NCBI RefSeq assembly: GCF_008974265.1
Contig: NZ_BKZW01000001.1
Span: 2,790,001-2,854,000 of the forward strand
Length of the DNA: 64,000 nt
Direction: 5' to 3'
DNA from: Dictyobacter vulcani
GTDB lineage: Bacteria; Chloroflexota; Ktedonobacteria; Ktedonobacterales; Ktedonobacteraceae
Shown here: positions 1 to 64,000 of the stretch, in pieces
How positions within the stretch are numbered: position 1 is the stretch's first letter
Layout: the number at the start of each line of letters is the position of its first letter
Program-made: the position numbers and the translations under genes
Notes under the pieces: generated by a model
Told to the model about the DNA's origin: nothing
Seen by the model: only the letters and a program-made list of their open reading frames with translations
Database searches by the model: none

Positions 1-1
1 C

Positions 2-493
2 GTTGGCGGTATGGCTACCGGCACCAAATCGGAGAAGGCCGCCAGCTTTGGGGATTTTATTGAAAAGGCTGAGACCGGCGCGATAGGTCGCGCCCTGGCC
101 GCGTTAGGGTATGGCACACAGTTCACCGGTGATGAGTGGGAAGAAGCCCATCGGATTGTTGATAGTCCTGTTGACCGTCAACCAGTCGCCAGCGCTAACG
201 GGAGTTCCCAGAGTGGTCCCGCTTCCTCGCTGGTCTCAGTACGGCCGAGCGCGAACCCAAACAATGGCTCTGCTCATAACGCACCGGCCACGAATGGGAA
301 CCGCCCGGCGGATAATGATACGCCAGCCAGTGCGACCGAGCAACAGCTCTCCAGTATTCGTAAGTTATGTGACCACCTGGGTAAAGTCTTTCCAGAAGAT
401 GCCGCCAACATGAGCTTCCTGGGAGCCAAGAAGATGTTGCAGCAATTAACGGCTGAATATAGAGAGTCTAAACAGAACAGTAAAGCTTCCTGA
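2..493 (+). CDS. C-terminal part of a phage-type single-strand annealing-like protein (partial)
   Basis: The reading frame is open to the left edge, and the codons before the ATG at 11 are also coding, so the true start is probably outside the window. The visible 160 residues hold a motif KAETGAIGRALAALGYGTQF near the start. This resembles the conserved block of ERF/Rad52-like single-strand annealing and phage ssDNA-binding proteins. A low-complexity Ser/Asn/Pro/Ala linker follows (about residues 55-108), then a helical tail (about 110-155) that may be a partner-binding domain. No catalytic residues can be named. The family call rests on one short motif, so it is an inference. A plasmid- or prophage-derived origin is possible, but no other phage gene is visible. 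Confidence 0.45.
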   Translation, partial: VGGMATGTKSEKAASFGDFIEKAETGAIGRALAALGYGTQFTGDEWEEAHRIVDSPVDRQPVASANGSSQSGPASSLVSVRPSANPNNGSAHNAPATNGNRPADNDTPASATEQQLSSIRKLCDHLGKVFPEDAANMSFLGAKKMLQQLTAEYRESKQNSKAS

Positions 494-573
494 CCCTTTT
501 AGTAGTGCACGTATCCCTGGAAGCCTCAAGTACAGTGAGCTTTCCGGGATACTGCGCTAAGAAAGATATTCCC

Positions 574-777
574 ATGATCCCAGCTGAGCTAGAACATGCT
601 CATCAAGCGATGGAACAGAGGTGGTATGAGTTAGTACAGGCTGAGCAGCAAGGTGCTTCGGTTCAGGATCTGGAGCGCAGGTATGAAAGATACTTGCGCG
701 CAGTTGAAGACTACAACCGCCGTTCCATGGGCTATCAGAGCAAACAGCAAAAGCGTAGATTTCCTGGCGTAGCATAA
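574..777 (+). CDS. small hypothetical protein, charged and helical
   Basis: A 67-residue protein beginning MIPAELEHAHQAMEQRWYEL. The ATG at 574 is preferred over a GTG at 505 because the 23 residues between look non-coding and a weak purine-rich stretch (AAGAAAGA) lies just before 574. The product is mostly predicted helix, rich in Glu, Gln and Arg, with no Cys and no membrane segment. It follows the partial recombination-type gene by 80 bases and ends at a strong terminator, so the two may be co-transcribed. No family is recognised. Confidence 0.5.
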   Translation: MIPAELEHAHQAMEQRWYELVQAEQQGASVQDLERRYERYLRAVEDYNRRSMGYQSKQQKRRFPGVA

Positions 778-823
778 AACAAGGATCCCGCGTGCCAATT
801 CGGTCACGCGGGATCCTTGTTTT
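776..823. terminator. bidirectional rho-independent terminator
   Basis: An 18-base perfect stem (left arm ending GGATCCCGCGTG, right arm CACGCGGGATCC) with a 10-base loop is flanked by A-rich sequence on the left and T-rich sequence on the right. It lies between two converging genes and can stop both. Confidence 0.9.
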
Positions 824-829
824 ATACTG

Positions 830-2419
830 TTAATCTTCACCCCAGCGTGAGGGTTGATAGGGGTGCTTTTGTGTGGGTGCGGATGTATTGACCAGATGGG
901 TTTTCAGGCGTTGCAGCAGGTGTGGAACCCATTGCTTTAGATAGTTCAGGCGTTCGCTGGCCGTTTCTTTCGCGCCATAGCGTTCCTGATTATAGGCCTG
1001 TGTGAGTTCGGCTAGAATAGCTGGATCTGATGGTTGTCCACTGGCCTCAGCTGGTAACTTCGCCTGCGCCAGTGCCAGGAGCCGTTTCTGGTATTCAAGT
1101 GGGGTTTCCTGTTTTCTATGCTCAAACGCACTACCTTGCTCGGCCATCGCCTGCAGAAAAGCGCGGTAGCGGACCCGTACCGAAGCGGTAGCCAAAGCCT
1201 CAGACTCAGTAGTATCTATGCGACGCTGACGGCGTTCCAGACGCCGCTCCTGGCGAATCTGTTGGACATCCAGTCCCTCGCGTATCTCATCCTCATCCGC
1301 CAGTGTCTTCTCCACAGCAGCGACACGCCGTTTGCGCATAAAGAAGATGAGCGCCAGCAGTAATGCTACGACGATAGCTATTACCAGCAGATCTAGACTC
1401 AAGGTTATGATAGGTGGGATATGGTGCTGGCGATCGAGTGGGGGGAGCAGTTTACTGCGATCGGGCATATGTGTAGGTATAAGAGGGATAACCGGTTTTC
1501 CGACCAGATGGGTTAGCTGAGTGAGCAGCCAGTTGAGGATGACGGCGATGGCATAGACAACGATATTAATCACGAATAATAATGCGCTTGCCAGGAGTCC
1601 GAACAGCCACCAGAATGGACTGAGCAGCAAGAGCAGTACATCTCCTGGTACAACCTCAAAGGCGATGCTCATCACAATCAGCAGTAACCAGATACTGGTC
1701 AGGGCCTTGACCCATTTGTTGCTGCCCTCGCCAGCATAGCTTTGGCCATGCCGTGCCTGTTCTTTGCGCGCCGCTCCAACGCGTGTAAAAGAGAGTGCGA
1801 TAAAGCCAGACAGGAAAAAGATGGGTAGGTGGTTGAGCACATCATCCAGGACACTATAACCTGCTTCCTGATCCTGGAATAGTGATAATACCAGTACCGC
1901 CATCAAGACGCCCAGTCCTATTTTAAAGGCCAGGATCAGTTGCTCTTCGTTAAAGGCAGATCTGGCCCGATCAACACTGCGCTTCCATCCCCCAACTACC
2001 AGGATAAGCATGAGTATTATTACATAGGTATTATCAATGGCATACCAATGAGTCAGGCCCAGAATGAGTAGGGCCAGCACAATCGCCAGCGCATCAAACC
2101 ATGTTACCCGTAAACCCGCGTTATAATCCCACTTCTCCCCGCGGCGTTCGCGACCATAGAAGTCCCAGATAGCCCACCAATGCAGTCCCAGCAAGACTAG
2201 CGTAATACTACCGACATCCAGATAATTATAGGAATCGGTAAAGCGCCTGAACAGCAATTGCAGGAACAGGTAGATGGGTTGAGCCTCCATCAAAGCCGAA
2301 GCGATAGGCACGGCCAGAAACTCAATCCAATTGGAGGCTATGCGTGCTGGTACCGCTGATGCCGTTTTGTCCGTCCCCGACGGCCTGAATATGCTCACGC
2401 CACTGCTCCTTTCCGCCAA
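830..2419 (-). CDS. polytopic membrane protein with C-terminal DUF4129 domain
   Basis: 529 residues with about nine or ten hydrophobic segments over residues 25-360. A cytoplasmic charged region follows (about 365-410, many Arg and Glu), then a C-terminal helical domain typical of DUF4129 (RYRAFLQAM, a PLEYQKRL segment, then AYNQERYG). DUF4129 proteins are regularly found behind MoxR ATPase and DUF58 genes, exactly as here, and often as the C-terminus of transglutaminase-like membrane proteins. No transglutaminase Cys-His-Asp set is seen. The chosen ATG overlaps the end of the DUF58 gene by 98 bases. An internal ATG at 2290 would avoid the overlap but would cut into the first membrane segment. 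Biochemical role unknown. Confidence 0.8.
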   Translation of the reverse strand: MAERSSGVSIFRPSGTDKTASAVPARIASNWIEFLAVPIASALMEAQPIYLFLQLLFRRFTDSYNYLDVGSITLVLLGLHWWAIWDFYGRERRGEKWDYNAGLRVTWFDALAIVLALLILGLTHWYAIDNTYVIILMLILVVGGWKRSVDRARSAFNEEQLILAFKIGLGVLMAVLVLSLFQDQEAGYSVLDDVLNHLPIFFLSGFIALSFTRVGAARKEQARHGQSYAGEGSNKWVKALTSIWLLLIVMSIAFEVVPGDVLLLLLSPFWWLFGLLASALLFVINIVVYAIAVILNWLLTQLTHLVGKPVIPLIPTHMPDRSKLLPPLDRQHHIPPIITLSLDLLVIAIVVALLLALIFFMRKRRVAAVEKTLADEDEIREGLDVQQIRQERRLERRQRRIDTTESEALATASVRVRYRAFLQAMAEQGSAFEHRKQETPLEYQKRLLALAQAKLPAEASGQPSDPAILAELTQAYNQERYGAKETASERLNYLKQWVPHLLQRLKTHLVNTSAPTQKHPYQPSRWGED

Positions 2420-3752
2420 TATGGTAGGTACTCAGGTTCTCTGTGTCAGGCAACTCTTTGCCCTCCTCCAGTTCACCAGCCAGAATAATATTGACCGCGA
2501 CGCCATCGCTGCGTCGCTCCTGCAGATACATGATGGTATTCTCGCTCAAGGTATTGAGCGGGCTGACCAGCAGGATCGTCGTACCTTGCTGGAACACAGC
2601 ATCTTCCAACTCAATCATGCGTTCAATCGGGATATTATAAGCAGGTACCAGACGAGCCATGGTCGTCAGAATCTGTTGATACTGAGTATGGTCGCTGGCA
2701 AAAGGAATGCTGATTCCTGGTGGTGAGATGGTTGTCGCATTTGATTTACGGGCGGCTTGCTCATCCTGGGTTTGCTCGGTGTCTACCTCGCTACTAAACG
2801 CATGTGTGGCGGTCACCATCGCGCTATTGGTCAAGACTCCAACCATATAGCCCTCATCCAGGCCCCAGATGGCTAGAGAGGCGGCGGCCGAGATACAATA
2901 TTCCTGCAACTCGAGATCCTTGCCCTTGTGTTCATTTGAATAGGTCCAGGTATCCAGCAGGATCAGCAGGCGGCGCTCGGTGGTAGATTCATAGAGTTTG
3001 CTGCGCAATGCACCGACCCGCGCGGTGGCCTTCCAATCGATCCTGCGTGGATCATCGCCTGGCTGATATTCCCGATTGCCCGCAAACCAGAGTGGATCCT
3101 CAAGTAATTGCCGGTTCCCAACCTGTTCACCCATCGGAAAGACGGCTGGTAGCCCTAATTCCTCGATGGGAATGATTAAGGGATACACCAGCAGCGTCTC
3201 ATTGGCAGGTAGCAGCATGTCACGCTCCAACCAACCAAAGGGATCACTACACTGGAGTTGAACAGGACCCATGAGGTGGAAGCCACGGGTCTGACAACGC
3301 ATGCGATAGCGGCGCGTGACGCGTTGATATGACCAGAGCAGCCAGGTACTGATCAAGGTATCGCGCTTGATTGTTTGCAGGCGGCTGCCATGGTCTCCCT
3401 TTACCGTAAGCGTAAGGGGAGGCACAATCGAATTTTCGAGGCGCAGCCAGGGGAGCGGTAAAAACTTGCGATTCTCAATGGTCACTGACAGGGTAACCTG
3501 TTCCCCAAAGAACAAATGCGGGCGATCCACGGTCTGGCGCACCAGCAAATGACGCAGCGCATAGCGATACCAGATCTCCGGTACACCGCCCATGAGAAAG
3601 GTAAAGGTCGCGGCCAGACCCAGCAGCGGTTGCCGTGTCAGTACGCCAAGAATGATCAATGCTCCGGCCAGATAATACCAGAAATGGTGTTTTTTGAGTA
3701 TGCGTGCAGGTATGTCAATTGGTGGAAGATGGCTATCTTCTTCTATGTTCAT
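2322..3752 (-). CDS. DUF58 domain-containing protein
   Basis: 476 residues. Two hydrophobic segments near residues 20-60 anchor the protein. A beta-rich region follows (FLPLPWLRLEN about residue 100), then the DUF58 signature REYQPGDDPRRIDWKATAR (about residues 228-246). After it comes a von Willebrand A-like fold beginning RRLLILLDTW. DUF58 proteins act with MoxR-type AAA ATPases, probably as their clients or adaptors. The gene starts 6 bases after the MoxR stop codon and overlaps the DUF4129 gene downstream, so the three are one operon. The vWA-like MIDAS motif is not complete by eye (DTWTYS rather than DxSxS), so metal binding is uncertain. Confidence 0.88.
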   Translation of the reverse strand: MNIEEDSHLPPIDIPARILKKHHFWYYLAGALIILGVLTRQPLLGLAATFTFLMGGVPEIWYRYALRHLLVRQTVDRPHLFFGEQVTLSVTIENRKFLPLPWLRLENSIVPPLTLTVKGDHGSRLQTIKRDTLISTWLLWSYQRVTRRYRMRCQTRGFHLMGPVQLQCSDPFGWLERDMLLPANETLLVYPLIIPIEELGLPAVFPMGEQVGNRQLLEDPLWFAGNREYQPGDDPRRIDWKATARVGALRSKLYESTTERRLLILLDTWTYSNEHKGKDLELQEYCISAAASLAIWGLDEGYMVGVLTNSAMVTATHAFSSEVDTEQTQDEQAARKSNATTISPPGISIPFASDHTQYQQILTTMARLVPAYNIPIERMIELEDAVFQQGTTILLVSPLNTLSENTIMYLQERRSDGVAVNIILAGELEEGKELPDTENLSTYHIGGKEQWREHIQAVGDGQNGISGTSTHSLQLD

Positions 3753-3758
3753 ATCCTT

Positions 3759-4751
3759 TTACCTTGCCGTTGAAGGCGACGCAATCGTCTCAACCGGAAC
3801 CTCAATCCCCTGTACAACCTCTGTAATAATCTCATGGTTCTTGCGACCACGCATGCGATTACGATTAGTGGTCAGAATACGGTGAGTCAGCACAAAGGGA
3901 GCCAGATACTTAATATCATCCGGCTGCACGAAATCGCGACCCTGGATGGCGGCATAGGCTTCACAGGCTCGATAGAGGGCCAGGGTACCACGTGGACTCA
4001 CCCCTAACTGGATCGCATCGTGCTGGCGCGTAGCACGTACAATTTTCAAGAGATAGCGTTCAACCTCTGGCTGCCACTGTACTGAGCGGATGGCTTTCTG
4101 CAAGCCCGCAAACTCGGCCGCACTGACGACCGGTTGCAGTGTATCTAATGGCTCAGCCTGCTTAAAGCGATGCAGGATTTCCTGCTCCTCTTGTTCCTCA
4201 GGATAGCCCATCTGCACTTTGAGCAAGAAACGGTCGAGCTGAGCCTCAGGGAGCGGGAACGTGCCCTCAAGCTCAACTGGATTCTGTGTAGCCATAACCA
4301 GGAAAGGACGCGGCAACTGCTTGCTATCCCGTTCAACCGTCACCTGGCGTTCAGCCATAGCCTCCAAAAGGGCTGATTGGGTACGTGGAGTAGTCCGATT
4401 GATCTCATCCACCAGCAGAATCTGGGCAAAGAGCGGACCATGGCGGAAGACAAACTCATTCTGTTTTTGATCATAATAGCTAACTCCGATAATATCGGTT
4501 GGCAACAGATCGGGAGTACCCTGGACGCGCTGGAAGGTTGCTCCTAACGAGCGAGCCAGTGATTTCGCCAGCACCGTTTTACCCATGCCTGGCACATCTT
4601 CCAACAACACATGTCCATCGCTTAAAAGCGCCACCAGCAAAAGATCGATAACATCAAGTTTTCCAATGATTACCCGTGCAACATTGCCACGAATCTGCTC
4701 AGCATACTGCTGGACCGCAGATAGCGGAGAAGCTATCGTTTGATTTTCCAT
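3759..4751 (-). CDS. MoxR family AAA+ ATPase
   Basis: 330 residues from the ATG at 4751, chosen because GGAGAG lies about 11 bases before it. A longer start at 4799 is possible but has no clear ribosome site. Walker A is GMGKT within EDVPGMGKTVLAKSLA, and Walker B is LLVDEINR. Sensor 1 is in the ATQNPVE segment, and a C-terminal lid contains SPRGTLALYRACEAYA. These are standard for the MoxR/RavA branch of AAA+ chaperones, which remodel or mature partner proteins. It is first in a MoxR-DUF58-DUF4129 operon. A 19-base palindrome at 4917-4935 upstream may be a regulator site. Confidence 0.93.
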   Translation of the reverse strand: MENQTIASPLSAVQQYAEQIRGNVARVIIGKLDVIDLLLVALLSDGHVLLEDVPGMGKTVLAKSLARSLGATFQRVQGTPDLLPTDIIGVSYYDQKQNEFVFRHGPLFAQILLVDEINRTTPRTQSALLEAMAERQVTVERDSKQLPRPFLVMATQNPVELEGTFPLPEAQLDRFLLKVQMGYPEEQEEQEILHRFKQAEPLDTLQPVVSAAEFAGLQKAIRSVQWQPEVERYLLKIVRATRQHDAIQLGVSPRGTLALYRACEAYAAIQGRDFVQPDDIKYLAPFVLTHRILTTNRNRMRGRKNHEIITEVVQGIEVPVETIASPSTAR

Positions 4752-4916
4752 CCTGTGTCTCTCTCCAATTATGCTGTTATAGCAAAAAACTTCCTGCACT
4801 GCTGATGGATAAGGCTACCCATCTCTATTGCTGTTCAGAGATAGGTAGCGTGGCAAGAAGCGTTAAACCTTCATTGCGATCTCAATAACGAGATAACACA
4901 TTGTTATATTATTACA

Positions 4917-4935
4917 TTATGTTATTTTAACATAA
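4917..4935. promoter_or_regulatory. palindrome, possible operator
   Basis: TTATGTTA-TTT-TAACATAA is a perfect inverted repeat 166 bases before the MoxR start. Its 15-base centre ATGTTATTTTAACAT occurs again, identical, at 24384-24398 before the HipA-like kinase. Two copies suggest a transcription factor site, but no regulator can be assigned. Confidence 0.4.
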
Positions 4936-4981
4936 AATTGTGTGAGAGTCCAGAAAAAACTTTACTAGCGGCCAAATACGC

Positions 4982-5581
4982 TTAATGGCGGCCAGTACGA
5001 TGCATACGTCGCAACGCCTGCATATAGGCTCCAGTATCATCCTGTAACTTACGCATGCGAGGACTGCGATCGAGGTTACTGGCTGTATCAGCATGCTGCC
5101 CTCTTGCAAGTGAGCATAAGCGTGTGATTGTCTGGCCGGTGCGTTGTAAGAGATGGCGAACCGGTGGGATGGCCAGGCAGCCCCAGAAGATGAGGATGAC
5201 ATACCAGCATAGAAAAAGATAGGGACGCTGATCTTTAAAGCATAAATAGCTCAGTGCCGCCAATACCAGGGCATCGAGAGCAAATATAAGATGCTTAAAG
5301 GTAAAAATCAGGATCCGGATGAGCCGTGTTTGATGATTCTGCCGGGCTGGCAACGATAATTCCTGCGTGCGTGAGCGGGCGGCAGGAACGGGTTGAGAAA
5401 GTTCCTTATCCCAATCTGTATACTGGGTCGCGAATTCATCGGTAACGGGAAATACATCCCAGGGGAGATCATCCGTTTTAATCGGTGGTAGCTGTTGTTG
5501 AGTTGGAGGTATATTTTTGTTTGAGTTAATCAGCAAAATTTTCTTGAGGCGAGCCATACGTTCCACAAATCCCTTCCACAT
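4982..5581 (-). CDS. hypothetical membrane protein
   Basis: 199 residues. The N-terminal 100 residues are polar and cytoplasmic-looking. Two adjacent hydrophobic segments follow (about residues 107-127 and 133-152), then a basic tail with many Arg and His. It may start at ATG 5581 or at an in-frame ATG at 5557. It lies upstream of the MoxR operon, separated by 230 bases that include the palindrome at 4917-4935, so it is probably a separate transcript. No family recognised. Confidence 0.6.
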   Translation of the reverse strand: MWKGFVERMARLKKILLINSNKNIPPTQQQLPPIKTDDLPWDVFPVTDEFATQYTDWDKELSQPVPAARSRTQELSLPARQNHQTRLIRILIFTFKHLIFALDALVLAALSYLCFKDQRPYLFLCWYVILIFWGCLAIPPVRHLLQRTGQTITRLCSLARGQHADTASNLDRSPRMRKLQDDTGAYMQALRRMHRTGRH

Positions 5582-5699
5582 TCCATCTATAGCGCGTTGT
5601 GCTTTGTTATTCCTGACTCATTATACTAACCAGGAATCAACGATGCAAGTATTATGATGCAAGAATATACTTATGGGGCAAGATATGAGAAGGGAGGAT

Positions 5700-5747
5700 A
5701 AAGCAGAGGCCGTCAGGTGGTTATTTTTGCTGACGGCCTCTGCTTTT
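5700..5747. terminator. rho-independent terminator
   Basis: A 16-base stem (AAGCAGAGGCCGTCAG with its complement CTGACGGCCTCTGCTT) with a 13-base loop, A residues on one side and T residues on the other. It lies just after the stop codon of the minus-strand alpha/beta hydrolase. Confidence 0.88.
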
Positions 5748-5759
5748 GGGTTGGTCGGT

Positions 5760-6637
5760 TTAGCGATTGGTGATGAAGTTTTTGAGTGCGCTGGCAATAG
5801 CATCGGGAGCATCGAACAGTGAGAGGTGGCCTGCACCTGGCAGGATGATCAGCTCTGACTGTGGAATTTCGCGATGGAGGCGCTCAGCATATTTTACCGG
5901 GATCTGCTCGTCTTTTTCACCCCAGATAATCAGGGTTGGGCGGCCAAGGGTGCGCAGGTCGCTGGAAACGGAATTCAGATAATATGGGACAAGATTGCGC
6001 ACATGTTGGAAAAGGATCTCTTTGCCGAGTTCGTTGTTCCAGGGTTCAACATAGCTGTTGAGAACATTGGCAAAATCTTTGGGATTGGCGGTGGCATGGG
6101 GCAAGGTTGCGCGCAGATCGTTGATCAATGCATCCAGTTCGGTATTGTGGGGGCATCGAAATCGCGGCGCTTCTCCATGTCGGTCAGGGGCCAGTTCTCA
6201 GCAAAGGTATGCAGGTAGCAGACAGAGTCAACCAGTACCAGTGCAGCGGTCTCTGGACGCAGTAAGCGGGTGGCGAGCACCTGAGCAACGCCGCCGCCCA
6301 GGCCATGTCCGACCAGAACGATATTGGTAAGCTGCAAATCTTTGATCAGATAGGATAAGACATCCGCCTGTCCCCAGATAGATGTATCGGCGGGCCAGGG
6401 ATATTCCGACTGGCCAAAGCCCAGCATATCAAAGGCATAGACGGCACGATTGACGCCGCCGAGCTGGCCCATGATGCTTTCCCAGCTGAATGCCCCGGCA
6501 GGAATATCATGCAGAAGCACGATCGCGCCATCGGTGCCATATTCTGCGCCCTGAACGAGGTAGCTAATGTTATAGTGAACAGAACGTCCTGAGCGCCGTT
6601 CGCGTGTGGCCAGGACGTCAGATGTGTTGCTTGCCAT
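5760..6637 (-). pseudogene. alpha/beta hydrolase, frameshifted and lacking its nucleophile
   Basis: Two overlapping frames together give one alpha/beta hydrolase of about 292 residues. The N-terminal frame (6125-6637) holds the oxyanion-side LLHDIPAG, DMLGFGQSE and nucleophile-elbow segments. The C-terminal frame (to 5760) holds the acid region LIIWGEKDEQIP and the histidine in LPGAGHLSLFDAP. They join if one base is added to the run of five G (plus strand) at 6149-6153. The nucleophile elbow reads G110-H-G112-L-G, with Gly where Ser or Asp is expected. Relatives with GHDLGG are dehalogenase or epoxide-hydrolase-like, so one base change (GAC to GGC) would explain it. The gene is either decayed, or a non-catalytic protein with a sequencing error. 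Confidence 0.75.
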
Positions 6638-7014
6638 AAATCCTCTCTTTAGTTGCGTTCATCTTGACTTGGGATTGGGTGATCACAGACGGGCGAGGAT
6701 AGGTAAATGATGATCCATGGTTATGGACTATTGTTCGTTACCCTCGTCCACCTGTGGTTACCCTGGTGTCCCTTCATACTATAGCGCATCTGGGGCGTAG
6801 CGTACAGGGTTTTGTGTATTTTGTTTGGGTTGGTCAGGCTGTTTTGTGCTGTCACTTGCGGTGATATATCGATATTTGCATTTCAAATTGTACTAATACA
6901 GTATATTAATAATTATATATTTAAATGTGTTATACTCACTATAGTTACTTCCAGAACTTTCCATCAAGAAAGAGATTTGTAATTGAGAACATTATAGAAT
7001 CGAAGGAGATTTGC
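6638..7014. other. divergent intergenic region
   Basis: 377 bases between a minus-strand hydrolase and a plus-strand secreted protein. The right half is AT-rich with TATACT-like hexamers near 6930 and an AAGGAG ribosome site at 7003-7008 for the gene starting at 7015. No gene or strong hairpin was seen. Confidence 0.5.
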
Positions 7015-8811
7015 ATGAAGTCCGTTCACGTAAAAGTCGCATTAGCACTGCTGGCTTTTTTATTTACATTACCGGCTGCCGCGCCAGCGCTTGCCAGGCC
7101 AGCAACGGCAGTACAACCACAAGCGCAGTCAACCGCTTCGACTTCGATCAACCTGGCTCACCTCGATGCTTTAAGTCAACAGGTCACCATCGGCGGTCAG
7201 CAGATGTTGATCATCCATGTTTACTCAGAGTATCCAGATTATAAGTGGGTTGATGCATCTGGAGAAGGTATTGCATGTGTTGATGATGCTGCGCGCGCCG
7301 TCGTCGTGTATTTGAATGATTACAAACAGACACATAACGAGCAATCACTCAATAAGGCGCGCGAATTGCTGACGTTTGTCATGCACATGGAGGCAAATGA
7401 CGGCGAGTTCTATAATTTTATTCAGAAAGACCTCACCATTAATACAGACGGAGCCACAAGCAAAAAGTCGTTTGATTGGTGGGCGATGCGCGCCATGTGG
7501 GCGCTTGGCTCTGGCTACAATGTCTTCAAACATGAGGATCCAGCCTTTGCCGAGAAATTGCAGAGTAGCTTTTTGCTGGCTAACACAGCCTTACAGCAGA
7601 AAATCGACAGTAAATATGGCTCATACATACTTCTACATGGATATAAAATACCAGCCTGGATCGATGGTTTCGATGCTATGTCGAACGCATTGCTAGGACT
7701 GACCGAATTTTACCAGGCCCGGCCATTGAATGTGGTTAAGGACTCGATGCTCAAAGTTGGTCGCGGCCTCGCTGAGTATCAATATGGTTCCAATACACAG
7801 TTCCCATTTGGAGCCCACCTGGACTGGAATGGCTCGGTGAGCCTCTGGCATGCCTATGGCAGTGGACAATCTTTTGCTCTGGCCAGGGCTGGAATGCTTC
7901 TACATCAGAATGGCTGGATCGCATCGGCAAAACAGGAGGCAGACCAACTATTCACGCACCTGCTGGTTACGGGCATGATTAATCAGATGGCACCAACGCC
8001 GGATAAAAATGGCCAGATCGCTTATGGCGTTGATATGTTAACCCAGGGCTTTATGGCCGTCTATCAGGCCACGCATGATCCCAGGTATGCACGCGATGCT
8101 GGCATTGCGGCTTCCTGGTTTACCTGCAACAACGATGCTCATTTCGCCATGTATGATCCTGCCCATGGTTATGGATACGATGGTTTAGATGGCACAACCG
8201 GAAAAGTCAGTCTGAATTCAGGGGCTGAATCAACTATCGAAGCGTTGATGGCTCTCCAGGTTGTTAATCAAAATCCGGTTGCATTGAGTATGGCAAATGT
8301 GAAGACCATTGAGCGTCATACCGCCAGCATCTATGAAGCCGAAGCCAGCAAAATCACGGCTGGCAATCCACAAATCATTACGCCAACCAGTAGCTGGACC
8401 GGTGAAGCTTTATACAGCGGACAAATTGTGAAGATGTCTAATAATGATCAGTTGCAGCAAGATCTACAGGTTACGCATGCGGGCAAATATATGCTCTCTG
8501 CCGCGCTGGTCAAACCACATACCCTGACGGGGGTACTCGCTCTGGAGATAGGTATCGATGGTCATCATGTCAGCACGATTCGCGTACAGCGTTCACCTGA
8601 TATTGATTATCTGACCCTGGTAGGTGCGGAGCATCCATTCTCCTTGAGCACAGGTAAACATACGCTTACGGTCACCCTCAAGGGAGAAGCTAACGCATCT
8701 CTGGTGGTGGATAACTTTGTGTTGCAGCCGCTGAAAGAATTTGCTGTTTTTCAAATGCCGAACGGTAGCCATTTCACCCTGATGCATGATCTGACCGGGG
8801 ATAGAGATTAG
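7015..8811 (+). CDS. secreted glycosidase-like protein with C-terminal carbohydrate-binding-like domain
   Basis: 598 residues from the ATG at 7015, which has AAGGAG seven bases upstream. Residues 1-27 are a signal peptide with an ALA cleavage site. The central part (about 40-420) is helix-rich with repeated Trp/Asp motifs (FDWWAMRAMWALG, LDWNGSVSLWHAYGSGQ, GYGYDGLDG, NSGAESTIEALMAL). This looks like an alpha/alpha toroid glycosidase or lyase fold. The last 140 residues start with YEAEA and end with VVDNFVLQPL, as in CBM6/CBM35-type beta-sandwich modules. The substrate cannot be inferred. The gene stands alone, ending at a terminator. Confidence 0.65.
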   Translation: MKSVHVKVALALLAFLFTLPAAAPALARPATAVQPQAQSTASTSINLAHLDALSQQVTIGGQQMLIIHVYSEYPDYKWVDASGEGIACVDDAARAVVVYLNDYKQTHNEQSLNKARELLTFVMHMEANDGEFYNFIQKDLTINTDGATSKKSFDWWAMRAMWALGSGYNVFKHEDPAFAEKLQSSFLLANTALQQKIDSKYGSYILLHGYKIPAWIDGFDAMSNALLGLTEFYQARPLNVVKDSMLKVGRGLAEYQYGSNTQFPFGAHLDWNGSVSLWHAYGSGQSFALARAGMLLHQNGWIASAKQEADQLFTHLLVTGMINQMAPTPDKNGQIAYGVDMLTQGFMAVYQATHDPRYARDAGIAASWFTCNNDAHFAMYDPAHGYGYDGLDGTTGKVSLNSGAESTIEALMALQVVNQNPVALSMANVKTIERHTASIYEAEASKITAGNPQIITPTSSWTGEALYSGQIVKMSNNDQLQQDLQVTHAGKYMLSAALVKPHTLTGVLALEIGIDGHHVSTIRVQRSPDIDYLTLVGAEHPFSLSTGKHTLTVTLKGEANASLVVDNFVLQPLKEFAVFQMPNGSHFTLMHDLTGDRD

Positions 8812-8827
8812 CTAGTAAACGTATAAG

Positions 8828-8871
8828 AAGAGGCCACAGCCTACTCTGATATGAGAGTGCTGTGGCCTCTT
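8828..8871. terminator. bidirectional terminator
   Basis: A 13-base perfect stem AAGAGGCCACAGC / GCTGTGGCCTCTT with an 18-base loop lies between the converging secreted glycosidase and enolase genes. Confidence 0.85.
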
Positions 8872-8888
8872 GTATGTTTGCTAGCTAA

Positions 8889-10250
<1,362 letters not shown>

Positions 10251-10352
10251 CTATGTGAGCCAGCCAGAAAATTCTGATGGTATAAGGTTCAATACGTTTT
10301 GCACATCCTTGCGGGGCTATTGTACATCGTGGGGCGGGAATTGGGCAAGGGG

Positions 10353-10377
10353 AGAAAGCCCCGAGGTGGGGCTTTCT
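10353..10377. terminator. terminator hairpin after hisC
   Basis: AGAAAGCCCC and GGGGCTTTCT form a 10-base stem with a 5-base loop between the hisC stop codon and the enolase gene. A T-rich stretch lies on the plus-strand 3' side. Confidence 0.75.
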
Positions 10378-10384
10378 AATCTTT

Positions 10385-11500
10385 TTATCGCTCTTTATCG
10401 ATGCTATCCAGGGCTTCGGCAATGATGTCGGTGTGCTCTGGACGTCCCACACTCAGGCGTATGAAGTTGCTCAGGTATGGATGATTAAAGTAGCGAAGCA
10501 TCACGCCGCGTTGCTCGACGGCCTGTTTGATGCGCTCAATTCTGACTTCCTCGGTATCTACCTCGGTCAGAATAAAATTACCCTGCGAAGGTATCGGGCA
10601 GAAGTATGAGCGTTTCGCGAGCATCTTGAAGAGTCGCTCGCGCTCATCTGTCAGCAAGCGTACGTTATTCAGTGTATAATCCAGATTCTTCAATGTTTCG
10701 ATAGCAGCGATATGGCCAGCCATGTTCACTTCGAAGGGGCACTGTGCGCGTCGCATATACGAGACGATCCACTCTGGGAAGATTCCATAGCCAATGCGTA
10801 GACCGGCCAGGCCAGCCCACTTACTGAACGTGCGTAAGACGATCAGATTGCGGTGCTGAGGAACCAGGTGGGCCAGACCTTTGGGATTATCTGAAAACTC
10901 CGTGTAAGCCTCATCGACGATTACGATGCGTCCAGTATCCAGCAAGGCCAGAATGTCCTGCTCGCTCACAGGATTACCTGTGGGATTATTGGGGGAGCAT
11001 AACACAATCATCTTGGTCTCGGGAGTGAGAGCCTTATTGATTGCTTCGACATCGATTTCATAGTCTTCTGCTCGCGGCACTTCCAGTACATACGCGCCAC
11101 AAAATGTGGTGATAAATGTGTACAGAGAGAATGTCGGTGGACAACAAATGATGTTATCGCCAACGGAAAGGAAGATATGCCAGAGTAGATTGATCAGCTC
11201 ATTACTACCATGGCTGACCACAATATGGTGGCTATCGATGCCTGTATAATCGGACAGAGCCTTTTTTAAAGCCCGAGAGTCTGTATCGGGATAATTGTTA
11301 TATGTAAAGTGATTGCCCAGGGCGGCGACCACCTGTGGTGCGGGTCCATAAGGGCTTTCGTTTGCGTTCAGCTTGATCAGCTGATCGACTGGTATTCCTG
11401 TTCGTGCACTGAATGCTTCCTGAGACTCACCAGGTATATATTCAGCCAATCGGTCCAATTCTGGGCGCACGTGAACAGGACGAGGGGAATAAGTATACAT
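10385..11500 (-). CDS. hisC: histidinol-phosphate aminotransferase family (HisC)
   Basis: PLP-dependent class I/II aminotransferase of 371 residues. It normally converts imidazole-acetol phosphate to histidinol phosphate in histidine synthesis. Visible landmarks are LNANESPYGP near residue 44, SHGSNELI, LCSPNNPTGNP, VDEAYTEF, the PLP lysine in RTFSKWAGLAGLRIGYG, and a C-terminal arginine segment FIRLSVGRPEH. The start is 8 bases after the stop of the upstream membrane-protein gene, so the two are probably translationally coupled. No other his gene is in the window. An aromatic or other aminotransferase role cannot be excluded. Confidence 0.9.
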   Translation of the reverse strand: MYTYSPRPVHVRPELDRLAEYIPGESQEAFSARTGIPVDQLIKLNANESPYGPAPQVVAALGNHFTYNNYPDTDSRALKKALSDYTGIDSHHIVVSHGSNELINLLWHIFLSVGDNIICCPPTFSLYTFITTFCGAYVLEVPRAEDYEIDVEAINKALTPETKMIVLCSPNNPTGNPVSEQDILALLDTGRIVIVDEAYTEFSDNPKGLAHLVPQHRNLIVLRTFSKWAGLAGLRIGYGIFPEWIVSYMRRAQCPFEVNMAGHIAAIETLKNLDYTLNNVRLLTDERERLFKMLAKRSYFCPIPSQGNFILTEVDTEEVRIERIKQAVEQRGVMLRYFNHPYLSNFIRLSVGRPEHTDIIAEALDSIDKER

Positions 11501-11508
11501 GGTTTGTC

Positions 11509-12669
11509 CTATTTTTTAGAGTCGGCGTCCACAAAAATTTGTGCAGGTCGACGAATCAGCGTGCTGCGTGCAGCGGTATTGCCAGTAGAGTTATTATTAA
11601 AGAGCGAGCCACTATTGTTATTGCTACCGAACTGCTTGTTCTGCTGAGAGGTAGGCTGCCCTTGCGAGGCATTCGGGCTTTGCTCTGGTGTCTGCTGGAT
11701 CATATCTAAGCCACGACGTAATGTCATCATATCACGCATAAAGCAAGCGACAGCGGAGGCTGCCGAGCCTTTTTCCTTTGATGTTTCATAGCGACGGGCG
11801 GTAGCTTCGCCGGCCGATTGGGCCGCTTCCGCCATTGGGTCGGAGGTTTTAGCTGCGTAAGCATCCTGGAAGATGTCATCCCAGTTGCCCCAACGGCCAC
11901 GTAGCGGTTTCCAGCCTAACTGGCTATCGCTAATCGTCCGCCATTTTTCTTCCGTGAATTGAATCCAGTCTTCTAATAAACGGTTGAAAGCGGCTACTTG
12001 CTGGCGTAACTGCTCTTCCTCTTCCGAGGGCCGTTGTGAGAAGTTCTGTTGCAAGCCATCAGTACTCTGAGGACTTACAAATTCATTATTATATGTATTG
12101 TTGCCCGCAGGCTGATAATTCATAGCGGGCTGACCTGGAAATCCATTTGGAGAGAAATCGTGTGCTCCAGGAAAGAAGCCTGAGCCATTAAACGGCTGCA
12201 TGCCATCCTGCGGCATTTGTCCACCGGGCATACCGAGCATAGGTAGTTCCGTACCTGCAGGTAGCTCGCCAATCACATGGATGCCATTGGCGCCCAGCAA
12301 GGGACTCATAATGGTCGTCCCATCCTGTAACATAATACTATCACTCATACCTGAGTTGCCGCCAATCACAATCTCTTCGTGACCGACTGCATCCAGGATG
12401 CGCCAGGCCAGGTGTGGATGTTTCATCGACCACCAGACTCGGCGGCCAACAAAGACAGCAGCAAACGTGAAATTTACTACTAGCCAGACAATACCACGCA
12501 CCGCTAACCAGTTGACGAGCGCAATAACAAGGATGATATACCAGGGGTTATGCTGTCCCGCCTCCTCAATAAAAGTTAATACGGCTGCGACAGTGAGACT
12601 GGGATCGCGTAGTGGATTGATAAAATCCAGTATACGCCAATACCATTTCCTACCGGTCGTCTCTTCCAA
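11509..12669 (-). CDS. hypothetical membrane protein with Asn/Gln-rich tail
   Basis: 386 residues. Hydrophobic segments lie near residues 45-90 (YIILVIALVNWLAVRGIVWLVV and the next stretch). A Gly/Pro/Met-rich linker follows (about 140-215), then a helical domain with conserved-looking tryptophans (LEDWIQFTEEKWRTI, SQLGWKPLRGRWGNWDD). The tail is Gln/Asn/Ser-rich and ends RRPAQIFVDADSKK. It is transcribed with hisC, whose start lies just beyond its stop. No family recognised. Function unknown. Confidence 0.6.
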   Translation of the reverse strand: MEETTGRKWYWRILDFINPLRDPSLTVAAVLTFIEEAGQHNPWYIILVIALVNWLAVRGIVWLVVNFTFAAVFVGRRVWWSMKHPHLAWRILDAVGHEEIVIGGNSGMSDSIMLQDGTTIMSPLLGANGIHVIGELPAGTELPMLGMPGGQMPQDGMQPFNGSGFFPGAHDFSPNGFPGQPAMNYQPAGNNTYNNEFVSPQSTDGLQQNFSQRPSEEEEQLRQQVAAFNRLLEDWIQFTEEKWRTISDSQLGWKPLRGRWGNWDDIFQDAYAAKTSDPMAEAAQSAGEATARRYETSKEKGSAASAVACFMRDMMTLRRGLDMIQQTPEQSPNASQGQPTSQQNKQFGSNNNSGSLFNNNSTGNTAARSTLIRRPAQIFVDADSKK

Positions 12670-13455
12670 TTTGCGCTCCTCTCATAGTTCTAGGGTCAGA
12701 TAAAACACATATTTCTCTCTGCTTCTAGCAGGCCAATTCTAGCATGATGCTCTATACAACCGCAAAGTTTTACTCAATAGATAGTAGTTATGGGTTATAT
12801 CTCTGTAGTATCTAATTAAGAGATACCAGTAAATAATTATATACAATATAATTACTGTTGTGTAAGTATTCGATGTGTGGTGATAACAAGTCAACTAGAG
12901 CTCAGATCGCTCTCCATTAATCAAAACGAGTACTTTAAGTTCTCTTACTATAAGTGGGACTATTGTCTCATTGTGTCTTATTGAGAGTAACCGTGACGAG
13001 CAATTTTTTCGGTTAAGTGTACGTCTCTATTTATAAAGTGTAATCCAACGTAGCGGCAGTGCATGTTGCCGCTGCCAGGATTGCCGCTACATGCAACAAA
13101 AATGAGTCGAAAAATAGCTTTTGATACGTATCATGGATGAATACTCTCTCTGCTAGAGGTTAAGTAAATTCTGGCTATGAGTGCAAAGATAGAAAAGACT
13201 GCAGGTGTCGCCCCATATATTGCATAGCAGGCCGTCCTGAGCAGGAGTCTAGGCATTGCGCTTCATTGTATGGTAACATTACACGTGGGGACTTGCATAG
13301 CTCCGTTATGCATGATGAGGTTTGTTTGTAGGTCAAACTATGTCAGAGGTACAGAGCTCAAAGAGGTGTTGAATATTTGTCCTGAGCTTGATTTAACCAA
13401 TCATCCACGGTACCGAAGACAAGAACTGTAAGCACCTGTTAGAAAGGATATACCC
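12670..13455. other. long intergenic region upstream of otsA
   Basis: 786 bases between divergent genes. The left third is AT-rich and likely holds promoters. A short palindromic repeat lies at 13050-13097. An AGAAAGGA ribosome site at 13440-13447 serves otsA. No open frame over 60 codons and no riboswitch class was recognised. Confidence 0.5.
13050..13097. repeat. short palindromic repeat, variant of family A
   Basis: GTAGCGGCA and TGCCGCTAC pair across 23 bases, with a second GCGGCA/TGCCGC hairpin nested inside. The GCTGCC and CCGCTAC core is shared with the family A repeats found at eight other intergenic sites in this window. Confidence 0.5.
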
Positions 13456-15039
13456 ATGCCCACGCGGAAGACGACAAAGGCCCCTCCTCCGCAGCTCGTG
13501 CATGCCCAGCGTCTGATTATTGCCTCTAATCGAGGTCCAGTTGAATTTCAACTAAAGCAAGATAAGACGCTGAAAGCAAGGCGCGGTGCTGGCGGTATGG
13601 TGACGGCACTTATTGATGCCGGAAACCGTATGGAGGTTTCGTGGGTTGCAATGACCATGACCGATGGTGATCGCCTGGCAGTGAAAAAAGCCGAGGAAGA
13701 GAATAACGGCATTCTGCAATCACCTATCCCGGGTCAGAAAATGCACCTGCGCTATGTATCTGTTTCGAAGGATGCATATCGTAAACATTACGAAAAGATC
13801 AGTAACGAACTACTCTGGTTTCTGCAACACTATATGTATGATCCCACCCAGGAATCTGCCTCGGCGGCCCAATTACAGGATGCCTGGGAGAATGGATACA
13901 CAGTTGCCAATCAGGCGATCGCGGATGCGGTCTGTGCCGAGATTGAGAGCGAGGACACTGTGCCGGTGGTGATGTTGCAAGACTATCATCTTTATCTGGT
14001 ACCTCTGATGATTCGGCAGCGCCACCCAACCATTATCATGCAACAGTTTATCCATATTCCATGGCCCGATGTCCGTTGCTGGCACTTCTTGCCCAGCAAT
14101 ATCGCTCAGGCGATCTATAGTGGTCTGGTGGGTAACGACATTATTGGTTTTCAGACCGAGCGAGATGCCCGTAACTTCTTAGAAGGTGCGCGAACCCTGC
14201 TTGACGGGGCGGTTGTAGACTTTGAAGAAGGAGCTATCTGGTGGCAGGGTCATCGCACACAGACCAGGTCTTATCCCATTTCTATCTCTGTCTCTGAGGA
14301 GCGTCGTGTCGTCCACAGCGCCGCAGGACGACGGGCATCTGAAGAGATGAAGAAACTCCTCTGCGAATACACGATTATGCGTGTTGATCGTGTTGAGCCC
14401 ACAAAAAATATCATACGCGGTTTTCAAGCCTATGAAGAAGTACTTGAGAAGCATCCTGAACTCCATGGTAAAGTCACATTTCTTGCTTTTCTGGTGCCAT
14501 CGCGTCAGAGTCTTCCGATGTATCGCCGCTTCGATGGTGATCTGCGTGCATTAATTGAAGAGATTAATAGCAAATACGGGACCGACGACTGGACGCCCAT
14601 TCAGGCCTTCTTCGGCAATGATCGCGTGCGAGCGCTGGCCGCCATGCAATACTATGATGTTCTCCTCGTCAATCCAATCATCGATGGAATGAATCTGGTG
14701 GCAAAGGAAGGTCCAGCCGTTAACCAGACCGATGGAGTCATTGTGTTATCGCGTACCGCTGGAGCATTTCAGCAACTGGCTAAGGGTTCTATTCCCACCT
14801 CGCCAACCGATGTCTTTGAAACTGCCCAGGCTCTGTATACAGCATTGACGCTTACACCCGAAGAGCGCCGGCAGAAGTCTACCCTGGCTCGTCAGGCTGT
14901 GGAGCGCAGCGACCTGACCGTCTGGATGGCGCGACAGATTGATGATGTCAACGAACTATTAGAGCGTGCCCTTGCCAGTGCACCGGCGCCTCAAAGTGAT
15001 CCTCTTTCCGGCACACCCATCGCGGCCCATATGGCCTAG
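13456..15039 (+). CDS. otsA: trehalose-6-phosphate synthase (GT20)
   Basis: Transfers glucose from UDP- or GDP-glucose to glucose-6-phosphate to give trehalose-6-phosphate. 527 residues. Seen in order: RLIIASNRGPVEFQ near the N-terminus, GAGGMVTALIDA, QDYHLYLVPLMIRQ (donor-site histidine), FIHIPWPD, NDIIGFQTERDARNF, VDRVEPTKNIIRGF, and the C-terminal LVNPIIDGMNLVAKEGPAVN. These match the GT20 family. In place of the usual SDRLDxxKG, the donor site reads VDRVEPTKN, as in several relatives. The phosphatase otsB lies just downstream on the other strand, completing the two-step trehalose pathway. Confidence 0.95.
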   Translation: MPTRKTTKAPPPQLVHAQRLIIASNRGPVEFQLKQDKTLKARRGAGGMVTALIDAGNRMEVSWVAMTMTDGDRLAVKKAEEENNGILQSPIPGQKMHLRYVSVSKDAYRKHYEKISNELLWFLQHYMYDPTQESASAAQLQDAWENGYTVANQAIADAVCAEIESEDTVPVVMLQDYHLYLVPLMIRQRHPTIIMQQFIHIPWPDVRCWHFLPSNIAQAIYSGLVGNDIIGFQTERDARNFLEGARTLLDGAVVDFEEGAIWWQGHRTQTRSYPISISVSEERRVVHSAAGRRASEEMKKLLCEYTIMRVDRVEPTKNIIRGFQAYEEVLEKHPELHGKVTFLAFLVPSRQSLPMYRRFDGDLRALIEEINSKYGTDDWTPIQAFFGNDRVRALAAMQYYDVLLVNPIIDGMNLVAKEGPAVNQTDGVIVLSRTAGAFQQLAKGSIPTSPTDVFETAQALYTALTLTPEERRQKSTLARQAVERSDLTVWMARQIDDVNELLERALASAPAPQSDPLSGTPIAAHMA

Positions 15040-15096
15040 TGTGTGTCGTGAAAAGTAGCAGTGCTTGCTTGAACAGGATGTTATAGCGATGCAACT

Positions 15097-15122
15097 GTAG
15101 AGGTACCTGACGGTACCCCTAC
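15097..15122. terminator. hairpin between otsA and otsB
   Basis: GTAGAGGTACC and GGTACCCCTAC form an 11-base stem (one mismatch) with a 4-base loop between the converging genes. There is no strong T-run, so terminator function is likely but not certain. Confidence 0.5.
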
Positions 15123-15179
15123 GATTGCCTCCCTATTGATCGAGGACTATCCCCTGTGGATCAGTGCATCTCCACCAGG

Positions 15180-15989
15180 CTACACATTGGTTTTGCTAAT
15201 ACTGATGGTCATTTGCCCGAGAAGATCAATCATCTCCTCCACGCCCTGGACAATGGTATCTGCATGTTTAAGCACTGCCGGTGGTGTATCTTGATGTTGG
15301 ACAGCGATAGCATGAGCAGCGTAGCCATCCTGTCGCAGGCGTTCAATCTCCAGGATCCCATGCAGATCCGTGCGATCATCTCCCGCGAAGATAATTCCCT
15401 TTAAATTAAAATGTTCCACGAAGCGGCGTAATGCTTTGCCTTTATTAATGGTCAGTGGTGTCAGTATCTCAACTGCACGTTTCCCTTCGTCGATATGCAT
15501 ATGCAGCCTGGCAGCAGGCTCTTTCAGCGTGTCCAGAATCAGCTGACGAGCCGCTTCAGGATCCTCAGTGAGACGATAGTGGAGCGTGCCGCCAATATTC
15601 TTGCGCTGGACAACCAGGCCGGGGAGTTGAGGAACCAATTCTTTCTCGGCCAGATCCATCAATTCCTTGCCAGGCTCTACATAAGGTTCCGCCTCCGGCA
15701 GCAACTGGATTGGATGAGTGCTCGGCAAACCATCACACCATTCAAGGCCATGGGTTCCGATGTAGGTTAAACCTTCAATGCTCACAATGCGTGCCACATC
15801 CGCGATGGCGCGTCCCGTCAGGACACCTACATGCGCAAATTTGCTGGCTGCGGCTAAATGTTCGGCTGCGCCAGGATAGAGTACAGCTTCATCGGGTGTG
15901 GGAGCGATCGAACTTAACGTACCATCTATATCAAATACCAGGCCCAGGGGATGTTGGGTTAAGACAGTTGCGATATCCTTTGATACCAT
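15180..15989 (-). CDS. otsB: trehalose-6-phosphate phosphatase (HAD)
   Basis: Removes phosphate from trehalose-6-phosphate. 269 residues. HAD motif I is FDIDGTLSSIAPTP with the Asp nucleophile and general acid. Motif II lies in VGVLTGRAIADV, the lysine of motif III in NKGKALRRFVEHF, and motif IV is GDDRTDLHG. The cap region lies between residues 100 and 180. The length and motifs are those of the OtsB family. It converges with otsA, so the pair is not one operon, but it belongs to the same pathway. Confidence 0.94.
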   Translation of the reverse strand: MVSKDIATVLTQHPLGLVFDIDGTLSSIAPTPDEAVLYPGAAEHLAAASKFAHVGVLTGRAIADVARIVSIEGLTYIGTHGLEWCDGLPSTHPIQLLPEAEPYVEPGKELMDLAEKELVPQLPGLVVQRKNIGGTLHYRLTEDPEAARQLILDTLKEPAARLHMHIDEGKRAVEILTPLTINKGKALRRFVEHFNLKGIIFAGDDRTDLHGILEIERLRQDGYAAHAIAVQHQDTPPAVLKHADTIVQGVEEMIDLLGQMTISISKTNV

Positions 15990-16107
15990 ATGCTACTTCT
16001 CCATATTCTATGGCTGATGATAAACCTTTAATTATTGTCGTCATTTGCCCTTACTATGTATGATCGGGCTAAAGTTTGTCAATGGAGCTTGATGGCTAAG
16101 TCGCTCC

Positions 16108-16180
16108 TAAAAAAAGCTGCCAGAAGGGTGGTGACAAAAAAGCTGCCAGAAGGATAGTGACAGTTCCCTCTGGCTGCTTT
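16108..16180. terminator. duplicated half-stem and terminator after debranching-enzyme gene
   Basis: The 26-base stretch AAAAAAGCTGCCAGAAGG(G/A)T... occurs twice in tandem (16108-16134 and 16135-16160). The second copy pairs with TCTGGCTGCTTTT at 16168-16180 (one mismatch). This gives a stem with A and T runs on the outside, just after the stop codon at 16209. The duplication gives two alternative left arms. Confidence 0.6.
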
Positions 16181-16208
16181 TCTGTTTTGGATGCGATCAG
16201 GTTGAGAT

Positions 16209-18383
16209 CTAATAGAGGATGCGCACATCCATTTCATTGTTGCGTCCAATCGAGACATTGGTATGATTGTCCTGGCGGGTGAAATGCAGGTGAACGCGTT
16301 GTGAGCCCACATAGAGGCCATTGATCTCCAGGTTTCCCAACCATTCAGGGAGGGTTGGCTGATGGAGTGTCAGGCGCTGCTCAGCCGCATTGGGATGGAG
16401 CCCCAGCAGGGATAAGAGCAATGCGACCGGTGCACCAGCGGCCCAGGCCTGCGGTGAACAGGAGACTGGATAGCGCGTGGGACCATAGCCTTCGCGGCGT
16501 TCAAAGCCACAGTAGAGCTCAGGCAGGCGGGCATCGGCAAAATGATCGCTGGCGTCAAACAGACTTTTGAGCAATTGACCAGCCTCTTCTTTGCCGCCAT
16601 AGAGCGAGAAGCCAGTGCCGATCAAGGCCGTATCATGTGGCCAGACAGAGCCATTATGATAACTCAAAGGATTATAGCGAGCGGCCTCAGTGGAAAGGGT
16701 ACGAATGCCCCAGCCACTAAACATATCCTTGCGCATCAGGCGCTCAATCACCAGTCGCGCTTTATCATCCGGCAGAATACCGGTCCAGAGACACTGTCCT
16801 GCATTGGAACTGACCACATCACACGGCTCTTTATGTTCAGCCAGAGCCATATACAGGGTCTGTTCCTTATCCCACCAGAAGTGCTGTAAGAAATTCTCCT
16901 GAATAACTTCCGCTTTCTCATTCCAGCGCTGATACTGTACCTGATTGCCAGTCTTGCGTGCCAGATAGCCGGCGGCGCGATACGCGGCATACGCATAGCC
17001 CTGAATCTCACTCAGAGCCAGCGGGGTCCGTGAAATGCGGCCATCGCTATGTGACATACTATCCCAGGCATCCTTCCAGCCCTGATTACCCAGTCCGGTT
17101 TTCTCGCCACGTTGATACTCCAGAAACGAATCCCCATCCCGATCCCCATATGTACTCATCCATTTGGTGGCCGCCTCAATATGCGACCAATGCTGTTCAA
17201 GAAAAGCTTCATCATTTGTCCAGCGCATATAGGCTTCAAACAAAATCAAAAAGAGAGGAGTTGCATCAGCTGTCCCATAATAAGGAATATAAGGAATTTC
17301 ACGCAGGGCCGCCATTTCACCTTTACGGAACTCATGCAGGATCTTGCCCGGCTCTTCATCGGTGAACGAATCAACCTTTTTGCCCTGGTAAGCAGCCAGG
17401 AAAGCCAGGGTGCCGCGTGCCACCTGAGGATAGAGCGGGAGAAACTCCATGGCCGCAATCAGGCCATCACGACCAAAAGGGCAATTAAACCAGGGAATAC
17501 CAGCATAGGGATAATAACCATAGGGAGTCATGGTGCTTAACATCATGAGATCTTGCGTGCTGCGCTCCAGCAAACGATTAAAAAATGGATTATCCGTGAC
17601 CACCGTTGGCTGGTCAGTCTCGCGCCAGAGCGTGGCCGCCTGACCGGTCTTTAAGACCTCGGAACTGGACTCATCCATGTGGATCAGTACAGTGATTTCG
17701 ACGGGAACGCCACGCTGGAGATGCAACTCCCAATCCATCTGATCGGATTGCACCGAGGCGGGTGCTGGAGTCGCCTGGAAGGTGGTCCAGCGCTTAACGT
17801 CATCGAGTCCCTGGTAGCCAAGTGTCAGGCCACCGGGATTGAGCACTGCCGGCAACTGGGTACCGCGCTGCTCGCGGACCGTGCCACGCACCTCAAACAT
17901 ATCACTATAATCTGCGCCCACACGCAAACTCAACGTTAATGGCAGATCCACTGTATGGAAACTTGTCACTGTAAAAGTTTGTTTGAGGTAATCCTGTTCC
18001 AACGTCATAAAACGATCGATATGAACAATGCCCTGCTCAAGTAATGTATCGGATGTCAATTGCAGTGGCATATTCGTAAGATCAATGTGACAGGCATCAC
18101 TCATTTGCGATGTTTGATGAGAGAGGGCCACCATTTTTTTGCCCTCTAAAAACAGATTACTGGTGCGCAGAAAACGCGTACCGTGGCGGAATAGTCCCAT
18201 TTCTTGCCGTGACGAAAGGAGATCTCCACATATATCTAACAGCAAAAAGCTATCACCACATTTGAGCGTAATCGAAGTCGCATTAACCTGTTCTTTTTCT
18301 TCAATGAGTTTAATAGCCTCGGATTTGACCTGCTGGTTTTCCTGAGTAGTTGGCAGTGCCATATGCATTTTGTCATCTATCAC
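16209..18383 (-). CDS. glycogen debranching-type amylo-alpha-1,6-glucosidase
   Basis: 724 residues. The GTG at 18383 is taken as start because AGGAAG lies nine bases upstream. An N-terminal beta-rich domain (about residues 35-270, GDSFLLLDICGDL) matches the glycogen-debranching N-terminal family. It is followed by an alpha/alpha-toroid catalytic domain: YYPYAGIPWFNCPFGRDG, DSFLEYQ, GWKDAWDSMSHSDG, SYHNGSVWPHDTALIG and PVSCSPQAWAAGAP. Such proteins hydrolyse alpha-1,6 branches of glycogen or related alpha-glucans, but relatives vary in substrate. Position beside otsA/otsB fits storage-glucan and trehalose metabolism. Expression may be affected by the hairpin at 18422-18442 in its leader. Confidence 0.82.
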   Translation of the reverse strand: MIDDKMHMALPTTQENQQVKSEAIKLIEEKEQVNATSITLKCGDSFLLLDICGDLLSSRQEMGLFRHGTRFLRTSNLFLEGKKMVALSHQTSQMSDACHIDLTNMPLQLTSDTLLEQGIVHIDRFMTLEQDYLKQTFTVTSFHTVDLPLTLSLRVGADYSDMFEVRGTVREQRGTQLPAVLNPGGLTLGYQGLDDVKRWTTFQATPAPASVQSDQMDWELHLQRGVPVEITVLIHMDESSSEVLKTGQAATLWRETDQPTVVTDNPFFNRLLERSTQDLMMLSTMTPYGYYPYAGIPWFNCPFGRDGLIAAMEFLPLYPQVARGTLAFLAAYQGKKVDSFTDEEPGKILHEFRKGEMAALREIPYIPYYGTADATPLFLILFEAYMRWTNDEAFLEQHWSHIEAATKWMSTYGDRDGDSFLEYQRGEKTGLGNQGWKDAWDSMSHSDGRISRTPLALSEIQGYAYAAYRAAGYLARKTGNQVQYQRWNEKAEVIQENFLQHFWWDKEQTLYMALAEHKEPCDVVSSNAGQCLWTGILPDDKARLVIERLMRKDMFSGWGIRTLSTEAARYNPLSYHNGSVWPHDTALIGTGFSLYGGKEEAGQLLKSLFDASDHFADARLPELYCGFERREGYGPTRYPVSCSPQAWAAGAPVALLLSLLGLHPNAAEQRLTLHQPTLPEWLGNLEINGLYVGSQRVHLHFTRQDNHTNVSIGRNNEMDVRILY

Positions 18384-18421
18384 GATAGTTTCTTCCTACC
18401 TATTTTAATAAAAAACCAAAT

Positions 18422-18442
18422 ACCCACGTATAGAGCGTGGGT
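18422..18442 (-). terminator. hairpin in the leader of the debranching-enzyme gene
   Basis: ACCCACG and CGTGGGT form a perfect 7-base stem. Read on the minus strand it is followed by GGTTTTTTATT, so it looks like a terminator 40-60 bases before the GTG start. It could end a transcript from further upstream or act as an attenuator. Confidence 0.45.
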
Positions 18443-18957
18443 GAAATGTAATTATGGGTAACAGTGGCACGTTGGCTTGTTATATTGGAAGATGAACCAC
18501 AATGAGGGATGCGACCAAAGGAGATGTAGCATATCCATAAAAAGTGTAGGATGCGCATACATCTTGGGGCGTCTTTGCCTCCCTGATACGGTCATAAATA
18601 TCAACCGTTTGTGGGTGTACTTCTACCTCGATGTTTCAGTACCCTTTGCTATTTATCGTACCTCATACTACCTATAACTATACATCAGGAAAGGAATCTT
18701 GCCCTGAATATATTAGGACATTTATCCTTTTTGTGTAGTACATTCGTCTATCAATGAAAATGACTAATAGTGATATGCATTGAAACACACTGGTTAATTG
18801 ATAGAAAACAATGTGTACATATAAAGTAGATACGTAGTAAAAAAAAAAACGGTTATGGTCTGGTAGAAAAGATTGGAGCTATGCCGGAGGATTTATGGAT
18901 GCCTGTTAATTTGATCGAATCCTGCTCGGGACAGGATTCGATCAAGAATATCAATGC
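18443..18957. other. intergenic region without recognised genes
   Basis: About 515 bases. It includes an A10 run at 18839-18850 and an inverted repeat GATCGAATCCTG / CAGGATTCGATC at about 18913-18942. The latter is a likely terminator hairpin after the aldo/keto reductase. No known riboswitch pattern could be matched. Confidence 0.45.
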
Positions 18958-19947
18958 TTACCAGCGGGAATGGACCTGTGCGCGAATGCGGGTCGTATAG
19001 AGTTCTTGAATACGGCGCATGGTATCATTGCTGAGCGGTGGCAGTTGCGAGGCTGCTGTATTATCAACCGCCTGAGCCGGATTTTTCGCACCAGGAATAA
19101 TCGTCGAGACTTCAGGGAACATCAAAATCCAGCGCAGCGCGAACTGAGCCAGGGTTGTACCCTCCGGGACCAGAGCGCGTAACTCTTCCACGGCCTGCAA
19201 ACCGGTCTCATAATCCACACCAGAGAATGTCTCACCCTGATCGAACGATTCACCATGGCGATTGAAATTGCGATGATCCTGAGCATCAAACTTTGTATCA
19301 GCCTTGAATTTGCCGGTCAGCAGACCGCTGGCTAGAGGAACACGCACAATAATGCCAACATTACGCTCACGAGCGGCGGCGAAAAACTCTTCAGCGGGCT
19401 TGAGGCGGAACATATTAAAGATGATCTGAACGGTCTTAACCTCAGGATACTCGATGGCCTTCAGAGCTTCCTCAACCTTCTCCACACTGACACCATAGTT
19501 ACGTATTTTGCCCTGCTGAACCAGCGTATCCAGATGTCCAAAGACTTCGGGCATCGAATAGACCTCAGTCGGTGGGCAGTGCAACTGGAGAAGATCCAGG
19601 GACTCAACATCCAGATTTTTCAAGCTACGCTCAACAAACGCGGTTAAATTCTGCGCATTATTATAGCCTGAAGCGACATGCGGATTAAGTCGACGGCCAG
19701 CCTTGGTGGCAATAAAGATCGGCTCACTGCGCTCCTTGCGCACCTGTCCTACCAGACGCTCTGAATGTCCGTCGCCATAGACATCAGCAGTATCAATGAA
19801 ATTTACGCCTTCATCAATCGCTTTATGTAAAGCCGCCAGGGCTTCTGTATCATCTGTTTTGCCCCAGGCATCGCCACCGATGCCCCAGGAACCAAAGCCA
19901 ATCTCAGAGGGCTTCCAGCCAGTACGTCCAAGTGTCCGATACTGCAT
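18958..19947 (-). CDS. aldo/keto reductase
   Basis: NAD(P)H-dependent oxidoreductase of 329 residues. The ATG at 19947 is used because AAAGGA lies ten bases upstream and MQYRTLGRTG is the usual family N-terminus. An in-frame start at 20094 would add 49 unlikely residues. Catalytic residues are the Asp in FIDTADVYGDGHSE, the Tyr in the same segment, the Lys in FIATKAG and the His in LDLLQLHCPP. The C-terminal cofactor segment STIIPGAKNPAQAVDN is present. Substrate cannot be predicted. It faces away from the ECF sigma operon that starts at 20157. Confidence 0.92.
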   Translation of the reverse strand: MQYRTLGRTGWKPSEIGFGSWGIGGDAWGKTDDTEALAALHKAIDEGVNFIDTADVYGDGHSERLVGQVRKERSEPIFIATKAGRRLNPHVASGYNNAQNLTAFVERSLKNLDVESLDLLQLHCPPTEVYSMPEVFGHLDTLVQQGKIRNYGVSVEKVEEALKAIEYPEVKTVQIIFNMFRLKPAEEFFAAARERNVGIIVRVPLASGLLTGKFKADTKFDAQDHRNFNRHGESFDQGETFSGVDYETGLQAVEELRALVPEGTTLAQFALRWILMFPEVSTIIPGAKNPAQAVDNTAASQLPPLSNDTMRRIQELYTTRIRAQVHSRW

Positions 19948-20156
19948 ACCTGCATATCCTTTCTCAAATGACGAACCACATATGTTGGTTCCTCTATAGC
20001 TTATCCCAATTAACATGGGCTTGTAAAATAAGCGCTGGCGGGCGAACAGGCGTCCACATGGTGGCAAAAGTTGAATGTAGCTGCGATGTAACATTTCTTG
20101 AGGTCATGCGACGAAGAGGATGAGATCTCAATATCAGGGAATTGCAGAGGACGCAG

Positions 20157-20717
20157 ATGCAATTGTTTAAACACCCATCAAAGCAGGATCATAAGATCCT
20201 GGTCGCGGAATTATATACATGTTATGCGCCGGCCATGCTGATGTATATCCGCCGAAAAGTCCTTTCTCAGGAGGATGCGGAAGATATTTTATTAGATGTC
20301 TTTACCGCTGCCCTTGAGAGCAAGTTGTTGAGCGAGCTCAATGCATATAAGCGGCGCAGCTGGCTCTGGAGCGTCGCGCATAACAAAATTATGGATTATC
20401 ATCGGCGCACCAAACATCGTGTGCATACGAATCTGGAGGATGTAGAAGAGGATTTGTTTGACGACGAGAGGGATATGCCAGAGATCGCTGTGGTGCGTGG
20501 TGAGGCGCACGCACTGGTTCGTGCGCGTCTACACACGCTTTCAGATGTGCAGCAAGAAGTGGTGCGTTTACGCTTCGCCCATGGTCTGCGTAGCGCTGAA
20601 ATCGCGGCCATGCTTAATAAGAGCGAAGCGGCCGTACGTGTAATGCTCTCCCGCGCCCTCAACAGTTTGCGGGGCATCTACAACAAGGATGGCGAGGAGT
20701 CGCATGATGGACGATAA
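20157..20717 (+). CDS. ECF-type sigma-70 factor, first copy
   Basis: 186 residues from the ATG at 20157, with AGAGGA five bases upstream. A TTG at 20142 is less likely. Region 2 spans about residues 15-90, with YAPAMLMYIRRKVLSQEDAEDILLDVFTAALES and the -10-reading segment WLWSVAHNKIMDYHRR. Region 4 spans 130-180 with the helix-turn-helix RLRFAHGLRSAEIAAMLNKSEAAVRVMLSRALNSLR. It is a clear paralogue of the sigma factor at 46839, sharing EDAEDxLLxVFTAAxES. Its stop overlaps the start of the next gene, a one-pass membrane protein that probably controls it. Confidence 0.93.
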   Translation: MQLFKHPSKQDHKILVAELYTCYAPAMLMYIRRKVLSQEDAEDILLDVFTAALESKLLSELNAYKRRSWLWSVAHNKIMDYHRRTKHRVHTNLEDVEEDLFDDERDMPEIAVVRGEAHALVRARLHTLSDVQQEVVRLRFAHGLRSAEIAAMLNKSEAAVRVMLSRALNSLRGIYNKDGEESHDGR

Positions 20718-22239
20718 AGAATACTTTAATCCAGGAATTGTAGATGAGCAGGTTGATGCGTTACTGCAAACCAGCGATCCCGCTGAAAAAGAGCAGCGCA
20801 CCGTACACGACCTACAAGAGATCTACCAGAGCGATCTCCAGTCCCTTGAACGCGTCTGGAAGAGTCTGAATCTTGGTACCGATACGGGGTTTGGGGAGAG
20901 GCCCTGGCTGGACAACATCTCTCACACTGATACATCATCTCCCTATTATGAAAGGTCTCGATCTATGCAAGGACAGCATACACAACGCGATAAGACCAGT
21001 GCCAGGCTGGCTTTGACACGACGTTTTAGTCTGATTGCCGCCGTACTGGTGGGGGCTCTGCTGGTCGGTAGCCTGATCGCTTTTCTGAATATTAGTCATC
21101 CACCGCAAGGTTCTGCGTCCGTTCCGAATAACCCGCAGGCGAAGACTCCTGCTGGTTTGTATCTTAGTTATGACAACGGTGTGAGCAAATACGATGCTAA
21201 AACGGGAAAAACCGTCTGGCGTTACGATGCGGCTTCGATCAAAGGCTCACCTCAGAAAATTGTCTCAACTGGCAATGCGGTATTCGTGTTGATGAGTAAT
21301 GAGCTGAAGGATTCTGTTGCTTCAAGCATGGTTGCCCTGAATGCGCAAAACGGCTCTGTTTTATGGCAAAAGAAGTTAACCATACCTGGAGGAAGCGACA
21401 TGGTGGTCGAGGACGGTAACGCCTATGTTGTCAGTACAGATGGTACCCATTTTAAATCAGAGATTGACGTCTTTGAAACCAGCACAGGCACAAAGAAGGC
21501 AAGTTATCCCTTATCATTGGTAATTAATGCGATAATCGTAGATACAGGCAAATTGTATCTGGGAACCGATCAGGGGCTGTATGTGGTAAATGCACAAAAC
21601 GGCAAAGTGATCTGGAAGGATCAGGTAGCTGGCAGTAGCAAGCCGTACATGCCTTACCGTGTCGTGACTCATATTGTGAATAAAGTTGTATACGCTGCTT
21701 TTCAAGGACCCAACACTTCATACTTCAAGGCATATAATGCGCAAAGTGGTGTCAAACTATGGCAAAGCAAAGCGATTGACGGACAGATTCCCGACTTCAC
21801 GATTAGTGGTCAGCAGTTGTATACAAGTGTTACGCAGCCATTTGGAATTGTGAGCAATACAATCTATGCTTACAATATCCAGAATGGGAAATTAAACTGG
21901 TCCGTGTCAATGCCGGATCACATAGGGTCGGAACCTACATCTAACAAAGGGGTTGTTTATGTGTATACCTATGCAGGTAAACAAACAGGAAAGAAAGATA
22001 TGCTAAACGCTTTCAATGAGAGTACTGGCAAGCGTTTATGGCAGAAACCAGTGATCGGTGGTCAGTTTAGTCTCTCCAGTGTGGTCATGGGAAGCGATCT
22101 AATCTATGTTATGAATGCCGACGCTGCTGCTCCCTCTTCTCATCGTCGGACTCATGTCGATGCTTACAATCTTAATGGCACGCAGATATGGGATATGACG
22201 ATTGATAAATACGTGATCTCTCTAGTCTTTAAATCGTAA
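20704..22239 (+). CDS. membrane-anchored PQQ-like beta-propeller protein, probable sigma-factor partner
   Basis: 511 residues; start at ATG 20704 or 20707, both served by GAGGAG at 20694-20699. The start overlaps the sigma gene end by 14 bases. Residues 1-105 are cytoplasmic and contain the motif HDLQEIYQSDLQSLERVWKSL. One membrane segment lies at about 109-130. The outer part has at least six PQQ/YVTN-type propeller blades (GVSKYDAKTGKTVWRYDA, ALNAQNGSVLWQKKL, AYNAQSGVKLWQSKA, AYNIQNGKLNWSVSM, AFNESTGKRLWQKP). A short cytoplasmic domain, one membrane span and a large outer sensor match anti-sigma or co-sensor architecture. No zinc-type anti-sigma motif is seen, so the role is inferred from context. 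Confidence 0.75.
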   Translation: MMDDKEYFNPGIVDEQVDALLQTSDPAEKEQRTVHDLQEIYQSDLQSLERVWKSLNLGTDTGFGERPWLDNISHTDTSSPYYERSRSMQGQHTQRDKTSARLALTRRFSLIAAVLVGALLVGSLIAFLNISHPPQGSASVPNNPQAKTPAGLYLSYDNGVSKYDAKTGKTVWRYDAASIKGSPQKIVSTGNAVFVLMSNELKDSVASSMVALNAQNGSVLWQKKLTIPGGSDMVVEDGNAYVVSTDGTHFKSEIDVFETSTGTKKASYPLSLVINAIIVDTGKLYLGTDQGLYVVNAQNGKVIWKDQVAGSSKPYMPYRVVTHIVNKVVYAAFQGPNTSYFKAYNAQSGVKLWQSKAIDGQIPDFTISGQQLYTSVTQPFGIVSNTIYAYNIQNGKLNWSVSMPDHIGSEPTSNKGVVYVYTYAGKQTGKKDMLNAFNESTGKRLWQKPVIGGQFSLSSVVMGSDLIYVMNADAAAPSSHRRTHVDAYNLNGTQIWDMTIDKYVISLVFKS

Positions 22240-22328
22240 GCGAACAGTAGTGCCATAGATACTATCGTGTAGATGAGAGGCTGGTTTAGCGCAAACCAGC
22301 CTCGTTGATTTGTTGGGATGGCGGAGAT

Positions 22329-22361
22329 CTGTCGCAGCGACGAGCGCTGCCGGTACGACAG
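22329..22361. repeat. family A short palindromic repeat
   Basis: CTGTCGCAGCG...CGCTGCCGGTACGACAG. The outer CTGTCG/CGACAG and inner GCAGCG/CGCTGC pair. It marks the left edge of the repeat nest at 22.3-23.25 kb. Confidence 0.65.
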
Positions 22362-22385
22362 GTTTCCCCATCTCGACCAGGATGC

Positions 22386-22434
22386 GCTTAAACGAAACGT
22401 ATTGGGCCCAAGCCCCAATACGTTTCGTTTAAGC
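22386..22434. repeat. family C perfect 21-bp inverted repeat
   Basis: Arms at 22386-22406 and 22414-22434 are perfectly complementary over 21 bases (core AAACGAAACGTATTGGG) with a 7-base loop CCCAAGC. Related but diverged copies lie at 22810-22857 and, as a half copy, at 23171-23199. Both strands show the T-poor flank expected of a repeat rather than a plain terminator. Confidence 0.85.
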
Positions 22435-22489
22435 ACTTTTGTGGTTGCAAAAGCTGTTGTGAAAAAAAGCAGCGGATCGTCCGTCGAGA

Positions 22490-22757
22490 GGGCGCCACAC
22501 GCGGAGGCCGGCATGCGGCGTGATGGTGGAGCGAGGGGCTCAAAGAGCATCGCATGCCTGTGGCGCCTACACCGAGACGGATCCTGTTTCGTGATCCTTT
22601 CCGCACCGGTACGGGGAGGATCCACGCGCTCTCCCACCACGTTGCTGCGCGAGCAGGCGACGGCACACACGATCCCTGTAGGCGCCACAGCACTGCGCGT
22701 CGTGCTTGCACGCTGGCCTGCGCAAACGCAGCAGTGCGGCCTCCGCGTGTGGCGCCC
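22490..22757. repeat. 268-base nested inverted repeat able to form a closed four-way junction (possible structured RNA)
   Basis: Stem P1 pairs 22490-22509 with 22738-22757, 20 bases without mismatch (starting GGGCGCCACACG). Directly inside it, P2 is a hairpin at 22511-22557 (GCATGCG.../CATCGCATGC). P3 pairs 22558-22571 with 22677-22690 (14 bases, CTGTGGCGCCTACA). P4 is a hairpin closing GCACTGC with GCAGTGC near 22690-22737. The four stems meet with almost no unpaired bases. P3 encloses further hairpins, e.g. GTGATCCT...AGGATCCAC at 22591-22624. Long open frames here on all strands are artefacts of high GC content. The element is palindromic enough that strand cannot be decided. Confidence 0.7.
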
Positions 22758-22809
22758 ACTCCACGTACACATGGCTTGCTGGTCACGTCGAACCATCTCT
22801 CAACATATC

Positions 22810-22857
22810 GCTAAGTGAAATGTATTGGCCTTCATGGCTAATACGTTTCACGTAAGC
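22810..22857. repeat. family C imperfect inverted repeat
   Basis: GTGAAATGTATTGGCC and GGCTAATACGTTTCAC pair with a few mismatches. The sequence is a diverged copy of the perfect palindrome at 22386-22434. The two copies bracket the four-way-junction element. Confidence 0.75.
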
Positions 22858-22909
22858 CTTTTTCTGGACGAGATTGACGAAAGCATCTAAGCCGATCAGA
22901 GGCCCAGTG

Positions 22910-23129
22910 ACTTCAAAGGATCAAGAAAAGCGAACAGGTAGGTTCGACCCTTTGGGTCGATTCGTGCCTGCATGATATCCTTGCTTGACCATGAGCAAAG
23001 CCTCTTCACGCCTTGCTTCACCGCTTTTTCACTTGCGTGATCCTGCGGAGGTGAGGGTATCGTGGAGGCAACCGAATCGACCCAAAGGGTCGAACCTACA
23101 CGTTTTACCTCTCTTGATGCTTTGAGAAG
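22910..23129. repeat. nested inverted repeat built on a pair of family B repeats
   Basis: Two family B units in opposite directions, 22938-22964 and 23073-23099, are perfect complements over 27 bases (core TTCGACCCTTTGGGTCGA, itself palindromic). Outside them CTTCAAAGGATCAAGA (from 22911) pairs with TCTTGATGCTTTGAGAAG (to 23129) with one mismatch and a small bulge. The 108 bases between are not clearly paired. No gene is present. Confidence 0.75.
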
Positions 23130-23170
23130 GTGTTCCTTCACCGTCATGCTATCATTTCAGCCATTCAATC

Positions 23171-23199
23171 CTTAAGTGAAAAATATTGGGGCTTGGGCC
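23171..23199. repeat. half copy of family C repeat
   Basis: CTTAAGTGAAAAATATTGGGG followed by CTTGGGCC matches the left arm and loop of the palindrome at 22386-22434, without a right arm. Confidence 0.55.
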
Positions 23200-23213
23200 T
23201 GCTCGTACGTGAA

Positions 23214-23250
23214 CGGGTCGCAGGCTCAAGACCTGCCGCTACAGGACGAG
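23214..23250. repeat. family A short palindromic repeat overlapping the DUF3037 stop codon
   Basis: GGGTCGCAGGCTCAAGACCTGCCGCTACAGGACG-type unit in which GCAGG and CCTGC pair. Its right end supplies the last codons and stop codon of the minus-strand DUF3037 gene. Confidence 0.6.
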
Positions 23251-23622
23251 TTTTTGCATCAGGTTGTGCAGGGCTTGTTCGGGCTGCTGGCAGAGTCCTG
23301 AGTGGACGGGTGAGATCTGGATGGTGGCGCTGCGCGGGGCGACGAGCCAGTGGAAGCGTTCGGATTGGGATAACTGGCCAACGGGACCACTTTCGGCTTT
23401 GCCCTCACAGACCTGGAGCAGGTGATGCAGTTGTATCTGGAGGGGTGCCAGATCTAGCTGTGGAGCGAAGGCTTGTAGACGTGTTTCATCAACGTGGATG
23501 AGCGCGCCCAGGAAGCGGCGCGTACGGCAAAAAAGAATTACTCCAACATTGATGCACTCACCACGATCTACCCGTGGCACCACACGAATGATGGCATAAT
23601 CAAATGAGCTGGTCGCGGGCAC
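23239..23622 (-). CDS. DUF3037 domain protein
   Basis: 127 residues, about the usual length for DUF3037. The N-terminus SFDYAIIRVVPRVDRGECINVGVILFCR is the typical block. The gene starts 23 bases inside the end of the HipA-like kinase gene. This DUF3037/HipA_2 pairing recurs in bacteria, so the two likely act together. The function of the family is unknown. The stop codon lies inside a family A repeat, so the extreme C-terminus may have been set by repeat insertion. Confidence 0.85.
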   Translation of the reverse strand: MPATSSFDYAIIRVVPRVDRGECINVGVILFCRTRRFLGALIHVDETRLQAFAPQLDLAPLQIQLHHLLQVCEGKAESGPVGQLSQSERFHWLVAPRSATIQISPVHSGLCQQPEQALHNLMQKLVL

Positions 23623-24382
23623 GCAGAGCCTCCTCTACAAAGATAGACGAATGCGCCAGGCGATCCAGCAAGTAGTCCAGATACGCTTGTCGATGCAACG
23701 CCGGCGTTGCAAAGGTTGTATCCTGTTCTAACCAGGATTCCGGAATGGTATTGATGATCATAGTCAGATCTTCGCCTGTCAAGCGGGTCCGGCTGCGTTG
23801 ATCAGCCTCAGGCAACATACTGGCAACCGGTAGCAGCACATGGCTTTTAATCGGCGTAAAAGGCAAGCGGCTGCGTGCCATGTAGTCCGCGTTGACATGG
23901 TGGAAATACAGAGAAGCGCCATGGTCTATCAGCATCAGGCGTTGATGCCACCAGAGCATATTGGTATTGCGCGGCGTGCGATCCACATTGGTGACAAAGG
24001 CATCAAACCAGAGGATAGAAGAGGCCAGCAAAGGATCGAGCTCGCGTACATCCAGGGCGTCAAACGTCAACGCGCCCGGCAGGAAATCCAGGGCCAGATT
24101 AAGGCCCGAGCTCGCCTTTAGTAATTCTTGAATCTCAAAATCAGGTTCCGAGCGACCCAGCACCGGGTCCAACTCTATAAAGACTATTTCGGGAACCGGC
24201 AGGCCCAGGGTGCGGGCTATTTCTCCGGCGACAAGTTCGGCGATCAGCGCTTTCAAGCCCTGGCCGGCGCCGCGAAATTTCAGCACATATAAACCATCGT
24301 CATCAGCTTCCACGATGGCCGGTAGCGATCCCCCCTCGCGCAAAGGGGTCACATAACGTGTGGCGGTTATTGTTCTCAGCAT
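23600..24382 (-). CDS. HipA-like kinase family protein (HipA_2 type)
   Basis: 260 residues. The N-terminal GGSLPAIVEADDDGLYVLKFRGAGQGLKALIAELVAGEIARTLGL holds the ATP-binding lysine region. Catalytic and metal-binding segments are WFDAFVTNVDRTPRNTNML (Asp and Asn) and LMLIDHGASLYFHH (DHG in place of DFG). This shortened HipA-like kinase form differs from the toxin HipA of HipBA. There is no HipB-type HTH beside it. No ribosome site precedes the ATG: a 15-base palindrome ends one base before it, so leaderless translation or a later start is possible. Confidence 0.83.
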   Translation of the reverse strand: MLRTITATRYVTPLREGGSLPAIVEADDDGLYVLKFRGAGQGLKALIAELVAGEIARTLGLPVPEIVFIELDPVLGRSEPDFEIQELLKASSGLNLALDFLPGALTFDALDVRELDPLLASSILWFDAFVTNVDRTPRNTNMLWWHQRLMLIDHGASLYFHHVNADYMARSRLPFTPIKSHVLLPVASMLPEADQRSRTRLTGEDLTMIINTIPESWLEQDTTFATPALHRQAYLDYLLDRLAHSSIFVEEALRARDQLI

Positions 24383-24383
24383 G

Positions 24384-24398
24384 ATGTTATTTTAACAT
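24384..24398. promoter_or_regulatory. 15-bp palindrome at the HipA-like gene start, possible operator
   Basis: ATGTTATTTTAACAT, identical to the centre of the palindrome at 4917-4935. It occupies the place where a ribosome site would be expected. Binding here would cover the promoter or start of the HipA_2/DUF3037 operon. Confidence 0.45.
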
Positions 24399-24562
24399 AA
24401 CTCAACCTGTTATGGACAACGTATCTTGCAGGCATTCGGGCTATTGCTGTAGTTATTTTAGCCTGAGCAGTTATCTTTTCCTACCCTTCATTCGTGATAT
24501 AGCTATATGCTAATTGGATAGCAGAGAAAATCCTTTGGCAAGGAAGAGGTTTACAAGAATAT

Positions 24563-25312
24563 ATGGCAAATTCATTACAGGGTAAAGTTGCCCTGATTAC
24601 CGGAGCATCATCGGGTATTGGTGAGGCTTCAGCTTTATCTTTAGCGGCTGAGGGTGCCCATGTCGTGGTGGTGGCACGGCGTGGTGAGCGCTTACAGGAA
24701 CTGGTGCGCAAGATCCAACAAAATGGTGGACAGGCTGTGCCCATTGTGGCGGATGTTGCGGATGAGCAGCAGGTGGCTGAGATGGTGAAGCACGTCAAAA
24801 ACACATTGGGTCGCATCGATATTTTAGTCAATAACGCGGGCGTGATGTTGCTCGGTCAGATTGATGGAGCTAATACCGAGGATTGGCGGCGCATGGTTGC
24901 GATCAATGTGATGGGCTTGATGTATACCACCCACGCGGTCTTGCCGCTGATGAAGGAGCAGAATCGCGGCCATATTATCAATATTTCATCGGTCGCAGGC
25001 CGGGTAGCGCGCGCCGGCAGTGGTGTCTATAATGTCACCAAATGGGGCGTCGTCGCATTTTCAGAAGCACTGCGGCAGGAATCCTATAAAAATAATATTC
25101 GCGTGACCGTAATTGAGCCTGGAGCGGTTGCCACGGAACTGACCGACCATATTACGGATGAAAGCGCCAGACAGAAACAGGGCGAGTGGTTACAGGGATT
25201 GACACCGCTGGAGAGCGAAGATATCGCCGCCGCGATCGTCTATGCTGTCACGCAGCCCGAGCGCGTAAACGTGAATGAGATTCTGATTCGCCCAACCGGC
25301 CAGGATCGGTAA
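24563..25312 (+). CDS. short-chain dehydrogenase/reductase (SDR)
   Basis: 249 residues, classical SDR length. Cofactor motif TGASSGIGEASALSLA near residue 15, NNAG at about 90, catalytic Ser in INISSVAGR, and catalytic Tyr and Lys in YNVTKWG. Arg after the first beta strand (VVARRGERL) suggests NADPH. Similar enzymes reduce 3-hydroxy acids or sugars, but the substrate is not predictable. It stands alone, preceded by about 160 bases and followed by a hairpin. Confidence 0.93.
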   Translation: MANSLQGKVALITGASSGIGEASALSLAAEGAHVVVVARRGERLQELVRKIQQNGGQAVPIVADVADEQQVAEMVKHVKNTLGRIDILVNNAGVMLLGQIDGANTEDWRRMVAINVMGLMYTTHAVLPLMKEQNRGHIINISSVAGRVARAGSGVYNVTKWGVVAFSEALRQESYKNNIRVTVIEPGAVATELTDHITDESARQKQGEWLQGLTPLESEDIAAAIVYAVTQPERVNVNEILIRPTGQDR

Positions 25313-25340
25313 GTGCTTCGCATATATCGGCATATAGTGC

Positions 25341-25398
25341 AACAAAAAATCAGCCAATGTAGACCAGATTAACGGTAGCGTTTGCTGGTTTTTTTGTT
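25341..25398 (+). terminator. terminator after the SDR gene
   Basis: AACAAAAAATCAGC pairs with GCTGGTTTTTTTGTT (one mismatch), ending in a T-rich run. The loop is long (29 bases), so strength is uncertain. Confidence 0.5.
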
Positions 25399-25573
25399 TT
25401 CCTGACGCTAACGTTGTCGACTGGAATACGCATTGATGTTCTTCAAATACACGCACCTGTTTTGTACACCGGACAAGCTGAATGAATGCAGAGTAGATGA
25501 GTAGGGTGCACATTTATACATGATATAATGAGATAAAGGCATAAGGTAACTATCGATTAAAGGAATACATATT

Positions 25574-26203
25574 ATGTCACAAAGAAGTGTCAGCATTCTG
25601 CATCCACGGATGCCAATCGCGATTGTCCGCTTAGATAATCTGGATAATGCGCTGGAAATCTGTAAAGCTTTGTTGAATGGTGGTATCACCACGCTGGAAT
25701 TTACTTTGACCAATGCCAGGACCAATGAAGTGATTACCCGGATCCGTCAGGAGTTTGGTGATCGCATGACTGTTGGCGCTGGTATGGTATTGGATGGTGC
25801 GATGGCCCGAGACTCGATTGCTGCCGGAGCGCAATTCCTGGTAACACCTATCCTGGCACTGGATGTCATCGAGCAAGGGAGAGAGCAGGATATACCAGTT
25901 ATCAGCGGCGCTTATACTCCCACTGAGATCTGGACCGCCTGGAAAGCCGGTGCGACCCTGGTCAATGTCTTTCCTGCCAGTCAGGCAGGGCCGTGCTATT
26001 TTAAAGATATTCTCGCCCTTTTTCCGCAACTCAAACTACTTCCAACCGGTGGCGTCAACCTGGATACCTGTGGTGCTTTCCTGGCCGCAGGAGCATATAC
26101 CGTGGCTGTTGGTAGCCAACTGGTTGATCGGGACCTGGTACGTCAGAAAGACTGGAAGGCGCTGGCAGCTCTGGCCCATCAATATGTCGAAGCATGTCAA
26201 TAA
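25574..26203 (+). CDS. KDPG/KHG aldolase family protein lacking the Schiff-base lysine
   Basis: 209 residues, full length for the class I KDPG/4-hydroxy-2-oxoglutarate aldolase family. Conserved blocks are LEFTL (Glu42, equivalent of the catalytic Glu), VGAGMVLD, GAQFLVTP and LLPTGGVNLDT. The position of the Schiff-base lysine, normally in a (K)xFPA motif, reads VNVFPA with Asn131. The phosphate-side Arg after the catalytic Glu is Thr46. Both changes argue against normal aldolase chemistry. The protein may have another activity or use another residue. No edd or other Entner-Doudoroff gene is near. Confidence 0.75.
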   Translation: MSQRSVSILHPRMPIAIVRLDNLDNALEICKALLNGGITTLEFTLTNARTNEVITRIRQEFGDRMTVGAGMVLDGAMARDSIAAGAQFLVTPILALDVIEQGREQDIPVISGAYTPTEIWTAWKAGATLVNVFPASQAGPCYFKDILALFPQLKLLPTGGVNLDTCGAFLAAGAYTVAVGSQLVDRDLVRQKDWKALAALAHQYVEACQ

Positions 26204-26419
26204 TACAGTGTGATACACGCTGAAAAGAAAGCTATAAATAGATGATAATGTATTCTTTTATGGTTTTTCTTTATCCCAATAGCCGAATCATAAAATTTGA
26301 GGGCCATTTAACGCATATTTACTTTCTCTTAATAATTAAATGTTACTATGGTATAGTAGTAGAGCCCTATAACATAGAAGTAAATCCATTTATATTTAAT
26401 TAAAGGGGAATGCGTTTTA

Positions 26420-27955
26420 ATGTTTAAAATGTTGCGTAACGCGGCTTCTGTGCTTGCGTTGGGTACAGTACTGTTCAGTGGTTTTGCTGTTTCGGATGTA
26501 GCAGCAAAGACAACTGATAATAATGCTGGTAATCAGACAACCCCAATCAAGCATATGGTTGTCCTTTTCCAGGAAAATGTTTCTTTTGATCACTATTTTG
26601 CGACCTACCCCAATGCAACCAATCCTGCTGGCTCACCTACATTCAAGGCGGCCAGAAATACCCCTTCGGTCAATGGCTTGAATGGCCCTCTTTTGACCAA
26701 TAATCCCAATGCGGCTAACCCACAGCGCCTGGATCGCTCACAGGCTCTGACCTGCGACCAGGATCATGCCTACACCGATGAGCAGAAGGCTTTTGATCAT
26801 GGCTTGATGGATAAGTTCGTGGAGTCAGCGAGCGGCGGTAGTTGTACAGACAAATCTATTGTCATGAACTACTACGATGGCAATACCGTTACGGGTATGT
26901 GGAATTATGCGCAGCACTATGCGATGAGCGATAATTCCTTTGGCACCACCTTTGGTCCTTCAACCCCCGGTGCACTGAACCTGATCTCTGGTCAGACACA
27001 CGGTGCAACCCCAGCAAACTTTGGCTATCCAGGCTACCCGGTCACCTCTAATGGCACTTTATTGAACGACGGCGATCCAACCTATGATGATTGTTCTGCC
27101 AAAGGCACGACCATTGCTATGTCCGGTTCTAACGTCGGTGATCTGCTCAATGCGAAAAACCTGACCTGGGGCTGGTTTCAGGGTGGTTTCGCGCCATCGG
27201 CTACCACCAATGGCCAGGCCGCGTGTGATACCGCGCATGCCAATATTGCCGGAGCATCTGTCAAGGACTATAGCCCGCACCACGAGCCATTCCAGTACTA
27301 CCAATCCACCGCTAATCCTCATCATTTGCCTCCAACTTCGGCGGCGATGATTGGTAAAACCGACCAGGCGAATCACCAGTATGACCTGACAGACTTCTGG
27401 ACTTCAGCCAACGGCGGCAACCTGCCAGCGGTGAGTTTCCTGAAGGCTGGCTCTTACCAGGATGGCCACGCTGGCTACTCTGATCCTCTGGACGAGCAGC
27501 ACTTTGTGGTAGATACCATCAACCGCTTGCAGAAACTGCCAACCTGGAAAGATACCGCTGTGGTTATCGCCTATGATGACTCGGACGGCTGGTATGACCA
27601 TGTGATGGGTCCGATCGTCAACCATTCCAATGATCCTAACGACGCTCTGACTGGCCCTGGCCAGTGTGGTACGGCTAAAGCTGGCAGTTATTCTGGCCGC
27701 TGTGGCTATGGTCCACGCCTGCCATTGCTGGTGATCTCACCTTATGCCAAACAGAACTTTGTTGATCATTCCGTAACCGATCAGACATCGATCCTGAAGT
27801 TTGTTGAAGACAACTGGAAACTGGGCACGATTGGCGATCAATCCTTTGACAGTATGGCTGGTAGCTTGAACAATATGTTCGACTTCTCCCACCATGGCGA
27901 TCACGATGACAAGCTCTTCCTTGATCCTGTCACCGGGCAGCCCACACGACGCTAA
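26420..27955 (+). CDS. secreted phosphoesterase (phospholipase C / acid phosphatase family)
   Basis: 511 residues with a signal peptide ending at about residue 29 (DVAA). The start of the mature domain, IKHMVVLFQENVSFDHYFATYP, is the metal-binding block of the PF04185 phosphoesterase family. Here it has Val where Arg is usual in QENxSFDHYF. Other visible landmarks are FGTTFGPSTPGALNLISGQTHG, TVVIAYDDSDGWYDHV (metal site) and YGPRLPLLVISPYAK. It hydrolyses phosphate esters outside the cell, perhaps phospholipids. Single gene with an AAAGGGG ribosome site. Confidence 0.85.
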   Translation: MFKMLRNAASVLALGTVLFSGFAVSDVAAKTTDNNAGNQTTPIKHMVVLFQENVSFDHYFATYPNATNPAGSPTFKAARNTPSVNGLNGPLLTNNPNAANPQRLDRSQALTCDQDHAYTDEQKAFDHGLMDKFVESASGGSCTDKSIVMNYYDGNTVTGMWNYAQHYAMSDNSFGTTFGPSTPGALNLISGQTHGATPANFGYPGYPVTSNGTLLNDGDPTYDDCSAKGTTIAMSGSNVGDLLNAKNLTWGWFQGGFAPSATTNGQAACDTAHANIAGASVKDYSPHHEPFQYYQSTANPHHLPPTSAAMIGKTDQANHQYDLTDFWTSANGGNLPAVSFLKAGSYQDGHAGYSDPLDEQHFVVDTINRLQKLPTWKDTAVVIAYDDSDGWYDHVMGPIVNHSNDPNDALTGPGQCGTAKAGSYSGRCGYGPRLPLLVISPYAKQNFVDHSVTDQTSILKFVEDNWKLGTIGDQSFDSMAGSLNNMFDFSHHGDHDDKLFLDPVTGQPTRR

Positions 27956-27995
27956 AATAGCTTTATAGTCCAGTTCAATACAATGCTCTACTGCA

Positions 27996-28042
27996 AGAGC
28001 ATGCCGGCTTCCAGTCATGGAGGCTGGCATGCTCTTTTTTTT
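27996..28042 (+). terminator. rho-independent terminator
   Basis: AGAGCATGCC and GGCATGCTCT with a further inner pairing GCTTCCA/TGGAGGC, followed by T8. Clear terminator for the phosphoesterase gene. Confidence 0.92.
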
Positions 28043-28101
28043 CATTTCTGGAGGTGCTATCCTTTAAAGTGTTATTGAACGGAATAGAAGAGGAGAAATC
28101 T

Positions 28102-29127
28102 ATGCAGCCATGGTCCGCGCCACTGAGTGGGCGCTTCGACGAAGTTGTATTTGAAAGTACAGTACTCAAAGATAATCCGCTGCACGATCCCTACCAGCGT
28201 CCATTATGGATCTATCTGCCACCTGGCTATGATCAGGATCCTGAGCGGCGCTATCCAACGGTCTATATGATTCAAGGGCTGACTGGCCAGTTAGATATGT
28301 GGCGGAACCGCTCACCTTTCCGTAAGAATTTTCCTGAACTGACCGATGAACTATTTGCGAAAAAAGAGGCCCCACCATGTATTGTTGTCTGGGTGGACTG
28401 CTGGACCTCATATGGCGGTAGCCAATTTGTGGATTCGCCGGGTACGGGTAAATATCATACGTATCTCTGTGATGAGATTGTACCCTGGATCGATGCCCAT
28501 TATCGCACGCTAGCAGCGCGGGATCATCGCGGGATCGCCGGTAAATCGAGCGGTGGCTATGGAGCCATGATTACGCCGATGCTGCGACCTGACCTCTGGG
28601 GAGGACTGGCTACCCATGCAGGCGACGCCCTGTTTGAGACCTGCTACCTGCCAGATTTCCGCAACTCGATTCGCACCATACAGGACCGCTATGAGGGCTC
28701 CTATGAAAAATTCTGGCAAAGCTTCCGCAGCCGCGTCGCCTTCACACAGAGCGGCGATGAAGGTCCGATGAATGATTGGTGTATGGCCGCCTGCTACTCA
28801 GCCGATCCAGATGGTACCGTACGCCTGCCCTATGACCTGGAGACCGGCGCTTTGATCCCTGAAGTCTGGGAACGCTGGCTGGCCTGGGATCCCGTGCGTA
28901 TGGCCCCGAAATACGCCGAGAGCCTGCGTAGCATGAAAGCCATCTATATCGACGCTGGTAACCGCGACCAATACTTCCTGGATCTGGGTGCCAAAGCCTT
29001 CTACAAGACCCTCAAGCAACTGGGCGTCAACGACGTTTACCTGGAACTCTTTGACGGCACCCACTCATCCATCGAATACCGCTATCCCATCAGCCTGAAA
29101 TACCTGGCCGAACGTCTCACCCCCTGA
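28102..29127 (+). CDS. esterase, alpha/beta hydrolase of the esterase D/enterochelin-esterase type
   Basis: 341 residues from the ATG at 28102, with GAGGAG upstream. N-terminal LWIYLPPGYDQDPERRYPTVYMIQG is typical of the PF00756 esterase family. The nucleophile is the first Ser in GIAGKSSGGYGAM, the acid Asp lies in IDAGNRDQYFLD, and the His in LFDGTHSSIEYRY. All three catalytic residues are present, unlike the hydrolase at 5760. No signal peptide. Substrate unknown. Confidence 0.88.
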   Translation: MQPWSAPLSGRFDEVVFESTVLKDNPLHDPYQRPLWIYLPPGYDQDPERRYPTVYMIQGLTGQLDMWRNRSPFRKNFPELTDELFAKKEAPPCIVVWVDCWTSYGGSQFVDSPGTGKYHTYLCDEIVPWIDAHYRTLAARDHRGIAGKSSGGYGAMITPMLRPDLWGGLATHAGDALFETCYLPDFRNSIRTIQDRYEGSYEKFWQSFRSRVAFTQSGDEGPMNDWCMAACYSADPDGTVRLPYDLETGALIPEVWERWLAWDPVRMAPKYAESLRSMKAIYIDAGNRDQYFLDLGAKAFYKTLKQLGVNDVYLELFDGTHSSIEYRYPISLKYLAERLTP

Positions 29128-29133
29128 ACATAT

Positions 29134-29171
29134 AATGCGAGCACCGCTATATCAATCGCGGTGCTCGCATT
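29134..29171. terminator. bidirectional terminator
   Basis: A 14-base perfect stem AATGCGAGCACCGC / GCGGTGCTCGCATT with a 10-base loop separates the converging esterase and membrane-protein genes. Confidence 0.88.
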
Positions 29172-29173
29172 GT

Positions 29174-29197
29174 CTTAAGTTCTTAAGTTCTTAAGTT
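29174..29197. repeat. three tandem 8-bp units
   Basis: CTTAAGTT repeated three times without change, 8 bases before the stop codon of the minus-strand membrane protein. A simple-sequence tract. Confidence 0.8.
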
Positions 29198-29204
29198 GTG
29201 GTGA

Positions 29205-30050
29205 TTACCACCAGACGATTTTTTCATCACGCAGATCGTAGAGTGGCTTTCCTGTGTGCGCTACGATGACTTGTTGTACTCTGGCGGTGAGATTGTGATA
29301 TTCGTCGAATGACGTCTCTGGCTTGAGCATGGATAAGCGGGTCAGAAACTTTTTCTTCGGTCCTAATTGGATCCAGCGTGCGACGCCTTTTTCGCTGGTG
29401 ATTTCAAACTGGATTGCGGAGAACCATTTGGCGTTCCCCCACATAGCAAAGCTTTGTACCTCTTGCCACGGAATGAACGTTGACTTGCTATATATTTTGG
29501 TGGCAATACCATCTTCCTGCACAATGATTTCTTGCTCAAGAAATCGACGCATCACAACTGCGCATAGGATAAATGCTATCAAAAAGCTGAAGAAGTAGAT
29601 AGCAAACATGATGCCAAAGAGAATAGCGATGATTCTGATATTATTTGTGTGTATGACGATGAGCAGCATAAGCAGGGTAGCGATCAGTGTAAACAGTAAA
29701 GCGCAAGCTGTGAGGAATAGGAAGAGCCTTTTGATATCTAGATGCAGTGCAATTTTTGCTGGTAGCATCAGAGCATGTGCATCTGGCTCTGGTTGCGGTT
29801 GGGCCATTAACGCGGCATCTCCGGATAGTGCCTGTTGTCGCCGCCGTTCTGTACGCTGATGACGTCGTTTGAAGACAAAGAAAACCAGGAGCAGTAGTAA
29901 ACCAAGGAAAATAGTTTCACCGATCAAAAAGTAGTTAGGCCGACCAATGGCCAGAGATGTGATAACTTGAAAAAGAAGTCCGAGTACTATTAAGCCTTCC
30001 ATAATGAAGAAAAGCAGATAGTAACGACGCATCGGGTCATTTTTACGCAT
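29205..30050 (-). CDS. hypothetical membrane protein
   Basis: 281 residues with four hydrophobic segments: two near residues 9-60 and two near 108-165, with a charged loop RRRQQAL between. The last 110 residues form a soluble beta-rich domain (EQEIIVQEDGIATKIYSKSTFIPWQEVQSFAMWG). This resembles bacterial PH-like or YcxB-type domains, which would place it on the cytoplasmic face. That assignment is tentative. The gene is not in an operon with its neighbours. Confidence 0.6.
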   Translation of the reverse strand: MRKNDPMRRYYLLFFIMEGLIVLGLLFQVITSLAIGRPNYFLIGETIFLGLLLLLVFFVFKRRHQRTERRRQQALSGDAALMAQPQPEPDAHALMLPAKIALHLDIKRLFLFLTACALLFTLIATLLMLLIVIHTNNIRIIAILFGIMFAIYFFSFLIAFILCAVVMRRFLEQEIIVQEDGIATKIYSKSTFIPWQEVQSFAMWGNAKWFSAIQFEITSEKGVARWIQLGPKKKFLTRLSMLKPETSFDEYHNLTARVQQVIVAHTGKPLYDLRDEKIVWW

Positions 30051-30267
30051 GACTGTAACTCCAGATTCAGAATAGAGACTGTATCAAAGCTTGAAATGCT
30101 TTAAGAGTAGCTAGCCCGCAAATTTTGATGTATCTGCGAAAAGTGAGGTATAAGGTGATTCATAGTAGCCGTTAATGTTAATACTTGTCTCATGGATAAA
30201 AAGATACAAATGTAGCGTTGTGGTTTTATGCGGAATAAGTGGCCGGGGGGAGTTGCTCGGACGTGAA

Positions 30268-30300
30268 GAGGTTGCAGCGACTAGCGCTGCCGGTACGAGG
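30268..30300. repeat. family A short palindromic repeat
   Basis: GAGGTTGCAGCGACTAGCGCTGCCGGTACGAGG-type unit; GCAGCG and CGCTGC pair. Confidence 0.65.
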
Positions 30301-30315
30301 AAACGGGATGGGGAA

Positions 30316-30360
30316 GAGGACTATGATGGCGGATGGGGCCATGATAGTCCTCGGTTTTTT
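30316..30360 (+). terminator. hairpin with T-run
   Basis: GAGGACTATGATGGC pairs with GCCATGATAGTCCTC (one mismatch), loop of seven bases, followed on the plus strand by T6. It lies just past the stop of the minus-strand acetyltransferase. As a terminator its polarity suits plus-strand transcription better. Confidence 0.6.
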
Positions 30361-30374
30361 GGGTGGATGGTGGT

Positions 30375-31325
30375 TTAGATGCTGCGGACACAGGGGTGGT
30401 AGGCGCGCCATTTTTGGTAGCCGAGTTTGGCGTAGAAATCGGTGAGTTCGACCCAGTCGATGAAGCTGTTGCTGACACCGCGTTCTCTGAGGAGTTCGGA
30501 GGCTCCGGCGACCAGGGCGATGCCGATGCCGCGACCACGTTCGCTTTCTGCGACGCCTACGGCGGCCATGGCTCCGGCGGTTTCGCCGAGCAGGTCTTGC
30601 CAGATGACGTCGGTACGGTCGGGATGGGATTGCTCGGAGTACATGATCAGGGTGCCGATGATTTCTCCGGCTTCGTTGCGGGCGACTAGCAGGTCGCGGA
30701 AGTCGCCGAGGTCTGCGCAGCGCTCAAACTGGGGGAGCCAGTTGGCGAAGTTGTGGGCCTCAAATGCCAGGACATCGGTGATGTTCTGATGCTGGGCGCT
30801 ACTAATAGTAATCTTTTCTTTTTCGACGCGTTGCAGGATGCGGGTCGGCGTTTTGTATTCAGTGAGATCCTGTACCAGATCATAGACGGTGGCACTGAGA
30901 TCCCAGCCTTTGGTCTGGAAGAAGGCCTGGGCCGCTGGCAGGTTATCGGGCACCCCACACCAGAAGCGTGGGCTGACGCTTCCCAGGCGTACTGACTGGA
31001 TGCCATTTTCACGGAAATGGTTGAGGGCGGTCTCAAGCAATGCGCTTCCGATGCCCTGGCGCTGCATGTCGGGATCTACGACCAGCGCAACCAGTTGTCC
31101 GATCTTGTCTGAATTTTTTGAATGCCTGGATGTGGCAACAAAACCAACGATCTTGCCATTGATGCGGACCACAAAATGCTGTGGTTCAGGTCCAGCCAAC
31201 ACTTTTTGCAGGCGTTCTTGATTGATAGGCCAGACTGATGAAAGTGATGCCTGCCACAGCGCATGGACATCCGCTACATCGTTGTTCGCGTCATAAGGCT
31301 GAATATGTTCAGTGGTAACTTGCAT
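30375..31325 (-). CDS. GNAT acetyltransferase with two GNAT domains
   Basis: 316 residues with two acetyl-CoA-binding GNAT domains. In the first, VALVVDPDMQRQGIGSALLETAL carries the Q/RxxGxG/A motif (about residues 70-95). In the second, VGVAESERGRGIGIALVAGASELL (about 250-275). Tandem GNAT proteins often acetylate small amines or antibiotics, or have one structural domain. It is the last gene after nagZ-type, nagK and murQ genes on the same strand, 38 bases after the GH3 stop, so it may be co-transcribed. An amino-sugar substrate is a guess. Confidence 0.85.
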   Translation of the reverse strand: MQVTTEHIQPYDANNDVADVHALWQASLSSVWPINQERLQKVLAGPEPQHFVVRINGKIVGFVATSRHSKNSDKIGQLVALVVDPDMQRQGIGSALLETALNHFRENGIQSVRLGSVSPRFWCGVPDNLPAAQAFFQTKGWDLSATVYDLVQDLTEYKTPTRILQRVEKEKITISSAQHQNITDVLAFEAHNFANWLPQFERCADLGDFRDLLVARNEAGEIIGTLIMYSEQSHPDRTDVIWQDLLGETAGAMAAVGVAESERGRGIGIALVAGASELLRERGVSNSFIDWVELTDFYAKLGYQKWRAYHPCVRSI

Positions 31326-31363
31326 TCTATGTGTGTCCTATCTAGTAACGATTAGCAGTATCA

Positions 31364-32986
31364 TTACCGGTTTAATGGATACAAACCTGGCAGGCTCACA
31401 GGAAGTTTGCCCTGGGCGACAACCTCGCCAAAGAGGACGCGTGCCGCGGCTTGCAGGGCCGGTGGTGTATATTCATAGGTCACCAGATACGTTTCCAGTT
31501 CTGGTATGGCTAATAAATCATATGGATTATATACAGCCAGCCCGATGACGGGTTTTCCCGTTTGCAGCAAGTGTCGCACAACATCCCCTTGATAGCGATC
31601 CAGATTTGCATTCACTGTCAATACTATAATCATAGCAAAATCACTAACCACCTCGCCAATTCTTTGTCGCATGTTGGTGGCGACTTCGGGGGTAATGGTT
31701 AAGGCTTCTACCTGTGCATGGCGCTGGCGCATCTGCTCTACCAGGGTATCAGCGGCCTGGGCTTTATCGGATGCCTGGGTGTAGGCGGCCGGTTGCAGGA
31801 TGGCGACAAGGATACGCTGCTCGGGCTGTAAGCGTAGCGGGAGCAGGTGTTGCTGGTCGCGGACAACCGTGGTTGAGCGTGCATAGGATTGATCGCGAAG
31901 TTTCTGCTGTTCCTCTGCTCCGATAACATTCAGTTGTTCCGGTGTTGGGAGTTGTTCCCAGGATAGCATGCGAGCCTTCAACTTCAGCACACGCTCACAG
32001 GCCTCCTGAATGCTTTGCGCGCTCAAGGTCTTATTCTCTACTGCCTGATAGGTTTTTTCCAGGCCACCGCGCTGGCGATCGTAACGATGTGAGATCATAG
32101 CCAGGTCGCTACCGGCCTGTAGGGCCATTACGGCACCCTGCTCAACACCAATCGTGTCGGCGACCGCATTCATCTCCAGACAGTCGGTGGTGATCACGCC
32201 ATCATAGCCGATCTTCTGGCGCAGCAAGTCATGGATGATTGTACGCGAGACCGTGGCAGGAATGAGTTCACCGGCAGGCATCAGCGCGGGCAGATAGAGG
32301 TGGGCGACCATGATGCTATCGGCCCCGGCCGCAATACCTTCACGGAAAGGCAGCAGTTCCAGTGACTCCAGACGCTCAAGATCATAAGGGATACTCGGGA
32401 GGGCCAGATGTGAGTCCACGGCTGTATCGCCATGGCCAGGAAAATGCTTGAGGCTGGTGATGATGCCGCTATCCCGATAGCCTGCAACCATCGCCGCCAC
32501 ATGGCGCGCAACCTGCTGTGGATCTTCGCCAAACGAGCGAATACCGATAACCGGATTGGCAGGATTATTATTCACATCGGCCACTGGAGCAAGATTCATG
32601 TTGATGCCCAGCGCTTTCAGCTCACGGCCAGTGGCCTGCGCGATCTCGCGGGTGAGTTCGGGAGACGCAATCGCACCCAGGGCCATATTACCCGGGAAAA
32701 ATGTCGTGCTATTGCCAAAGCGGCGGACCATCCCATTTTCCTGATCGATGCAGATCAAAAGCGGATAACGCTGGCCAGCTTCACGCGCAACTTTTTGCAG
32801 GGACTGCGTTAACTCCTGGATCTGTTGTGGATTTTCCAGGTTGCGGGCAAATAAGATGATCCCGCCCACATGATATTTCTGGATCAACTCAACGAGTTCC
32901 GGCGTCACCGTCGTACCGGGAAAACCCACAATAAATAACTGGCCGATCTGTTCTTCGAGGCTCATGCCGTCTGTAAGCTGCTGCAT
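31364..32986 (-). CDS. nagZ: glycoside hydrolase family 3, beta-N-acetylhexosaminidase type
   Basis: 540 residues, longer than the short Gram-negative NagZ and like Gram-positive two-domain forms. The N-terminal TIM barrel contains LLICIDQENGMVRRF and the signature KHFPGHGDTAVDSHLALP (His/Asp acid-base pair typical of NagZ). The nucleophile Asp lies in GVITTDCLEMNAV. The C-terminal alpha/beta domain runs from about residue 365. No signal peptide, so probably cytoplasmic. It would cleave GlcNAc from muropeptides, feeding NagK and MurQ encoded just upstream. Confidence 0.88.
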   Translation of the reverse strand: MQQLTDGMSLEEQIGQLFIVGFPGTTVTPELVELIQKYHVGGIILFARNLENPQQIQELTQSLQKVAREAGQRYPLLICIDQENGMVRRFGNSTTFFPGNMALGAIASPELTREIAQATGRELKALGINMNLAPVADVNNNPANPVIGIRSFGEDPQQVARHVAAMVAGYRDSGIITSLKHFPGHGDTAVDSHLALPSIPYDLERLESLELLPFREGIAAGADSIMVAHLYLPALMPAGELIPATVSRTIIHDLLRQKIGYDGVITTDCLEMNAVADTIGVEQGAVMALQAGSDLAMISHRYDRQRGGLEKTYQAVENKTLSAQSIQEACERVLKLKARMLSWEQLPTPEQLNVIGAEEQQKLRDQSYARSTTVVRDQQHLLPLRLQPEQRILVAILQPAAYTQASDKAQAADTLVEQMRQRHAQVEALTITPEVATNMRQRIGEVVSDFAMIIVLTVNANLDRYQGDVVRHLLQTGKPVIGLAVYNPYDLLAIPELETYLVTYEYTPPALQAAARVLFGEVVAQGKLPVSLPGLYPLNR

Positions 32987-33066
32987 TGCGTTTCTCTTTT
33001 CATTTTCCTCTGAAAATAAGTTTGTTCATTTTCATTTACATCTCTGGCTTAGCAAGCCATGGCGCT

Positions 33067-34023
33067 TTATACACGTATCCAATGATTGAAATCAATGATG
33101 TCGATCACCGCCCGGGCCGCACTCAAGGCTGGATACTCTACCAGGACAATCTCGCCCAGTGTCTGGGTGCTACTGAGCAGGTCCAAAAAGCGCTTCTGGA
33201 AGCTGAGTTCATTGACGAGCAGACCGCCACCAAGTGCGAGTGGGAGCGGCTGTTCGAGCGGCATGTCGAGTTTGCGCGCCACCGTTTTGACCGCCAGCAC
33301 CAGTTCGCTGATCGCGTGCTGAACCAGTTCCTGCGCGATGGGATCACCTTCCTGCTCGGCCTGCATGACACAGGTTGAGAGGCGGGCAATTTTTGCTTTA
33401 CCTGGATTGAAATAGACCTCGCCAATCAATTGATCGGGGCGCTCAAGTTGCCAGAAGGCTAAGATACGTTCCAGGAGCAGAGTATGTGGACCACGGCCAT
33501 CGGCGGCGCGGACGGCGGCCTGCAGAGCCTGACTGCCGAGGGCATAGCCGCTGCCCTCATCGCCAAGCAGATAGCCCCAGCCGCCAGCACGGCTCGTAAC
33601 ACCCTGAGCATTGCGGCCCAGCGAGATCGAGCCCGTACCCGCGATCAGGACAATCCCGACGGCTGCGGGTAACGTACTTAAGGCCAACTCGGCATCGTTC
33701 GTCAGGAAAACCGTCTGCGCTAATCCCTGTAATCGGGGAGCCAGGTTCGCATGATCGGCAGGACGATCCACGGCGGCGAGCCCCAGCCAGGCTTTGGTGA
33801 TAGTGAACTCAGTTCCAAGTGGTAAGCGGGCCTCTTCAATCGCGGCATAGATATTGCTGATCGCTTTGTCGACGCCAACACTGGTATAATTCGAGCTACC
33901 AGATTGGCCGCGACCAACTTCTTCACCGTGTGCATTGACAATGACTGCCAGCGTCTTACTGCCGCCACCATCTACGCCTAGATAATAGCTTTCATTTGTC
34001 GTTTCTGTCGCAGAAATATTCAT
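33067..34023 (-). CDS. nagK: N-acetylglucosamine kinase (BadF/BcrA-type ATPase fold)
   Basis: 318 residues of the ASKHA kinase family. Phosphate-1 motif is [12 protein letters not shown], the adenosine region [14 protein letters not shown], and [17 protein letters not shown] is the substrate-binding signature seen in GlcNAc and related amino-sugar kinases. Its start overlaps the murQ stop by four bases (ATGA), and the GH3 gene follows after 80 bases. This supports phosphorylation of GlcNAc or MurNAc released from peptidoglycan. Confidence 0.88.
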
Positions 34024-34952
34024 TCAGCAATTGCCTCTAAAGTTGTACGTAAAATAGCATTATGGGCCGCCAGTTGCGTTCGGGCCTCGTCCGGAGTGAG
34101 ATTGGTTTTGCCAACCACAATAGCTGTTTTGGTTTCACCATGGCAACGTTGCAGCAGTGCCAGCGCACGCTCCGCGTCAAGTCCAGTCGCGCTCTGCACG
34201 ATCTTACTGGCCCGCTGCTCCAATTTATAATTGGTCGCCACCACATCCACCATCAAATTGCCATAGGTCTTGCCGAGCAGGATCATGGTACCCGTACTCA
34301 ACATATTCAGAACCATCTTCTGAGCGGTCCCGGCTTTCAGACGCGTCGAGCCAGTGAGTGCTTCGGGTCCGACAATGGGGGCAATGGTGATATCGACCAG
34401 CTTTTCCAGGGGAGAGTCCGGATTGCAGACCACGGCGATCGTCAGAGCGTGTTGGGTGCGGGCATACTCGATAGCACCCAGCACATATGGCGTCCGACCA
34501 CTGGCTGCGATACCTACCACGATATCTGATGCGGTCAGGTGTACCTGCTCTAACTCTGCACGACCGGCCGCAGGATTATCCTCAGCATCTTCAACCGCGT
34601 TGGCGGTAGCGATGGGACCTCCAGCGATCAAGCCAACAATCTGTTCCGGTGACGTGCCAAAGGTTGGGGGACACTCCGAGGCATCCAGGATACCCAGGCG
34701 ACCAGAGGTACCGGCCCCGATATAGAGCAAGCGGCCACCCTGGCGCATCCGTGAGGCGATCGCGCTGATCGCCTGTGAGACTGCCGGTAGCACCTGCTCA
34801 ACTGCCTGTGCTACCTTCGCATCCTCAGTATTGATTGCCTGTACAATCTCCAAAGGACTCAGCCGATCGATATTGGCCGTAGCAGGATTAATGGTCTCGG
34901 TTGCCAGGGCAGAGATCGTCTGCGCCTCAGCGCGCTGCGGTAGATCCGACAT
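34020..34952 (-). CDS. murQ: N-acetylmuramic acid 6-phosphate etherase
   Basis: 310 residues. It removes the lactyl ether of MurNAc-6-phosphate, giving GlcNAc-6-phosphate for NagA. SIS-fold landmarks are [41 protein letters not shown] (the family signature), [15 protein letters not shown] and [26 protein letters not shown] lies seven bases before the start. First in a murQ-nagK-nagZ type operon. The GntR gene is 68 bases further upstream with a family B repeat between. Confidence 0.95.
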
Positions 34953-34978
34953 ATACTCTCCTCCTTAAGCGTAATCAA

Positions 34979-35005
34979 GGTAGGTTCGACATTTACGGTC
35001 GATTA
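34979..35005. repeat. family B repeat between gntR and murQ
   Basis: GGTAGGTTCGACATTTACGGTCGATT; the TCGAC and GTCGA halves pair, with the loop changed relative to other copies. Confidence 0.55.
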
Positions 35006-35020
35006 TGTTCCTGCACGATG

Positions 35021-35767
35021 CTATGGCATCAATTGTTCGCGTTTCAGGTTGGTATAGTAGGTATATTTGTTGCCGCAGTACATGGCTTTCGCATATTCAA
35101 TTGGCAGATCGCGCTCGGTGTAGGTGATGCGGCGCGTAAAGAGGGCGGCGCTATTGACTGGAACCTTCAGTACCTGCGCGGCCTCCTCATCAAAAAGGCC
35201 AGCTTCAATTTCCTGCTCGGCTTCCATCAAGGGCAGGCCATATTTGGTTTCCAGTAAGCGATAGAGGGAATTATTCTCCAGATCTTCCTCAAGCAATTTC
35301 TCGCAGCCCATAAAGCTTAAATGCGAGATCTCGACGGCCAATGGTTCATCATCGGCGAGACGCAGACGTTGTAGATAAAAGATTGGCTGGCCGGCTTTAA
35401 TACGCAGGCGCTCGGCCGTCGTCTCATCCGCGGGACTCATGCGGGCCTCCAGAACTTTTGTGCCGGGACGCTGACCACGGGCACGAATATCCTCGGTAAA
35501 GCCAGTCAGGTGGATCAATTGTTGCGTAATCTTATGGCGACTGACAAACGTCCCCTTACCCTGCTCACGGTAGAAGAGTCCCTCATTCACCAGTTCGGTA
35601 ATCGCCTGGCGCGCAGTCATCCGACTGATCCCATACTGTTCACCAAGTTCACGCTCAGAAGGAATCAGATCTCCCGGCTTCCACTCGCCGCTGCGGATCT
35701 TCTCGCGCATAATTTCCTTCAATTGATAGTAGCGGGGCAGGGGTCCTTTGCGAAACACTGTGCTCAT
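35021..35767 (-). CDS. GntR family regulator, HutC/NagR (UTRA) type
   Basis: 248 residues. N-terminal winged helix RYYQLKEIMREKIRSGEWKPGDLIPSERELGEQYGISRMTARQAITELVNEGLFYREQGKGTFV is typical GntR. Residues 80-245 are a UTRA ligand domain (IFYLQRLRLADDEPLAVEISHL; PIEYAKAMYCGNKYTYYTNL). Members of this branch (NagR, DasR) sense GlcN6P or GlcNAc6P and bind sites around GGTCTAGACC. It sits between the murQ operon and divergent nagA. Candidate sites lie at 36061-36090, 36238-36268, 38851-38866 and 39140-39155. Confidence 0.9.
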   Translation of the reverse strand: MSTVFRKGPLPRYYQLKEIMREKIRSGEWKPGDLIPSERELGEQYGISRMTARQAITELVNEGLFYREQGKGTFVSRHKITQQLIHLTGFTEDIRARGQRPGTKVLEARMSPADETTAERLRIKAGQPIFYLQRLRLADDEPLAVEISHLSFMGCEKLLEEDLENNSLYRLLETKYGLPLMEAEQEIEAGLFDEEAAQVLKVPVNSAALFTRRITYTERDLPIEYAKAMYCGNKYTYYTNLKREQLMP

Positions 35768-36007
35768 GTATTACAATCCAATCCTTTGTTGCTCTTGCAC
35801 GAACAATAGTCTCTACTGGGACAAATAAAGCATCACATTTTATAGAAACGCAATCGTGAAGGCTGCTCAATCGTAGCTAACTTCGCTCAGGTGAGTGAAG
35901 TGCACGTGATCTTATTATAACCAATATTCATCCCCTGGCTTCAATACAAAGCTGTCCCTTTGGGTGAACGCACGACGTATCTGACTGGACGTGATCGGAT
36001 GGCAAGC

Positions 36008-36060
36008 TAATCGACCTCAAGGGTCGAAGCTACTAATCGACCTCAAGGGTCGAACCTACT
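36008..36060. repeat. two tandem family B repeats
   Basis: CTAATCGACCTCAAGGGTCGAA(G/C)CTA occurs twice in a row with one change. Each unit can form a TCGACC/GGGTCGA hairpin. Confidence 0.7.
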
Positions 36061-36090
36061 GGTATAATTGGTATATCGTCTATACCACAT
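36061..36090. promoter_or_regulatory. candidate GntR/NagR operator with TATAAT
   Basis: GGTATAATTGGTATATCGTC then TATACCACAT. GGTATA and TATACC form an inverted repeat with a five-base gap. An almost identical sequence recurs at 36238-36268. It lies in the region between the gntR/murQ operon and nagA. Confidence 0.5.
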
Positions 36091-36237
36091 CTCTATCTTA
36101 AATAATCACAGATATTTTGCCGGACGTCAAGGTTTATCATTTTGCATTGGCTATTTTGCATTTGATATATTGCTATTAGCTGTTGGACTGGACACGGTTC
36201 GTTGGATGTTCGCGGTTTAGCTTATGGGTTGAAGGGT

Positions 36238-36268
36238 GGTATAATTGGTATATTGTATAGACCACTAT
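36238..36268. promoter_or_regulatory. second candidate GntR/NagR operator with TATAAT, nagA side
   Basis: GGTATAATTGGTATATTGTA then TAGACCACTAT, a near copy of 36061-36090. TAGACCACT matches half of the DasR/NagR-type consensus. TATAAT at 36240-36245 could be the -10 box of nagA, so repressor binding would cover the promoter. Confidence 0.5.
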
Positions 36269-36334
36269 GATTTGTTATGTATTGCGATTATGGTGGAGCT
36301 AGAGAAAATAAAGTCTGTGAGAGAGGGAAACTCA

Positions 36335-37531
36335 ATGCGGTTTACATTACATGGTGCTCACCTTGTAGATGCAACGATGGATGTTGAACGAGGCGATCTC
36401 GTTATAGATGGTAGACAGATCCAGGCGGTTGAGCAAAGTGCTGGCGAGGATGATAGACAGTTGATCGATGCGAGCGATAGTATTATCCTGCCCGGCTTTA
36501 TCGAGGTGCATACACATGGCGGTGGCGGCTTCAACCTGCACACGACAGATGTCGAAGAGATTTGCTCATATCAACGCTGGATTCCTGCCACGGGGGTTAC
36601 CTCTTTTCTGATCGCGGTCGTAGGGACGCCCAATGCGTTGCCGGAGCAGCAACTGAATACAGCGGCGACAGCGATTGAGCAGGCCAGCAAGAATCCACAG
36701 GTCCCTGGTGCCGAGCCAGTTGGCATCCACCTGGAAGGTCCCTATATCAGTGTTGAGAAGCGCGGTGCCCATCCACCGGTCTGGCTGCGAACTCCTGATG
36801 TGGAAGAGACTGAACTGATCATGGACCTGACGCGGGGCCATCTACAATTGATCACCATTGCGCCTGAGTTACCCGGTGCCCATGAGATGATCCGCAGCCT
36901 GGTTGAGGCGGGTGTGACCGTGAGTATTGGTCATACTGACGCCGATTATGAGCAGGCGCGCGAGGCGCTGAAACTGGGTATTACGCATGCCACCCACTGC
37001 TTTAACGCCATGCGCCAACTCAAGCATCGAGATCCCGGACCCCTGGCCGCGATTGTGCAGGCGGATCAGGTGCTGGGCGAGCTTATTGGCGATGGTATCC
37101 ATGTGCATCCGGCCATGATGGATATGCTGGTCAGATTGCTTGGACCGCAGCGTACCATCGTGGTCACCGATGCTCTGGCCGGCGCTGGTATTCCCGATGC
37201 GACCTTTGAATTCGCAGGACAACAGGCCCGCGTGATTTGTGGGGCCGCCCGCCTCTCCGATGGCACCCTCACCGGCAGTGTCCTGACCATGGACCAGGCC
37301 CTGCGCAATATGCTTGAGATCACCCACGTCAACCTGTCCGAAGTATCTGCGATGCTCTCCTACAATCCTGCCCGTTCAGCCCATGTCGCGAACCGCAAAG
37401 GCCTGCTCAGAACCGGCTATGACGCGGACCTGGTTATTTATAATCAAGCACTGGAACTGCAAGCCACCATCTGTAATGGTCAGGTTGGCTATGCTAATGC
37501 TATCTGGCGAGAAAAACTCAAGCTGCAATAG
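36335..37531 (+). CDS. nagA: N-acetylglucosamine-6-phosphate deacetylase
   Basis: Converts GlcNAc-6-phosphate to GlcN-6-phosphate and acetate. 398 residues from the ATG at 36335 (GAGAGGG upstream). Amidohydrolase fold: PGFIEVHTHGGGGFN (metal-site HxH), HLEGPYISVEKRGAHP (metal Glu), VSIGHTDADYEQA and ATHCFNAMRQLKHRDPG (metal and substrate His), and catalytic Asp in TIVVTDALAGAGIPD. Divergent from gntR with repeat operator-like sites between. No nagB (deaminase) is in the window; glmS lies at 55.4 kb. Confidence 0.95.
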   Translation: MRFTLHGAHLVDATMDVERGDLVIDGRQIQAVEQSAGEDDRQLIDASDSIILPGFIEVHTHGGGGFNLHTTDVEEICSYQRWIPATGVTSFLIAVVGTPNALPEQQLNTAATAIEQASKNPQVPGAEPVGIHLEGPYISVEKRGAHPPVWLRTPDVEETELIMDLTRGHLQLITIAPELPGAHEMIRSLVEAGVTVSIGHTDADYEQAREALKLGITHATHCFNAMRQLKHRDPGPLAAIVQADQVLGELIGDGIHVHPAMMDMLVRLLGPQRTIVVTDALAGAGIPDATFEFAGQQARVICGAARLSDGTLTGSVLTMDQALRNMLEITHVNLSEVSAMLSYNPARSAHVANRKGLLRTGYDADLVIYNQALELQATICNGQVGYANAIWREKLKLQ

Positions 37532-37582
37532 AGCAAAGCCATAGTGGGGCACAGGCTATGATAGATAGTGGGAGGTGGTTAT

Positions 37583-38794
37583 ATGCGAGGAAAATGGTTA
37601 TGTGCCCGCGTGTGGCTGTGGGTGCTGGTCGGATTGCTGGTGGTGTCCTGCGCCGGAGCAGCCGATAGCAAGCATGGAACGGGAATACGCCTGGCGGGCC
37701 AGGTCGGTTTGGGGCGAGAGATGAGAGGGGTATGGATAGCAACTGTGGATAATCTCGACTGGCCTTCTCGCCCCTGTCTGGCGGCAGACGTGCAGCGACA
37801 GGAATTTCGAGCGCGGCTGGATGAGGTACGGGCCATGCATCTGAATACAGTGGTGGTACAGGTGCGACCAATGGCCGATGCATTTTATCCCTCACACTAT
37901 GCACCGTGGTCGCGCTTTTTAACCGGCATGCAGGGGAAGAATCCCGGTTATGATCCGCTGGCCTTTATGCTGGCTGAAGCCCATAAACGAGGACTGGCGT
38001 TTCACGCCTGGTTTAATCCTTATCGAGTAGCGAACCAGGATAATGTGAACGTGCTGGTAGCCAATCATCCGGCGCGGTCGCATCCGGATTGGTTGGTACA
38101 CTATGGCGGCCAGCTTTACTATAATCCCGGCATACCAGCGGTCAGAGAGTTCGTGATCAACAGTATCCTGGAAGTCGTGCGTAGATATGCCATTGATGCT
38201 GTACACCTGGATGATTATTTTTATCCCTATCCGGTGGCTGGCCAGGCTTTTCCCGATCAGGAGACCTATCAGCGCTATGGGACGCGGACCTTTGCGACGA
38301 AAGGTGATTGGCGGCGGGACAACATCAATCAGTTTGTACATGAGCTGTCACAGCGCATCAAACAGCTAAAACCACGTGTAGAGTTCGGCATCAGTCCCTT
38401 TGGCGTCTGGCGCAATAAGAGCGCCGAAGCCAGTGGCTCAGATACGCGAGCACAGGTCACAGATTATGATAATCTCTATGCCGACATCCGCCACTGGATT
38501 CGGCAGCGCTGGCTGGATTATGTGGTCCCGCAGATCTATTGGAATATCGGCTTCGCGCCAGCCGACTATCAAACACTGGTCCGCTGGTGGGCACACGAAG
38601 TTGATGGAAGTCCGGTCCAACTCTATATCGGGCAGGCCGCCTATAAAGTCGGGACACAGCCCGGACCATGGTCGGATCCCCATCAAATACAGCAACAACT
38701 CCAGATGAATCGGCACTATCCCCTGGTGCGCGGCAGTATCTTCTTCAGCTTAAAAGACTTGCGCCGCCATCCACTCGTGCTGGCATTAACGTAG
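37583..38794 (+). CDS. lipoprotein, family 10-like glycosylhydrolase (GHL10)
   Basis: 403 residues from the ATG at 37583 (GGGAGG upstream). The signal peptide ends in a lipobox LVVSC near residue 23, so the mature protein is lipid-anchored. The catalytic-like domain starts REMRGVWIATVDNLDWPS and continues VVVQVRPMADAFYPSHYAPWSRFLTG, FHAWFNPYRV, AVHLDDYFYPYP and DYVVPQIYWNIGF, the PF02638 (GHL10) pattern. The family is thought to act on glycans, perhaps cell-wall ones, but few members are characterised. It is 51 bases after nagA and may be co-transcribed, which links it to amino-sugar metabolism. Confidence 0.85.
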   Translation: MRGKWLCARVWLWVLVGLLVVSCAGAADSKHGTGIRLAGQVGLGREMRGVWIATVDNLDWPSRPCLAADVQRQEFRARLDEVRAMHLNTVVVQVRPMADAFYPSHYAPWSRFLTGMQGKNPGYDPLAFMLAEAHKRGLAFHAWFNPYRVANQDNVNVLVANHPARSHPDWLVHYGGQLYYNPGIPAVREFVINSILEVVRRYAIDAVHLDDYFYPYPVAGQAFPDQETYQRYGTRTFATKGDWRRDNINQFVHELSQRIKQLKPRVEFGISPFGVWRNKSAEASGSDTRAQVTDYDNLYADIRHWIRQRWLDYVVPQIYWNIGFAPADYQTLVRWWAHEVDGSPVQLYIGQAAYKVGTQPGPWSDPHQIQQQLQMNRHYPLVRGSIFFSLKDLRRHPLVLALT

Positions 38795-38799
38795 GCTTG

Positions 38800-38831
38800 A
38801 CGGCAACGACAACGATGGGTTGCCGTTTTTT
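38800..38831 (+). terminator. rho-independent terminator
   Basis: ACGGCAAC and GTTGCCGT with an 11-base loop, followed by T6, just after the GHL10 stop codon. Confidence 0.85.
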
Positions 38832-38843
38832 GTGTATCTTATT

Positions 38844-38894
38844 TTGGTCTAGTGGTCTAGATGACTTGACAATGCTTGTAATTCCGTGTATGTT
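38844..38894 (+). promoter_or_regulatory. DasR/NagR-like operator joined to a sigma-70 promoter
   Basis: AGTGGTCTAGATGACT at 38851-38866 is a near-palindrome matching the DasR/NagR-type pattern. Its last base begins TTGACA (38866-38871), followed after 17 bases by TATGTT (38889-38894), a good -35/-10 pair. It reads toward the ABC importer. A bound repressor would block the -35 box. Confidence 0.55.
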
Positions 38895-39132
38895 TTTCAT
38901 ATGCACATCACTGATATTTTTCTACGCTCTGATTGTAAGCTATTTCCCTGCTTTTCATCCAATTTATTCGATGTTAAGGGAAGTGAAAAATGGTACAGCG
39001 TGTAGACTGTGGTGATGTGGGTGTATATGCGTAGATGATCTTTGCAGGATCAATGAACTTATCTGCGTGTATTTATGATCGAGACCGCCGGGCGGTCGGT
39101 GTTGGTTGGAATAGTTTTGCTTGCCATGTTTA

Positions 39133-39155
39133 TTGGTCTAGTAGTCTAGACGACT
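39133..39155. promoter_or_regulatory. second DasR/NagR-like operator before the ABC importer
   Basis: AGTAGTCTAGACGACT at 39140-39155, with TTGGTCT just before, differs from the first site (38844-38866) at only two of 23 positions. It is 289 bases downstream and 142 bases before the importer gene start. Two sites could allow looping. Confidence 0.55.
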
Positions 39156-39296
39156 ATTGGGCTTGCGCGGTCAATGGTGACCATTCGGGCTGGTTTGCTC
39201 ACCGAAAGGATACGTCTTTTCGGCGGTATGTCTGGATAAAAACGTGATGGCTTTATTTTTTAACGCGCTGTTTTAATGACCTTTAGGAGGTTTAGC

Positions 39297-40982
39297 GTGG
39301 CTCCAACTCTCGTTGCATCGATCAAGGAGAATAAAAGCAAAAGCGGACTGGCTTTATTTTCACTCCTCATTATTCTGGTCCTGATCCTCGCCGCCTGTGG
39401 TAATAGCGGCAATGATACCTCTGGTGCTGCCAGCAAGAAGCACATTCTGACTATCGGTGCTCATGTTGGTGGCGATTACACCAAATCCTTAAGTCCATAC
39501 AATCCGACGCTGGTCAATGAAGGCATTGATGGCATGGTGTATGAGACGTTGCTCTTCTTTAATCGCAATGATGGCAAAGTACAGAATCTGTTAGCCACTG
39601 ATTACAAATGGAGTACAGATCAGAAGCAACTGACCTTTACGATCCGTGAGAATGTTAAATGGTCGGATGGGCAGGCCTTTAGCGCCTCGGATGTAGCCTT
39701 TACGTTCAATATGCTCAAGAAGTATCCGGCGGCCGACTCTAAAGGGCTGTGGAACTATTTAAGCTCGGTCACGGCATCAGATGCGAAGACGGTGGTGGTG
39801 AACTTCAAGACGGCTAATGCTCCGCTGCTCTGGTATATTGGTGGACAGACCTTCATTGTGCCGGCACATATCTTCCAGAATGTGGATCCCACCAAATTTG
39901 ATAATGCGACACCCGTTGGAACTGGTCCCTTCAAGTTCGCGAAGTTCTCGCCGCAAATGCTGACCTATACCAAAAATCCCAGCTACTGGCAGGCTGACAA
40001 GGTACAGGTAGATGAACTGCATTATCCAGCGGTAAAAGACAATCAGACCCTGCAGTTGAAGCTGATGAAGGGCGAGATCGACTGGGGTAGCTTCTTCGCA
40101 CCTGATCTGGACAAGACTTATGTGCAGAAAGATCCGCAACATAATTTTTACTGGATGGCTCCGACCGATATGTTTACGCTGTATGTCAACCTGACCAAAG
40201 CCCCGTTCAACGATGTCAAGGTACGGCAGGCGATCAGTGCAGCCATTGATCGGGGCCAGTTGTCCAAACAGGCTGAGAGTGGCTATGTGGCTCCTGCCAG
40301 CACCACTGGATTGATCTTGCCGAATGCTAAGGATTATCTGGATCCAGCATATCAGAATGTCTCATCCACGGCTGACATGGCGAAGGCGGGACAGTTGCTA
40401 CAGAGCGCGGGCTATGCCAAAGGCAGCGATGGCATGTATGCGAAGAATGGCAAGAAAATATCCTTCTCAATCAAGGTGGTCAGTGGCTGGACCGACTGGG
40501 AGACGATGGCTTCGGTGGTTATGCAGAACCTGAAGGATGCTGGCATCGATGCTTCAGTCGATACGATCCAGGATAGTGCCTACTTTGACGCGCGTAATAA
40601 TGGCAACTACGATGCCTTGATCGGTGGTCTATTCGGGGGACCAACACCTTTCTACCTGTATGATACCCATCTGAATAGCGCCAACCTTTCACCGAAAGGC
40701 TTCAACTGGGGCAAATGGAAAGATGCTCAGACCGACAAACTGCTGCAGGACTATTCTTCGACCGTTGATCCTGCCAAACAGAAGCAGGCAATCATGGGAT
40801 TGGCGAAAATTTATGCCGATAAGTTGCCGAATATTCCGCTGGTGAATGCGGCTGCCTGGTATGAATATAGCACCAAACACTTCACTGGCTGGCCCAGCAA
40901 AGATGATCCATATGCGGTCGGGGCTGCCTATTCAACTCCTGATAATTTGATGGTCGTACTTAATTTGAAGCCGGTGGCATAA
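39297..40982 (+). CDS. ABC transporter substrate-binding lipoprotein, peptide/oligosaccharide type (SBP_bac_5)
   Basis: 561 residues starting at GTG 39297, because AGGAGG (39285-39290) is six bases before it and inside the alternative ATG 39276 frame. The signal sequence ends in lipobox LILAAC near residue 34. SBP family 5 features are YETLLFFNRNDGKVQNLLATDYKWSTDQKQLTFTIRENVKWSDGQAFSASDVAFTF, then VGTGPFKF and VRQAISAAIDR. Such proteins bind oligopeptides or sometimes oligosaccharides. Two permease genes follow. Upstream operator-like sites tie it to amino-sugar control, so muropeptide or chito-oligomer uptake is an inference. Confidence 0.9.
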   Translation: MAPTLVASIKENKSKSGLALFSLLIILVLILAACGNSGNDTSGAASKKHILTIGAHVGGDYTKSLSPYNPTLVNEGIDGMVYETLLFFNRNDGKVQNLLATDYKWSTDQKQLTFTIRENVKWSDGQAFSASDVAFTFNMLKKYPAADSKGLWNYLSSVTASDAKTVVVNFKTANAPLLWYIGGQTFIVPAHIFQNVDPTKFDNATPVGTGPFKFAKFSPQMLTYTKNPSYWQADKVQVDELHYPAVKDNQTLQLKLMKGEIDWGSFFAPDLDKTYVQKDPQHNFYWMAPTDMFTLYVNLTKAPFNDVKVRQAISAAIDRGQLSKQAESGYVAPASTTGLILPNAKDYLDPAYQNVSSTADMAKAGQLLQSAGYAKGSDGMYAKNGKKISFSIKVVSGWTDWETMASVVMQNLKDAGIDASVDTIQDSAYFDARNNGNYDALIGGLFGGPTPFYLYDTHLNSANLSPKGFNWGKWKDAQTDKLLQDYSSTVDPAKQKQAIMGLAKIYADKLPNIPLVNAAAWYEYSTKHFTGWPSKDDPYAVGAAYSTPDNLMVVLNLKPVA

Positions 40983-40997
40983 GCGTTGGTCCCACGC

Positions 40998-41033
40998 GTG
41001 GCTGGCCCTGACATAGTATGTGTGGCCAGCCAC
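40998..41033 (+). terminator. hairpin between binding protein and permease genes
   Basis: GTGGCTGGCC and GGCCAGCCAC form a perfect 10-base stem with a 16-base loop. There is no T-run. It may protect or separate the abundant binding-protein mRNA from the permease part, as in many importer operons. Confidence 0.6.
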
Positions 41034-41049
41034 GAGGGGAGCCTGATCG

Positions 41050-41090
41050 TACGCGGAGAGGTCGCAGCGACAAGCGCTGCCGCTACGGGA
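41050..41090. repeat. family A short palindromic repeat inside the ABC operon
   Basis: GGAGAGGTCGCAGCG then ACAAGCGCTGCCGCTACGGG; GCAGCG and CGCTGC pair. It lies 30 bases before the first permease start. Confidence 0.65.
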
Positions 41091-41119
41091 CGGGGCGGGA
41101 TGAAGAAGGAGTTTTTGGG

Positions 41120-42115
41120 ATGCGCCATTTGTTTCGTCGGGTTTTCTTTTATTTGATGGCTATCTGGATAGCGATTACGTTGAATTTTTTTATTCCTCGG
41201 CTGGCTCCTGGTAATCCTGCGCAGGCGATGATGACGCGGTTGGAGCGGCGGGGGCCGATTAGTCCGGCGGCTGAGCGGGCTTTGGAGGCGGCGTTCGGGG
41301 TGAATACGAGTGATTCGATCTGGGTGCAGTATGTTAAGTATCTGAATAATATGCTGCATGGAGATTTTGGGATTTCGTATGTGCAGTATCCGGTACCAGT
41401 GACGACAATTATTGCCCAGAATATTGTCTGGACGATTCTGCTGGGGGCGGTGGCGGTCTTGATCAGTTTCTTTCTGGGGTGTCTGTTTGGAATTGTGATG
41501 GCGTGGAAGCGTGGTTCGGTGCTGGATACATTTCTGTCTCCGGCGATGACGTTTCTGTCGGCGATTCCGTATTTCTGGCTGGCCCTGATTATTCTGTATT
41601 TCTTTGGTTTTACGCTGAACTGGTTTCCTTTTGCGGATGGCTATGATACGACGCTGGATATGGGATGGAATCCAGATTTTATTCTTAGTGCCCTCTATCA
41701 TGCGATTCTGCCGGCTCTGACGATTGTGCTGTCTTCGATTGCGGGCTGGATGCTGGTGATGCGCAACTCGATGATCACGACGCTGTCCGAGGATTATGTA
41801 TTGATGGCGGATGCCAAGGGATTGGCGCGTGGGCGGGTGATGTTTTTGTATGCGGCACGTAACGCGATCCTGCCGAATGTGACGGGTTTTGCGCTGGCGA
41901 TCGGCTCGATTGTCGGGGGACAGTTACTGACGGAGATTGTCTTTTCTTATCCCGGGATTGGCTTCTCGCTGCTGCAGGCGGTTCAGGGCCAGGATTATCC
42001 ACTATTACAGGGGATCTTTTTGATCATTGCGCTGGCGGTCCTGGGAGCGAACTTTATCGCCGATCTGGTCTATGTGGCGCTGGATCCACGGGTACGCCAG
42101 GAGAGGAGCGCGTAA
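41120..42115 (+). CDS. ABC transporter permease 1 (DppB/OppB type)
   Basis: 331 residues from the ATG at 41120 (GAAGGAG upstream). The N-terminal FYLMAIWIAITLNFFIPRLAPGNPAQ is typical of DppB-type permeases, followed by about five more membrane segments. The EAA loop reads DYVLMADAKGLARGRVMFLYAARNAILPN (about residues 230-258), the site that docks on the ATPase. The C-terminal LVYVALDPRVRQERSA is the usual ending. It forms the membrane channel together with permease 2. Confidence 0.94.
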   Translation: MRHLFRRVFFYLMAIWIAITLNFFIPRLAPGNPAQAMMTRLERRGPISPAAERALEAAFGVNTSDSIWVQYVKYLNNMLHGDFGISYVQYPVPVTTIIAQNIVWTILLGAVAVLISFFLGCLFGIVMAWKRGSVLDTFLSPAMTFLSAIPYFWLALIILYFFGFTLNWFPFADGYDTTLDMGWNPDFILSALYHAILPALTIVLSSIAGWMLVMRNSMITTLSEDYVLMADAKGLARGRVMFLYAARNAILPNVTGFALAIGSIVGGQLLTEIVFSYPGIGFSLLQAVQGQDYPLLQGIFLIIALAVLGANFIADLVYVALDPRVRQERSA

Positions 42116-42119
42116 GCTT

Positions 42120-43118
42120 ATGGGGACATCTTCATCCCAATTCAGTGGCTCGGCGTCCAGTCCTGCACTGCCACCACCGCCGCCAGAGATAGCTACGCTG
42201 GATGCGTTGCGCCGACCATGGTATGAGCGGCTCGGGCGCGGTGTGCAGACTGTGTGGCAGCAAGTGACGAGGAACAAGAAAGTTGCCGTGGGCACTGTGA
42301 TCGTGCTCTTCTTTATCCTTGTCGCCATCCTGGGTCCATTTTTCATCCATACCGATCCGAATAGATTGTCCGATAATGCGCAGGCGGCCCCTTCGGCGGC
42401 CCACTGGCTGGGGACGACGGCGGTGGGACAGGATATCTTCAGTCAGCTCGTGGTGGGGACGCGCTCCTCGATTTTCTGGGGATTACTGACCGGGATCTCT
42501 GTGACGGTGCTGTCAATTGCGGTGGGCCTGGTTAGCGGCTATTTTGGTGGTCTTACCGACGAGGTTCTTTCCCTGCTCACCAATGTCTTCCTGGTCCTGC
42601 CGGCCTTGCCGCTGGCGATTGTGCTGGCATCCTATTTCCCACGCGGACCCGCCACGGTGGCGCTGGTAATTATCTTTACCAGCTGGTCCTGGGGGGCGCG
42701 CGTACTGCGCTCACAGACGCTCTCGATGCGCAGCCGCGAGTTTGTGACGGCGGCCCGCGCCAATGGCGAGACGACCTGGCGACTGATCTTCTTTGAGATC
42801 TTTCCCAATGAGATTTCGATTGTGGCCGCCAACTTTGTCAGCACCACGCTCTATGTGATCCTGGCCTCGGCGTCGCTGGAGTTTCTGGGATTGGGCGATG
42901 CCAACAATGTGAGCTGGGGCAGTATGTTCTACTGGGCGCAGCGAGATAATGCCTTGATCTCCGGACTCTGGTGGTGGTTTATCCCGCCAGGACTGTGCAT
43001 AGCGGTCCTGGGTGCCGGCTTATCGTTGATCAATTTTGGCATTGATGAGATTGCTGATCCGCGTTTACGTAAGGAGAGGATGCCCCGGCTGTTCAGGAAG
43101 AAGAAAGTGGTGTCATAA
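42120..43118 (+). CDS. ABC transporter permease 2 (DppC/OppC type)
   Basis: 332 residues from the ATG at 42120, four bases after the permease 1 stop, with GAGAGGAG upstream. The first 60 residues are a cytoplasmic extension rich in Pro and Ser. DppC features are VAVGTVIVLFFILVAILGPFFIHTDPNRL, HWLGTTAVGQDIFSQLVVGTRSS, EAA loop EFVTAARANGETTWRLIFFEIFPN, and FLGLGDANNVSWGSMFYWA. No ATPase (DppD/F) gene follows; the next gene is on the other strand and overlaps the end by 26 bases. The ATPases must be shared or encoded elsewhere. Confidence 0.94.
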   Translation: MGTSSSQFSGSASSPALPPPPPEIATLDALRRPWYERLGRGVQTVWQQVTRNKKVAVGTVIVLFFILVAILGPFFIHTDPNRLSDNAQAAPSAAHWLGTTAVGQDIFSQLVVGTRSSIFWGLLTGISVTVLSIAVGLVSGYFGGLTDEVLSLLTNVFLVLPALPLAIVLASYFPRGPATVALVIIFTSWSWGARVLRSQTLSMRSREFVTAARANGETTWRLIFFEIFPNEISIVAANFVSTTLYVILASASLEFLGLGDANNVSWGSMFYWAQRDNALISGLWWWFIPPGLCIAVLGAGLSLINFGIDEIADPRLRKERMPRLFRKKKVVS

Positions 43119-43827
43119 ACTCGCTCACGTAGCGCTGAAATACGGCCAGGGCGGTCACGCATTGCCAGCTGATGCGCGTGTGTTCCTCACGCCTCTTCTC
43201 AATGGCCACGATCGCTTTTTCGGGCCGCCCGGCTGCCAGTTCAGTGAGCACAGGCTCAATTACATTGAAATCATAGCCAGCCTCGCGGAGCAGGACCACG
43301 ACGCGCAGGCGGCGCATCTGCTGCTCATCATAGAGGCGGTAATGGCTGCTCCGATCGCGAGCCGGTTGCAAGAGTCCCAGTTGTTCCCAGAAATGCAGGG
43401 CCGAGACACGCACGCCGACCTCTCTGGCCGCCTCGCCGACGCGCAGTGGTTGCGTATAATGCGTGCTGGCCAATGGAGCCGCCTGCTGTGTGGCCAGCGT
43501 ACTCAAAGCCGCCAGTGTCTGCTCCACCTGGATACGCTTGCTGGCAAGCTCAGCGTGGCGCTCATCGATCAGCGTGAGCGCCTGCGCCAGTTTATCCTGG
43601 TGGAGCGCCTGCATAATTGCCAGCGAGCGCTGCCAGCCATAGCCAGGAACCAGACTGCGGGCGGTCTGCAGCGCGACCAGGTGTCGCCTGGTATAGAGAC
43701 GATAACCGCTTGAACTGCGCTCAGCAGGTGGGATAAAGCCACTGGCCTCATAGTTGCGCACCTGTTGGACGCTGATATGTCCGGCCTGCGCCAGATCAAT
43801 GGTGCGGAGATAGTCATGTGCGGTCAT
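43093..43827 (-). CDS. MerR family regulator with two MerR DNA-binding domains
   Basis: 244 residues. The first MerR helix-turn-helix spans about residues 8-75 (TIDLAQAGHISVQQVRNYEASGFIPPAERSSSGYRLYTRRHL). The second spans about 128-195 (RVGEAAREVGVRVSALHFWEQLGLLQPARDRSSHYRLYDEQQMRRLRVV). Most MerR proteins have one and dimerise; this one could bind a pseudo-palindrome as a monomer. The end of the protein lacks the Cys of metal sensors, so a drug- or metabolite-type signal is likelier. It converges with and overlaps the permease 2 gene. Confidence 0.88.
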   Translation of the reverse strand: MTAHDYLRTIDLAQAGHISVQQVRNYEASGFIPPAERSSSGYRLYTRRHLVALQTARSLVPGYGWQRSLAIMQALHQDKLAQALTLIDERHAELASKRIQVEQTLAALSTLATQQAAPLASTHYTQPLRVGEAAREVGVRVSALHFWEQLGLLQPARDRSSHYRLYDEQQMRRLRVVVLLREAGYDFNVIEPVLTELAAGRPEKAIVAIEKRREEHTRISWQCVTALAVFQRYVSEFMTPLSSS

Positions 43828-44323
43828 ACAAAATCCTTATGTGCCTTTTTGTAACTTCCCTGAATGTATCTTCTTCTTTATACCATAATCAGCTCAAAAT
43901 CGAGTTCGGATTATCTATAATGCCATTCGCCGTAGGCCTTAATGATTATGTGATTTATAAGTGATGAAATAAAAAATAATGATAAATTTCTATTTGATTT
44001 GGTATATAAGGTAGATAAAGGTTATAATTCTCGCATACGCTTTATTGAGGAATGCATAGAAAGGAGAAGCAGGTCTTCTGGATAGAGAAAAACTTATTCC
44101 TGAACGTACGCCTTACGCGCTTCAAACGACTGTTTTTACATCTCCCTGGGCGACCACATGGAAACGCCAGTATCGGCAGGTTTTCTGGCTGGCTGATGGG
44201 ACCAGAGATATAAGCCGTATCGCAGTTTTATTGCACAAATCAGAGGTGTTTATCAAACAGGTGACAGCAGAGTTAGCTGTTGCTGGTTATGTAAGTATGC
44301 GATTTGATAGGAGGATACTCAGT

Positions 44324-44731
44324 ATGGATGTCAATATGTTGAAACAGAGCTTCGAGATGGTGGCACCGCAGAAAGAGGTGTTTGCCCATAGCTTTTATGA
44401 GCGCTTATTTTCTTATTATCCTGCTACCAGACCTCTCTTTGCCAATACAAATATGGTCCGGCAAGAGGAATCCTTGATGGCGACGCTGGCTGTTGTAATT
44501 GCAGGCGTCGAACGCGGCGACAATTTGACGCCGACCTTGCATCAACTTGGCGATAAACACGAGCGCTATGGTGCCAAACCGGAGCACTATCCCCTCGTTG
44601 GTGGAGTGTTATTAGAGACCTTCCATGAGTATCTTGGCACTCGGTTTACGCCAGCTATGCAGGATGCCTGGAGCCAGGCCTTCGAGTTGATCAGTGGGCA
44701 AATGATCGAGGGCTCACACCGTCAGGCGTAA
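44324..44731 (+). CDS. single-domain globin, with in-frame HTH-like coding region upstream
   Basis: The ATG at 44324 has AGGAGG nine bases upstream and gives 135 residues with a globin fold. It contains ERLFSYYPATRPLFANTN and LHQLGDKHERYGAKPEHYPLVG, where the His of DKHERYG is the expected proximal heme ligand. It resembles flavohemoglobin-type or bacterial single-domain globins that handle O2 or NO. The same frame is open back to a TAG at 44057. The 82 codons from a CTG at 44078 (AAGGAG 11 bases upstream) encode a convincing helical segment (WLADGTRDISRIAVLLHK then SEVFIKQVTAEL). The real protein may therefore be 217 residues. Confidence 0.82.
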   Translation: MDVNMLKQSFEMVAPQKEVFAHSFYERLFSYYPATRPLFANTNMVRQEESLMATLAVVIAGVERGDNLTPTLHQLGDKHERYGAKPEHYPLVGGVLLETFHEYLGTRFTPAMQDAWSQAFELISGQMIEGSHRQA

Positions 44732-44753
44732 GCTATATTGATGAATATAGATT

Positions 44754-44798
44754 TTACATCTTCCATGCATCTTATTATGAGATGCATGGAAGATGTAA
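44754..44798. terminator. 19-bp perfect hairpin between globin and sortase
   Basis: TTACATCTTCCATGCATCT and its exact complement around a 7-base loop. The genes converge here. T and A tracts are weak, so it may be a repeat as well as a terminator. Confidence 0.65.
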
Positions 44799-44838
44799 GC
44801 GGAGAGGTTGCAGCCGTGAAGGCTGCCGGTACGATGGG
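44799..44838. repeat. family A short palindromic repeat
   Basis: GGAGAGGTTGCAGCCGTGAA then GGCTGCCGGTACGATGGGG. GCAGCC and GGCTGC pair. Confidence 0.65.
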
Positions 44839-44851
44839 GAGGTATTCATGC

Positions 44852-44893
44852 GGGAAGAGGTTGCAGCCACGAGGGCTGCCGCTACGGGTCGAG
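44852..44893. repeat. family A repeat overlapping the sortase stop codon
   Basis: GAAGAGGTTGCAGCCACGAG then GGCTGCCGCTACGGGTCGAG. The CTA at 44882-44884 is the minus-strand stop codon of the sortase frame, so the repeat supplies the end of that gene. Confidence 0.6.
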
Positions 44894-45594
44894 TTTGGTG
44901 TAGACGACCATGCGGAGGGTGGTCTGGTTTTCGCTGGGGACCCAGACGCCGGCGCAGGTGATAAGGTTGAGGTAGTGGCCGCTGCTGTCGCCAAAGATGC
45001 CCTGGAGGTAGCTTTGTCTGGGGGGATGGCTTCGCTTTTGGTGGTGTGGAAGCTGAGGTGCTGGCCGCTGCGAGTGGTGATGAGGACTTTGTCCCCGGGT
45101 TTCATGTTGCGCAGGTTCCAGAAGATGGCGGGCCCGCCTCCGGGCCGGTCGACGTGTCCGTCAATGACGGCGCTCCCCAGTTCGCCGGGTCGGGTGCCGC
45201 TATTGTACCAGCCGGTGCCGTCCCAGGGATTGTGCTGAGGAGTGTCCATGTTGCCGCTGGGTAGGACGCCAACGGGCTCGATGTCGGTGTCGACGTTGAT
45301 GGCGGGAATCTTGATATGCACAGGATCGGTGATGGATACGCTGGTCTGAGTCGTCGAGGCTGGCGTGGGCGTTGCTTTGCTGGCTGGCGTCTGTGTCGCA
45401 GTCGGCAGCGTGGGCGTGGTCCGGGCGGTTGATGTACTGTTATCCCCACACGCGCTTAACACGAAGAGCAGGCAGATGCTCATAAATACAAGAGACAAAC
45501 GACTGGTACGCACTGGCGATAACACCTTTCTGATAGAAACATCTCTATGTGACTGACACGCATCATAGTGCTCAGATCGATGCATGTCAACCAC
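44882..45594 (-). pseudogene. class E/F-type sortase, frameshifted
   Basis: The first part (from 45594) has a lipobox-like VLSAC near residue 47, a Thr/Pro linker, then sortase core HIKIPAINVDTDIEPVGV, HNPWDGTGWYNSGTRPGELGSAVIDGHVD (catalytic His) and MKPGDKVLITT. After SEAIPP the frame is lost. Adding one base in the run of six G (plus strand) at 45020-45025 restores SYLQGIFGDSSGHYLNLITCAG with the catalytic Cys, then LRMVVYTKLDP (catalytic Arg) and a stop at 44882. The uncorrected frame would instead run on to 44722. The neighbouring gene carries a sortase-type MPQTG signal, so a working sortase is expected. A sequencing error is plausible. Confidence 0.82.
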
Positions 45595-45609
45595 ATAGAG
45601 CGCAACTGC

Positions 45610-46448
45610 CTAGTGTTTGACGCGGCTAGAGCGAATGGCATAGCTCGCGCCACCACTGATGAGCAGGGCAACCGCACCCACAAACCAGAGCAATGTGGAA
45701 TTGCTGGAGGTAGGAGCAGCTACGTTTGGATTGCTACCAGTCTGTGGCATGCCTGGTACACCTGGAACCGTCCCAACTACGAACTTCAAAGCAGGATCAC
45801 CTTTGTAGAGTCCAATGGCGAAGACGCTGTTGACGGTATTATCTTTCAACGTCGCGCTGACCGGCACGGTGGCGTTGGCCTGTGTGGCGGTCACATTGAA
45901 AGTGTAGGCGGCCGGTGGCACGGTCAGATAGTCACTGGCATTTTTGTAGGTCAGGCCAGTGATGACAGTGTTGCCACCTGTTGCAACATTGACCGGACCC
46001 GCATTGGGCGACAGGTGATAGACACGCACTTTGGTCATACCGCCTGACAACATATTGTCGTCGGCAAAAGCCTGCAGGCCGAAGCCTGTATCTTTGGTGC
46101 CAATGGCGGCCACGGTATATGGTACGCCAGCATTGACCGAGACGGTCTCGTTGATCACCGCGGCATCAGCCCCTTTACCGGCCGGAGCCACCTGGATCTT
46201 ATGGGCGCCAGCTGGTACCGAGACATAACCGGTGACGGTGCCGAAGGTGAAATTCGGTAGCAGCTTGTTGCCATCGACAAAGACATCGACGGTACCCGCC
46301 GCAGGAGAAGCGTGGACGACCCGTACAAAGGCGTTGTCCGCAGGCGCGGCAAAGGCGCTGGCGGAAGAGAAGATAAACAGCGCCATCATGCCTACCAGTA
46401 TGGCGATACGGCCCCCAGGATCGATACACTGCGTAATAAAGTTTTCAT
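45610..46448 (-). pseudogene. DUF4397-type surface protein with C-terminal MPQTG sorting signal, start region frameshifted
   Basis: From an in-frame ATG at 46389 the protein has 259 residues: two DUF4397-like beta domains (NAFVRVVHASPAAGTVDVFVDG and TKVRVYHLSPNAGPVNV), then MPQTG, a hydrophobic span TLLWFVGAVALLISGGASYAI and a basic tail. That is a sortase anchor. Its short N-terminus is only half a signal peptide. The missing half, MKTLLRSVSILG, starts at ATG 46448 and joins if one base is added to the run of five C at 46412-46416. It lies 16 bases before the sortase gene. The frameshift may be real, but an error is likely. Confidence 0.75.
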
Positions 46449-46838
46449 CAGTTTCTCGCTTTCCATAATTACAAAGTAAGACATAAGGATGACAGGCCAG
46501 GATGTTGCATGTACTGAATATGGACTGTCATCTGCGCGTCGGGTCAATGGATGGATGACATCTCAGAACAGGATCGTGTATAGGGTTCGTGTGACACGAA
46601 ATACATATATGCTATCGTTCGGAGGTAGTGATTACTCACAGCATATTTGTCTATTTCGTGTGAACATATTATTGACGACACTATCTCCCACATTCTGTAT
46701 AATTATGTAACCTTTTTAGTCAAAGTCATTGAAGTTGATAAATACAATGCTAAATATCCTTCTCCTCTAACATTTTTTTGCATCAAACGATGAGTTAGTA
46801 CAAGCAATTAAAAATTACTTTTATGTCAAAGGAAGACG
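46449..46838. other. divergent intergenic region
   Basis: 390 AT-rich bases between the surface-protein gene and the second sigma factor. AAAGGAAG at about 46828-46835 is the ribosome site for the sigma gene. No hairpin or riboswitch was recognised. Confidence 0.45.
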
Positions 46839-47384
46839 ATGCATCATATGCAACATGCACAATTTTCCACTCATGCATCACCGATTGCGCACCTGTTCAA
46901 GCAATATGCGCCGATTATTCTGGCTTTATTCTGGAAACGGGGCGTGCAGGTAGAGGATGCCGAAGATTTGCTGTTAGAGGTGTTCACCGCAGCGATCGAG
47001 AGTCCCAGACTATTAACCCTGCCGGAGAATGAACAGCTAGCCTGGTTGAAACGGGTGGCCCATAATAAGATGGTCGATCATTATCGCCGCCAATCGTATC
47101 GGCAGACAACAACCCTTGATGACAGTGCCCACCTGCTATTTGAGAGCGATGAGGTGGCGCCCGAATATGTGGCGATGCGCCAGGAAAGCCATGCCGAGTT
47201 GCGGTCCCATATTTCCAACCTGCCTACCGACCACCAGGAGATACTGCGGCTACGCTTCACCTATGGTATGTCCTCGAAAGAAATTGCCCAACTCTTACAT
47301 AAAAGCGATACCGCGGTGCGTGGCCTTCTCTGGCGAGCGGTTACTCTGTTACGTAATGTCTATCGTGAGAAACAGGGGAGGTAA
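46839..47384 (+). CDS. ECF-type sigma-70 factor, second copy
   Basis: 181 residues. Region 2 has FKQYAPIILALFWKRGVQVEDAEDLLLEVFTAAIES and LAWLKRVAHNKMVDHYRRQ. Region 4 has LRLRFTYGMSSKEIAQLLHKSDTAVRGLLWRAVTLLR. It is paralogous to the sigma factor at 20157, with the same EDAEDxLLxVFTAAxES block. ATG with AAAGGAAG upstream. The next gene starts four bases after its stop codon and encodes a membrane protein whose cytoplasmic N-terminus resembles that of the first pair, so a partner or anti-sigma relation is likely. Confidence 0.93.
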   Translation: MHHMQHAQFSTHASPIAHLFKQYAPIILALFWKRGVQVEDAEDLLLEVFTAAIESPRLLTLPENEQLAWLKRVAHNKMVDHYRRQSYRQTTTLDDSAHLLFESDEVAPEYVAMRQESHAELRSHISNLPTDHQEILRLRFTYGMSSKEIAQLLHKSDTAVRGLLWRAVTLLRNVYREKQGR

Positions 47385-47387
47385 GAC

Positions 47388-49070
47388 ATGAGACCGTACG
47401 ATGATAAGGTTACAGCCGACAATATCGAGCAGAAGATCGAGCAAGTATTCCAGGCTCATGGTCAGGCGCAACCTGGCGCTTCCCCGGATGAGCAGGTCTT
47501 ACAAGAGCTGTACCAGACACTCTATTATGGGGACGATGGTATTATGGATCGCGTGTGGCACCGTTTGGCGGAACGCTATCCGTTGCTGGAGGAGCAACCT
47601 GCTATGACTGATGCCAGAACCGTCGTTAAATTTCCGCAGCCGAGCACAGCCAATCCACCGCGACCAACCCCAAAACTGGCACCGCGCAAACCATGGCGGC
47701 GCAACCTGAGTATCCTATTAATAGTGGCCGCCTGTATCTTACTGATTGGCAGTAGCCTATTTATCTTTACCCAGTATCAGAAGCCCTTCCAACCAGCCAC
47801 GCCGCATCCGAAGAGTCCGTTGCAAATGTTTGATCGCCACGGCAAATTGCTCTATCAGGTGGAGAGCAATGATAAGGTGACACTGGGCACGACACCAGTG
47901 ACCCGAGACTTTATCAATTATTCGCTGAATGAACTTGCCAATGACCTGCACGTGCAGCAGACAGAGCTCGGCCGTATGGGACTCAACGTAACGACCACAC
48001 TGGACACGAATCTACAGATGCAGTCCTACCAGAAGGCGCAGCAGACGATTGTCACCGCCAAAAAGGAGCATAACATTGATGATGCTGCCACCGTCGTGCT
48101 GGATTATCACGATGGCTCGATCCGCGCACTCTATGGAAGCGTGAGCAATCAGGATCCTGAGTTCAACGCCGCCACGCAAAAGGGACGCCCGCCGGCTTCC
48201 ACCTTTAAACCCATCGACTATATCACCGCTTTTGAGCAAGGCATCAGTCCGGGCGAGGTCGTCAATGATGTCCACCAGATCTTTCCAATTAATGAAGGTA
48301 ATATTCAAGGCTATGCACCATACGATAACGATAGGAACGAGTTGGGGTTGATATCGTATCGCCATGCCCTGCAAACCAATCGTAATATCCCCGCCGTCGA
48401 GCTTGTAACCCGCACCGGGATCAATGCCCTGTCCAGGCAAGCACAGGCACTTGGCTTAGATGAAATAGCTAACGGTTATGCAATGTCTCTAGGCACTCAA
48501 GATCAAACGGTCTTGAATACGACGGTTGCCTATGGCACGATGGCGAATCAGGGCGTCCATGTGGCATCCCATACCATCGAACTGGTTAAGGGTGCTGATG
48601 GGCGTGTACTGTACCAGGCCAGCCAGGCAGGCAAACGAATTCTTAAGTCTGGCGTTGCCTTTATGATCACCGACATCTTGAGTGATCAACAGGCGCACAC
48701 ACAAAACTTTGAAGCCTGCAATCCAGTCATCCTTTATACTGCTTCGAGCCAGCAATGCCAGGCAGGCCAACCAGGAACGATCCGCCCGGCCGCCATCCAG
48801 ACTGGTGAGAGCGATATGGCCCGTGATAACTGGACCGTTGGTTATACTACAGACTATGTAGTAGGAGTATGGGCAGGGAATCAAAAATATGAACCTTTGC
48901 GCAATGTAGCGGCTACGGATGGTGCCGGGCAGATCTGGCACGACACGATGCAACTGGCCGAGCAAGGTCTTCCCATCAGGCAGTTTCCAGCCGCGCCCGC
49001 TGATGTAGTACAAAAAACCATGACCTATCAGGGTCTCACCACCACCGATTGGTACCTTAAAGATCATTAA
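47388..49070 (+). CDS. membrane-anchored transpeptidase-like protein, probable sensor partner of the ECF factor
   Basis: 560 residues. Cytoplasmic residues 1-104 contain LQELYQTLYYGDDGIMDRVWHRL, like the first sigma partner. One membrane span lies at about 106-127. The outer part matches class A penicillin-binding proteins from the linker onwards (SLNELANDLHVQQTELGRMGLNVTTTLDTNLQ), but the glycosyltransferase (GT51) domain is absent. The active serine motif is kept (S271-TF-K274 in PPASTFKPIDY). The second motif SxN reads N331-R-N333, and KTG reads Q471-T-G473. Peptide cross-linking is therefore doubtful, while serine acylation is conceivable. Best guess: a cell-wall fragment or beta-lactam sensor. 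Confidence 0.85.
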   Translation: MRPYDDKVTADNIEQKIEQVFQAHGQAQPGASPDEQVLQELYQTLYYGDDGIMDRVWHRLAERYPLLEEQPAMTDARTVVKFPQPSTANPPRPTPKLAPRKPWRRNLSILLIVAACILLIGSSLFIFTQYQKPFQPATPHPKSPLQMFDRHGKLLYQVESNDKVTLGTTPVTRDFINYSLNELANDLHVQQTELGRMGLNVTTTLDTNLQMQSYQKAQQTIVTAKKEHNIDDAATVVLDYHDGSIRALYGSVSNQDPEFNAATQKGRPPASTFKPIDYITAFEQGISPGEVVNDVHQIFPINEGNIQGYAPYDNDRNELGLISYRHALQTNRNIPAVELVTRTGINALSRQAQALGLDEIANGYAMSLGTQDQTVLNTTVAYGTMANQGVHVASHTIELVKGADGRVLYQASQAGKRILKSGVAFMITDILSDQQAHTQNFEACNPVILYTASSQQCQAGQPGTIRPAAIQTGESDMARDNWTVGYTTDYVVGVWAGNQKYEPLRNVAATDGAGQIWHDTMQLAEQGLPIRQFPAAPADVVQKTMTYQGLTTTDWYLKDH

Positions 49071-49164
49071 AATTCCGGCGTACTGGCATAAAAAAATGCT
49101 CCGTGCGACGTTGCCATGGGAGCAATGCGGGGCGGGAGCGTTTTGTCGATGCTTCTATTTACTG

Positions 49165-50316
49165 TTATACGGCTTGATGTGTCAGGATTCGGGTTGGCTG
49201 TGGGAAGTTGCGGGTTTCGGCCACGATGTAATCTACCAGGGCACGGAAATCTCCGGTGCGTTGGTAGACTGCGTGCTGGCGTTGGGCGCCGTTTCCTTCG
49301 TTCAGGATACGCTGAACGTTGTTCGCGACCTGCGGCCAATCTCCTTCAACTTCTAGGGCCGGGCGGATGAATTCAAGCATATTGTTGATACACTCGCGGG
49401 CCGGCATACTCCGTCGGGCCTGGATATCGATCAAGCGTTCACTCAGACCATAGCGTGCGGCGCGCCAGTGCATCACACGAAGTTGATCGGTGGTGAAATC
49501 AGGGCACGGCATCTTGCGCATGATGCGGTCATAGCAGGTGTGGACCAGCCCACGAATCAGGCCCGCCATCATGACAGCCTCTTCCAGCGTCATCGCGACA
49601 TCCATCACACGAAACTCAAGGGTCGGGAAGCGTTCAGATGGACGTAAATCCCAATAGATTTTGGTCGCATCATCAATGCTTTCCGTCTCAATCATATTGT
49701 CGATGGTCTGCCGATAATCAGCATAGGAGGTAAACGGCGGCGGCGGACCCGCCAGCGGAACCGTCCACCAGAGTCCGGTGCGATAATCCTGATAGCCGGT
49801 GTCCGCACCCAACCAGAAAGGAGAATTCGCGGTTAAAGCAATAATGGGTGAGAGCCAGACGCGGGCATGATTCAGGATCTGGATGGCAATCTCAGGATCT
49901 GGCACGCCAATGTGCACATGGCAACCAAAAATGACTTGCTCACGTATCATCTGCTGATACGTCTCAATCAGCGAGATATAGCGCTCCTTCGGGGTTACCG
50001 TTTGTTCGCTCCACTGCGAAAACGGATGCGTCCCGGCGGCAGCGATCTGTTTATCTACATGATCAGCAGCAGCGATTACCCCTCCACGTAAGCGGATTAA
50101 CTCTCCCTGTACTTCCGCCAACGAGTGGCAGATCGGGGTTGCGATCTCGATTTGGGATAGAATCATCTCATGCTGGACATTGTCGCCCAGCGTTTTTTGT
50201 GCTTCGGGCAGAATCAGCTGGGTTGACTGACTCAGCTCACGTGTCTCGGGATCAATTACCTGATATTCTTCTTCAACACCGATAGTAAAACTATGAGCTT
50301 GCAGGGACATAGACAA
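49165..50316 (-). CDS. YbdK-type carboxylate-amine ligase (glutamate-cysteine ligase 2 family)
   Basis: 383 residues of the GCS2 fold. FTIGVEEEYQVIDPETREL opens the protein (metal/ATP Glu residues). EIATPICHSLAEV, FGCHVHIGVPDP, and PTLEFRVMDVAMTLEEAVMMAGLIRGLV are family blocks. Such enzymes ligate a carboxylate and an amine using ATP. True glutathione synthesis is not implied; some members make other gamma-glutamyl compounds. A ribosome site CAAGGAGG lies upstream of the ATG at 50316. It converges with the PBP-like gene. Confidence 0.9.
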   Translation of the reverse strand: MSMSLQAHSFTIGVEEEYQVIDPETRELSQSTQLILPEAQKTLGDNVQHEMILSQIEIATPICHSLAEVQGELIRLRGGVIAAADHVDKQIAAAGTHPFSQWSEQTVTPKERYISLIETYQQMIREQVIFGCHVHIGVPDPEIAIQILNHARVWLSPIIALTANSPFWLGADTGYQDYRTGLWWTVPLAGPPPPFTSYADYRQTIDNMIETESIDDATKIYWDLRPSERFPTLEFRVMDVAMTLEEAVMMAGLIRGLVHTCYDRIMRKMPCPDFTTDQLRVMHWRAARYGLSERLIDIQARRSMPARECINNMLEFIRPALEVEGDWPQVANNVQRILNEGNGAQRQHAVYQRTGDFRALVDYIVAETRNFPQPTRILTHQAV

Positions 50317-50770
50317 CGCCTCCTTGCAACTGTTAACAGTTGGAACTTGTTACATACAATACGCCGCCCCGCGCTATAAGTATACAGTATAAAGATGAGC
50401 ACGGGCACGTTCTTTGTGCTCTCACTGGCGTTCTCCACCCAATCTAACAAACTTTTCTGTCTGCTCAGATGCAGTATGAGTGGCACATGTATTGTTGGAT
50501 AAACCAAAAGTCATTGCTTTGAATCTTTTTATTGACATGTTTCATTGTTGACTTTATGCTTAATAAAGCATACATGTGTCGCAACTATTGCTATATTCTA
50601 TCTATAAACTTTAAATTAATGAAATCTATCTTGCACCAGACGCATAGTATGCATGTTCGCTTTTGTAGGAATGGCTTTATGATGAATACATTTCTGCAAA
50701 ATTATATGTAATTTTTGTTTTTTTCTAGGCCTCCCGCTGGAGATCAATGGTTCACTGAACCAGGTGAAAA
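50317..50770. other. divergent intergenic region
   Basis: 454 AT-rich bases between a minus-strand ligase and a plus-strand surface protein. A perfect palindrome AACTGTTAACAGTT lies near 50329-50342 close to the ligase start. No gene was recognised. Confidence 0.45.
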
Positions 50771-53323
50771 ATGTATAAGAATGCAATGCATGATGAGCAA
50801 GCCACGATCCCTACCGAGCCACGCACCAAAACTCCCCGCCGCCGTGGTAAGATCCTGGTCTCTTCCTTCCTGGCCCTTGTCGTACTGGCTGGTGCCGCGT
50901 TTTCTGCCAGTCTGCTAATCGCACAACACACCCCTTCTAAGGCCGCTTCAGTTTCTGGATTGAATGGTGATATTGCGACCATTCAAAAAGAGGTGCAGCA
51001 GCATCGGCGCACCATTGCGCCAGGCTCGGGCAGCTTTAAGGCAAATGCTGTTGCAGCCGCAGCCAATGTGCCGTCATTCAACAGTGTTGGTATCAGTACA
51101 GCTAAAAATACTCTGGCCGCGGACTTTGATGGTGCTGGTTATAGCTACTCCTATAGTGCGTTGATTGAAAGCGACCTTGAGCCAAACATTCCTTTTGCTT
51201 ATGATGGCTTACAATTCAACTGGCCAAACATTAACCATGTCAACTATCCTAACCTGACCGATAACTGGCAGACCATGGGACAAAATCTACCGCTGTCAGG
51301 GACCGGAGCACATAAAGTTGGCTTTATCGGCTCGGCAACACATGGTGCGGCGTCTGGTTCGGTGCTTGTGCTCTATAGCGATGGTACACAACAGGTTCTA
51401 CCACTGGGCTTTAGCGATTGGACTCTGGGTGGTGGTACACAGTCCCCATCCTATGGCAATAAAATTATTTCTGCCCAGACCCGACGTGATACCAGAAGCG
51501 GTGAGCAAAACGTCAAAACCTATCTTTTCTATGCTTCGATCACGCTCGATGCCAATAAAACTCCTGTCACTGCGGTATTGCCAACTTTGACTGGCAGCGC
51601 GCAGATGCACATTTTTAGCTATAGCAATAATGTTGCTCCTGCCAATGCTTATAACAATACCGGTATGAGTGACGATGCCTACACCACCCCGGGCAATTTT
51701 GATGGCGCCGGATACAGCTATTCCAGTGGCGCAATCGGTTGGGGCATAGGTTATACCGTGCTGTATAATCAGAATCTCGCCGGCGATTATGGTATGCGCT
51801 TCCTATGGCCAGATGTGTTGCCAGGTAGCCCTGATAACTATCAGGCGAATGGTCAGACAATCGCAGTCACATCCGTGGCCGGAGCCACGAAATTAGGCTT
51901 TGTAGGCGCCGCTACCGGTGGTCCTTCTTATGGTAGCGCAACCATCAATTATAGCGACGGTTCGCAGCAGCAGTTCACGCTGGGCTTTAGCGACTGGACC
52001 CTCAACGGGTATACACAGGCTCCTTCTTTTAACAATCGCTACTTTGAGGGCATGACCTATCGTAATACCCGCAGTGGCCAGCAAAAGGTCAATGCGTTCC
52101 TGTTCTATGCTGATGTAAATCTGCAGGCAGGAAAGACCGTGAGCAGCGTCACGCTGCCAGCCTCTACCAATCAAGGGAAGATCCACGTCTACTCGATCGC
52201 GACCGGGGTCGCGGGCTTCTATGATAGCGTGGGTGTCTCGAGCGATCAGGGTTCTCTGTTCGGCAATTTTGATGGTGGCTACCACAGCTATTCCGCCGAG
52301 GCTCTGAATAATGCGCACGTCTTTTTCAGTTCCGCAGGTAATCTGGCTCCATATCGCGTGAATGGCATGAATTTCTACCTCCAGACATCCAATGGAGTCT
52401 TCCCGGATAACTGGTTGGCCAATGGACAACCAATCGGGGTGACTGCGGTGGCTGGTGCGAGCACACTGGGCTTTATCGGATCCTCGGTGAATGGTGGCTC
52501 AACTGGTAACGGCTTGATTACCTATACCGATGGCTCAACCCAGGCATATACGCTGGGCTTTAGCGATTGGTGCGCTGCGGCCCCGCAGTACAACAATACG
52601 GTGGCAGCCAGCATGCCGTACCGTAACGGTGCGTATGGTCAGCAGTCGATTAAGAACAATCTGTACTATGCTGAAGTCCCGATCCAGGTGAACAAGACGA
52701 TTGCTAGTGTGCAATTGCCCACCACCACCGGTGGCCTGATGCATATCTTCGCCGTGGGTGAGCGCGTCGGCAATTATAACAACATCGGTATCAGTAATGA
52801 TAATGCCACCAAACTGGCTAACTTTGATGGCGGCGGTTATAGCTACTCCGAGATTGCTTTGCAGAACTATGGGATTGTTGCCACTGGAACCTATACCCAT
52901 GATGGTTTCGACTTCAAGTTTGGCACCAACGAGGGTTACTCGACCTTCTCTGGCTCACCAAACAATTATGCTGCTGTCGGTCAGGGTATCGAGACGGTTC
53001 CTACCGCTGGACGCACCAGTGTCGGCTTTATCCTTTCTGCCACGGGCGGTGGCACTTCGGGAACTGCCACCATCGTCTATACAGATGGGACCACCCAGAA
53101 TATCACCTTAGGTTCAGCCGACTGGTGTAATAACGCCACGGCTGCTCAGTATAATGTTTCTGTGGCTGCGACCTTGAGTTATCGCAATACTCCTACTGGT
53201 CAACAGACCAAAACCAACTATCTCTACTACTCCAATTTCGCACTGGATTCCGCGAAAACTGTCGCGAAAATTGTGTTGCCGAACGCCAGTCAGCTACACG
53301 TTTTCTCGATCGCCTACAAATAA
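50771..53323 (+). CDS. surface protein with four copies of a carbohydrate-associated beta domain
   Basis: 850 residues. A signal anchor lies at about residues 29-52 after a basic N-terminus (PRRRGK), probably uncleaved. Four repeats of about 185-190 residues follow. Each begins with FDGxGYSYS (about residues 117, 309, 498 and 683), has a GxxTLGFIGSAT-like strand, a YSDGTQQ...LGFSDW block and an LYYAxIxL-AGKT-VTLP ending in an IHVFS-type strand. This domain is known as an unnamed module fused to secreted glycosidases and lipases, but no catalytic domain is present here. Adhesion or glycan binding is inferred. Confidence 0.8.
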   Translation: MYKNAMHDEQATIPTEPRTKTPRRRGKILVSSFLALVVLAGAAFSASLLIAQHTPSKAASVSGLNGDIATIQKEVQQHRRTIAPGSGSFKANAVAAAANVPSFNSVGISTAKNTLAADFDGAGYSYSYSALIESDLEPNIPFAYDGLQFNWPNINHVNYPNLTDNWQTMGQNLPLSGTGAHKVGFIGSATHGAASGSVLVLYSDGTQQVLPLGFSDWTLGGGTQSPSYGNKIISAQTRRDTRSGEQNVKTYLFYASITLDANKTPVTAVLPTLTGSAQMHIFSYSNNVAPANAYNNTGMSDDAYTTPGNFDGAGYSYSSGAIGWGIGYTVLYNQNLAGDYGMRFLWPDVLPGSPDNYQANGQTIAVTSVAGATKLGFVGAATGGPSYGSATINYSDGSQQQFTLGFSDWTLNGYTQAPSFNNRYFEGMTYRNTRSGQQKVNAFLFYADVNLQAGKTVSSVTLPASTNQGKIHVYSIATGVAGFYDSVGVSSDQGSLFGNFDGGYHSYSAEALNNAHVFFSSAGNLAPYRVNGMNFYLQTSNGVFPDNWLANGQPIGVTAVAGASTLGFIGSSVNGGSTGNGLITYTDGSTQAYTLGFSDWCAAAPQYNNTVAASMPYRNGAYGQQSIKNNLYYAEVPIQVNKTIASVQLPTTTGGLMHIFAVGERVGNYNNIGISNDNATKLANFDGGGYSYSEIALQNYGIVATGTYTHDGFDFKFGTNEGYSTFSGSPNNYAAVGQGIETVPTAGRTSVGFILSATGGGTSGTATIVYTDGTTQNITLGSADWCNNATAAQYNVSVAATLSYRNTPTGQQTKTNYLYYSNFALDSAKTVAKIVLPNASQLHVFSIAYK

Positions 53324-53344
53324 ATCCCGCTCCGCTGAGCATTT

Positions 53345-53378
53345 GGGACCACCTTGTAACAAAGGTGGTCCCTTTTTT
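53345..53378 (+). terminator. rho-independent terminator
   Basis: GGGACCACCTT and AAGGTGGTCCC with a six-base loop, followed by T6, just after the repeat-protein stop codon. Confidence 0.93.
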
Positions 53379-53561
53379 ATGGGTTTAAGTGTATCGCCTG
53401 AGTGATAGCGAGCCCGGCATGCGGCCACGGCCACCGCTCACAGGTAGCACCTGGCAATATGGTAGTATGTATAAGAGCAATGACGGAAGTGTCACTTCTG
53501 CCTGTTGAGTATACTTGTATCAGGTTGTGTTTTTATGGTACGTGAAGGGAAGGAAGATGAG

Positions 53562-54473
53562 ATGCAAGAAACGATTGCACTGGAAAAATGGCCCGCCCTG
53601 CCATTTGAATCCTGGCGGGACACCTGTGAGACGCTGCATATGTGGGCCCAGATCGTGGGCAAGGTGCGCCTGACACTCAGTCCGACGGTCAACCATTGGT
53701 GGCAGGTGCCCATGTATCTAACGGCCCGTGGGCTGACCACCTCGCCCATTCCATATCCTGGTGGCATCTTTGAGATTACCTTTGATTTTATCCAGCATAA
53801 GCTGCTGATCGAGACCAGCCTGGGCGAGAAGAAGATCCTGCCCCTGGCTCCCCGCAGCGTGGCCAGCTTTTATTATGAGCTGTTGACCACACTCAGAGCA
53901 TTAGGCATCCAGGTAGAGATCAATTCCCTGCCCAACGAGATCAAGGATCCGATCCCCTTTGAGCGCGATGATATTCATGCCGCCTACGATCCCATCATGG
54001 TCCAGAACTTCTGGCATATCCTGCTGCGCACAGACACCATCCTCAAGCAGTTTCGCGGCCGCTTTATTGGCAAGAGTAGTCCCGTCCACTTCTTCTGGGG
54101 CAGCTTTGACCTGGCCCTGACGCGCTTCTCCGGTCGTAGAGCACCTGAACGCCCGGGGGCCGACCGCATTACGCGTGAAGCCTATTCACATGAAGTGATC
54201 AGCTTCGGCTTCTGGCCCGGCAATGCTGACTTCCCCCAGCCTGCCTTCTACGCCTATGCCGCGCCAGAACCACCAGGGCTGGGCAGTGTCGCCATCCAGC
54301 CGGACAAAGCCTTCCACAACGCCGAGCTGGCCGAATTCTTCTACCTCTACGACGATATGCGCCAGGCCGCCGCGCCCGAGCAATCCCTGCTGGACTTCTT
54401 CCAGAGCACCTATCAGTCCGCCGCCGACCTGGCCCACTGGGATCGCGCCAACCTGGAACGAATGTATAAATAA
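53562..54473 (+). CDS. DUF5996 family protein
   Basis: 303 residues from the ATG at 53562 (GGAAGG upstream). Other in-frame starts at 53505 and 53535 add a doubtful N-terminus. Conserved family blocks are LPFESWRDTCETLHMWAQIVGKVRL, HWWQVPMYLTARGLTTSPIPY and VHFFWGSFDLALTRFSGRRAP. There are many Trp and His residues but no known catalytic motif. No signal peptide, so cytoplasmic. Function of DUF5996 unknown. The gene ends four bases before a long inverted repeat. Confidence 0.9.
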   Translation: MQETIALEKWPALPFESWRDTCETLHMWAQIVGKVRLTLSPTVNHWWQVPMYLTARGLTTSPIPYPGGIFEITFDFIQHKLLIETSLGEKKILPLAPRSVASFYYELLTTLRALGIQVEINSLPNEIKDPIPFERDDIHAAYDPIMVQNFWHILLRTDTILKQFRGRFIGKSSPVHFFWGSFDLALTRFSGRRAPERPGADRITREAYSHEVISFGFWPGNADFPQPAFYAYAAPEPPGLGSVAIQPDKAFHNAELAEFFYLYDDMRQAAAPEQSLLDFFQSTYQSAADLAHWDRANLERMYK

Positions 54474-54477
54474 ATAT

Positions 54478-54568
54478 GACATGTAGATTCGACCCTTGCG
54501 GCCGATTGTCTCACTCCACTTCTGGTGCGGGCCGAGACAATTGAGGGCAAGGGTCGAACCTACATGTC
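54478..54568. repeat. 91-bp long hairpin made from two opposed family B repeats
   Basis: GACATGTAGATTCGACCCTTGC-type left arm (54478-54499) pairs with 54547-54568 over 22 bases with one mismatch. Inside, ATTGTCTC pairs with GAGACAAT. It separates converging genes and likely ends both transcripts. The right arm contains the stop codon and last codons of the minus-strand membrane protein. Confidence 0.8.
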
Positions 54569-55099
54569 GCGTTGTGTGATGTGTTGCCTGACAGGAGTCC
54601 TGACGGCTGCCCGCTGTAATCTATGCACTTCATAAAGCGCGATAAGGCTACCAACGATGCAGAGCCAAAAACCGCCATACATAACCCCAATACCAGGACC
54701 GGCAGTATGGGTCTCTATTCCATGGCCAGGGAAATGTAAGCCCACGACCAGTGAGGACATGAACCAGTGTTCGAGGAGACCGAGGATCGTGAAGCCCAGG
54801 CTGAAGAAGAGCCAGGTTGGCTTGCCATGGCCGCGAACGAGCGCTGATGAGATCCACAGCGGCACAAGGATCGAGAGCAAAAATGAAACTATGGCCAGAT
54901 ACATAAAAAAGTTAACTGGAGCGCCACCAGTTATTGTGTCAGCGAGCATATTCCAATATGAATGACTAGAAAACGTTGGCGGATCCGGAGGAAAGGCGAT
55001 AGAGGCCATGGTAACTGGTAGGAAGAAGCCAATGATAACCAGTACGGACCCCAACAGGGCAGGCGAAATTGCCAGTTGTAGGCGAGACACGTGAGACAT
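54560..55099 (-). CDS. hypothetical four-span membrane protein
   Basis: 179 residues from the ATG at 55099, six bases after AAAGGAG. The ATG at 55132 would add 11 residues without a ribosome site. Four hydrophobic segments (about residues 9-30, 61-83, 94-116 and 134-155) with a proline-rich outer loop (PPDPPTFSSHSYW). The final residues are encoded within the family B hairpin. No family recognised. Confidence 0.65.
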   Translation of the reverse strand: MSHVSRLQLAISPALLGSVLVIIGFFLPVTMASIAFPPDPPTFSSHSYWNMLADTITGGAPVNFFMYLAIVSFLLSILVPLWISSALVRGHGKPTWLFFSLGFTILGLLEHWFMSSLVVGLHFPGHGIETHTAGPGIGVMYGGFWLCIVGSLIALYEVHRLQRAAVRTPVRQHITQRDM

Positions 55100-55330
55100 G
55101 CACAACTCCTTTAGTCGGTAGTACAGAGGCAAGCATAAAATAAACTACGCTAGAAGTAATGGCTAATCTTACGTGGATTTAAAAGCTTAAGCTTTGGGTG
55201 GATTCAGGCCAGTAGAAAGGGGGAAGTTTCCAGAGAGTATTTTCGTGGGGGATGGTGGAGGTATGTTGACGAGTGGGGAGGTGAGTAGGGACGGGGTGAC
55301 CGAGATCTGACTGGCTTCGCTCGTGGGGGG

Positions 55331-55363
55331 ACGTTCGCAGTCACCAGGACTGCCGCTACGGGG
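55331..55363. repeat. family A short palindromic repeat
   Basis: ACGTTCGCAGTCACCAGGACTGCCGCTACGGGG-type unit; GCAGTC and GACTGC pair. Confidence 0.6.
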
Positions 55364-55397
55364 ATATCCGTGGACATGCACTGATGTCCACGGATAT
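55364..55397. terminator. terminator after glmS
   Basis: A 14-base perfect stem ATATCCGTGGACAT / ATGTCCACGGATAT with a six-base loop, nine bases after the glmS stop codon. The T-run lies on the plus-strand side, so the hairpin rather than a classic T-run would end glmS. Confidence 0.7.
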
Positions 55398-55405
55398 TTT
55401 TTGTT

Positions 55406-57274
55406 TTATTCTACGGTGACGGATTTGGCGAGGTTGCGTGGTTGGTCTACGTTGCAGCCTCGGGCGATGGCGATATGGTAGGCGAAGAGCTGCAGGGGTA
55501 TCGAGGCCAGCAGGGGACTGAAGACTTCGAGCGTGGCCGGGACATACATGATGTCGTCGGCGTGCTGGCGAATGTTTTCGTCTCCTTCGGTGGCGACGAC
55601 GATGATGTGGGCGTCGCGGGCCCGTACTTCCTGGATGTTGCTGACCACTTTCTCATAGACATGGGAGGCGGTGGCGATACCGACCAGGGGCGTCTCGGCG
55701 TCGAGCAGGGCGATGGAGCCGTGCTTGAGTTCTCCGGCTGGGAAGCCTTCGGCGTGGATGTAGGAGATCTCTTTGAGTTTGAGCGCGCCTTCGAGGGCGG
55801 TGGGATAGCCGACGCCACGGCCGATGAACATGATGCTGCTGATGTGCGCCATGCGTTTGGCCAGGGGCTCGATGACGTCATCCGCGCTGGTGGCCTGCTG
55901 AAGAATATGGCGGATCTGGTTCGGCAGTTGCTCCATGGCGGTCAGGAATTCGCGCATCTGCTCAGGCTGGATGCGACCACGGCTCTGGCCCAGGTAGAGT
56001 CCGAGCATGTAGAGCACGGCGACCGAGCTGACAAAGGATTTGGTGGCGACGACGCAGATCTCGGGTCCGGCCTGCAGGTAGAAGACTGCGTCGGCCAGGC
56101 GTGTGATGGCGCTGGAGACGACGTTGGTGACGGCGATCACCGGGGCTCCACGTTCGCGAGCCTGGCGAATGCCGACCAGCGTATCGGCGGTCTCACCGGA
56201 TTGCGTGATTGCGATACACAGCGTCTCGGGTCCGACAATCGGATCGCTATAGCGGAACTCGGCGGCAGTCACCGTCTCAACCGGGATGCGTGCCCACTTC
56301 TCGATGGCATACTTGGCGATCATGCCCACGTGATAGGAGCTACCACAGGCCACAATCAGGATGCGCTGGATGTTATTCAGGAGTCCCGCATGCTCCATGC
56401 GCTCAAGTTCTGACAGGTGCAGGGCACCATCGCGCACACGGCCCGTCAGAGCCCGCTGAAGAGCTTCTGGCTGCTCATGAATCTCTTTGAGCATGAAGTG
56501 CGGATAACCGCCCTTCTCGGCCGCCTCAATGTCCCAGTCGACGATCATCGGCTCGCGCTCAATCTCTGTACCGTAGAGCGTGGTCAATTTGACACCCTGG
56601 GGGCGCAACTCGGCCACTTCGCCCTCTTCCAGGATCAGGATGCGGCGTGTATGTTTGAGGATGGCGGGAATATCCGAGGCCAGGAACTGCTGGTTCTCAC
56701 TGAGTCCGACTATCAATGGACCGGCGCAGCGGGCACCGACCAGTAGATCAGGATGCTCCTGGCTCACCACACCGATGGAATAGGCACCGGTCACGCGTTG
56801 CAGGGCCGTGCGTACGGCCAGCACCAGATCATGATTGGCGGCACCGAAGTACTCGCGCTCAATCAGGTGGGCCAGCACCTCGCTATCGGTCTCCGACTTG
56901 AAGCTATGACCATCCTTCTGCAGTTCGAGGCGCAGCTCGGCATAATTCTCAATGATGCCATTATGCACAACCGTCAGGCTGCCAGTGCAATCGGGATGAG
57001 GATGGGCGTTCGTGTCATTTGGTCGACCATGGGTCGCCCAGCGCGTATGGCCGATACCGAGGGTGCTATCACCGGGGCGATCACCATTTTCAACGGTCGC
57101 CACCAGATTCGCAATCTTGCCTGCCCGACGATGGAGATCAATCGTACCTGAAGAATTTAAAACCGCAATGCCGGCCGAATCATAGCCGCGATATTCCAGT
57201 TTGGAGAGGCCATCAAGCAATATGGAAGTAACATCGGTCTCAACTGAGCCGACGTAGCCAATGATACCGCACAT
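55406..57274 (-). CDS. glmS: glutamine--fructose-6-phosphate aminotransferase (isomerizing)
   Basis: Makes glucosamine-6-phosphate, the first step of UDP-GlcNAc and peptidoglycan synthesis. 622 residues. The N-terminal glutaminase has Cys2 (MCGIIGYVGS), YRGYDSAGIA and GHTRWATHG. The two SIS domains contain VACGSSYHVG, AITQSGETADT and EGFPAGELKHGSIALLD, and the protein ends NLAKSVTVE, the usual C-terminal loop. The 5' leader holds a glmS ribozyme (57325-57480), so its mRNA is expected to self-cleave when GlcN6P is high. Confidence 0.97.
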   Translation of the reverse strand: MCGIIGYVGSVETDVTSILLDGLSKLEYRGYDSAGIAVLNSSGTIDLHRRAGKIANLVATVENGDRPGDSTLGIGHTRWATHGRPNDTNAHPHPDCTGSLTVVHNGIIENYAELRLELQKDGHSFKSETDSEVLAHLIEREYFGAANHDLVLAVRTALQRVTGAYSIGVVSQEHPDLLVGARCAGPLIVGLSENQQFLASDIPAILKHTRRILILEEGEVAELRPQGVKLTTLYGTEIEREPMIVDWDIEAAEKGGYPHFMLKEIHEQPEALQRALTGRVRDGALHLSELERMEHAGLLNNIQRILIVACGSSYHVGMIAKYAIEKWARIPVETVTAAEFRYSDPIVGPETLCIAITQSGETADTLVGIRQARERGAPVIAVTNVVSSAITRLADAVFYLQAGPEICVVATKSFVSSVAVLYMLGLYLGQSRGRIQPEQMREFLTAMEQLPNQIRHILQQATSADDVIEPLAKRMAHISSIMFIGRGVGYPTALEGALKLKEISYIHAEGFPAGELKHGSIALLDAETPLVGIATASHVYEKVVSNIQEVRARDAHIIVVATEGDENIRQHADDIMYVPATLEVFSPLLASIPLQLFAYHIAIARGCNVDQPRNLAKSVTVE

Positions 57275-57324
57275 GGAGGTGGTACCTTTCTTTAATTGTA
57301 ATAAAACAACAGGTTTTACTACAT

Positions 57325-57480
57325 CACTGAGAACGGTTTGTCCTGGTCGTTACCGGCAGGCATTGTGTGTTCTCTTCGCAGGGGCGTGATCACCCCTGGA
57401 GGCTCCCCGCTGACAATTCCGAACGGCCTCCTCCTCGTCAACCGAACATCCTCCTCTAGTTCGGTCCATGCGCTACTCGA
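57325..57480 (-). ncRNA. glmS self-cleaving ribozyme in the glmS leader
   Basis: Read on the minus strand, the leader contains AGCGCATGGACCGAAC, then the hallmark GTTGACGAGGAGGAGG. A GGGGAGCCTCC segment and a hairpin AGGGGTGATCACGCCCCT follow, then a 3' pseudoknot/P4 region. AGCGC (cleavage between A at 57474 and G at 57473) and GUUGACGAGG are the conserved core of the glmS ribozyme, which uses GlcN6P as cofactor. GAAC/GTTC closes P2. The element lies about 50-200 bases before the glmS start in the correct orientation. The exact 3' border is approximate. Recognition is by sequence pattern, not by a covariance model. Confidence 0.93.
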
Positions 57481-57781
57481 AACAACTACATCATAATACG
57501 TATTGAAGTATATCATTACAGGAGTGTTGATTGTGTGTTTGCCTGGTTATGGTTCGGGATAATAGGAAATATGGTTCAGTCCCTCCTTCACCGGCTTGCT
57601 GCACTGATGCCGAGTCGCTGAGCTCCGGATGAGCTCAATAATGGTCGAGCAGGTGTTATTTTCTCCACCTGCTCAACAGTATCCACCGCCAGCGCCTCGT
57701 GACCTCCTGGTAATATAGACAGGCCCAAAAACCGTCTTCTTGTACAGTGCGACGCTGGCAAAAATCGACTATACTACCTGA

Positions 57782-57939
57782 TAGAAGAAATAAAATTGTC
57801 AGACTTCAGACTTTGTGCGCAAAGTCGCCATGAATTTAAGAAATATCTTTCCGGGAGAATTAGAAGAAATAAAATTGTCAGACTTCAGACTTTGTGCGCA
57901 AAGTCGCCATGAATTTAAGAAATATCTTTCCGGGAGAAT
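57782..57939 (+). repeat. exact 79-bp tandem duplication in the leader of an ABC exporter gene
   Basis: Copies at 57782-57860 and 57861-57939 are identical. Each has a hairpin GACTTTG-TGCG-CAAAGTC. 79 is not divisible by three. The true start of the gene (57947) is just after the second copy, so the duplication lies in the 5' untranslated leader and not in the protein. It may change mRNA folding or duplicate a regulator site. Confidence 0.9.
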
Positions 57940-57946
57940 TACAGGT

Positions 57947-59959
57947 ATGGGTTTTCATCGCATGGGAGGGGGGATGTCCTCCTATTTAGAGGAGCAGAAG
58001 CTTCGTGGTCGCAAGACCGATGTGCGGACAGTCAGGCGTGTGGCCGAAGCCTTCAGGCCATATAAATGGCAAGTGTTCCTGGTCTTCATCGCCATCATCC
58101 TGACCACCGGGTTAGGACTGATCAATCCACTCATGATCCAGCGCATCTTTGACGATGCCATCTCAAAAAACAACATGTCCCTGCTGATCATCTATGTGAT
58201 CATCATGATCGTCACCCCGATTGTCACCGGCCTGATCGGCGTCTGGCAATCCTATTTGAATAATATTATCGGCCAGCGCGTGATGCGCGACTTCCGCAAT
58301 CGGCTCTTTCAGCATCTGCAGAGCATGTCCCTACGCTTCTTCACTGCTACCCGCACCGGCGAGATCCAGTCGCGGCTCTCCAACGATGTCAACGGCGTGC
58401 AATCGGTGGTCACCAACACCGCCACCAGCATCGTCTCAAACATCGCCATTGTTGCCAGCACCATCATTGCGATGACGGTGCTTAGTCGACTACTCACCCT
58501 GATCTCATTAGGACTGCTGCCCCTCTTCCTGTGGATCACGCTCAAAGTTGGTAATGCGCGTCGTGTTACCAGCAAAGAGACACAGCAGACCCTGGCTTCA
58601 CTGACCGCCATGATGCAGGAGACCCTCTCCGTCAGTGGTATCCTCTTAATGAAAACCTTTGGTCGCCAGAAATACGCGCAAGAGCTATTCGAGAACGAGA
58701 ACCAGAAACTTACCGAGCTAGAAGTACGCCAGCAAATGATTGGCCGCTGGTTCTTCATGTCCATCAACATCTTCTTCTCAATCATCCCGGCCGTCGTCTA
58801 CCTGGTCGCGGGCGCGCAGATCATCTCGCACAGCGATTCATTTATGACCTTCGGTAAGATCGTCGCCTTCACCACCCTGCAAGGCCGCATCTTCTTCCCG
58901 ATCGCCCAGCTCCTCTCCATCCAGGTCGAAGTCCAGGGCTCGCTGGCCCTCTTTGACCGTATATTCGAGTATCTGGACATCCCGATCGAGATCAAAGACA
59001 AACCCGACGCCCTGCGCCTCAATCCCGAGGAATCCCGTGGGATGGTTACCTTCAAGAACGTGGCCTTCAGCTACAAAAAGGACCTGCCCGACGTGCTGGC
59101 CCCCTTGCCGGAAGCCGATGGCGCGAAAAATGGGAGTAATGGAAAAAAAGGTAAGCGTGGCCTCTTTGGCCGTCGCCTGCCCGCCGATGCCATGCCCATT
59201 GTAGACACAGACATCGAGCAGCAGAACGGCCATAGCGCCGACGGGCCACGCCAGACGCTGCAGAACATCTCCTTTGAGATAGAGCCCGGCCAACTCGCCG
59301 CCCTCGTTGGACCCAGCGGTGCCGGTAAGACCACCATGACCTATATGGTGCCGCGCCTCTATGATGTGGATGAAGGGGCCGTGGAGATTGATGGTCATAA
59401 CGTCAAAGATATCGCCCTGAGTTCCCTTGGAGAATTGATCGGAGTCGTCACGCAGGAAACCTATCTGCTGCACTCCTCGGTGCGTGACAACCTGCTCTAT
59501 GCCCGTGCCGACGCCACCGATGAAGAGATGATCGCCGCCGCCAAAGCCGCCGCCATCCATGAGCGCATCATGGAACTGGCCGACGGCTACGACACCATCG
59601 TTGGTGAGCGCGGCTACCGACTCTCAGGCGGAGAAAAGCAACGCATCGCCATCGCCCGCGTCATCCTCAAGAATCCGCGCATCCTGATCCTGGACGAAGC
59701 CACCAGCGCCCTGGATACCCATTCCGAGCGCCTGATCCAGTCCGCGCTTGAACCGCTGATGCAAGGCCGCACCACGCTGGCCATTGCCCACCGCCTCTCA
59801 ACCATCCTATCGGCGGACGTTATCCTGGTGGTAGACAAAGGCCGCATCGTCGAGCGCGGCACCCACGCCGAACTGCTCGCCCGAAACGGAGCCTACGCCC
59901 GCCTCTACAACGAACAATTCAGCCAGGCCATCCTGCCCGAACCCGAAACCATCCCGTAG
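57947..59959 (+). CDS. ABC exporter, fused membrane and ATPase domains (MsbA/LmrA type)
   Basis: 670 residues from the ATG at 57947 (GGGAGAA upstream). The N-terminal membrane domain (about 30-330) has six spans. The ATPase has Walker A GPSGAGKTT, Q-loop VTQETYLL, signature LSGGEKQRIAIARVI, Walker B ILILDEATSALD and H-loop IAHRLST. Between the A-loop strand (NVAFSYKK) and the next strand (TLQNISFEIEPGQ) is an insertion of about 45-50 residues, Gly/Lys/Asp-rich, which is unusual. Drug, lipid or peptide export is possible; substrate unknown. Homodimer expected. Confidence 0.92.
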   Translation: MGFHRMGGGMSSYLEEQKLRGRKTDVRTVRRVAEAFRPYKWQVFLVFIAIILTTGLGLINPLMIQRIFDDAISKNNMSLLIIYVIIMIVTPIVTGLIGVWQSYLNNIIGQRVMRDFRNRLFQHLQSMSLRFFTATRTGEIQSRLSNDVNGVQSVVTNTATSIVSNIAIVASTIIAMTVLSRLLTLISLGLLPLFLWITLKVGNARRVTSKETQQTLASLTAMMQETLSVSGILLMKTFGRQKYAQELFENENQKLTELEVRQQMIGRWFFMSINIFFSIIPAVVYLVAGAQIISHSDSFMTFGKIVAFTTLQGRIFFPIAQLLSIQVEVQGSLALFDRIFEYLDIPIEIKDKPDALRLNPEESRGMVTFKNVAFSYKKDLPDVLAPLPEADGAKNGSNGKKGKRGLFGRRLPADAMPIVDTDIEQQNGHSADGPRQTLQNISFEIEPGQLAALVGPSGAGKTTMTYMVPRLYDVDEGAVEIDGHNVKDIALSSLGELIGVVTQETYLLHSSVRDNLLYARADATDEEMIAAAKAAAIHERIMELADGYDTIVGERGYRLSGGEKQRIAIARVILKNPRILILDEATSALDTHSERLIQSALEPLMQGRTTLAIAHRLSTILSADVILVVDKGRIVERGTHAELLARNGAYARLYNEQFSQAILPEPETIP

Positions 59960-59966
59960 GTTCGAG

Positions 59967-60092
59967 CCTTGAGCTCGATTAACCACTCACGCGTATGATT
60001 GGTGCCTTGAGCTCGATTAACCACTCACGCGTATGATTGGTGCCTTGAGCTCGATTAACCACTCACGCGTATGATTGGTGCCTTGCGGTCGA
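59967..60092 (+). repeat. 38-bp tandem repeat after the ABC exporter
   Basis: Unit beginning CCTTGAGCTCGATTAACCAC, period 38 (copies start at 59967, 60005, 60043; a fourth partial at 60081). Three identical full copies. The first follows a family B-like stub (GTAGGTTCGAGCC), so the array grew from a repeat unit. Confidence 0.88.
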
Positions 60093-60113
60093 TGAATCCC
60101 GCCGCCCGTACAA

Positions 60114-61310
60114 TTAGGTGCGGGCGGTGGTGGTGACGGGGGACCAGGTTTTGCCGCCATTGGTGGTTTGATAGAGTTGGGTCGTATCGGCTTTGGTGCT
60201 GCCGATCGCCCAGCCGTTGTTGGTGGTAATGAATTGCAGGGAGCTCACGTTGACCACATCGCCACCCAGTTGGGAAAGATGATCCCAGGTTTTACCACTA
60301 TCTCTGGTGCTATAGATGCTGCCACCCTTGTTGTCGCTCCCCACGGCCCAGCCCTGATTGCCATCGATAAAGCTGACGGTGGCGGTAATGCTGGTGTTGG
60401 GTGCGCTATTATTCCAGGTAACGCCGCCATCATGGGTGGTGTAGATAAGCGCGGCATGGCCATTATCAGCGAGTTCAGCCGGCATCACCCCATCATTTTG
60501 CGTACTGAACATTGGCGGAAACGTGCGGATGGTGCTCTCATTCGGGGCCGTCAACGTCTGTTGTTTCCAGGTATTGCCGCCATCTTTCGTGTGATAGAAG
60601 AAAGGCGTCTTGTCGCCAGCAGTGGTACCGGTGATCCAGCCCTGATTGATATCACTAAAGCTGAGACCAGTTTTATCGCCGGCTAGTGGTAACGTGTTGG
60701 CATTGCTTGTATTCGGTTGATCAACATTATTGATCTGGATCCAATCCTGGCCACCATCCAGGGTTGAAAGAACTGCGATCGGTTGATTATTATCAGCGCT
60801 ATTAGCGGTCTTCAGCAGGAGCCAGCCGTTTTGTGGATTAATAAAATTGATACCCGTCACATCCTGACCGGTCAGCGGTAGTGGCGACTCCAGCCAGAAA
60901 TCCCCACCCGTATATGTGCGCCAGATCGAGATCTTATCATTGACGCGACCCGCGATCCAGGCATTCTCCGCATCCAGAAAAGTCGCCGTGCCAAAAGTCG
61001 GGACTGGCTCCCGGACAGCAGGACTGACATCGTGCCACTGAGTTGTGCCGGTGGTGGTGTGTAGCACATGGCCATCCTGTGTCACTGCCCATCCCGTCTG
61101 AGCATCCAACATATGGATCGTGCGCAGCGTTACCGCCTGGCTCGGACCCGGAGTCGGGGTTGGCACATGAGCAACCACCGTCGTATCCTGATCAGGATTA
61201 TCCGTCAAACTACAGCCGGTCAATCCCAGCAGACAAACTATCAATAGAGCAGGAAACAGCAATGACCATGAGCCACCGCGTGCCCGTCTACGATTATGTG
61301 GACTATGCAT
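60114..61310 (-). CDS. lipoprotein with YCF48/BNR-like propeller repeats
   Basis: 398 residues from the ATG at 61310, with AAAAGGAA eight bases upstream; the earlier ATG at 61331 would add 7 residues. Lipobox GLTGC near residue 33. The outer part is built of repeats such as LDAQTGWAVTQDGHVLHTTTGTTQW, DSIYSTRDSGKTWDHL, NNGWAIGSTKADTTQLYQTTNGGKTW. These are YCF48/sortilin-type (Vps10-like) beta-propeller blades. A binding or assembly role on the cell surface is typical. Enzyme activity is not implied. Confidence 0.82.
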   Translation of the reverse strand: MHSPHNRRRARGGSWSLLFPALLIVCLLGLTGCSLTDNPDQDTTVVAHVPTPTPGPSQAVTLRTIHMLDAQTGWAVTQDGHVLHTTTGTTQWHDVSPAVREPVPTFGTATFLDAENAWIAGRVNDKISIWRTYTGGDFWLESPLPLTGQDVTGINFINPQNGWLLLKTANSADNNQPIAVLSTLDGGQDWIQINNVDQPNTSNANTLPLAGDKTGLSFSDINQGWITGTTAGDKTPFFYHTKDGGNTWKQQTLTAPNESTIRTFPPMFSTQNDGVMPAELADNGHAALIYTTHDGGVTWNNSAPNTSITATVSFIDGNQGWAVGSDNKGGSIYSTRDSGKTWDHLSQLGGDVVNVSSLQFITTNNGWAIGSTKADTTQLYQTTNGGKTWSPVTTTART

Positions 61311-61331
61311 ACAGTAATTCCTTTTTATCAT

Positions 61332-61806
61332 AAGAAATAGAATCCGTAAAAATACAGGTACTTGCTTGTATTGTATGTGCCATGCGGCATAATTACAATC
61401 GAATAGAGAATAAGATAGTTGATAGCAGTGCGTCGTTATCGTTCGCTCGCGAAAAATCCTCTCACATAATCAACGTATGTTGTAGCAACGAACTAACGTT
61501 TCGCCAGAGATATCCAACTTTCTCCATCAAAGAGCGTAGATACTTACAGAATCATGAAGCCGTACCACCAGGGCTGCCGGTACGAGAGGTTTATGAGAGG
61601 GTATGGTATACTCTATCGGGGAACGCCCAACTCTCTGTAAGCCTTATACGTAGATAAAGTAAACGACCTGAAGAGTCGTATAAGCATACCTCTTTTTTTA
61701 CACGGATGCCTGCAAAGCCAGGAGATACTCCTGGTACAATAATGAATGACTATGGCAGGTAGAGATAGCAGAAAAACAAGTGAAAAGCTACGTTGGAGGA
61801 TAACGG
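61332..61806. other. divergent intergenic region
   Basis: 475 bases with a family A repeat at 61558-61590 and an inverted CTTATACG / CGTATAAG pair at 61643-61686. No gene beyond 90 codons looks real. The right end holds a weak purine-rich stretch (TTGGAGGA) before 61807. Confidence 0.45.
61558..61590. repeat. family A short palindromic repeat
   Basis: AGCCGTACCACCAGGGCTGCCGGTACGAGAGG-type unit; CCGTACC and GGTACG pair around the GCTGCC core. Confidence 0.6.
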
Positions 61807-63498
61807 ATGGATGCCCGCTTTTATAATTCAGAGGATATAGATATTGAGCGATTAGCTACAGATGTTGCAAATGTCTATATCGCACAGGGCTATCAGGCAC
61901 AACATTTTGGCAATCGAGATCAGATGCTTGTTCAAATCAAGAAGGGCGGAGATTTCGAGGCGATTATTGGCATGCAGGCGGCAATCTCGCTGACCATTCA
62001 GCATACAGCGGGTGGAACATTAGCGATGATTGGCCGGCAACGCTGGGTAGATAAAGCAGCGGTTGGTGCCGTGGGTATTGTCGCCTTTCCGGTTCTCTGG
62101 CCGCTGGCCTTAACCGCTGGTGCGGGTGCCTGGCGTCAGGCCAGTATGGGTAATCAAGCGTTGAACCTGGTGGATGGTCTCGTGCGTCAGCAGCGTCCAG
62201 GTATTCAGGCTGGTCCGCTTCCAACGTACCTGGTGCCGCAGATCCAGCAGCAATGGGGCCAGCCTAATCAGCCCCAACAGCAGCAAATTCCTTATTATAT
62301 TCCGTCCAACACGGTTGTGGAGGAGGCCTCGGTGCCCCCGGCCATGTTGCCCATGCCCAACCAGGCCTCAACATCGGGCCTACGCTGTGCGCACTGTAAC
62401 ACACCCTACGAGCCAGGAGACACCTTCTGTTCCGGTTGTGGGCGTGCCCTGACGGCAGCAAAGCACTACTGTCCTAACTGCAATTCTGAGCTGAAGGACG
62501 GGACATCGTTCTGTCCCAAGTGCGGAGCCTCAACTTTTACCAGCCAGTCTGGTGTGCAGTCCTCCATCCCAAAGCCAGGACCAGCACCGCAGCCACCGCG
62601 CTATACACCGCCTTCGCAACCGCCCGCGTATCAGCCCCCGACGCCGACCTATACGCCACCGGTTGAGCCAGCCAAACCGACCTACACACCGCCTGCGGCC
62701 CCACAGACTCCGGTGTATACGCCGCCACCCGTGCCAACCTATACACCACCAACGCCGCAGACGCCTGCTCAGGCTCCACAGCCACAGATCTACTATACGC
62801 CTATCAGCCAGCAGCAGACCGAGGCCCAGCCTAAGCCCCAGCAGCCACCGGAGCAATATTATGTGCCCCCGGTCACGCAGGAGCCAACCATTAAGCCGCA
62901 GCCGAAAGTGACGATGATGCCCGGCACACAACGCCAGGAGCCACCGCCACCCCAGAAGCCACGGCCACAAAAGCAATACTACATTCCATCCAATCCTGAT
63001 GCGCTTAAAGCCCAGCAGGAGGTCGATAACCAGGCCACGCTACCCAGTTCGGACGCGCAGACTATCGCCGGACAGCCCACGCTGCCTGCTCAGCCAGCCC
63101 AATCAGACGCGCCAACCATCTCTGGACAGCCCACGATGCCTGCCCGGTCAGCCCAATCAGACGCGCAGGACACAGCACCATGGGGCACACTGACCTTTGA
63201 CGGCAACGGCCAGCAGATCCAGCTAAGAGGTGCAGAAGCCGTGGTTGGTCGCTATGATCACGATCTGGGTGGAGAACAGCCAGCCGTTGATCTCAGTAGA
63301 TTTGATGCCGCCGACACCGTCTCGCGGGTCCATGCCACCTTCGAGCATTCCGGCGACCAATATACCCTGACCGACCTCAACAGCACCAACGCCACCCGTA
63401 TCAACGGCAAGCGCCTGGTGCCTGACACCGCGACACCGATTAATGATGGCGACAACCTGCAATTCGGCAAAATCACCTGCACCTTCAAAAAGAACTAG
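61807..63498 (+). CDS. zinc-ribbon and FHA domain protein
   Basis: 563 residues. The N-terminal 110 residues are a globular region with one hydrophobic stretch (VGAVGIVAFPVLWPLALTAGAGA). Residues about 195-245 hold two zinc ribbons (CAHCNTPYEPGDTFCSGCG and CPNCNSELKDGTSFCPKCG). A Pro/Gln/Thr-rich linker follows (about 250-450). The C-terminal FHA domain (about 470-563) has VVGRYDHDL, SRVHATFEH and LTDLNSTNATRING, which bind phosphothreonine. It probably works with a Ser/Thr kinase, but none is in the window. Strong terminator follows. Confidence 0.88.
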   Translation: MDARFYNSEDIDIERLATDVANVYIAQGYQAQHFGNRDQMLVQIKKGGDFEAIIGMQAAISLTIQHTAGGTLAMIGRQRWVDKAAVGAVGIVAFPVLWPLALTAGAGAWRQASMGNQALNLVDGLVRQQRPGIQAGPLPTYLVPQIQQQWGQPNQPQQQQIPYYIPSNTVVEEASVPPAMLPMPNQASTSGLRCAHCNTPYEPGDTFCSGCGRALTAAKHYCPNCNSELKDGTSFCPKCGASTFTSQSGVQSSIPKPGPAPQPPRYTPPSQPPAYQPPTPTYTPPVEPAKPTYTPPAAPQTPVYTPPPVPTYTPPTPQTPAQAPQPQIYYTPISQQQTEAQPKPQQPPEQYYVPPVTQEPTIKPQPKVTMMPGTQRQEPPPPQKPRPQKQYYIPSNPDALKAQQEVDNQATLPSSDAQTIAGQPTLPAQPAQSDAPTISGQPTMPARSAQSDAQDTAPWGTLTFDGNGQQIQLRGAEAVVGRYDHDLGGEQPAVDLSRFDAADTVSRVHATFEHSGDQYTLTDLNSTNATRINGKRLVPDTATPINDGDNLQFGKITCTFKKN

Positions 63499-63526
63499 CC
63501 GCCATCGAGTCGTACATGACATCAGT

Positions 63527-63574
63527 GGTCCTGTCGCTTTTCCTGATCAGGAAAAGCGACAGGACCCTTTTTTT
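63527..63574 (+). terminator. rho-independent terminator, perfect palindrome
   Basis: GGTCCTGTCGCTTTTCCTGA and its exact complement form a 40-base palindrome followed by T7. It ends the FHA-protein transcript. Confidence 0.93.
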
Positions 63575-63723
63575 GTCTGTAGAAACCGGAGGTCATAGAA
63601 GCGTGCCACTTGCTTGATTGTGCTGTATGATTGTAGGTATAGATCATGGTATGCTTATGCATAGATTTATTTATTTTTTAGTCCAGCAACATCATTACAA
63701 TCAGAAAAAGGACACAGACTGCC

Positions 63724-64000
63724 ATGGACGCTTTTTCAGATCCGCAGGTGAGCCAGTTACTCTATTATGCTGGCGGAGCACTCATCCTTCTTCCCCTCAT
63801 GTTTGCCGCCTATTTTTACTGGCAACGCGTACGTAAAATCCACTACCTGGCCGAAAAACATCCCGAGCAGGAGCAAGAGTATCACTTCTGGCTCTTATTT
63901 GGTGATTACCTCAGTTGCTCCCTGCTCGTTTTTATCGCCACCGCCCTGTGCGCCAGCCTGCCCCTGCTCGGAGCCGTCTACCTCGGCACGCAACTCGCCC
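63724..64000 (+). CDS. hypothetical membrane protein, truncated by window end
   Basis: 92 codons visible, open to the window end. ATG at 63724; AAAGGA lies about 13 bases upstream, a little far. Two hydrophobic segments (LLYYAGGALILLPLMFAAYFY and LLVFIATALCASLPLLGAVYL) flank a charged loop rich in Glu and His. An overlapping frame starting at 63618 is shorter and looks non-coding. No family recognised. Confidence 0.55.
   Translation, partial: MDAFSDPQVSQLLYYAGGALILLPLMFAAYFYWQRVRKIHYLAEKHPEQEQEYHFWLLFGDYLSCSLLVFIATALCASLPLLGAVYLGTQLA

Follow-up and report, generated by a model that had tools for sequence, protein, structure and literature searches.

A putative ECF anti-sigma factor with a degenerate penicillin-binding-protein-like outer domain in Ktedonobacteria

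A 64,000-nucleotide stretch of DNA (the window) from a soil-dwelling member of the Ktedonobacteria (Dictyobacter-like genome, 7.4 Mb) carries an ECF sigma factor gene followed directly by a gene for a membrane protein whose outer part resembles the transpeptidase of a class A penicillin-binding protein (PBP). With moderate confidence, we interpret the pair as an ECF sigma factor and its membrane anti-sigma factor, with an outer domain that was formerly a class A PBP transpeptidase, is mostly catalytically dead and would read the state of the cell wall non-covalently. For the Ktedonobacterales as a whole, we see roughly even chances that such pairs belong to an ECF anti-sigma family with a common N-terminus and exchangeable sensors, in which two penicillin-recognising folds, class A transpeptidase and S11 carboxypeptidase, would each have been taken up and, with catalysis lost, have come to act as receptors of wall state; one such receptor would be made of two proteins, a pseudo-carboxypeptidase and a pseudo-transpeptidase lipoprotein.

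The gene pair and its N-terminal domain family

A sequence-only reading of this DNA had placed an ECF sigma gene directly upstream of the PBP-like gene, and this was borne out: the sigma stop codon and the partner's ATG are three bases apart (Table 1; frame calling was mechanical, with possible errors in start codons). The sigma factor is of the ECF type, with regions 2 and 4 only, and scored above the cut-off of the NCBIfam sigma70-ECF model; the closest NCBIfam model was BldN-like (below cut-off), and the best PDB sequence match was 6dxo, the RsbN–BldN entry. The two genes share one frame, separated by TAA-GAC only, such that read-through would yield a single fused protein; no sign of such use was seen, and the arrangement is not conserved (the frames overlap in D. 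aurantiacus).

Table 1 Features of the sigma/partner pair and of a paralogous pair in the window
Feature	Positions	Strand	Basis or remarks
Putative ECF-type autoregulatory promoter, TAACATTT-N12-CGATG	46768..46792	+	Conserved in relatives; starts 71 bases before sigma start codon
ECF sigma gene	46839..47384	+	181 aa; Sigma70_r2 and Sigma70_r4 Pfam matches, NCBIfam sigma70-ECF
Ribosome-binding site, AGGGGAGG	47374..47381	+	6 nt 5' of the 47388 ATG; overlaps sigma gene end; read directly from sequence
PBP-like partner ORF	47388–49070	+	560 aa
N-terminal cytoplasmic domain, putative anti-sigma	47388..47612	+	Residues about 1–75; profile searches, ECF pairing, three predicted helices
Single predicted transmembrane helix, LSILLIVAACILLIGSSLFIFT	47706..47771	+	Residues about 107–128; hydrophobicity, low-confidence model; span within conserved family alignment
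Probable pre-GT51 strand remnant of class A PBP, SPLQMFDRHGKLLYQ	47814..47867	+	Resembles DNTKIYDARGNLIFQ / DSLKMYDAHGTLIYQ
Inter-domain linker and transpeptidase domain	47901..49061	+	Residues about 172–558; PF00905, TIGR02074, own bifunctional PBP (46% identity)
S271-T-F-K274, SxxK kept	48198..48209	+	Alignment to solved class A PBPs; family alignment
N331-R-N333 at SxN position, serine lost	48378..48386	+	Alignment to solved class A PBPs; family alignment
Q471-T-G473 at KTG position, lysine lost	48798..48806	+	Alignment to solved class A PBPs; family alignment
Second ECF sigma gene, same family (paralogue)	20142..20717	+	
Partner of 20142 sigma: same-type N-terminal domain and transmembrane helix, PQQ/BamB-type beta-propeller outside	20689..22239	+	

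The fused transpeptidase version was found in three Dictyobacter-type genomes (the window genome, D. aurantiacus and G026), in all three of which the ECF gene lies directly 5' of the transpeptidase-type partner and the flanking genes are unrelated; a same-genus genome, G025, lacks the fused form. Sigma orthologues adjoining the PBP-like gene are 81% (D. aurantiacus) and 66% (G026) identical to that of the window, and the D. aurantiacus orthologue of the PBP-like protein is 62% identical. The dN/dS of the PBP-like gene is approximately 0.18, with dS near saturation, and the outer domain is under apparent purifying selection. Relatives of the PBP-like protein were absent from a viral contig search, and a plasmid search returned only PBP matches of <60% identity covering <80% of the query.

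The one-span topology proposed earlier likewise held, with one hydrophobic helix in the (low-confidence) model, and the N-terminus is predicted to form helices at residues 10–23, 35–45 and 50–63 (AlphaFold model, low confidence). In ECF systems, an adjoining single-span protein with a helical cytoplasmic N-terminus is typically the anti-sigma factor; the conserved gene adjoining the 46839 sigma encodes a predicted protein of this kind, which is therefore likely to be the anti-sigma factor of that sigma.

This N-terminal domain of ~70 residues is not confined to the pair. It follows ECF genes about nine times in the window genome (9 copies), a profile built from five N-termini had matches in 27 of the 47 genomes of the class, and nearly all copies lie directly downstream of ECF genes of one family; among 350 Chloroflexota genomes searched with a 20-member profile, 20 matched, all of them Ktedonobacterales. 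In the consensus, a helix around F-x-PE-x-VDEQI is followed by the region RL-x3-LQ-x2-Y-x2-D-x3-L-x-R-x-W-x-RL, a variable stretch and one span. Profiles of the 20 members gave no anti-sigma match in Pfam or the PDB, only chance matches; some of the domains may already fall within the extended ASDI model of PMC7406223. An AlphaFold model of the sigma read through into the N-terminus (TAA as Q) had a mean pLDDT of 52, and its Foldseek matches were weak ECF matches only. The outer domains of the family are mainly beta-propellers (PQQ/BamB-type, WD40 and BNR), with S11 carboxypeptidase-like domains in four genomes and the transpeptidase in three. Wall carboxypeptidases recur beside this sigma family: at L155 1657–4940 of G026, an ECF gene and a partner with the N-terminal domain are followed by a small lipoprotein-like gene and then by an intact-looking S11 carboxypeptidase gene. 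The open literature, as far as covered here, contained no description of a transpeptidase/anti-sigma-like fusion or of Ktedonobacteria ECF systems.

The putative promoter upstream of the sigma gene recurs with the same spacing in D. aurantiacus and as a weaker CACACTT-N12-CGATG in G026. A relaxed pattern, TAAC[AG][TC]TT-N11-14-CG[AT], was present in 11 of the 45 paralogue ECF upstream regions versus 0.08 expected from shuffling, an enrichment that is partly circular because the motif was defined from the same sequences. Exact matches to TAACAYTT-N12-CGATG number only 2 in the whole genome, and the shorter TAACAYTT-N12-CGAT has just five sites, two of which precede ECF genes of the family linked to the N-terminal domain, which suggests that the 46839 sigma autoregulates its operon; near the other three, no clear wall gene was found in a regulon search. 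The 20142 pair has a promoter-like site of its own (TAACATTT-N12-CGAC, at 20089).

The transpeptidase domain, its motifs and its origin

The only Pfam match in the partner protein was Transpeptidase (PF00905, 8e-15, residues 234–488), with neither Transgly (GT51) nor a peptidase domain, and its score against the NCBIfam PBP_1a family model TIGR02074 was 216 of 509 bits, far below the cut-off. Its transpeptidase domain with the linker is 46% identical to the genome's own bifunctional PBP; Transgly is present in L004, a bifunctional PBP of the same genome. When the protein was aligned on solved class A PBPs, the nucleophile position was taken by S271, that of the SxN serine by N331 and that of the KTG lysine by Q471; thus SxxK alone is kept of the class A motif set. 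The earlier reading of these motifs (S271-TF-K274, N331-R-N and Q471-T-G, without GT51) was upheld by Pfam and by the class A PBP and family alignments, and the agreement of the two alignments indicates that no intact SxN or KTG lies in register elsewhere in the protein. Misalignment as a cause of the motif mismatch was rejected on the same agreement (solved PBPs and the 33-protein family). The fold-defining positions are largely retained, with 64 of the 87 columns invariant in GT51 PBPs kept; an AlphaFold2 model of the full protein from three sequences had a mean pLDDT of 34.

The family alignment comprised 33 related proteins, 25 with GT51 (all from Ktedonobacteria, and including near-copies within one genus and a fragment cut off by a contig end) and 8 without. 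SxxK, SxN and KTG are intact in all 25 GT51-bearing PBPs, so the window substitutions go beyond what is usual in this lineage; 7 of the 8 GT-less proteins, versus none of the 25, are without the SxN serine and without an intact KTG. Given as SxxK/SxN/KTG, the GT-less proteins read STFK/NRN/QTG (window), SAFK/NSN/ETG (D. aurantiacus), SVYK/SYN/KTG (G026, ECF-linked, all three intact), STFR/NYN/KSS (G035), STFK/ELN/MAG (G032 and G034), WAFK/GLN/MGG (G033) and STLK/NYN/VGA (G023). The expectation that the pair would recur in relatives with the same substitutions thus held for the pairing, found in three genomes, and failed for the substitutions, G026 being intact and D. aurantiacus having NSN/ETG.

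In the tree, all GT-less transpeptidases form one clade (100/100), within which the three ECF-fused proteins are a subclade (100/99) and the lipoproteins of G023 and G032–G034 another (100/97), with G035 unplaced. Because the intact G026 protein lies inside the fused clade, the substitutions are lineage-specific, and the serine and intact KTG disappeared on at least two occasions, barring a regain of both in G026. The G035 protein (L043 5616–7022) is an orphan pseudo-transpeptidase lipoprotein, and the 12.5 kb read there contain no ECF gene.

The probable strand remnant SPLQMFDRHGKLLYQ has counterparts (DNTKIYDARGNLIFQ / DSLKMYDAHGTLIYQ) directly ahead of GT51 in bifunctional PBPs of this genome and of related ones, and the linker after GT51 is also kept in GT-less proteins (RDFINYSLNELANDLHV versus PHFANYTLRELASDLHV). 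Retention of both makes the GT-less proteins look like class A PBPs with GT51 deleted, and the clade apparently derives from a class A PBP by this loss; in the fused forms, a different domain stands in place of the former PBP N-terminus. Elsewhere in the window genome, two transpeptidase match pieces, 47 bases apart and in different frames (G000:C1:2524813-2525840; L008 and L011), are possibly a broken or frameshifted PBP gene.

A second penicillin-type fold is found on the same N-terminus. In G023, G032, G033 and G034, the N-terminus carries an S11 domain with G or H at the catalytic serine position and without the KTG lysine, and the same genomes also contain intact S11 enzymes. The operon of G032–G034 consists of the ECF gene, the fusion of N-terminal domain and pseudo-S11, and, as its third gene, a GT-less pseudo-transpeptidase lipoprotein; in G023 (L041 1327–5625), the ECF gene and pseudo-S11 partner are followed by an intact S11 carboxypeptidase gene and then a convergent pseudo-transpeptidase lipoprotein gene. 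The pseudo-transpeptidase is thus fused to the N-terminal domain in some genomes and beside it in others, so that the same components occur both split and fused. Transpeptidase-linked (100/99) and S11-linked (97/86) ECFs fall in separate clades of the unrooted sigma tree, and propeller-linked sigmas group with the S11-linked clade on well supported branches; we read this as at least two recruitments of penicillin-type folds to this N-terminus, or as exchanges.

A proposed mechanism and its alternatives

We infer anti-sigma binding, the ligand and the release mechanism of the 46839/47388 pair as follows. The helical cytoplasmic domain would keep the 46839 sigma at the membrane, and the single span would join this domain to an outer one descended from the transpeptidase half of a class A PBP. 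With the SxN serine and KTG lysine lost, this domain probably no longer cross-links the wall; it may instead bind something that reflects wall state, either uncross-linked stem peptide or another wall protein. Binding or unbinding would free the sigma through conformational change or regulated proteolysis, and the freed sigma then probably drives expression of at least its own operon via the TAACATTT-N12-CGATG promoter. That the transpeptidase fold serves as the receptor part of an ECF partner, as the sequence-only reading had it, is well supported: its N-terminus comes from a large ECF-linked family whose outer domains are exchanged, the pairing recurs in three genomes, and catalytic residues were lost under apparent purifying selection. 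Sensing would be its putative role. Purifying selection despite the loss of acyl-transfer residues is best fitted by a non-covalent wall-state sensor, and the intact motifs of G026 indicate that catalytic loss is not needed for the pair's role.

Alternatively, the protein could be a covalent beta-lactam receptor of the BlaR1 or PbpP kind, with acylation of S271 setting the sigma free. Retention of SxxK in the window, D. aurantiacus and G026 proteins makes this possible, and there is a precedent in PbpP of Bacillus thuringiensis, the gene for which lies directly 3' of sigP-rsiP and S301 of which is required for activation (PMC8092216). However, the beta-lactam sensing suggested earlier is weakened by the substitution of the KTG lysine, the residue that binds the beta-lactam carboxylate in BlaR1 (PMC9834060), with Q in the window protein or E in D. 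aurantiacus, and of the SxN serine with N; more is lost within the GT-less clade (S271 replaced by W in G033 and K274 by R in G035), and no beta-lactamase gene was found beside the pair. We regard such a receptor as unlikely, and as less likely than non-covalent reading of wall state. Lipoprotein versions without the N-terminus adjoin ECF operons or sit in them, as if acting by protein contacts, and overproduced PbpP S301A still activates SigP (PMC8092216); both would suit a transpeptidase domain that serves for docking, by binding other wall proteins or keeping the anti-sigma at certain wall sites, while the signal comes from another protein, yet no partner protein was found, and this arrangement seems distinctly unlikely.

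It is very unlikely that the outer domain is still an enzyme (a weak transpeptidase or carboxypeptidase), with the ECF link merely setting its amount: the G026 orthologue has all three motifs and the fold-defining positions are largely kept, but the SxN serine and KTG lysine are lost from the window protein, and the N-terminus is common to proteins with propeller outer domains, which are not wall enzymes. The variation of catalytic motifs between relatives might also reflect an old PBP remnant that has drifted since the fusion and has no part in sensing. Such decay would be highly improbable given full-length frames in three species, conserved pairing and a low dN/dS (dS near saturation), and a pseudogene was rejected on this ratio.

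Significance and comparison with known systems

If correct, the non-covalent receptor reading would show a wall-building enzyme turning into a signal receptor, with a series on one signalling N-terminus that runs from intact (G026) through degenerate fused (window, D. aurantiacus) to degenerate separate lipoproteins, and with a parallel second fold. It would offer a tractable system in which to study what wall-stress receptors recognise once acylation is impossible, and it exposes an anti-sigma-like domain absent from Pfam that has interchangeable sensors.

The nearest known system, by analogy, is SigP–RsiP–PbpP of Bacillus thuringiensis (PMC8092216), which likewise has a membrane-controlled ECF sigma and, in the same cluster, a PBP as sensor, the role proposed here. 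There, PBP and RsiP are separate and the PBP is acylated by beta-lactams (PMC8092216), whereas here the transpeptidase is part of the putative anti-sigma factor and lacks the SxN serine and KTG lysine, and no relation of the N-terminus to known anti-sigma domains was detected. With BlaR1 and MecR1, the protein shares, as predicted from its sequence, a penicillin-recognising fold outside, a signalling part inside and transcription control. BlaR1 couples a class D beta-lactamase-like sensor to a metalloprotease that faces the cytoplasm and acts on BlaI (PMC9834060); the window protein differs in its single predicted span, class A PBP transpeptidase, lack of a protease domain, ECF partner and changed motifs.

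Compared with class A PBPs (PBP1a family), the transpeptidase domain and linker are shared, at the identity to the genome's own bifunctional PBP given above, but GT51 is gone, an anti-sigma-like N-terminus stands instead, and SxN and KTG are changed. As in the anti-sigma factors RsiW, RseA and RsbN (of RsbN–BldN), a small helical cytoplasmic domain and one span are encoded next to the sigma gene. Among Chloroflexi ECFs, 72% have a class I anti-sigma domain nearby, and the outer domains of class I anti-sigmas are reported to be conserved within groups (PMC7406223). Unlike RsiW, RseA and RsbN–BldN, the family described here has no detectable N-terminal sequence match to them, and its outer domains are exchanged among the partners of a single narrow sigma family.
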